Origin: a virus
Strand: one strand, 5' to 3'
DNA: 22,685 nt
Virus record (IMG/VR): IMGVR_UViG_3300008218_002413
Span: 1 to 22,685 of that record
Both the position numbers and the translations under genes were made by a program. Below the pieces are notes generated by a model that worked only from the letters and a program-made list of their open reading frames with translations, did not search any database and was not told where the DNA came from. The stretch's first letter is position 1, and each line of letters starts with the position of its first letter. Positions 1 to 22,685 of the stretch are shown in pieces.

Positions 1-1
1 T

Positions 2-481
2 GTAACTTATTCTGAACTTCCTGATATGGGAAATTGGCGTGGGTCTGAACTTGATGCTGGTACTGACCTTAAGGCTAATGAATTGAATAAATGGAAATAT
101 ATTAATATGCCATTGGAAATTACATGCTCATTCAATGGGATTGCTGCGCAGGGGTTTCGGTCAGGAGAAACAACTTTTAATAGGGCTGTTAAAAATGTAG
201 ACACGAACTTCAATACTAATGCAAATGCTGCGCCGGGACAAACAGCAGATTGTCCGATTAAGATAGCAGCGACAATTCCAACCACCAACCCACTTATTTA
301 TACATATTTTGTTTGGGATCTTAGTACAAAAAATTATCTATCTTCTATATCATACAGCGGAGGAGACACTGGAGGCGGTAATACGGAACTCACTTTAGAA
401 TATGCCAATACATTTAATGATTACGTTCCTTACAGGCATACAGCTATTCAAAGTATAACGCGAGGAGCCGATATCTACTAG
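2..481 (+). CDS. C-terminal part of an unidentified protein, possibly virion structural (5' end outside window)
   Basis: The reading frame is open from base 2 to the TAG at 479-481, with no stop upstream, so the gene begins before the window; the ATG at 26 is probably internal. About 159 residues are visible. They are rich in Asn, Thr, Ser, Gly and aromatic residues, with no signal peptide, membrane segment or catalytic motif in the visible part. The C-terminal third carries a Ser-Gly-Gly-Asp / Gly-Gly-Gly stretch (around bases 352-380) followed by alternating hydrophobic and polar residues, which suggests a beta-sandwich. This recalls phage tail-tube or other virion proteins, but the resemblance is an impression only. 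The next gene starts 12 bases downstream behind a strong Shine-Dalgarno, so the two may share a transcript. Confidence 0.6.
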   Translation, partial: VTYSELPDMGNWRGSELDAGTDLKANELNKWKYINMPLEITCSFNGIAAQGFRSGETTFNRAVKNVDTNFNTNANAAPGQTADCPIKIAATIPTTNPLIYTYFVWDLSTKNYLSSISYSGGDTGGGNTELTLEYANTFNDYVPYRHTAIQSITRGADIY

Positions 482-493
482 AAGGAGGAAAGC

Positions 494-1744
494 ATGTTAG
501 ATTTTTATTTTAATAGGCGTGATTTTTTACGTATGGGAAGTATCGGAGCTGGAATGTCTACGATAGGTCTATCCGATTTAGCATTATCGGAAGAAGAGGA
601 GCTGGCTCTAAAAGACAAATCAGTAGTATGGCTGTGGCTGGGTGGTGGACCCACTCAATTTGAAACGTTTCATGCTCCCACTGATTTCAATGTTCCTGAT
701 CAATTTAGACCTGTGAATGGGTTGTTATATGACAGCGCTACTAATATATCATTAGGGGCTGATTGGCTTCAAACATTTAAACATAAAGATAAAATTGTAA
801 CTGTTAATTCTTTTACGCACGGTGACTCATCTCATCGTCAAGCAACTCACTGGATGATGACGGGTCACTACAACGGCGAACGAGCCCAAACATCCAACCC
901 AAAATATCCGGGTTTTGGCTCTATCGTTTCTTCCATCTATGGAGCTAATACTTCTACGGGAATTCCAACTTATATTAAACAAGGTGGTATTTCGGGAGAG
1001 GGACCTTCATGGTTAGGTGGAGCGTATAAACCATTTGATCCTTCCAACAAGGACAACCTCAGTCCTAGAGTAGAAATAGGTAGATTCAAGTCGCGCGGTG
1101 AATTACTGGCGGCCTTGGATAAGCAGCATGAAATCGTTAGTAATGCAGCTAATTCCATAGGTAAATATACTACACAGGCTTATGATACTATTCTCGGCAC
1201 TGCTAAGCTGGCATTCAATATCGATAAAGAGCCAACTAAAACTAGAGATGCATATGGTAATACCGATATTGGAAAGCAAATGTTACTAGCACGTAGACTT
1301 TCAGAGTATGGTACAAAATTTATTACGATGCACTACGGGGGTTGGGACATGCATGGTAATATTTCTAATGCTCTTAAGGGTAGAGTTCCTCCTGTTGATC
1401 AGGCTATTGCGGCTTTCTTGCAGGATGTCTGGGAAAAAGGATTAAATGAAAAGATTTTACTGGTGGTCACCGGAGAGTTTGGCCGAACTAAACTTAATGG
1501 CAACGCAGGTCGCGACCACTGGCCCGCGATGTCACCTATGCTTATGGCTGGAGGAGAATATGAGTTAGGAAGAACTGTAGGTAAGGCTGATAAGTCGTAT
1601 ACACCTAAAGAAAACCCATATGGTCCGTTGGATGTGTGCGCAACACTATTTGACCACTTTAATATTCCTATGAGTATTCAGAAAGTGGATAATGGCGGAA
1701 GGCCGCGTTACTTGTTAGAGGGTGAAGCCCAATCAATTTTATGA
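494..1744 (+). CDS. DUF1501 family protein with twin-arginine-type signal (first of tandem pair)
   Basis: This 416-residue protein belongs to the DUF1501 family, a sulfatase/alkaline-phosphatase-like group with no firmly established reaction. The N terminus has a twin-arginine motif (RRDFL, residues 8-12) followed by a Gly/Ser/Ala-rich weakly hydrophobic segment, so export by Tat is likely. Family motifs are present in order: WLWLGGGPTQFETF near residue 46, a His-rich GDSSHRQATHW segment near 112, GGWDMHG near 280, GEFGRT near 325, GRDHWP near 338, and a C-terminal GGRPRYLL. The length is normal for the family. The ATG at 494 has an AAGGAGG Shine-Dalgarno at 482-488. A second DUF1501 gene follows after 13 bases. 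The family is abundant in Planctomycetota and unexpected in a phage; whether the product acts in the infected cell or on the virion cannot be told. Confidence 0.88.
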   Translation: MLDFYFNRRDFLRMGSIGAGMSTIGLSDLALSEEEELALKDKSVVWLWLGGGPTQFETFHAPTDFNVPDQFRPVNGLLYDSATNISLGADWLQTFKHKDKIVTVNSFTHGDSSHRQATHWMMTGHYNGERAQTSNPKYPGFGSIVSSIYGANTSTGIPTYIKQGGISGEGPSWLGGAYKPFDPSNKDNLSPRVEIGRFKSRGELLAALDKQHEIVSNAANSIGKYTTQAYDTILGTAKLAFNIDKEPTKTRDAYGNTDIGKQMLLARRLSEYGTKFITMHYGGWDMHGNISNALKGRVPPVDQAIAAFLQDVWEKGLNEKILLVVTGEFGRTKLNGNAGRDHWPAMSPMLMAGGEYELGRTVGKADKSYTPKENPYGPLDVCATLFDHFNIPMSIQKVDNGGRPRYLLEGEAQSIL

Positions 1745-1757
1745 TTAGGAGATTAAG

Positions 1758-3026
1758 ATGTTTAGACTATCAAGAAGAGGATTCTTATCGGTGGGCGGTT
1801 TTGGTATGTTGTCTTTGCCTAATATTTTACAGGCACAACAACAAAACGGCACCCAACACAAAGCTGTTATTAATATATTTTTAGGAGGAGGTCCTCCGCA
1901 TCAAGACATGTGGGACATTAAAACAGATGCTCCCGCAGAAATTAGAGGCGAATTCCAGCCTATCGATACGTCAGTACCCGGTATCCAGATTGGAGAAAGT
2001 TTTCCTAAGATCGCCTCTATGATGGATAAGTTTGTTGCTATTCGTTCAGTGATCGGTTCGGCTGGTGGTCATGACGGCTATCAATGTATGAGCGGATGGG
2101 GACGAAATGAAAAGATCGTTGGAGTTGGCTATCCTAGTATTGGATCGGTTGCTTCAAAGATTCAAGGTCCCGTAGACGTATCAGTTCCAGCCACTATTGG
2201 TCTGGCAGCTAAAACCAAACATAGCCCGTGGTCTGAGTCTGGTAGTGAGGGCTATCTCGGTATCTCCCATAGACCTTTTAAACCTAATGGCGAGATGATG
2301 TCTGACCTCACCCTTAATGGTATTACTAAAGATAGGCTACAATCTAGAAAAGAATTGCTAACAGGCCTTGGTAATATTAAGCCTGAAGGAGATGTTTTCA
2401 TTGATGAGGCTTTTGATGTACTTACTTCTAGTAAACTTGTAGACGCTCTGGATTTAAGTCAGGAGGACCCTAAAATCCGTGAACGTTATGGAGATGGTAA
2501 GCCTTTTAAGTATCAGTATGACGGTGCTCCTACTGTTAATGAACACGTCCTCATGGCACGCCGTTTGGTTGAGGTAGGAGTGCGTTCTGTGAGCCTTTCT
2601 TATGGTAGATGGGATAGTCATGGCGCTAACTTTGATCTCGTTAGAGATCATGGTGGTAAGCTTGATCAGTGTGTCAGCGCATTGGTTGAGGATCTGGATG
2701 AAAGAGGGATGCTTGATGATGTGACTGTTGTGGTATGGGGCGAGTTTGGTCGTACACCCAAGATTAATAAGGGTGCTGGCCGAGATCACTGGCCACAAGT
2801 TAGTTGCGCTCTATTGGCTGGTGGCGGTATGAAGCTTGGTCAAACGATTGGCGAAACAAATCGTCTTGGTGAACACGCTGTCGAGCGCCCAGTTCATTTT
2901 CAGGAAATTACTAGTACGATTTATTATAATCTTGGAATTGATCCTAGAGACACAACGGTTATCGACACAGGTGGACGACCTCAGTATCTTCTAGATCACC
3001 GAGATCCCATGACAGAGCTGGTTTGA
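1758..3026 (+). CDS. DUF1501 family protein with twin-arginine-type signal (second of tandem pair)
   Basis: A 422-residue DUF1501 protein, paralogous to the gene just upstream but clearly diverged from it. The N terminus SRRGFLSVGG (residues 5-14) is a near-ideal Tat signal, and the region around NILQAQ (about residues 22-27) could hold the cleavage site. Family motifs are visible: FLGGGPPHQDMWD near residue 41, GGHDGYQ near 103, GRWDSHG near 283, WGEFGRTPKINKGAGRDHWP near 330-350, and GGRPQYLLD near the C terminus. The ATG follows a GGAGA Shine-Dalgarno and the gene is probably co-transcribed with the first DUF1501 gene. Like its partner it looks somewhat more GC-rich than the replication genes downstream (a judgement by eye), which may point to acquisition from a host. 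The substrate is unknown. Confidence 0.88.
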   Translation: MFRLSRRGFLSVGGFGMLSLPNILQAQQQNGTQHKAVINIFLGGGPPHQDMWDIKTDAPAEIRGEFQPIDTSVPGIQIGESFPKIASMMDKFVAIRSVIGSAGGHDGYQCMSGWGRNEKIVGVGYPSIGSVASKIQGPVDVSVPATIGLAAKTKHSPWSESGSEGYLGISHRPFKPNGEMMSDLTLNGITKDRLQSRKELLTGLGNIKPEGDVFIDEAFDVLTSSKLVDALDLSQEDPKIRERYGDGKPFKYQYDGAPTVNEHVLMARRLVEVGVRSVSLSYGRWDSHGANFDLVRDHGGKLDQCVSALVEDLDERGMLDDVTVVVWGEFGRTPKINKGAGRDHWPQVSCALLAGGGMKLGQTIGETNRLGEHAVERPVHFQEITSTIYYNLGIDPRDTTVIDTGGRPQYLLDHRDPMTELV

Positions 3027-3053
3027 TCAGCAGCTTTATTATGCAGGAGGTTT

Positions 3054-3106
3054 CGGGTTCTCCTCTCTGTACTGATCAATTCAGTTAAAACCCGTTTTCT
3101 TTTCTG
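3054..3106 (+). terminator. possible rho-independent terminator after the DUF1501 pair
   Basis: In the 89-base gap between the second DUF1501 gene and the next gene, CGGGTT (3054-3059) can pair with AACCCG (3089-3094). The enclosed stretch holds a smaller ACTGA/TCAGT hairpin (about 3071-3085), and the outer stem runs directly into a T-rich tract ending near 3106. The outer stem is only six base pairs with a long loop, so the call is weak. Its position at the largest gap in the window, between unlike gene groups, supports it. Confidence 0.35.
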
Positions 3107-3115
3107 GAGGATAAA

Positions 3116-3601
3116 ATGAAACACTTAATTATTACTACGGTACTATTTTTAATGATGGCTACCCCTTCTTTGGCGGCCACTCCCCGTAAACATAAAGATT
3201 GTGAGTGCGACGAGCAAGGATGTATTGATAGCTGCAAGGCATGTGATAAGTGTAGGGCGTGTATCAAAAGAGAAATTCGTAAAAAAATTAAAGAAAGAGC
3301 CGCAGAAGAGGCGAAGAGAAGAAAAGATAGGATACACAGATCTAAGATCAAACCCCGTATTATTATTATTTTTGGTAATGGAGGCATAAACCAATATCGT
3401 CATCATCCCAACTGTAGATGTAACAGATGTTGGTGGTCAGTACGCTATCGACCACGTCGTCAAGTAGATGTTTTTATTAATGTGCATCCTAGAGCGCACG
3501 CTCATCATGATCGCCACAATAGAAAACGTGTTGACAATCGACGTAAACTATGGTATGATGGACTTAGAACTCGCACTGATCGTCCCACCTTCAGAAGGTA
3601 A
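3116..3601 (+). CDS. exported cysteine-rich, basic protein of unknown function
   Basis: A 161-residue protein with a clear Sec-type signal peptide: MKHLII start, hydrophobic core at residues 4-15, and a likely cut after the Ala-Ala at 20-21. The mature part begins with seven cysteines packed into residues 29-49 (29, 31, 36, 40, 43, 46, 49). Then come a Lys/Arg/Glu-rich probable helix (51-80), a hydrophobic IIIIFGNGG stretch, a second cluster of three cysteines (100, 102, 105) and a His/Arg-rich tail with several histidines at 124-134. The ten cysteines suggest disulfide bonding or metal binding outside the cytoplasm. The start is well supported by a GGAGG Shine-Dalgarno (3106-3110). I do not recognise the family. 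PhoH follows after 10 bases. Confidence 0.75.
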   Translation: MKHLIITTVLFLMMATPSLAATPRKHKDCECDEQGCIDSCKACDKCRACIKREIRKKIKERAAEEAKRRKDRIHRSKIKPRIIIIFGNGGINQYRHHPNCRCNRCWWSVRYRPRRQVDVFINVHPRAHAHHDRHNRKRVDNRRKLWYDGLRTRTDRPTFRR

Positions 3602-3611
3602 ACCAAATTTA

Positions 3612-4286
3612 ATGCCTAGAAGAAGAAAACAACCAAAGTCACCACACCAACCTTTACATTATAGGAAACAATTAAAACCAAAAACAGAAAATCAACGAGA
3701 ATATATTATATCCATGGTGGAATCAGAAATTACTTTCTGTTCTGGTCCAGCTGGGTCTGGTAAAACAGCCGTTGCGGTAGGTTTAGCATCTGAATATCTT
3801 TTAAGTAAAAAGGTTGACAGAATTATAGTATCAAGGCCAGTCGTAGAAGCGGGGAGAGGCTTAGGCTATCTACCCGGTTCACTCACTGAAAAAGTACAGC
3901 CTTATTTAATGCCTATAATAGAAGAGTTAAATCTTTTTCTCAGTAGGGAAACTGTTAATAGTTTCAGATCACAGGGTAAAATTGAGTTATGCCCCCTAGA
4001 ATATATGAGGGGAAGAAATTTTCATGACTGTTTTATGATTCTTGACGAGGCACAAAATGCCACCTATGAACAAATAAAAATGTTTATTACCAGAATTGGT
4101 CAAGAATCTAAAGCAATTATCAACGGTGATCTCTATCAAACAGACTTGGTCAGTAACGAAGCAGGTGCTCTTTCTCGCTGTATGGATAAACTAAAGAATG
4201 TCGATGGAGTGTCAGTTTGTGAATTGGATAATTCAGATATAGTTAGGAATAATATAATAGCTAAGATCTTAATTGAACTATCATGA
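3612..4286 (+). CDS. phoH: PhoH-like P-loop ATPase
   Basis: A PhoH-family ATPase, common in phages of aquatic bacteria; proposed roles involve RNA metabolism or phosphate stress, and the phage function is unsettled. Walker A is GPAGSGKT (residues 45-52) and Walker B is FMILDEAQN (141-149). The PhoH-typical segments VSRPVVEAGRGLGYLPG (about 73-89) and INGDLYQTD (about 170-178) are also present. The frame is open further upstream into the previous gene, but the ATG at 3612 gives a 224-residue product of usual family size, while the earlier Met codons overlap the Cys-rich gene; the Shine-Dalgarno is poor (AGAAGG about 13 bases away), so the exact start is uncertain. The stop overlaps the next start (ATGA), which implies translational coupling. 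Confidence 0.93.
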   Translation: MPRRRKQPKSPHQPLHYRKQLKPKTENQREYIISMVESEITFCSGPAGSGKTAVAVGLASEYLLSKKVDRIIVSRPVVEAGRGLGYLPGSLTEKVQPYLMPIIEELNLFLSRETVNSFRSQGKIELCPLEYMRGRNFHDCFMILDEAQNATYEQIKMFITRIGQESKAIINGDLYQTDLVSNEAGALSRCMDKLKNVDGVSVCELDNSDIVRNNIIAKILIELS

Positions 4287-4609
4287 CAACACTTAAAAAC
4301 ATAACATTCAACGCTATGATAATTATTATCGTAGTCATTGTTGCGGTGGATTGCTTTTGGACTATAGAAACCCAAGAAATTATTTTGGAAAATGAGCAAA
4401 ATCCTGTAGCAAAGTTTATAATAACACATAGCGGCGGAAAAGTTTCCTTATTGATAGCGTTAAAATTTATAAATACATTCTTTATAGCTACCTTTTTACA
4501 AAAATTCTATTTGATAGATAAACTAAGAAATAAAACATTTGCAACCGCCGTGGGCATATTGGCGTTCCACTTTTGGTTGCTTTATTATTTACTTTATGCA
4601 AAATATTAA
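4283..4609 (+). CDS. small membrane protein with three predicted TM segments, DUF5658-like
   Basis: A 108-residue protein with three hydrophobic stretches that look like membrane helices: about residues 12-28 (Ile/Val-rich), 55-77 and 85-105. Between the first two there is an acidic loop with an ENEQNP motif. The pattern of a D-x-x-x-T-x-E helix, an E-x-N-P turn and a following leucine-rich helix with a Lys recalls small DUF5658-type membrane proteins. That link is from memory of the pattern and is tentative. It overlaps phoH by four bases (ATGA), so it is translated as part of the same unit. Its job is unknown. Confidence 0.7.
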   Translation: MTTLKNITFNAMIIIIVVIVAVDCFWTIETQEIILENEQNPVAKFIITHSGGKVSLLIALKFINTFFIATFLQKFYLIDKLRNKTFATAVGILAFHFWLLYYLLYAKY

Positions 4610-4610
4610 C

Positions 4611-4949
4611 ATGATAACATATGATTATGAGTGCTCATCGTGTGACCACAGCTTTTCGGTTTCGCAAAGTATTAAAGATGATGCATTATCTAAATGTCCT
4701 GAATGCAAAAAGAAAAAATTACAACGAGTAACTTTAGAGGCCCCAATTGCATTCGTAGTTGGGGAGCCTACTACGGTGGGACAAATGGCCGATAGAAACA
4801 AATCTAAAATGGGAAAATATGAACTGGACAAAAGACGAAAAGAAGACAACGCCGTCGAAGACAAGCAAAATAAAGAAAAATCTGATCTGTACAGAAAAAT
4901 TAATAAAATGACTCCGAAACAAAAAGCCAAGTGGATTAGGGAGGGCTAA
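4611..4949 (+). CDS. FmdB-type zinc-ribbon protein
   Basis: A 112-residue protein that opens with a classic FmdB-type zinc ribbon: ITYDYECSSCDHSF (CxxC at residues 8 and 11) and a second pair in KCPECKK. A short beta segment follows, then a long Lys/Glu-rich charged helix. FmdB-like ribbons are small putative regulators found in bacteria and many phages; their binding target is unknown. The frame is open further upstream, but the ATG at 4611 places the ribbon at the N terminus as in the family and starts one base after the stop of the previous gene. There is no strong Shine-Dalgarno, so expression probably depends on the upstream gene. The last codons hold the Shine-Dalgarno of the next gene. 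Confidence 0.82.
   Translation: MITYDYECSSCDHSFSVSQSIKDDALSKCPECKKKKLQRVTLEAPIAFVVGEPTTVGQMADRNKSKMGKYELDKRRKEDNAVEDKQNKEKSDLYRKINKMTPKQKAKWIREG
4938..4945 (+). promoter_or_regulatory. Shine-Dalgarno that supports a non-ATG start at 4952
   Basis: AGGGAGGG, with GGAGG core at 4940-4944, lies at the end of the FmdB-type gene. It stands seven bases before ATT at 4952 and serves no ATG or GTG at a usable distance. It is the main reason for placing a start at 4952. Confidence 0.6.
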
Positions 4950-4951
4950 CA

Positions 4952-5182
4952 ATTATAGAAAAAGATCCTATAAGAGCGAACTGTCCTCATCATGCAACTA
5001 TACGATTCACTGTAGAAATAGTTAAAAGAAATACAGATGGAAGCTTAGACACAACACCATTAAGCACTAAAACTTTTAACAAATACGGTATTTCAAACGC
5101 GGCTGAATTTACTTTAGACGGTCTAAATGAGGCCGATTGTCTTAAACAAGTTAAAGATAAACTGGAGAGTTTAAATGGCTAG
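4952..5182 (+). CDS. small unknown protein with apparent ATT start
   Basis: This frame runs 76 codons from ATT at 4952 to TAG at 5180-5182. It is closed upstream by TAG at 4937-4939 and contains no ATG, GTG or TTG suitable as a start near its beginning. The sequence reads as a real protein: it starts (M/I)IEKDPIRANCPHHATI, continues with alternating strand-like residues, and ends in an amphipathic helix with DCLKQVKDKLESLNG. The strong GGAGG at 4940-4944 is ideally spaced for ATT at 4952; ATA at 4955 is the alternative. The end overlaps the next gene's ATG (5175) by eight bases, as is usual in this tightly packed cluster, and without it there would be an unusual 225-base gap. I do not recognise the family. 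Confidence 0.62.
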   Translation: MIEKDPIRANCPHHATIRFTVEIVKRNTDGSLDTTPLSTKTFNKYGISNAAEFTLDGLNEADCLKQVKDKLESLNG

Positions 5183-5507
5183 GTGGGAAAATGAAGATCT
5201 TTCAGGATTAAATATTCCTGAACCTCCTAAAACCACAGAAGTCTTCTTCGGCAACGGAGGAAAGACGGCTGAACAAAAAATGGCATTTGCTAAATTAATC
5301 ACAAAAGGTGATGCTGAAACTTATTATGTAAAATATGGAAGAGGAGATCTTCTCGATCCATATCACGCAGACAGGCTTACGTATAACAGGCCTTATTTTG
5401 ATTTCAAAAAAGTTAAAAAAAATGTATTTGATTTGTATATAGAATATCTGAAATCTTCGAGTAGGATATTCCTTACTAGAGCCAGAAGGCTTATGATGGA
5501 GAACTAA
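5175..5507 (+). CDS. conserved-looking small protein of unknown function
   Basis: A 110-residue protein, ATG at 5175 with a GGAGAG Shine-Dalgarno about six bases before it. The first 30 residues are polar and Pro/Gly-rich (NIPEPPKTTEVFFGNGG), followed by helical segments around 33-47 and a basic C-terminal half rich in Lys, Arg, Tyr and Phe ending in RARRLMMEN. No membrane segment, cysteine pair or known catalytic motif is visible. It overlaps the ATT-start gene by eight bases and is followed one base later by an HTH gene, so all three should be co-expressed. Function not recognised. Confidence 0.65.
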   Translation: MARWENEDLSGLNIPEPPKTTEVFFGNGGKTAEQKMAFAKLITKGDAETYYVKYGRGDLLDPYHADRLTYNRPYFDFKKVKKNVFDLYIEYLKSSSRIFLTRARRLMMEN

Positions 5508-5508
5508 T

Positions 5509-5820
5509 ATGAAACGTGGACCACTATCTAACGATGAGAAGTCTTACATAGAACAAAACTCCAATAAAACTGTAGCGTCTTTGTCTAAAAAGCTGAATAG
5601 ATCAGAAACAATAGTTACTGGACATCTAGAAACTATTAAAGATGACGTAGATGCAACCACTATAACGCATAATCTATTTGCCCGAAAAAAGGAGAGAGGA
5701 GTGGTGGTAATGACAGAAGCGGCCTCAATAGTGTCAGATGAAAATAAAAACAAACGAAAAAATAAAGTAAATGTCTCTACCAGACATGAAGGATCAATAC
5801 ACAAGATTAAAGAGGACTGA
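5509..5820 (+). CDS. small helix-turn-helix protein
   Basis: A 103-residue protein whose first 45 residues look like a helix-turn-helix: MKRGPLSNDEKSYIEQN, then a TVASLSKKLNRSETIV segment that fits helix-turn-recognition helix spacing. The rest is charged and probably disordered, rich in Lys, Glu and Asn. Proteins with this basic start plus a single HTH are common in phages and may regulate transcription or assist DNA transactions; no target can be named. The ATG at 5509 follows the previous stop by one base, with GGAG at 5499-5502. The domain call rests on pattern only. Confidence 0.6.
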   Translation: MKRGPLSNDEKSYIEQNSNKTVASLSKKLNRSETIVTGHLETIKDDVDATTITHNLFARKKERGVVVMTEAASIVSDENKNKRKNKVNVSTRHEGSIHKIKED

Positions 5821-5821
5821 T

Positions 5822-6331
5822 ATGCTTTGTACCAAACAAGACTCATATGTTCATAAACTCCTTATGGAAGATATAGAAATTCTCTGGAAATGCGCGCTGA
5901 CAGACGGTCAAACTGTATGGTCAGATTATGACAGGCCCGGAGAAACGGGCTCTCCATGGGAGCGCCTTATGAATTTTTGTGAAGAAACTGGAGAATGTGT
6001 AACCAAGGTTCAAGTATTGGTTTTTGGCGCCCCTCAGGAAGTTTTGTTTGATAATCCCAACGGTTTGGACGGAGTGTTTGTAGTACGTGGCGTGTCTAAA
6101 GATATAAATATGGAAAGTGGAGCAGCTACTGCTTTTCAGCACTTGACAGCCGGCGTTTTAAATGATAACCTTGAAACTGTAGACGTTAGAAAATTTAGTT
6201 GGCCGCTGTGCGAATTCGAGGCACCCGTCCAAACTAGAAAATTGACCCCCGAAAACGTTAACCTAATGATTTTTAAAGATGGCTCAAAAAAGAAGCAAAG
6301 TAAGCAGGTTCAAGTCGCCCTCAACGGGTGA
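5822..6331 (+). CDS. unknown protein of 169 residues
   Basis: The ATG at 5822, one base after the upstream stop and behind GAGGA (5812-5816), is preferred over an earlier in-frame ATG at 5771 inside the HTH gene. The product is 169 residues and looks globular: an N-terminal helix (SYVHKLLMEDIEILWKC), a mixed middle part with a strand-like VTKVQVLVFGAPQEV segment and a VFVVRGVSKD strand, and a basic Lys/Gln-rich tail. There is no signal peptide or membrane segment. The C-terminal 53 bases overlap the next gene. No family was recognised. Confidence 0.6.
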   Translation: MLCTKQDSYVHKLLMEDIEILWKCALTDGQTVWSDYDRPGETGSPWERLMNFCEETGECVTKVQVLVFGAPQEVLFDNPNGLDGVFVVRGVSKDINMESGAATAFQHLTAGVLNDNLETVDVRKFSWPLCEFEAPVQTRKLTPENVNLMIFKDGSKKKQSKQVQVALNG

Positions 6332-6749
6332 ATATTGTGATGCTGCTCAGTACGCCGCTGAAATAATGTGTCAACGTAAATGCGAGAAAGATAACGAAGG
6401 CAGTCTGGCATATAAATTTTGGAACAAAAAACAAAAAAGGTCCTATCAAGGACAAATAGTTGCAGCTAGAAAGTTAATCAAAGAATTTGGTGAAGATGCC
6501 TTAATAAAATATATAAATTCCCCCAGAGGAAAGAACACCTATTCTCTGGGTTTTTTTAATCCACGTCCATTTGTTAAAAAAGAAGTGGCGTTTATGCGCC
6601 ATCTTCTAGATCAACAGCCCAAGACTGAAGAAAATATTGTTAAAAAAATAGACAATACTTCTAAACCTCGTAAGGCCTTTGGTCAGACAAATCTGTTTTC
6701 TAAAATTAAAAGAGCTGAAAGGAGTGATGATGATTGTGGTAAAGAATAA
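6279..6749 (+). CDS. unknown protein directly upstream of the recombinase
   Basis: A 156-residue protein overlapping its upstream neighbour by 53 bases and the recombinase gene by about 20. The N terminus is strongly basic (MAQKRSKVSRFKSP), followed by a Cys-containing segment with YC at 18-19 and MCQRKC at about 30-35, a Lys-rich helical middle with KFWNKKQKRSYQGQI, and a polar tail rich in Lys. The basic nature and the position next to a UvsX-like gene would fit a DNA-binding accessory protein, but this is inference from context. The cysteines are not arranged as a standard zinc ribbon. An upstream Shine-Dalgarno is weak. Confidence 0.6.
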   Translation: MAQKRSKVSRFKSPSTGEYCDAAQYAAEIMCQRKCEKDNEGSLAYKFWNKKQKRSYQGQIVAARKLIKEFGEDALIKYINSPRGKNTYSLGFFNPRPFVKKEVAFMRHLLDQQPKTEENIVKKIDNTSKPRKAFGQTNLFSKIKRAERSDDDCGKE

Positions 6750-7791
6750 TCCATCCTTTAAAAAGGAAATTATTAAAAAGTATGGAAACGTGATATCGAC
6801 AGGTAATCAGATCCTTGATCAACGAAAAGACTTCAAAGTTATATCTGTGGGACCATCTATAGATATCGCATTGGGAGGTGGGATTAAAGAGGGCTCTTGG
6901 ATTATTTTGACGGGCGATCCTAAGTGTGGTAAAACAACTACAGCACTTCAAATTGCAGCTAACTGCCAAAAGGAAGAGCGCCCGATTATCTATTTAGATG
7001 CAGAAGGGCGTCTTAAAGAAATGAATTTGTTAGGCGTAGATGGTCTGGATAAAGAAAAAATTCATATTGTACACGCAGAAGACGAGCCATTAAGCGCTGA
7101 GGCATTTTTAGACATCACAGTTAAATTAGTAAGCGCTAAAGAAAACTATAGGTGCGTATGTATTATTGATTCTACTTCAGCCTTAATGCCTGAAAAAGAA
7201 CTAGATGGAGATATGTCCCCCGGACGAGCAGGTCTTCCCAAGCTGCTATCTGTTTTCTGCAAAAAACTAGGGCAAATTGTACCAAAGCAACGGGCTACTA
7301 TGATTATTATTACTCATTTTATTGCTAATACGTCAGGCTATGGCGCCCCACGAATGCCAGACTGCGGTAAAAAAATACAGTATCAAGCCGATACACGTAT
7401 GGAAGTTAAGTCTATAGCCGCGTGGGAGCAAAGAGATCAACAAGTAGGACAGGCTATTAATTGGCGTATATTATGTTCTTCTATGGGTCCTCCGGGAGGA
7501 GAATGTCAAAGCTGGCTAAAATATGGACATGGTATAGATAAGATTCAAGAGCTTATTATTCTAGGACAAGACCTCGGTATGATAGGTAAAGCTGGTGCTT
7601 GGTTGACGTGTGAGTTTATGGCATCCCATTTAGAGCTTGTAAAAGAAATTAATCCAGAAGTCAATATTGAAGACATGGAGGCAGTTTTGAAATCAGTAAA
7701 AGTACAGGGTCAAGAAAAACTATATCAGTTCTTGGATAAGAATCCTAAGGTGGTTCATATATTAGAAAGCGAAATAAAGGAGATGCTTTAG
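6730..7791 (+). CDS. uvsX: RecA/UvsX-like strand-exchange recombinase
   Basis: A RecA-superfamily ATPase that should form a filament on single-stranded DNA and drive strand exchange in recombination-dependent replication and repair. Walker A is GDPKCGKTT (residues 62-70), the catalytic glutamate lies in YLDAEG (E92), and Walker B is CVCIIDSTSA (143-152). A SPGRAGLPKL segment matches the loop after Walker B, and ATMIIITHFIANT fits the motif that senses ATP. The frame extends upstream, but the AAAGGAG Shine-Dalgarno at 6718-6724 favours ATG 6730 (353 residues) or ATG 6727. Length suits phage UvsX or a short RecA. The C terminus is not of the bacterial RecA type. It is followed three bases later by a nuclease gene. 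Confidence 0.9.
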   Translation: MIVVKNNPSFKKEIIKKYGNVISTGNQILDQRKDFKVISVGPSIDIALGGGIKEGSWIILTGDPKCGKTTTALQIAANCQKEERPIIYLDAEGRLKEMNLLGVDGLDKEKIHIVHAEDEPLSAEAFLDITVKLVSAKENYRCVCIIDSTSALMPEKELDGDMSPGRAGLPKLLSVFCKKLGQIVPKQRATMIIITHFIANTSGYGAPRMPDCGKKIQYQADTRMEVKSIAAWEQRDQQVGQAINWRILCSSMGPPGGECQSWLKYGHGIDKIQELIILGQDLGMIGKAGAWLTCEFMASHLELVKEINPEVNIEDMEAVLKSVKVQGQEKLYQFLDKNPKVVHILESEIKEML

Positions 7792-7794
7792 AGT

Positions 7795-8202
7795 ATGAAA
7801 GTAAAAGGTCTTGACGGTAAAGAATACAGCTGGACACCAGCCCGTAACCAAGCAAGGTCAAAAGAAAGATCTAACTTACACGATAAAGCAAAAAAACTTC
7901 TTGAAGAAATTTTTCCTTTTGATAGAATATTAGAGGAGGTTTCTCTTCCGGGATCTAAAACAAGTATACGAAAGTCTGTTTTGCGTGCTGACTTTGTTGT
8001 TCCAAATAGAAATCTAATTGTAGAAGTCCATGGAGAACAACACTTCAAATATAATTCGCATTTTTTTAAAAACAAGATGAACTTTTATAAAGCACAGGCT
8101 CGGGACAAAGATAAAGTTGAATGGTGTAATCTAAACGATATTACTTTTGTAGCACTAAAATATAATGAGGACATAGATGAGTGGCGAAGCAAAATTGAAT
8201 GA
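7795..8202 (+). CDS. Vsr/DUF559-like PD-(D/E)XK endonuclease
   Basis: A 135-residue protein with a compact nuclease core. The segment ADFVVPNRNLIVEVHGEQH (D66, E77, H79, H83) has the layout of Vsr and DUF559 endonucleases, in which an Asp strand is followed about ten residues later by (V/E)-E-x-(D/H)-G and H. An upstream Glu (E48 in LEEVSLPG) could complete the site. The C-terminal part (RDKDKVEWCNLNDITFVALKYNED) matches the usual last strand and helix. Residue 79 is His where DUF559 proteins usually have Asp. It lies between the recombinase and a possible accessory gene, with AAGGAGA upstream, and probably acts in DNA processing or repair. A free-standing homing-type role is an alternative. 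Confidence 0.72.
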   Translation: MKVKGLDGKEYSWTPARNQARSKERSNLHDKAKKLLEEIFPFDRILEEVSLPGSKTSIRKSVLRADFVVPNRNLIVEVHGEQHFKYNSHFFKNKMNFYKAQARDKDKVEWCNLNDITFVALKYNEDIDEWRSKIE

Positions 8203-8641
8203 ATTTTTATCCAAGGTAGAAGACTGGATAACAATCAATAATATTGATATTACGAAAGAAAATTCTACGGCTGGTATTATATTAAATACAAGTGAAATGG
8301 AACTACGGGCATTGAGTGCTGAGGAGTGTCTAGAAAAGGCATATACATTATATTCTCATGCAGACTATTTACAAAGCATTTACAATAAACAAAGAATAAT
8401 TTTAGATTGGGCTGACGATAGCATCTGGTATATAATATCTCCAATTGTTAATCAATATGGTGACAAGTATACTAAATGGCAAGAAAAATATTGGAACGCC
8501 GTGAGAGAAAATCCTCTAGCTTCTGAAATTATTAAAATAAAAACACATACCCATGCCAGACTTAGTTCCCTTATCGAAAAGGCTGATAATGCTAAAAGAA
8601 TGGGAGATATATTACAAAACCTGTCTAAGAGGAGAACATAA
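8177..8641 (+). CDS. unknown helical protein, candidate recombination mediator
   Basis: A 154-residue protein predicted to be almost entirely helical. Its middle and end hold Tyr/Trp-rich amphipathic segments (YTLYSHADYLQSIYNKQ, then DDSIWYIISP and YWNAVRENP), followed by a Lys-containing helix IIKIKTHTHARL. T4 UvsY, the mediator that loads UvsX, is of similar size, all-helical and encoded near the recombinase in relatives, and has a comparable Tyr-rich start and Lys-rich end. This is a resemblance in architecture and context only; I cannot show homology. ATG 8177 follows GAGG by six bases and overlaps the nuclease gene by 26 bases. Confidence 0.65.
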   Translation: MSGEAKLNEFLSKVEDWITINNIDITKENSTAGIILNTSEMELRALSAEECLEKAYTLYSHADYLQSIYNKQRIILDWADDSIWYIISPIVNQYGDKYTKWQEKYWNAVRENPLASEIIKIKTHTHARLSSLIEKADNAKRMGDILQNLSKRRT

Positions 8642-9081
8642 TGTCAGTAATTGACACAGCTAAGGAACTATTAAAAAAGGGAATGGAACTTAACGATCCT
8701 GAACTTATTAAGATGGCCAATACGTTACTAGCAACAGTTGAGACGCCACCAGAAGAGCCCAAAGAAGAAGATCCGCAGAAAGATTCTCTAGTAACACGAA
8801 ATGAAGACAACTTTATCTCATCAATAACCGATGATAAAGACCTGCGATCTGCTAGTGCTACACCAGTTAATCAAGGTAAACGTAAGAATCTTTTTGTTGA
8901 TGATAAAATTGAGGCTATGGATGTCACCACCCCATCCTACAAACCAACTGCAAGAGATAGAAAAAAAGCTAAAAGGGTAGAGCAAAAATGTGAAGAGTGT
9001 CGTAAAACAAGTATTGTTCCAGAAGCGCACGCGCGAGATTTTTTTGTGTGTGATAGTTGCCTCGTAAAAAGGAGAAGATAA
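8641..9081 (+). CDS. unknown protein with C-terminal four-cysteine zinc ribbon
   Basis: A 146-residue protein whose start overlaps the previous stop (TAATG), with AGAGGAG upstream. The first 35 residues form a helix pair (ELLKKGMELNDPELIKMANTLL). Residues 36-100 are acidic, Pro/Glu/Asp-rich and probably disordered. The C terminus is basic (RDRKKAKRVEQ) and carries CEEC (C117, C120) and CDSC (C137, C140), which should bind one zinc ion, ending in KRRR. A disordered acidic linker and basic zinc ribbon suggest a nucleic-acid or protein-docking adaptor. No named family fits. The Shine-Dalgarno for the dUTPase lies in its last codons. Confidence 0.68.
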   Translation: MSVIDTAKELLKKGMELNDPELIKMANTLLATVETPPEEPKEEDPQKDSLVTRNEDNFISSITDDKDLRSASATPVNQGKRKNLFVDDKIEAMDVTTPSYKPTARDRKKAKRVEQKCEECRKTSIVPEAHARDFFVCDSCLVKRRR

Positions 9082-9513
9082 TTGCTTAATATTGATATTA
9101 AAAAACTTGATGATACAGCAATTGTGCCCACTAAAAATAATACAAGTGATGCTGGTTGGGATCTTTACTCCTTAGAGGATAGGGAGATAGAGCGTGGCCG
9201 CAGAGCTACCATTGCTACTGGAATTGCTATGTCAATCCCAGAAGGATATGTTGGCTTAATTTGGCCTCGGTCTGGTCTAGCTGTTAAACGAGGGGTTGCA
9301 ATTTTTGCTGGCGTAATAGATTCAGGATACAGAGGTGAAATAAAAGTATGTCTTTATAATGCTTCCAATGATCCATTTCCTCTAAAGGTTAGTGCTGGAG
9401 ATAGAATCGCCCAAATACTTTTTCAGGAAGTTCCAGACTTTTCTTTGACAGTGGTTGATTCTCTTGATATAACTGAGAGGGGAGGAGATGGCTTTGGTAG
9501 TTCTGGCAAATAG
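9082..9513 (+). CDS. dut: dUTP diphosphatase (dUTPase), TTG start
   Basis: Trimeric dUTPase that hydrolyses dUTP to dUMP and pyrophosphate, keeping uracil out of DNA and supplying dTMP synthesis. All five motifs are present: DAGWDL (residues 23-28), PRSGLA (62-67), GVIDSGYRGEI (77-87, with Asp80 and Tyr83), GDRIAQ (106-111) and RGGDGFGSSGK (133-143, the flexible C-terminal lid). At 143 residues it is full length. No ATG lies near the start; TTG at 9082 is chosen because AAGGAGA (9069-9075) stands six bases upstream and the protein then begins as in relatives. It starts directly after the stop of the zinc-ribbon gene. Confidence 0.95.
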   Translation: MLNIDIKKLDDTAIVPTKNNTSDAGWDLYSLEDREIERGRRATIATGIAMSIPEGYVGLIWPRSGLAVKRGVAIFAGVIDSGYRGEIKVCLYNASNDPFPLKVSAGDRIAQILFQEVPDFSLTVVDSLDITERGGDGFGSSGK

Positions 9514-9522
9514 GGAGATGAT

Positions 9523-9840
9523 ATGTATAACTATCGAGCAAAATTAATTCGCTGTATTGACGGTGATACTGTCGAATTCGATGTAGATCTAGGGTTAAAG
9601 CTTACGGCACGTCTTCGTTGTAGGCTTATAGGTGTTAATACTCCTGAACGGGGACATGTAGATTACAAAACGGCTACCAATGAACTTAAAAAATTAATAG
9701 TAGCTAATATGGATGACCGTGGTAACGTGAATGTTCGAACATATAAAACAGGAAAGTATGGAAGATGGCTAGTTGAGATTGGTGAAAATGGCACTGTTAA
9801 TAAGGCCATGGCTGAGAAGTGGCCGTGGCATGGACCATAG
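9523..9840 (+). CDS. SNase-like (thermonuclease-type) nuclease
   Basis: A small 105-residue nuclease of the staphylococcal-nuclease fold. Key segments are IDGDTVEF (D13, D15), RLIGVNTPER (R34, N39, E42) and TGKYGRWLV (R81), matching the calcium-binding Asp and the catalytic Arg-Glu-Arg set of the family. The position equal to Asp40 of the staphylococcal enzyme is Asn39. The protein lacks a signal peptide, so it should act in the host cytoplasm, perhaps on host DNA or RNA or in DNA processing. It ends shortly after the last conserved helix and is shorter than secreted homologues. ATG 9523 follows GGGAGA. Confidence 0.87.
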   Translation: MYNYRAKLIRCIDGDTVEFDVDLGLKLTARLRCRLIGVNTPERGHVDYKTATNELKKLIVANMDDRGNVNVRTYKTGKYGRWLVEIGENGTVNKAMAEKWPWHGP

Positions 9841-9848
9841 GAGATATA

Positions 9849-10424
9849 ATGAAGATCAATTTGTTAAATGCTTTATATCTGATTGGCCTTGGTGTTTGTC
9901 TAGCAATGACGGTTTCAACATCCTCCACTCCTCCACAAAAAACCATAGAAAGTAAATTTGAAGAAATATATACTATCTTAACTAAGATGAATGAATACGA
10001 AAATTGCTTGGTGGATACACAACTAAGAAGTTTGCACTACGCAAAACCCCACACGGAAATGCAAAAGTTTTGTACGGAGTGTTACGATCTATGGGGTACT
10101 GAAGACAAACAAATTGTAGAAATTTCAGTAGAAAAACTAAATCAACTTCAGCAAATAAAAGAAGAGTCTACAGATTTGCCAGAAGAAAAGCTTTCTGTTG
10201 AAGAAGAGCTAGATTCTATAATTACGCTACTGAAAGGACACCGTTCATTTTTGTATATGATACGCAACTCTGAAGAAAGAACATATCACTATCTAAAAAG
10301 CCACACCCATGAAGGAGCTGGGGCCATTGAAAAATGCCCCGATTGTATGAAACTCAGAAGCAAACAGACAACAGAAACAACTTTTATTTCTAGACAAGAG
10401 TATGAGAAACTCATTAAAAAATAG
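9849..10424 (+). CDS. unknown protein with N-terminal hydrophobic segment and a duplicated His/CxxC motif
   Basis: A 191-residue protein starting at ATG 9849 behind AGGAGA; an earlier in-frame start inside the nuclease gene is rejected. Residues 3-22 are hydrophobic (LLNALYLIGLGVCLAMTV) and form a membrane anchor or uncleaved signal. The rest is helical and charged. Two stretches share a pattern: H63-Y-x-K-x-H68-T leading to C75-x-x-C78, and H147-Y-x-K-x-H152-T leading to C163-x-x-C166. This looks like an internal duplication of a metal-binding unit, with a Glu-rich linker between. Function and family are unknown. Confidence 0.7.
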   Translation: MKINLLNALYLIGLGVCLAMTVSTSSTPPQKTIESKFEEIYTILTKMNEYENCLVDTQLRSLHYAKPHTEMQKFCTECYDLWGTEDKQIVEISVEKLNQLQQIKEESTDLPEEKLSVEEELDSIITLLKGHRSFLYMIRNSEERTYHYLKSHTHEGAGAIEKCPDCMKLRSKQTTETTFISRQEYEKLIKK

Positions 10425-10432
10425 GGGGATAT

Positions 10433-10618
10433 ATGCAATACGTTGTTTATATTACTTTACCAGATGGACAAGCCAAACATTTGAAAATAAAAGCAACGGA
10501 TTGCAAACAAGCTGAACAAATAGCAAAGGATAAATATCCAAGTTCTGAAGTCGGTAGAATTTCAGCCGTCACACAAGAGCTTAATTATTTTAAAGCCATC
10601 AAAAAATGGAAAAAGTAA
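10433..10618 (+). CDS. small unknown protein upstream of the helicase
   Basis: A 61-residue protein, ATG 10433 behind a GGGGGA Shine-Dalgarno. It has two strand-like segments (MQYVVYITL and KHLKIKAT) around a helix (DCKQAEQIAKDKYP), ending in a basic Lys-rich tail. This is a plausible small alpha/beta fold, but the family is not recognised. It overlaps the start of the helicase gene by 13 bases; the helicase has no good Shine-Dalgarno of its own, so translation of this gene may be needed to express it. Confidence 0.6.
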   Translation: MQYVVYITLPDGQAKHLKIKATDCKQAEQIAKDKYPSSEVGRISAVTQELNYFKAIKKWKK

Positions 10619-12078
10619 GCAAAAGAAATTTACAGGATCTAGCTGCCGAAAGGGCTGTACTGGCTGGTCTATGTCAATATGGCCTAGATGCCTTTTTGAA
10701 TATTGATTTTATTGATACTGATCATTTTACTAATGAAATGAATCAGATCATTTTCAAATGTGTCAAGAAGGTAATCTCAGAAAGTAGTCATGTAGAACTA
10801 GCCTCTATTTTAGCGGCAGCTAACAATCTAAACCTGTATGAAAATATTAATAATAAAAATGAGATAGGATTTTTACGATCCCTTTTCAATTTTCCTATCC
10901 ATAAAGATAATATTAGTATTCATGCGGCCAAAATAGCTAAGCTAAAACTAGCTAGAAATATTCAGCAGACTCTCAAGGTTTGTGAAAAACGCCTCAACAC
11001 TATTAGTGGTGATGAGGATATAAATGATTTAATTACTATGGTAGAGTCGCCAATACTGGACGCTACCTCTGCAATATATGAATCATCTAGTCATCAACCA
11101 GAAATAATTGGTGACGAAGTAGAAGCATACATTCACCATCTCGCAGACAATCCTACCGATATGATTGGTATTAGTAGTGGTTTCTCAATTTACGATCAGG
11201 CTATAGGAGGCGGCTTTAGAAGAAAGTGCGTAGACCTTGTGGCCGCGCGACCAAAAGTTGGTAAGTCTATGTTTGGTGATGAAGTGGCTCTGCATGTGAC
11301 ACAGAATTTAGAGATCCCAGTGTTGATGTTAGACACGGAAATGTCTAAAGAAGATCATTTGAATAGAATGCTTGCTAATCTCAGTGGCGTAGACATCAAT
11401 AGAATATCTACTGGAAAATTTGCAGAAAATGAGATAGACAAAAAAAAGATAGAGGAAGCCGCCGAAAAGCTTAAGGCTATACCTTATCATTATATTAGTA
11501 TTGCGGGACAGCCTTTTGAAAATATCTTAGGGCTGATGCGTAAGTGGCTATATCAACACGTAGGAATAGACGAAAATGGTAGAACTAAAGACTGTTTAAT
11601 AATATATGACTACCTTAAGCTAATGGGATCAGATGGTATTTCTAACTCCATGCAAGAATTCCAGTTGCTTGGTTTTCAGATTACCCAACTCCATAATTTT
11701 TGTGTTAAGCATGATGTGCCATGTTTAAGTTTTGTGCAATTGAATAGAGATGGTATAACTAAAGAGTCAACGGATGTAGTTTCTGGTTCTGATCGTTTGA
11801 TTTGGCTATGTACAAGCTTTACTATATTCAAGATGAAATCAGATGAAGAGATAGCAGACGACCTCGAAGAAAATGGCAACAGAAAATTAGTGCCCGTAGT
11901 AGCACGTCATGGGGCTGGCCTAGATGATGGCGATTATATCAACATGAATATGTTCGGAAAGTATGGTAGAATAGAAGAAGGCAAAACACGTAATGAATTG
12001 AAAAAAGCCACCAAGAAAACTGATCGAGGATTTGAAACTGATGAAGATTACGAAGCCACAGATATCGCATCTGTCTAA
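10606..12078 (+). CDS. dnaB: DnaB-type replicative DNA helicase
   Basis: Hexameric replicative helicase that unwinds the fork 5' to 3' using ATP. The N-terminal domain (AAERAVLAGLCQ start, to about residue 130) fits the DnaB helical domain that contacts primase. The RecA-like C-terminal domain has Walker A AARPKVGKS (213-221), the H1a segment MLDTEMS (about 241-247), Walker B LIIYDYLKLM (331-340), and FVQLNRDG as motif H3. At 490 residues it is near family length. The ATG at 10606 has no clear Shine-Dalgarno and overlaps the previous gene. The last 38 bases overlap the primase gene, so the helicase and primase should be made together. Confidence 0.93.
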   Translation: MEKVSKRNLQDLAAERAVLAGLCQYGLDAFLNIDFIDTDHFTNEMNQIIFKCVKKVISESSHVELASILAAANNLNLYENINNKNEIGFLRSLFNFPIHKDNISIHAAKIAKLKLARNIQQTLKVCEKRLNTISGDEDINDLITMVESPILDATSAIYESSSHQPEIIGDEVEAYIHHLADNPTDMIGISSGFSIYDQAIGGGFRRKCVDLVAARPKVGKSMFGDEVALHVTQNLEIPVLMLDTEMSKEDHLNRMLANLSGVDINRISTGKFAENEIDKKKIEEAAEKLKAIPYHYISIAGQPFENILGLMRKWLYQHVGIDENGRTKDCLIIYDYLKLMGSDGISNSMQEFQLLGFQITQLHNFCVKHDVPCLSFVQLNRDGITKESTDVVSGSDRLIWLCTSFTIFKMKSDEEIADDLEENGNRKLVPVVARHGAGLDDGDYINMNMFGKYGRIEEGKTRNELKKATKKTDRGFETDEDYEATDIASV

Positions 12079-13084
12079 TCAGCTGTTTGATAGAGTGTCA
12101 GATCTATTAGACCATTTTGAAATAGAGCCCGTGGAACACCACAATAGGCTTGTCTTTCCATGTCCAATACATGGGGGAGATAATCCTGAAGGGTGTTCTA
12201 TTTTTACAGATGGGGATGTCATCAAGGGAAATTGGAAATGTTGGACACGACAGTGTGAAGAGGATTTTGCTTCTAGCCTGTTGGGTTTTGTGCGTGGTGT
12301 ATTAAATCATCGTCTTGATAAAGAAGTCAACCTGATAACGGCATTTGAATACTGCCTCAAATTTCTTGATACAAAAATTGAGAACCTAGAGACTTATAGT
12401 GAACCCCTAGAAATAAATAAAGAGTTGAAGTTGCTTGAGGTTTTTGAAAGAAAACCCCAACGTTTTTCACATCCTGTCAAACGAGAAGAGGTACGCAGAA
12501 GAATAAATATACCCGCTAAATATTATATTAACAGAGGATATTATCCAGAAACGCTTGATTTGTTTGATGTGGGACTTTGTTTAGAAAAAAATAGGCCAAT
12601 GTCAGGAAGAATTGTTGTTCCAATCTACGATGAAGACTATAATTATGTTGGATGCGTTGGTAGATCAACATCTCCAGACATGCAGCCTAAGTGGTTACAT
12701 AGTAAGGGCTTCCGAAAATCCTATCTTTACGGTTTAAACTTAGCTCTTGAGCACGTTAGAAAAACTGGTACCGTTATCTTAGTAGAAGGTCAAGGAGACG
12801 TATGGAAAATGCATGAGGCTGGTTTTCCAAATACGGTTGGAATCTTCGGAGCCAGCCTCACTGATGATCAATTGGTATTGTTAGAACAAAGTGGAGCACT
12901 AAATGTAGTGATTCTTACGGATTCTGATGAAGCGGGCGAGAAGGCAGCTGAACAAATAGCCGAAAAAGGCGGAAGAAGATTTAATTATTATCGTCCTAAG
13001 ATCTCCGAAAAAGATGTTGGAGATATGACTATTGAGAAAATCAAAGAAGAACTTAGTGACCAAATCCAAGGAGCATCTCTATGA
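12041..13084 (+). CDS. dnaG: DnaG-type DNA primase, compact form
   Basis: A primase that makes RNA primers for lagging-strand synthesis. The N-terminal zinc-binding domain has C41-P-I-H44 and C67-x4-C72. The Toprim catalytic core has VILVEGQGD (E249) and ILTDSDEAG (D294, D296), with KDVGDM following as the usual distal motif. At 347 residues it lacks the C-terminal helicase-binding domain of bacterial DnaG, a form seen in other phages. The frame opens with TTG at 12032, but ATG 12041 has GAGGA at 12026-12030 at proper spacing and is chosen. It overlaps the helicase by 38 bases and the following gene by four (ATGA). Confidence 0.92.
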   Translation: MKITKPQISHLSNQLFDRVSDLLDHFEIEPVEHHNRLVFPCPIHGGDNPEGCSIFTDGDVIKGNWKCWTRQCEEDFASSLLGFVRGVLNHRLDKEVNLITAFEYCLKFLDTKIENLETYSEPLEINKELKLLEVFERKPQRFSHPVKREEVRRRINIPAKYYINRGYYPETLDLFDVGLCLEKNRPMSGRIVVPIYDEDYNYVGCVGRSTSPDMQPKWLHSKGFRKSYLYGLNLALEHVRKTGTVILVEGQGDVWKMHEAGFPNTVGIFGASLTDDQLVLLEQSGALNVVILTDSDEAGEKAAEQIAEKGGRRFNYYRPKISEKDVGDMTIEKIKEELSDQIQGASL

Positions 13085-13917
13085 ACAGAATTCTTGCTTT
13101 TGCTGGTACCAAACAGTCTGGCAAAAACACTTGCTGTAATTTTTTACATGGTTACCAACTGAGATCACACCATATTGTAGATAATTTTTCTATTACTGAA
13201 GATGGTGGATTGGCTGTAGACACAAAAACTATAGATGCCGAAGGTCATGAACAGCAAAACCAAGGCCTTCTGGATATTACTAGGAGTGACCTAGAATTTG
13301 CCGAGTGGGCGTCTAATAACATGTGGCCCTTTGTAAAGCATTATGCATTTGCTACCACCCTTAAGGAAATGTCTATAGCTTTATTTGGTTTGACCCGAAT
13401 ACAGTGTTACGGCACCGACAGACAAAAAAACACTATGATACCAATGAGGTGGGAAAATATGCCCGGATGCAAAAAGTCTTCCTCGGGACAAATGAGCGCT
13501 AGGGAATTTCTACAATATTTTGGTAGTGATATTTGTAGAACCATTAAGGAAAATATTTGGACAGATACCACAATAGACCAAATAGAAAGAGAAAACCCTT
13601 TAGTGGCAATCATCAGTGATTGTAGATTTCCAAATGAAGCAGAAGCGATTCAAAATGCTGGTGGTAAGGTAATTAAATTAACTAGACATAAAGACACAAA
13701 AGATAAACATACTAGTGAAACAGCCTTGGAAAACTGGGAAGATTGGGATGCTGTTATAGATAACCAGAATTTAAGTATCTATGAAACAAATGTAGAACTT
13801 GTAAAAACGTTAGATAGCTGGGGATGGTTGGGCAATGTAATACAAAAACCAGAACCAGAACCTAAAGTTAACAAAGAACTTGTAGGTGGAATCCATAAAT
13901 TTAAAGAGAGCCCATGA
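13081..13917 (+). CDS. deoxynucleoside monophosphate kinase
   Basis: A P-loop kinase expected to phosphorylate dNMPs released from degraded host DNA, in the manner of T4 gp1. The N terminus holds FAGTKQSGKNT (P-loop, G9 to T17) and the C-terminal half holds ISDCRFPNEAEAIQNAGGKV, which is the second signature of phage dNMP kinases. The protein has 278 residues, somewhat longer than T4 gp1 (241). Substrate range cannot be read from sequence. It overlaps primase and the next nuclease gene by four bases on each side (ATGA), so the run from helicase to nuclease is one coupled block. Confidence 0.85.
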   Translation: MNRILAFAGTKQSGKNTCCNFLHGYQLRSHHIVDNFSITEDGGLAVDTKTIDAEGHEQQNQGLLDITRSDLEFAEWASNNMWPFVKHYAFATTLKEMSIALFGLTRIQCYGTDRQKNTMIPMRWENMPGCKKSSSGQMSAREFLQYFGSDICRTIKENIWTDTTIDQIERENPLVAIISDCRFPNEAEAIQNAGGKVIKLTRHKDTKDKHTSETALENWEDWDAVIDNQNLSIYETNVELVKTLDSWGWLGNVIQKPEPEPKVNKELVGGIHKFKESP

Positions 13918-14933
13918 TAGTAACATACATTCGTAGTTCGTCCTACAACAATTATGATTATTGCCAAATGCAATATTTTATTACATATGTATTAGGTCAT
14001 CAATCTATTTCTGGAAAAAAGGCCCAACTGGGCACCATTGTTCATAAGGTCATGGAATGCCTAGCCTCCTGTAAAAAAAGAATGCAGCGTAAAGAAAACA
14101 AACAGATGTCTATTACTGATGATGCCCTTGGAAAAATCCAGTTCTCTAAGAAACAACTTAGCACTAAGAAATTTGTTAATAATTTGTTGGATTTAAGTTA
14201 TGACTACTACACTAGTACGTGTATTCATAATTATACAAATGCAGATTTTAACTTTTGCAAGAAATCAACTTGGGATGCCTTAGAATATAATGATGGACAA
14301 TTTGATCCTCGCAATAGAAATGTCATTGCTAGTGAGCCTCAATTTGACATTCCCATAGAAGAAGATTGGGCTGAGTATTCTTATAAAATGCCAGACGGAA
14401 AAAAAATAAACGGAAGACTAGCCATCAAGGGAACTATTGATTTGGTTACACAAGTAGATGATAACACTATAGAAGTTATTGATTGGAAAACAGGACGTAG
14501 ATTAAACTGGGCTACCGGAGAAGAAAAAACTTATGAGAAATTGATTGAAGATCCTCAATTACTATTGTATAATTACGCTATATCTAAGATGTTTCCACAA
14601 TATGATCAAGCTATTATGTCTATATTTTATATTAGGGATGGGGGTCCGTTTAGTATGTGTTTTGATAGAAACGATCAAAATAAATTTTTATACATGCTAG
14701 GGAAAAGATTTCAACAAATACAAAAGAACGATAAGCCTCTTCCTATTTCAAAAAATCGCAACCACTGGAAGTGTACAAAATTATGTCATTTTTACAAAAA
14801 CAAATGGCCCGGAACTAACAAATCAATGTGTCAGTATATTGAAGAAGAGCTGAAAGGAAGCAGTATGAAAGACACAGTTGGCAATTGCACTAAAAAGGAT
14901 TTTAGTATTGGCCATTATGAAGCGCCGGGCTAA
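13914..14933 (+). CDS. Cas4/RecB-like PD-(D/E)XK exonuclease with probable Fe-S cluster
   Basis: A 339-residue nuclease of the RecB/Cas4/AddB superfamily. Motifs in order: SYNNYDYCQMQYF (about 10-22, with C17), GTIVHKVME (40-48, with H44), GTIDLV (D176), VIDWKTG (D190, K192) and QLLLY (Q215, Y219). C17 together with C287, C291 and C306 makes the one-plus-three cysteine pattern of the 4Fe-4S cluster in Cas4 and AddB. It should resect or trim DNA ends during replication and recombination; no Cas genes or repeats are near, so a CRISPR role is not suggested. The start overlaps the previous gene (ATGA). It is followed by an 18-base gap. Confidence 0.87.
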   Translation: MIVTYIRSSSYNNYDYCQMQYFITYVLGHQSISGKKAQLGTIVHKVMECLASCKKRMQRKENKQMSITDDALGKIQFSKKQLSTKKFVNNLLDLSYDYYTSTCIHNYTNADFNFCKKSTWDALEYNDGQFDPRNRNVIASEPQFDIPIEEDWAEYSYKMPDGKKINGRLAIKGTIDLVTQVDDNTIEVIDWKTGRRLNWATGEEKTYEKLIEDPQLLLYNYAISKMFPQYDQAIMSIFYIRDGGPFSMCFDRNDQNKFLYMLGKRFQQIQKNDKPLPISKNRNHWKCTKLCHFYKNKWPGTNKSMCQYIEEELKGSSMKDTVGNCTKKDFSIGHYEAPG

Positions 14934-14951
14934 CAGAAAAAGGAATGTAGT

Positions 14952-15599
14952 ATGAGTCTTTTACGATTAGATAAATTAACGGATTCTACGGTACAAGATT
15001 TGTCTCCCTCATTTAATCATCTGCCTTCCACAGAACATAAGGATGGCAAATATAGATTGCGACGATATTCTGTGGTAGAACTCATGGTAGAACCTACAGC
15101 TATTAAAGCACTTCCTATTAATCAATTTATGCAGACAGACAAATATAATAACTTTCAAGGTAATGTTGAAAGAAAATTTGAAAATATTGATGAGAGTGCG
15201 CTCTATAGCGACGGCATGAAAGAGATAATTTATCAATTTAGAATGGTGAATTCTCTTCCTTATACTACTCTTGTTGAGATACATCAAATGCGTATTGTTA
15301 CACTATATGAGGAAACCCCAATTTCTCCAGAAGGCGTACACCAAGATGGAAATGATTTCATAGCAACGGTAGGAATAGCAAGACATAACATAGAAGGCGG
15401 CCATCTTTTAGTTTATATGGAAAAAGACGAGGAACCCTTTATTTATTTGCCATTAGAGGCGGGATATATGGTAACAATGGACGATAAAAAATTATGGCAT
15501 CATGGGCGTCCCATTAAATCTCTTGACCAAAATAGTGATGGTTATATGGATGTGTTTATTCTAACAACCAAGGTGGCTAATAAACTACTTGCATGGTAA
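14952..15599 (+). CDS. 2-oxoglutarate/Fe(II) dioxygenase, PF10014-like
   Basis: A 215-residue protein that matches the 2OG-Fe dioxygenase group including bacterial isoleucine/amino-acid hydroxylases. The metal site is SPEGVHQDG (H130, D132) with a distal His in LWHHGRPI (H183 or H184). HNIEGG (about 145-150) is the family's conserved turn, and the following VFILTT segment is the last strand. The substrate is unknown; free amino acids, virion proteins or nucleotides are all possible. The ATG at 14952 follows a weak AAGGAA about six bases away. It sits between a nuclease and an FkbM-type methyltransferase, with which it may share a modification pathway. Confidence 0.78.
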   Translation: MSLLRLDKLTDSTVQDLSPSFNHLPSTEHKDGKYRLRRYSVVELMVEPTAIKALPINQFMQTDKYNNFQGNVERKFENIDESALYSDGMKEIIYQFRMVNSLPYTTLVEIHQMRIVTLYEETPISPEGVHQDGNDFIATVGIARHNIEGGHLLVYMEKDEEPFIYLPLEAGYMVTMDDKKLWHHGRPIKSLDQNSDGYMDVFILTTKVANKLLAW

Positions 15600-15603
15600 A
15601 CAA

Positions 15604-16206
15604 ATGAATATTTTTTATTCTCAAATAGGACAGGACAAGTGGGTGCTAGATAGGCATGATAACAAAACTGGAGGATTTTTTGTTGACATAGGTGCTCATG
15701 ATGGTATTGAGCTATCTAACACCTATACCTTGGAAAAAGATTTTGGTTGGTATGGAATATGTGTGGAAGCAAACCCAGAGTCATTTATAAAATTAAAAGA
15801 AAATAGAACATGCTCCTTAGAAAATTCTCCTGTGTTGGATACAAGCGGTATAACTGTACCATTTTATGCGCATGAGGAAGATCCGATGCTATCTGCGGTA
15901 GCTCCTTTTGGCTATGTAAAAGATTACGATAATAATTGTTTTCGTTACCCGCAGCACCATCTCACAACAATTAGCTTAAATAATTTATTGCAAAAACATG
16001 GAGCGCCTTCTACCATAGATTATATTAGTATAGATGTAGAAGGGTTTGAAAAAGAAATATTAGAAACATTTAATTTTACAGAATATGACATTAAATGCTG
16101 GACTGTAGAAGCAAATGGTCCCGATACAGAATTAATACTAGACATGTTTAAACATGAAAACTACACTACGGAATTAAGAAGTTGGGATATTTTTGTTTGG
16201 AGATAA
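15604..16206 (+). CDS. FkbM-family SAM-dependent methyltransferase
   Basis: A 200-residue FkbM-type methyltransferase. The SAM site is FFVDIGAHDG (residues 25-34) with CVEANP (53-58) ending the second strand, and DYISIDVEGFEKEIL contains the acidic DVEG motif typical of FkbM. The IGQDKWVLD start is also common in these proteins. Family members O-methylate sugars or small molecules, so a role on glycans is the simplest guess, and a glycosyltransferase lies downstream. ATG 15604 is preferred over the in-frame TTG 15589, although no good Shine-Dalgarno is seen. The gene ends two bases before the next start. Confidence 0.85.
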   Translation: MNIFYSQIGQDKWVLDRHDNKTGGFFVDIGAHDGIELSNTYTLEKDFGWYGICVEANPESFIKLKENRTCSLENSPVLDTSGITVPFYAHEEDPMLSAVAPFGYVKDYDNNCFRYPQHHLTTISLNNLLQKHGAPSTIDYISIDVEGFEKEILETFNFTEYDIKCWTVEANGPDTELILDMFKHENYTTELRSWDIFVWR

Positions 16207-16208
16207 AT

Positions 16209-16730
16209 ATGATTGAAATAGCAATTACAGAAAAAATGAAACAGCGGGCTTGGCGTAAGGCACGTAGTATGGGTAAACTAAAGAACTCCATAACTGCTGG
16301 CGACGGAAATATTGCTGGATTTTTAGGAGAAGAGGTTGCCAATGAGATAATCAATGGTATAGTATCAAATACTTACGACTACGATATTCTCTACGAAACA
16401 GCATCGAGTAAAATCAAATACGATGTCAAAACCAAAAGATGTACGAGTGAACCTAAACCATTTTACGAATGCAGCGTGGCTGCCTATAATACTAAGCAAG
16501 AGTGTGATAGGTATGCGTTTGTAAGGGTGGAATATAAAAGTGGAAAATGGGGGAGGGCTTGGTTATTAGGTTGGTTAGCAAAGGAGGATTATTTTAGGAG
16601 CGCGCACAAGTTGCGTAAGGGACAGACTGACCCATCAAATGGATTTAGGGTCAAGGCAAATTGTTATAACGTGGCTATTTCAGATCTTAAAAAGTTTAGA
16701 AAGAAAAAAGGAAAAATTAATGCCAACTAA
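16209..16730 (+). CDS. probable PD-(D/E)XK endonuclease
   Basis: A 173-residue protein with a nuclease-like pattern: GFLGEEVANEI (E41/E42 on the first helix), YDYDI (D59), and KYDVKTK (D72, K74), the PD-(D/E)xK core. The second half includes strand-rich segments (YAFVRVEY, WGRAWLLGWL) that fit the rest of a restriction-endonuclease fold. The basic tail ends in KKFRKKKGK. The ATG at 16209, behind GGAGA that overlaps the previous stop, is chosen over one at 16182 inside the methyltransferase gene. Its target is unknown; recombination or host DNA breakdown are possible. Confidence 0.68.
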   Translation: MIEIAITEKMKQRAWRKARSMGKLKNSITAGDGNIAGFLGEEVANEIINGIVSNTYDYDILYETASSKIKYDVKTKRCTSEPKPFYECSVAAYNTKQECDRYAFVRVEYKSGKWGRAWLLGWLAKEDYFRSAHKLRKGQTDPSNGFRVKANCYNVAISDLKKFRKKKGKINAN

Positions 16731-16896
16731 TAACTACGAAGCGCGCCAAATATTTGGTATAATTAATGAGTTTATTGATGTTGAGACGGCAAAAAAAATA
16801 ACAACACGTCTTTATGAACAAGTAGGAAAGTATACAGAAAATGAATCATTGGCAGTTAGTTTAAAAATGCTTAAGAATTTATACGAGGATTGTTGA
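16720..16896 (+). CDS. small unknown protein ahead of the polymerase
   Basis: A 58-residue protein starting at ATG 16720, which overlaps the nuclease gene by 11 bases and lies behind an AAAGGA site. The frame extends further upstream but those codons lie inside the nuclease gene. The product begins MPTNNYEARQIFGIINEF and then forms two amphipathic helices (VETAKKITTRLYEQVG and SLAVSLKMLKNLYEDC). It ends one base before the GTG start of the polymerase gene, so it may couple translation of that gene. The family is not recognised. Confidence 0.55.
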   Translation: MPTNNYEARQIFGIINEFIDVETAKKITTRLYEQVGKYTENESLAVSLKMLKNLYEDC

Positions 16897-16897
16897 A

Positions 16898-18445
16898 GTG
16901 AACTGGGCTCCTCTCTGTATACACACGCACTACAGTCTTCTTCGGGGTTTTTGTAAGCCTGATGAAATCGTATCTAAATGTAAGGAGTATGGATATAAAG
17001 CGTGCGCTATTACTGACTATAAATCACTGTCGGGCGCCGTAAATTTTTATAAAGCGTGTCAAGCCGAGGATATTAAACCAATTATAGGATGTGATTTTGG
17101 CGACTTTAGTCTCTTAGCAAAAAACAAAGCGGGCTGGTTTGATCTGATAGAGCTAACCGGAACCATAGGTACAGACAATTTTAATACGACATTAGAGAAG
17201 ATGACTAAAAAGGATAATCTGTATCGACTAGATTCACCACTACGAGAAAGAGAAATCTATTATGCCCAGAAAGAAGATGCTATTCTACAAAGAATATTAC
17301 TATGCTCTGGGATGAAAACCACTCTATCTAAAGTAGAAAAGAAACTAGAAGGGGCTGACAGACGCTTCTTTGATTCAGATGAATTTTATCTCCCCTCTCC
17401 TGATGACTTTGAAAGTATGGGTATTGATGCAAATGAAATCAAAAAAGTGAACCAAGTAGTTGACCTCTGTGAAGAATATGATATCTTAAGGAAGCCGATG
17501 CTTCCTAAATTTGTATGTCCAGATGGTATGGAAGAAAACGATTATTTAACAGAGTTATGTAGAAAAGGGTGGAAACGTTTATTAATTCCACAAGGTAAAG
17601 TAAAAACAGATCAGGCTAAACAGGCCTACGTAGATAGAATAAAGAAGGAACTAGATGTCATATTTGGCGCAGATCTTTCAGGATATTTTCTTATTGTACA
17701 AGATATCATTAGACATATTGAATCAGAGGGTTGGCTCGCTGGTCCCGGTCGAGGATCAGCAGCTGGCTGTTTAATATCCTACCTTATAGGAATTACTAAC
17801 GTAGATCCTATTGAATATAATTTGATTTTTGAAAGATTCTATAACGAAGGCAGAAACACCGAAGAATATATATCGCTACCTGATATTGATATTGATGTAC
17901 CAGCTGAACACCGAGAAGAAGTAATAGATTATATTAAAAGAAAGTATGGCGAAGAGAAAGTGTCTCAGATGATCACATTTGGTAGACTACAAGGAAGAGC
18001 AGCCCTTAAGGAAGTACTAAGAATGCATGACGCCGTTTCATTTGCTGAAATGAATGAGATCACCAAGGGTATTCCTAACGAAGCAGATATTTCTGATCAG
18101 CTGGAAAGTATGGAAGAAAGGTCCATTATCAAATGGGCATTGTTAAACGAAGGAGACAATCTTAGAAAGTGGTGTAAGATCAACGAGGGAGCCCTAGAAG
18201 GCTCCTTAGCGCCACTTTTTGAACAAGCCATACGAATAGAGGGTACAAACAAATCTATGGGTAAACACGCTGCTGGTGTCATTATTTCTAAGGATCGCCT
18301 GAATTCTATTTGTCCTATGACACAGGATAAAAGCGGCAATATGATAGCTGCATTTGAAATGGGCGACTTGGAAAGTCAGGGACATGTTAAGTTTGATATA
18401 TTAGGTATTGATCTATTAAGTAAAATTATGGAAATTAAGGAGTAG
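16898..18445 (+). CDS. dnaE: DNA polymerase III alpha subunit, N-terminal half (PHP and palm), GTG start
   Basis: The first piece of a family-C replicative polymerase split into two genes; 515 residues. It starts with a PHP-type domain (CIHTHYSLLRG, residues 7-17; ACAITD near 35-40) that by comparison from memory with E. coli DnaE is roughly 75 residues shorter. The palm follows: AGPGRGSAAG (281-290), LPDIDID (327-333, with the two paired catalytic Asp), FGRLQGRAALKEV, GKHAAGVIIS, then VKFDILG with D500 in the place of the third catalytic Asp. It stops 15 residues later, just before the fingers. The GTG at 16898 is the only start that gives a normal N terminus. The downstream Shine-Dalgarno lies in the last codons. 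Confidence 0.93.
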   Translation: MNWAPLCIHTHYSLLRGFCKPDEIVSKCKEYGYKACAITDYKSLSGAVNFYKACQAEDIKPIIGCDFGDFSLLAKNKAGWFDLIELTGTIGTDNFNTTLEKMTKKDNLYRLDSPLREREIYYAQKEDAILQRILLCSGMKTTLSKVEKKLEGADRRFFDSDEFYLPSPDDFESMGIDANEIKKVNQVVDLCEEYDILRKPMLPKFVCPDGMEENDYLTELCRKGWKRLLIPQGKVKTDQAKQAYVDRIKKELDVIFGADLSGYFLIVQDIIRHIESEGWLAGPGRGSAAGCLISYLIGITNVDPIEYNLIFERFYNEGRNTEEYISLPDIDIDVPAEHREEVIDYIKRKYGEEKVSQMITFGRLQGRAALKEVLRMHDAVSFAEMNEITKGIPNEADISDQLESMEERSIIKWALLNEGDNLRKWCKINEGALEGSLAPLFEQAIRIEGTNKSMGKHAAGVIISKDRLNSICPMTQDKSGNMIAAFEMGDLESQGHVKFDILGIDLLSKIMEIKE

Positions 18446-18447
18446 AC

Positions 18448-18687
18448 ATGAGAGACCACAACATCCTTAGGCAGGACTTTAAATCAGTTATTTATTATGG
18501 GTGCGCTCTAGAGTATAATAAGATCTCAGTGTGTGACCTAAGAAAGATGCTCCCAGAGTATAGAGATAGAAAAGACGGTATGTATCAAGTAGACGCAAGT
18601 AGCTCACAAGTAAAGTTCTCGAAAATATATAGAAATATTGATGATGCGTTAGATAAATTCTTTGAAATTGTAGAAGGGACATCCTAA
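18448..18687 (+). CDS. small unknown protein between the polymerase halves
   Basis: A 79-residue protein with a strong AAGGAG Shine-Dalgarno (18438-18443) and ATG at 18448, two bases after the stop of the polymerase N-terminal gene; its own stop overlaps the exonuclease start (TAATG). The sequence is mixed alpha/beta: DFKSVIYYGCALEYNKISV, a DLRKMLPEYRDRKDG helix and turn, then a SSSQVKFSKIYRN strand and a helical IDDALDKFFEIVE end. It carries no cysteine cluster and shows no intein or homing-nuclease motif. Placement suggests a role with the polymerase or exonuclease, but no function can be assigned. Confidence 0.62.
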   Translation: MRDHNILRQDFKSVIYYGCALEYNKISVCDLRKMLPEYRDRKDGMYQVDASSSQVKFSKIYRNIDDALDKFFEIVEGTS

Positions 18688-19376
18688 TGAACTATAGAGA
18701 TATTATTGTCTTCGATTTTGAAACTGGTAGTCGTAATCCACTGATGACGCAACCTACTCAGATAGCAGCAATTGCCATCCATGCTAGAAAATTAACCCTT
18801 CAACCCGGAGGTGTTTTTAATAGTGAGATGAGGCCAATAGTAGATGAGGAAAAGGCTGTGGCGGCAGGTGTTGATCCGCTTGAAGATGAAGCTTTAACAA
18901 TTACGCATAAGACAAGGGACAAACTAGCGAAAGCACCTCTCCCTAAGACAGTTTGGAAAAAATTTGGACAGTTCTGTGACAAATATAATTTCAGAAAATC
19001 TAGTTACACTGCGCCAATAGCCGCCGGATATAATATTATTGGATTTGATTTGCCTATAGTGCATCGAATGTGTGAAGAGCATGGGCCAACCGACACTAAG
19101 GGTAGACAAAAACTTTTTAATCCTATCTTTAAACTTGATTTGATGGACATGGTTTTTTCATGGACGGAAAACAATAAAGATGTAAAATCCTTAAACATGG
19201 ATTACCTCCGTGAATATTTTGGCTTCCCAGAAGAATCAAAAGAGAAAGCTCACGATGCTCTTCAGGATGTTAAGGATACAGCTAACATTTTAATTAAATT
19301 TTTGAAGTTCCAAAGAAAGCTTGCAGAAAAAACCAAATTTGAAAAGGCTTTTGCAAATGGCGAATTTTACGTTTAA
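18687..19376 (+). CDS. DnaQ-like 3'-5' proofreading exonuclease (DEDDh)
   Basis: A 229-residue exonuclease with a complete DEDDh site: FDFETG (D10, E12), NIIGFDLPIV (D121) and the HDALQDV segment (H189, D194). In Pol III holoenzymes such proteins (epsilon/DnaQ) correct polymerase errors. Being encoded between the two polymerase pieces, it is almost certainly the proofreading partner of this polymerase. The central part (about 40-105) is longer than the minimal DnaQ core and contains a Cys-free charged insertion of unknown role. The stop of the 79-aa gene and this start overlap, and its last 20 bases overlap the second polymerase gene. Confidence 0.92.
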   Translation: MNYRDIIVFDFETGSRNPLMTQPTQIAAIAIHARKLTLQPGGVFNSEMRPIVDEEKAVAAGVDPLEDEALTITHKTRDKLAKAPLPKTVWKKFGQFCDKYNFRKSSYTAPIAAGYNIIGFDLPIVHRMCEEHGPTDTKGRQKLFNPIFKLDLMDMVFSWTENNKDVKSLNMDYLREYFGFPEESKEKAHDALQDVKDTANILIKFLKFQRKLAEKTKFEKAFANGEFYV

Positions 19377-20922
19377 CATGAACGATTTTCACGATGATAG
19401 GGTGTGGGATCTCATATGTGATGGTAGGACAAAGGGAGTATTTCAGCTAGAGTCGCAACTCGGACGTTCATGGGCTAGAAGGGTAGCCCCCCGAAATATT
19501 CAAGAACTAGCCGCTCTTATTTCACTAATCCGTCCCGGCTGTCTTAAAGCTTTTACGGATGATAAGTCTATGACGCAACATTATGTAGATAGAAAATCCA
19601 AAACTGATCCTGTAACATATCCACATGAATCTTTAGAACGCATCCTAGAAGAAACATATGGGGTGCTTGTTTATCAAGAGCAGTCCATGATGATAGCTCA
19701 AGAACTGGCAGGTTTTAGTCTAAAGGATGCCGACTCATTACGTAAGGCTATCGGAAAAAAGAAAGCTGGCTTGATGACAGAAGTCAAGAAGTCTTTTCTA
19801 GAAGGCTCAAAAAATAAAGGCACTGTTACTACGGCAGTCGCTGAAGAGATTTTTTCATGGATTGAAAAATCCAATCGTTATGCTTTCAACAAGTCCCACG
19901 CTGTTAGCTATGCTATCAATGCCTATTGGAGTGCATACTGTAAGTGCTATCGTCCCGTGAGATTTTTTAAGACTTACCTTAATCATGCAAAAAGAAAACC
20001 AGACCCCAAACAAGAAATTAAAGAGCTAGTGACTGATGCTAAAATGAATGATATTGAAGTATATCCTCCCCGTTTGAAGCATCTATATAAAAACTTTCAG
20101 TCTGTCTCAAAAACAATTCACTTTGGTATCAATAATGTTAAACATGTGGGCGAAGTAGAATGTGATAAGATAAACAAGTTTCTTCCTGAAACAGAAGAGA
20201 TTTTGAACAAGACTATAGATGATTGGAATTGGCTTGATATTTTAAATAACTTATGTTCCATTTTGAATAAACAGGCTGTGGTGGCTTTGATTTCTGTAGG
20301 GGCTTTTAATGGTAAAAATAATAACAAGAACAGAAATGAAATGCTATATGAGTTTGACAGCTGGAAACAACTATCTGCAAGAGAACAAAAATATATCAAA
20401 GAGAATTATTCCAACCATGAGACTCTTATTCAATGTATAGGATATATGATCAATAATCTCAAGATTAATTCTAGAAGACTGATTACAGTAGTAGATATCA
20501 AAAACTCCCTAGAAAACCCATTTTATGATATCAAAGATGACCCCATATGGATTGCCGATACGGAAGAGAAATACATGGGATGCGCCTTAACTTGCGGTAA
20601 AACAGACTATGTTCAAAGCAACCTTGTAAATACTGTATGTAAAGATGTAGCTCTTGGGTACATGAAAGGCAAAGTAAATGTGGCTGTGCAGATTAATTCC
20701 TTAAGAGAATATAAGACTAAAAAGGGTAAAAATCCGGGACAACTTATGGCATTTTTATCAGTGGAAGATAGCTCTGGCGTACTAGATTCAGTCATCATAT
20801 TCCCAGAAGACTACCAAAAAAACAAGGAATTTTTAGTCGAAGGTAACATGGTGATCCTAATGGGACAGACATCCAAGAAAGAAGATGGTGGAATTATTGT
20901 AAATAAAGTGTGCCAAATTTAA
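19357..20922 (+). CDS. dnaE: DNA polymerase III alpha subunit, C-terminal half (fingers, HhH, OB)
   Basis: The second piece of the split family-C polymerase; 521 residues from ATG 19357 (ATG 19378 is also possible). It begins at the point where the first piece stops: DDRVWDLICDGRTKGVFQLES lines up with the segment before VFQLES in E. coli DnaE. RPG (59-61), YGVLVYQEQSMMIAQ, GKKKAGL and the FNKSHAVSYA motif of the fingers follow. Then come a helix-hairpin-helix-like region (FGINNVKHVGE) and an OB fold (about 435-515) at the C terminus, with no tau-binding tail beyond it. No QxxL/F clamp-binding motif was recognised. The start overlaps the exonuclease gene by 20 bases, with AAGG about nine bases upstream. 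Confidence 0.92.
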   Translation: MANFTFNMNDFHDDRVWDLICDGRTKGVFQLESQLGRSWARRVAPRNIQELAALISLIRPGCLKAFTDDKSMTQHYVDRKSKTDPVTYPHESLERILEETYGVLVYQEQSMMIAQELAGFSLKDADSLRKAIGKKKAGLMTEVKKSFLEGSKNKGTVTTAVAEEIFSWIEKSNRYAFNKSHAVSYAINAYWSAYCKCYRPVRFFKTYLNHAKRKPDPKQEIKELVTDAKMNDIEVYPPRLKHLYKNFQSVSKTIHFGINNVKHVGEVECDKINKFLPETEEILNKTIDDWNWLDILNNLCSILNKQAVVALISVGAFNGKNNNKNRNEMLYEFDSWKQLSAREQKYIKENYSNHETLIQCIGYMINNLKINSRRLITVVDIKNSLENPFYDIKDDPIWIADTEEKYMGCALTCGKTDYVQSNLVNTVCKDVALGYMKGKVNVAVQINSLREYKTKKGKNPGQLMAFLSVEDSSGVLDSVIIFPEDYQKNKEFLVEGNMVILMGQTSKKEDGGIIVNKVCQI

Positions 20923-20938
20923 GAAGGGTCTATATAAC
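20910..20938 (+). promoter_or_regulatory. possible sigma70-type promoter for ssb
   Basis: GTGCCA at 20910-20915 and TATAAC at 20933-20938 are separated by exactly 17 bases (4 of 6 and 5 of 6 matches to TTGACA and TATAAT). The site lies over the end of the polymerase gene and in the 49-base gap before ssb. In an AT-rich genome such matches arise by chance, so this stays weak. Confidence 0.3.
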
Positions 20939-20971
20939 ATAGGAGCCCCCATACTTAATTTGGAGATCCCT

Positions 20972-21316
20972 ATGAATAGATGCACTTTTGTCGGCAGGCT
21001 GGTAGCCGACCCCAGACTAAAAGAAGTAAATAATACCCACCTTGTAAGCTTTACTTTGGCTATTGAGGAACATAGAAAAGATAAAGACGGCACGAAAAAG
21101 AAAAGGGTGGATTTTCTAGAATTCGAGGCATGGGATAGTGGCGCCACCACTATTCATAAATACTGCAAAAAAGGGGACTTTATTGCCGTAGAAGCTATCG
21201 CCAGACAACAAAGATGGACAGTTGGTGAAGAAAAAAGACAAAAGGTAAACTTTAGAATAACCAATTTCAAAATCTTCAACAATAATAGAGAAGAAAATCT
21301 TAATGAAGAAGCGTAA
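20972..21316 (+). CDS. ssb: single-stranded DNA-binding protein
   Basis: A 114-residue SSB with an OB fold: MNRCTFVGRLVADPRLKEV at the start, a central FTLAIEEHRKDKDG, WDSGATTIHKYCKKGDFIAVEA (loop and strand typical of bacterial SSB), and VNFRITNFKIF near the end. It binds unwound DNA during replication and recombination. The C terminus ends in REENLNEEA, acidic but without the DDDIPF-like tip through which bacterial SSB recruits partners. The ATG at 20972 (GGAGA about five bases upstream) is chosen over TTG 20960. A 49-base gap separates it from the polymerase gene. It overlaps the next gene by 14 bases. Confidence 0.93.
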   Translation: MNRCTFVGRLVADPRLKEVNNTHLVSFTLAIEEHRKDKDGTKKKRVDFLEFEAWDSGATTIHKYCKKGDFIAVEAIARQQRWTVGEEKRQKVNFRITNFKIFNNNREENLNEEA

Positions 21317-22685
21317 AAAAATACTTTTTTGTACAGAGGCTTCTTTCTTGCCCACCGGATATTCTGTTTATAGCAAGGAGGTTATGTCTAGATTGCACTG
21401 TATGCCTGAATTCGAGGTAGCGGAATTAGCGTGTTATATAGACGATAACAACCCATCCATTCCAAGTGTGCCTTGGAAAATATATCCCAACCAACCACTC
21501 CAAAACGGTCCCGACTGGGGTACATATCAATCGTCCCCCTCTTTTCAGTTTGGAGAATACAAATTTAATTCTGTACTACTAGACTTTATGCCTGATTTTG
21601 TAGTAGACATTAGGGACTGGTGGATGATAGAATTTGAAGCGCGTTCTCCATTCAGAGATTTGTTTCACTGGTCCATTATGCCCACTGTAGATGCATTTCC
21701 ACAAAATCCACAGTGGGTATCTACATATGCCAGTGCAAATGCCGTATTTACTTATTCAGAGTTTGGAAGAGATACACTTCTTGAGCAGTGTGACGACATA
21801 AAATATAAGGGCATTGCGTCTCCTTGTGCTAGTGCAAACTTTAAGCCCGTTACCAATAAGGTCCAACATAAGGAATCTATGGGTATCTCTGGAAATATAT
21901 TCTTAATTGGTACTGTAATGAGAAACCAAAAAAGAAAACTTTACCCTGATTTATTTAGAGTCTTTAGAAAATTTTTAGATGAAACAAAGGCTATAGACAC
22001 ATATTTATATTGCCATACTTGTTATCCAGATGTAGGATGGGACATTCCAAGATTGCTTCAAGAATTTGACTTGACTCACAGAGTTCTATTTACCTACCAA
22101 TGCAATTTGTGCCATGAGATACAACCCAACTTCTTTAAGGACTCATTTACATTTTGTAAAAAGTGTGGAAAATTTAGTAGTCACATGGCGGGCATAAATA
22201 ACAAAGTAGAAGAGGATGATTTTTGTAAAATATATAACTTATTCGATATCTATATGCAATATGCTAATAGTGAGGGATTTGGGATGCCGCAACTGGAAGC
22301 GGCTCAATGTGGAGTTCCAGTTATGTCTGTAGAATATTCCGCAATGGAATCTGTAATAAATAACATTAAGGGAATAGCACTCAAGCCGCTCGCTTTAAAT
22401 AGGGAGTGCGAAACAGGATGCTATAGGGCTGTACCCAATAACGCAGATACGATTGAGAAATTAATAGAACTATATTCTAACCTAGATGCGCTTCCTGCTA
22501 TAGGAGCTAAAATAAGAGAAAACACATTAGCCCATTATAATTGGGATAAAACAGCGCATGTGTGGGCACAACATTTTCACGAAACAAAAACTTTAGACCA
22601 TACACAAACTTGGTTATCGCCTCCTCAGATTTTTACACCTGCGACTACACCACCGCCTCAAGATATTAGTGCTACGGATCAAACA
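21303..22685 (+). CDS. GT4-type glycosyltransferase with an inserted zinc ribbon (3' end outside window)
   Basis: The frame is open from ATG 21303 (inside the end of ssb) through base 22685, giving 461 residues without a stop. The start MKKRKKILFCTEASFLPTGYS fits the first strand and Gly-rich loop of a GT-B enzyme. The C-terminal domain has FLIGTVMRNQKRK and EGFGMPQLEAAQCGVP with the E-x7-E motif (E324, E332) that binds the nucleotide-sugar donor. An unusual stretch carries C267-x-x-C270 and C285-x-x-C288, a probable zinc ribbon inserted in the domain. A Pro/Thr-rich tail follows after about 440. It probably modifies virion or cell-surface glycans, though the substrate is unknown. Confidence 0.85.
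   Translation, partial: MKKRKKILFCTEASFLPTGYSVYSKEVMSRLHCMPEFEVAELACYIDDNNPSIPSVPWKIYPNQPLQNGPDWGTYQSSPSFQFGEYKFNSVLLDFMPDFVVDIRDWWMIEFEARSPFRDLFHWSIMPTVDAFPQNPQWVSTYASANAVFTYSEFGRDTLLEQCDDIKYKGIASPCASANFKPVTNKVQHKESMGISGNIFLIGTVMRNQKRKLYPDLFRVFRKFLDETKAIDTYLYCHTCYPDVGWDIPRLLQEFDLTHRVLFTYQCNLCHEIQPNFFKDSFTFCKKCGKFSSHMAGINNKVEEDDFCKIYNLFDIYMQYANSEGFGMPQLEAAQCGVPVMSVEYSAMESVINNIKGIALKPLALNRECETGCYRAVPNNADTIEKLIELYSNLDALPAIGAKIRENTLAHYNWDKTAHVWAQHFHETKTLDHTQTWLSPPQIFTPATTPPPQDISATDQT

Follow-up and report, generated by a model that had tools for sequence, protein, structure and literature searches.

A family C replicative polymerase encoded by two genes with an exonuclease gene between them in a lineage of uncultivated viruses

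The alpha subunit of bacterial DNA polymerase III (Pol III) is one chain, normally of about 1,100 residues, and dnaQ does not normally lie inside dnaE in bacteria. In cyanobacteria, DnaE is made as two halves, which protein trans-splicing links at the FNKSH region; in 2009 Dassa et al. reportedly described fractured genes that carry split inteins. A phage replicase may also consist of two pieces: according to the account in PMC2988022, which cites Petrov et al. 2010, gp43 of Aeromonas phage 25 is in two pieces that purify together and show activity. Family B thus has known cases of a split replicative polymerase, and cyanobacteria an intein-split DnaE; what appears to be new in the locus described here is a break in a family C polymerase, with an exonuclease gene between the halves.

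Structure of the locus

The stretch of DNA analysed (the window) is the whole of IMG/VR virus record IMGVR_UViG_3300008218_002413, 22,685 bases in length, in which the alpha subunit of Pol III (family C) is encoded as two separate genes (Table 1). The original prediction of a replicase in two genes with an exonuclease gene in the gap is borne out by the open reading frames, by their Pfam domains and by recurrence of the order in other viruses, and each half is a distinct, intact reading frame with its own start and stop, as predicted. Around the locus in the window lie genes for PhoH, a RecA/UvsX-type protein, a DnaB-type protein and primase; the gene for single-strand DNA-binding protein (SSB) adjoins the C half on its 3' side in most of the loci that extend that far.

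Table 1. Features of the split polymerase locus in the window
Feature	Positions	Strand	Evidence
N half of the alpha subunit: palm, thumb and a shortened PHP; 515 aa, GTG start	16898..18445	+	Pfam PHP (PF02811) 5.6e-20, DNA_pol3_alpha (PF07733) 1.6e-72; matches in the PDB to DnaE of Taq and E. coli
79-aa protein	18448..18687	+	Open reading frame; homologues in part of the lineage only
DnaQ-like DEDDh 3'-5' exonuclease, probable proofreader	18687..19376	+	Pfam RNase_T 4.5e-12; PHROG 192 polymerase exonuclease subunit 1.1e-21
C half of the alpha subunit: fingers, putative HhH and OB region	19357..20922	+	Pfam DNA_pol3_finger (PF17657) 3.6e-45; PHROG 405 positions 627-1055; E. coli 592-847
Gap between halves, without intein or Rfam intron match	18446..19356	+	Profile searches
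Single-strand DNA-binding protein (SSB), directly 3' of C half	20972..21316	+	Pfam SSB 6.3e-17

Two details of the gene boundaries had been predicted slightly differently. The N half stops 12 residues past VKFDILG and not 15, the latter being the distance from the aspartate of the motif (residue 500). The C half does begin upstream of VFQLES, but its most likely start is the ATG at 19357, which lies 27 residues upstream rather than just before the motif and makes the gene overlap that of the exonuclease by 20 nt; of the candidate starts, only the equivalent of this ATG is retained in a relative (L005).

The palm, PHP and fingers domains expected of a family C polymerase are all found, the fingers in the second piece as anticipated. 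The helix-hairpin-helix of the C half falls just below the threshold (HHH_6 score 24.3, cut-off 25.6), and its OB region aligns weakly to that of Taq; against PHROG 405, the best stretch of the N half covers positions 246-610, and the C half continues to position 1055 of 1190. A single polypeptide is not found, since the window, like 126 of the 127 loci among the matches listed, has two reading frames; this two-gene state is what appears to be new, and is no ground for excluding the protein from the family C fold family. All three catalytic aspartates (Asp329 and Asp331 of PDID, and Asp500 of KFD) lie in the first piece, where they had been placed, and are invariant in an alignment of 13 lineages. 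In the larger locus set a single locus lacks the third aspartate: L325 carries an internal deletion, and seeming absences prove to be variants (DILA, DVLA or DVLS). One locus (L115) has SLDSDVD at the first catalytic site. The ratio dN/dS relative to L005 is 0.063 for the N half and 0.021 for the C half, and it is 0.03-0.07 in other pairs with unsaturated dS (0.02-0.07 overall for the two halves), values that indicate strong purifying selection on both.

The prediction that the break lies in the linker from palm to fingers, without loss of conserved sequence, is supported by alignments to E. coli DnaE and to a relative (L055) that carries both halves as one chain. In sequence matches to solved structures, the N half matches E. 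coli DnaE at residues 259-563 and the C half from residue 592, which puts the break at about 570/581, the palm/fingers boundary. On the fused polymerase of L055, the N half aligns up to residue 620 and the C half from residue 626, with 5 residues between; because the halves align nearly end to end, no conserved sequence has been lost at the break. The 808 aa of L055 that precede its intein give an AlphaFold2 model (pLDDT 93.8, pTM 0.89) that resembles solved polymerases (TM 0.81 to E. coli 2hnh; about 0.8 to E. coli and Taq DnaE), and in which the break maps to the turn that separates helix 612-624 from helix 634-641. The model thus places the break in a loop between two helices at the palm/fingers boundary.

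The exonuclease has the residues D, E, D, H and D of the DEDDh class, which are invariant in 22 lineages, but its best PDB sequence matches are chains of PolC exonuclease and exonuclease I/III rather than E. coli epsilon. It probably acts as the proofreader of the split polymerase; it could instead act in repair, because its likeness to exonuclease I and PolC exonuclease at least equals that to epsilon. The exonuclease is the constant occupant of the gap, whereas the 79-aa gene is lineage-specific, with homologues in 59 of 127 loci among the matches listed. The 79-aa protein, whose homologues form a 35-row alignment, has a dN/dS of 0.05 and an AlphaFold2 model with pLDDT 85, and a fold search with this protein returned no match at E <= 0.001.

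Recurrence of the layout

Five IMG/VR scans, for which the two halves and alignments of them served as queries, yielded a set in which 126 of 127 distinct complete loci, among the matches listed, have the order N half, exonuclease, C half. Recurrence of the full order N half, 79-aa gene, DnaQ, C half, which had been put forward as a check, accordingly holds for the polymerase and exonuclease genes; the 79-aa gene is present in fewer than half of these loci. The break is kept in lineages down to about 40% identity, and the start of the C half overlaps the stop of the exonuclease gene in 68 of 126 loci among the matches listed. The last scan, a pattern scan, matched at least 600 IMG/VR stretches, of which the best 80 were examined: the new loci were split with the exonuclease between the halves in 77 of 77 cases, a few of them on contigs that also came up in earlier scans. 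The group is therefore probably larger than counted.

No cultured phage with the same layout was found, the best identities being about 30-36% for each half; in the phage loci that were opened, the polymerase is a single reading frame (L182-L187) or is otherwise broken (L126, L188). Two candidates were ruled out: in Bacteroides phage SJC03, the two large genes beside a DnaQ-like gene encode terminase and ligase, and Rhizobium phage RHEph10 has one full-length polymerase gene. A scan of bacterial genomes returned only relatives of about 28-31% identity. In the searchable literature, which takes in few subscription papers, no report of this break or of an exonuclease gene between the halves was found; a paper on marine jumbo phages reports the presence of PF07733 only (PMC9123017).

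In 16 contigs of 69-173 kb there is exactly one PF07733 match and one PF17657-matching region each (in G010 an intein divides the fingers match in two). With one palm-type and one fingers-type region per contig, neither a full-length copy nor a second polymerase was found in the assembled sequence of these contigs, which may be incomplete. No intein halves had been noticed at first reading, and across lineages the N tails close 12-40 residues past the catalytic motif and the C leaders begin 18-55 residues before FQLE, lengths that are short for intein halves and speak against them; a Pfam search detected no intein family in the halves from the window. The FNKSH motif is intact inside the C half, and a break site of the cyanobacterial type is absent.

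Ancestry of the break

In L055 the gene order is 79-aa gene, exonuclease, fused polymerase, the 79-aa gene being common to L055 and to the part of the clade that includes the window. The fused L054 and L055 fall inside the split clade in three trees (56 rows, 20 rows, and 27 rows comprising deeper lineages and bacterial outgroups), computed overall with bacterial and phage outgroups; the alignment used for the halves (A7) was guided by full-length bacterial DnaE. Support for the nesting of L055 is 95/93 in the 20-row tree, and grouping all split rows without L054 and L055 is rejected (AU p 0.019 for the 20-row tree and 0.036 for the 27-row tree with deeper lineages), with the qualification that L054 and L055 sit on a long branch and that p values of 0.02-0.04 are moderate. 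This nesting, together with the shared 79-aa gene, suggests that the split is older than the fusion: the split is likely the ancestral state in this lineage, and L055 is likely a natural re-fusion with a changed gene order.

The polymerase is also broken at other sites among relatives, where split inteins interrupt the fingers between FNK and SH (L055, L047, L051, L057, L136). In L055, a nuclease-like reading frame lies between the split-intein halves.

Proposed assembly of the polymerase and comparison with known systems

The gene content suggests that the replicase works as two chains. One chain would contribute PHP, thumb and a palm that bears the three catalytic aspartates, and the other the fingers, helix-hairpin-helix and OB region; the two would stay separate polypeptides and rebuild Pol III alpha by non-covalent assembly, and the DEDDh exonuclease, translated between them, would join the complex as proofreader, with the gene order helping the chains to meet during translation. 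From the genes we infer physical assembly, polymerase activity, proofreading and co-translational assembly. That two unspliced chains associate non-covalently into one Pol III alpha, joined by the exonuclease as proofreader, is considered highly probable, and the gp43 of Aeromonas phages shows that two chains can make up a working replicative polymerase. A more specific proposal, for and against which we see about equal grounds, is that this is a broad lineage with a stable two-chain replicase, in which the exonuclease gene is kept between the halves because an obligate three-protein complex assembles during translation, the split being ancestral and one lineage having gone back to one chain, its exonuclease gene now placed upstream.

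The halves might instead be rejoined at the RNA level, the gap being, or lying within, a trans-acting or degenerate self-splicing intron. Group I introns often interrupt phage polymerase genes, and the dnaE of Bacillus phage KLEB27-3 is broken inside FQIE, where an HNH gene and a weak match to group I introns are present; yet the window gave no Rfam intron match at the gathering score, and its gap none at E up to 1. A search of this type does flag a group I intron-like stretch in KLEB27-3 (below the gathering score of the family) and can therefore tell the cases apart. The closure of the N half soon after its motif and the separate ATG of the C half across lineages, the occupation of the gap by other conserved genes, and a relative with a rearranged order and both halves in one reading frame likewise make RNA rejoining very unlikely. 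An improbable but less remote explanation is that one or both halves are a remnant or have another role, and that replication depends on a polymerase of the host or on an unseen viral one. Contigs may be incomplete, and in the clade of the window PHP falls about 100 aa short of its length in L055 and L177, but the low dN/dS of both halves, the invariance of the catalytic residues, the conserved linkage to SSB and the presence in the window of genes for helicase, primase and recombinase are difficult to reconcile with such a loss of function. Recent damage or an assembly artefact can practically be dismissed: a locus with 100% identical proteins occurs on contigs of four further IMG/VR source samples (L002-L004, L006), which argues against an assembly error, and nearly all of the other loci listed are broken at the same place.

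A separate question is how the gene came to be broken. One possibility, which we hold tentatively and somewhat doubt, is that a homing-type nuclease broke it, that the halves stayed functional, and that the nuclease was later lost from the lineage of the window, whose gap contains no endonuclease gene. In several relatives, reading frames of the endonuclease VII type separate the exonuclease gene from the C half (Pfam PF02945 in L030, L034 and L085; resembling this type, in the same position, in L069, L077, L119 and L120) and make a mobile-endonuclease origin plausible, as do T4-like precedents (PMC2988022); however, the constant gene of the gap is the exonuclease, and the nucleases are patchy and may be later arrivals. 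Such an origin would be compatible with assembly of the replicase from two chains.

If the two-chain reading holds, these viruses present a natural, ancient and successful cut of Pol III alpha between palm and fingers, found across lineages down to about 40% identity, and a ready-made split polymerase for mechanistic work on binding of the halves before DNA, on bridging by the exonuclease and on regulation of the split, for which re-fusion of the L055 type would provide a matched single-chain comparison. Annotation that looks for a full-length polymerase would misread this large group of uncultivated viruses.

Compared through L055, the fold of the polymerase is that of bacterial alpha subunits of the DnaE1 type, and the catalytic residues are the same. 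The split-intein DnaE of cyanobacteria is also encoded by two genes, but the break in the window is about 180 residues earlier and lacks an intein. Some relatives of the window do carry split inteins near FNKSH, as cyanobacteria do; this break between FNK and SH in L055 and others resembles the fractured split-intein genes, and is a second break, separate from the junction of the N and C halves. Two phages have a broken polymerase of family C. Cellulophaga phage phi13:1 has its polymerase in two adjacent genes (gp038/gp039), but the break precedes PDID, nothing separates the genes and the exonuclease gene is elsewhere. In Bacillus phage vB_BauM_KLEB27-3 (gp166/gp164), the polymerase is interrupted near the palm/fingers junction, as in the window, but within FQIE; an HNH gene and an intron-like RNA match accompany the break, and the polymerase is probably spliced. 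The gp43 of Aeromonas phages, the closest precedent, is, like the polymerase of the window, a replicative phage polymerase in two polypeptides without an intein (PMC2988022), but gp43 belongs to family B. The interruption of gp43 is associated with a seg endonuclease in phage 25 and with untranslated sequence in 44RR, with no exonuclease in the gap described in that account; and whereas the gp43 split is described there from individual Aeromonas phages, the layout of the window recurs in 126 of 127 loci among the matches listed.

Split inteins and other intein-like sites in the polymerase

The C halves of four related loci (L047, L051, L057 and L136) carry split-intein halves at FNK/SH, which, added to the break between the N and C halves, makes the polymerase a three-gene enzyme in these loci. 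The same site is used in L055, a relative in which the N and C halves are fused in one chain: its polymerase has a second break at FNR/SHS (L055:8700-9935 and L055:9899-11020), made by split-intein halves, between which lies a 295-aa ORF matching NUMOD3 and DUF559. A split-intein-like break also occurs within the N half of L350, at GPGRG/SAAG (L350:6766-9108), and three loci have insertions in the fingers.

Intein-like insertions, each in one frame, at IRPG/C of the fingers
Location	Evidence
L113:5090-7246	by eye
L136:12473-14059	Intein_splicing PF14890
L138:12322-14676	Intein_splicing PF14890

Variation in the two halves and the gap

Compared with the PHP domain of the window, L281, L314, L320 and L335 keep canonical-looking PHP motifs (TDHG, GCE and DAHY); part of the domain is lost in the window's clade. 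The first catalytic motif of L115 is SLDSDVD in place of LPDIDVD. Upstream of LPDIDID, the N half of L163 is interrupted (L163:4271-6264), with two overlapping frames and foreign sequence, possibly representing an intron or insertion.

An N-terminal extension of the C half bears a CGC motif in L314, L317, L326, L335 and L353, and is absent from the window's clade. Between the exonuclease gene and the C half, L030, L034 and L085 hold Endonuclease VII-type ORFs; methyltransferase or glycosyltransferase genes occupy this position in other lineages.

A DUF1501 protein and similar-looking proteins

Neighbouring proteins encoded at 494-1744 and 1758-3026 of the window both have RR-type N termini. 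The former belongs to DUF1501 (PF07394), as matched in its copy on a 103-kb contig, and the latter looks similar to it; another ORF similar to this pair is found at L276:10532-11779.

Intron signal in a Bacillus phage

In the dnaE locus of Bacillus phage KLEB27-3, a weak group I intron match (L188:6770-6985) adjoins an HNH gene.
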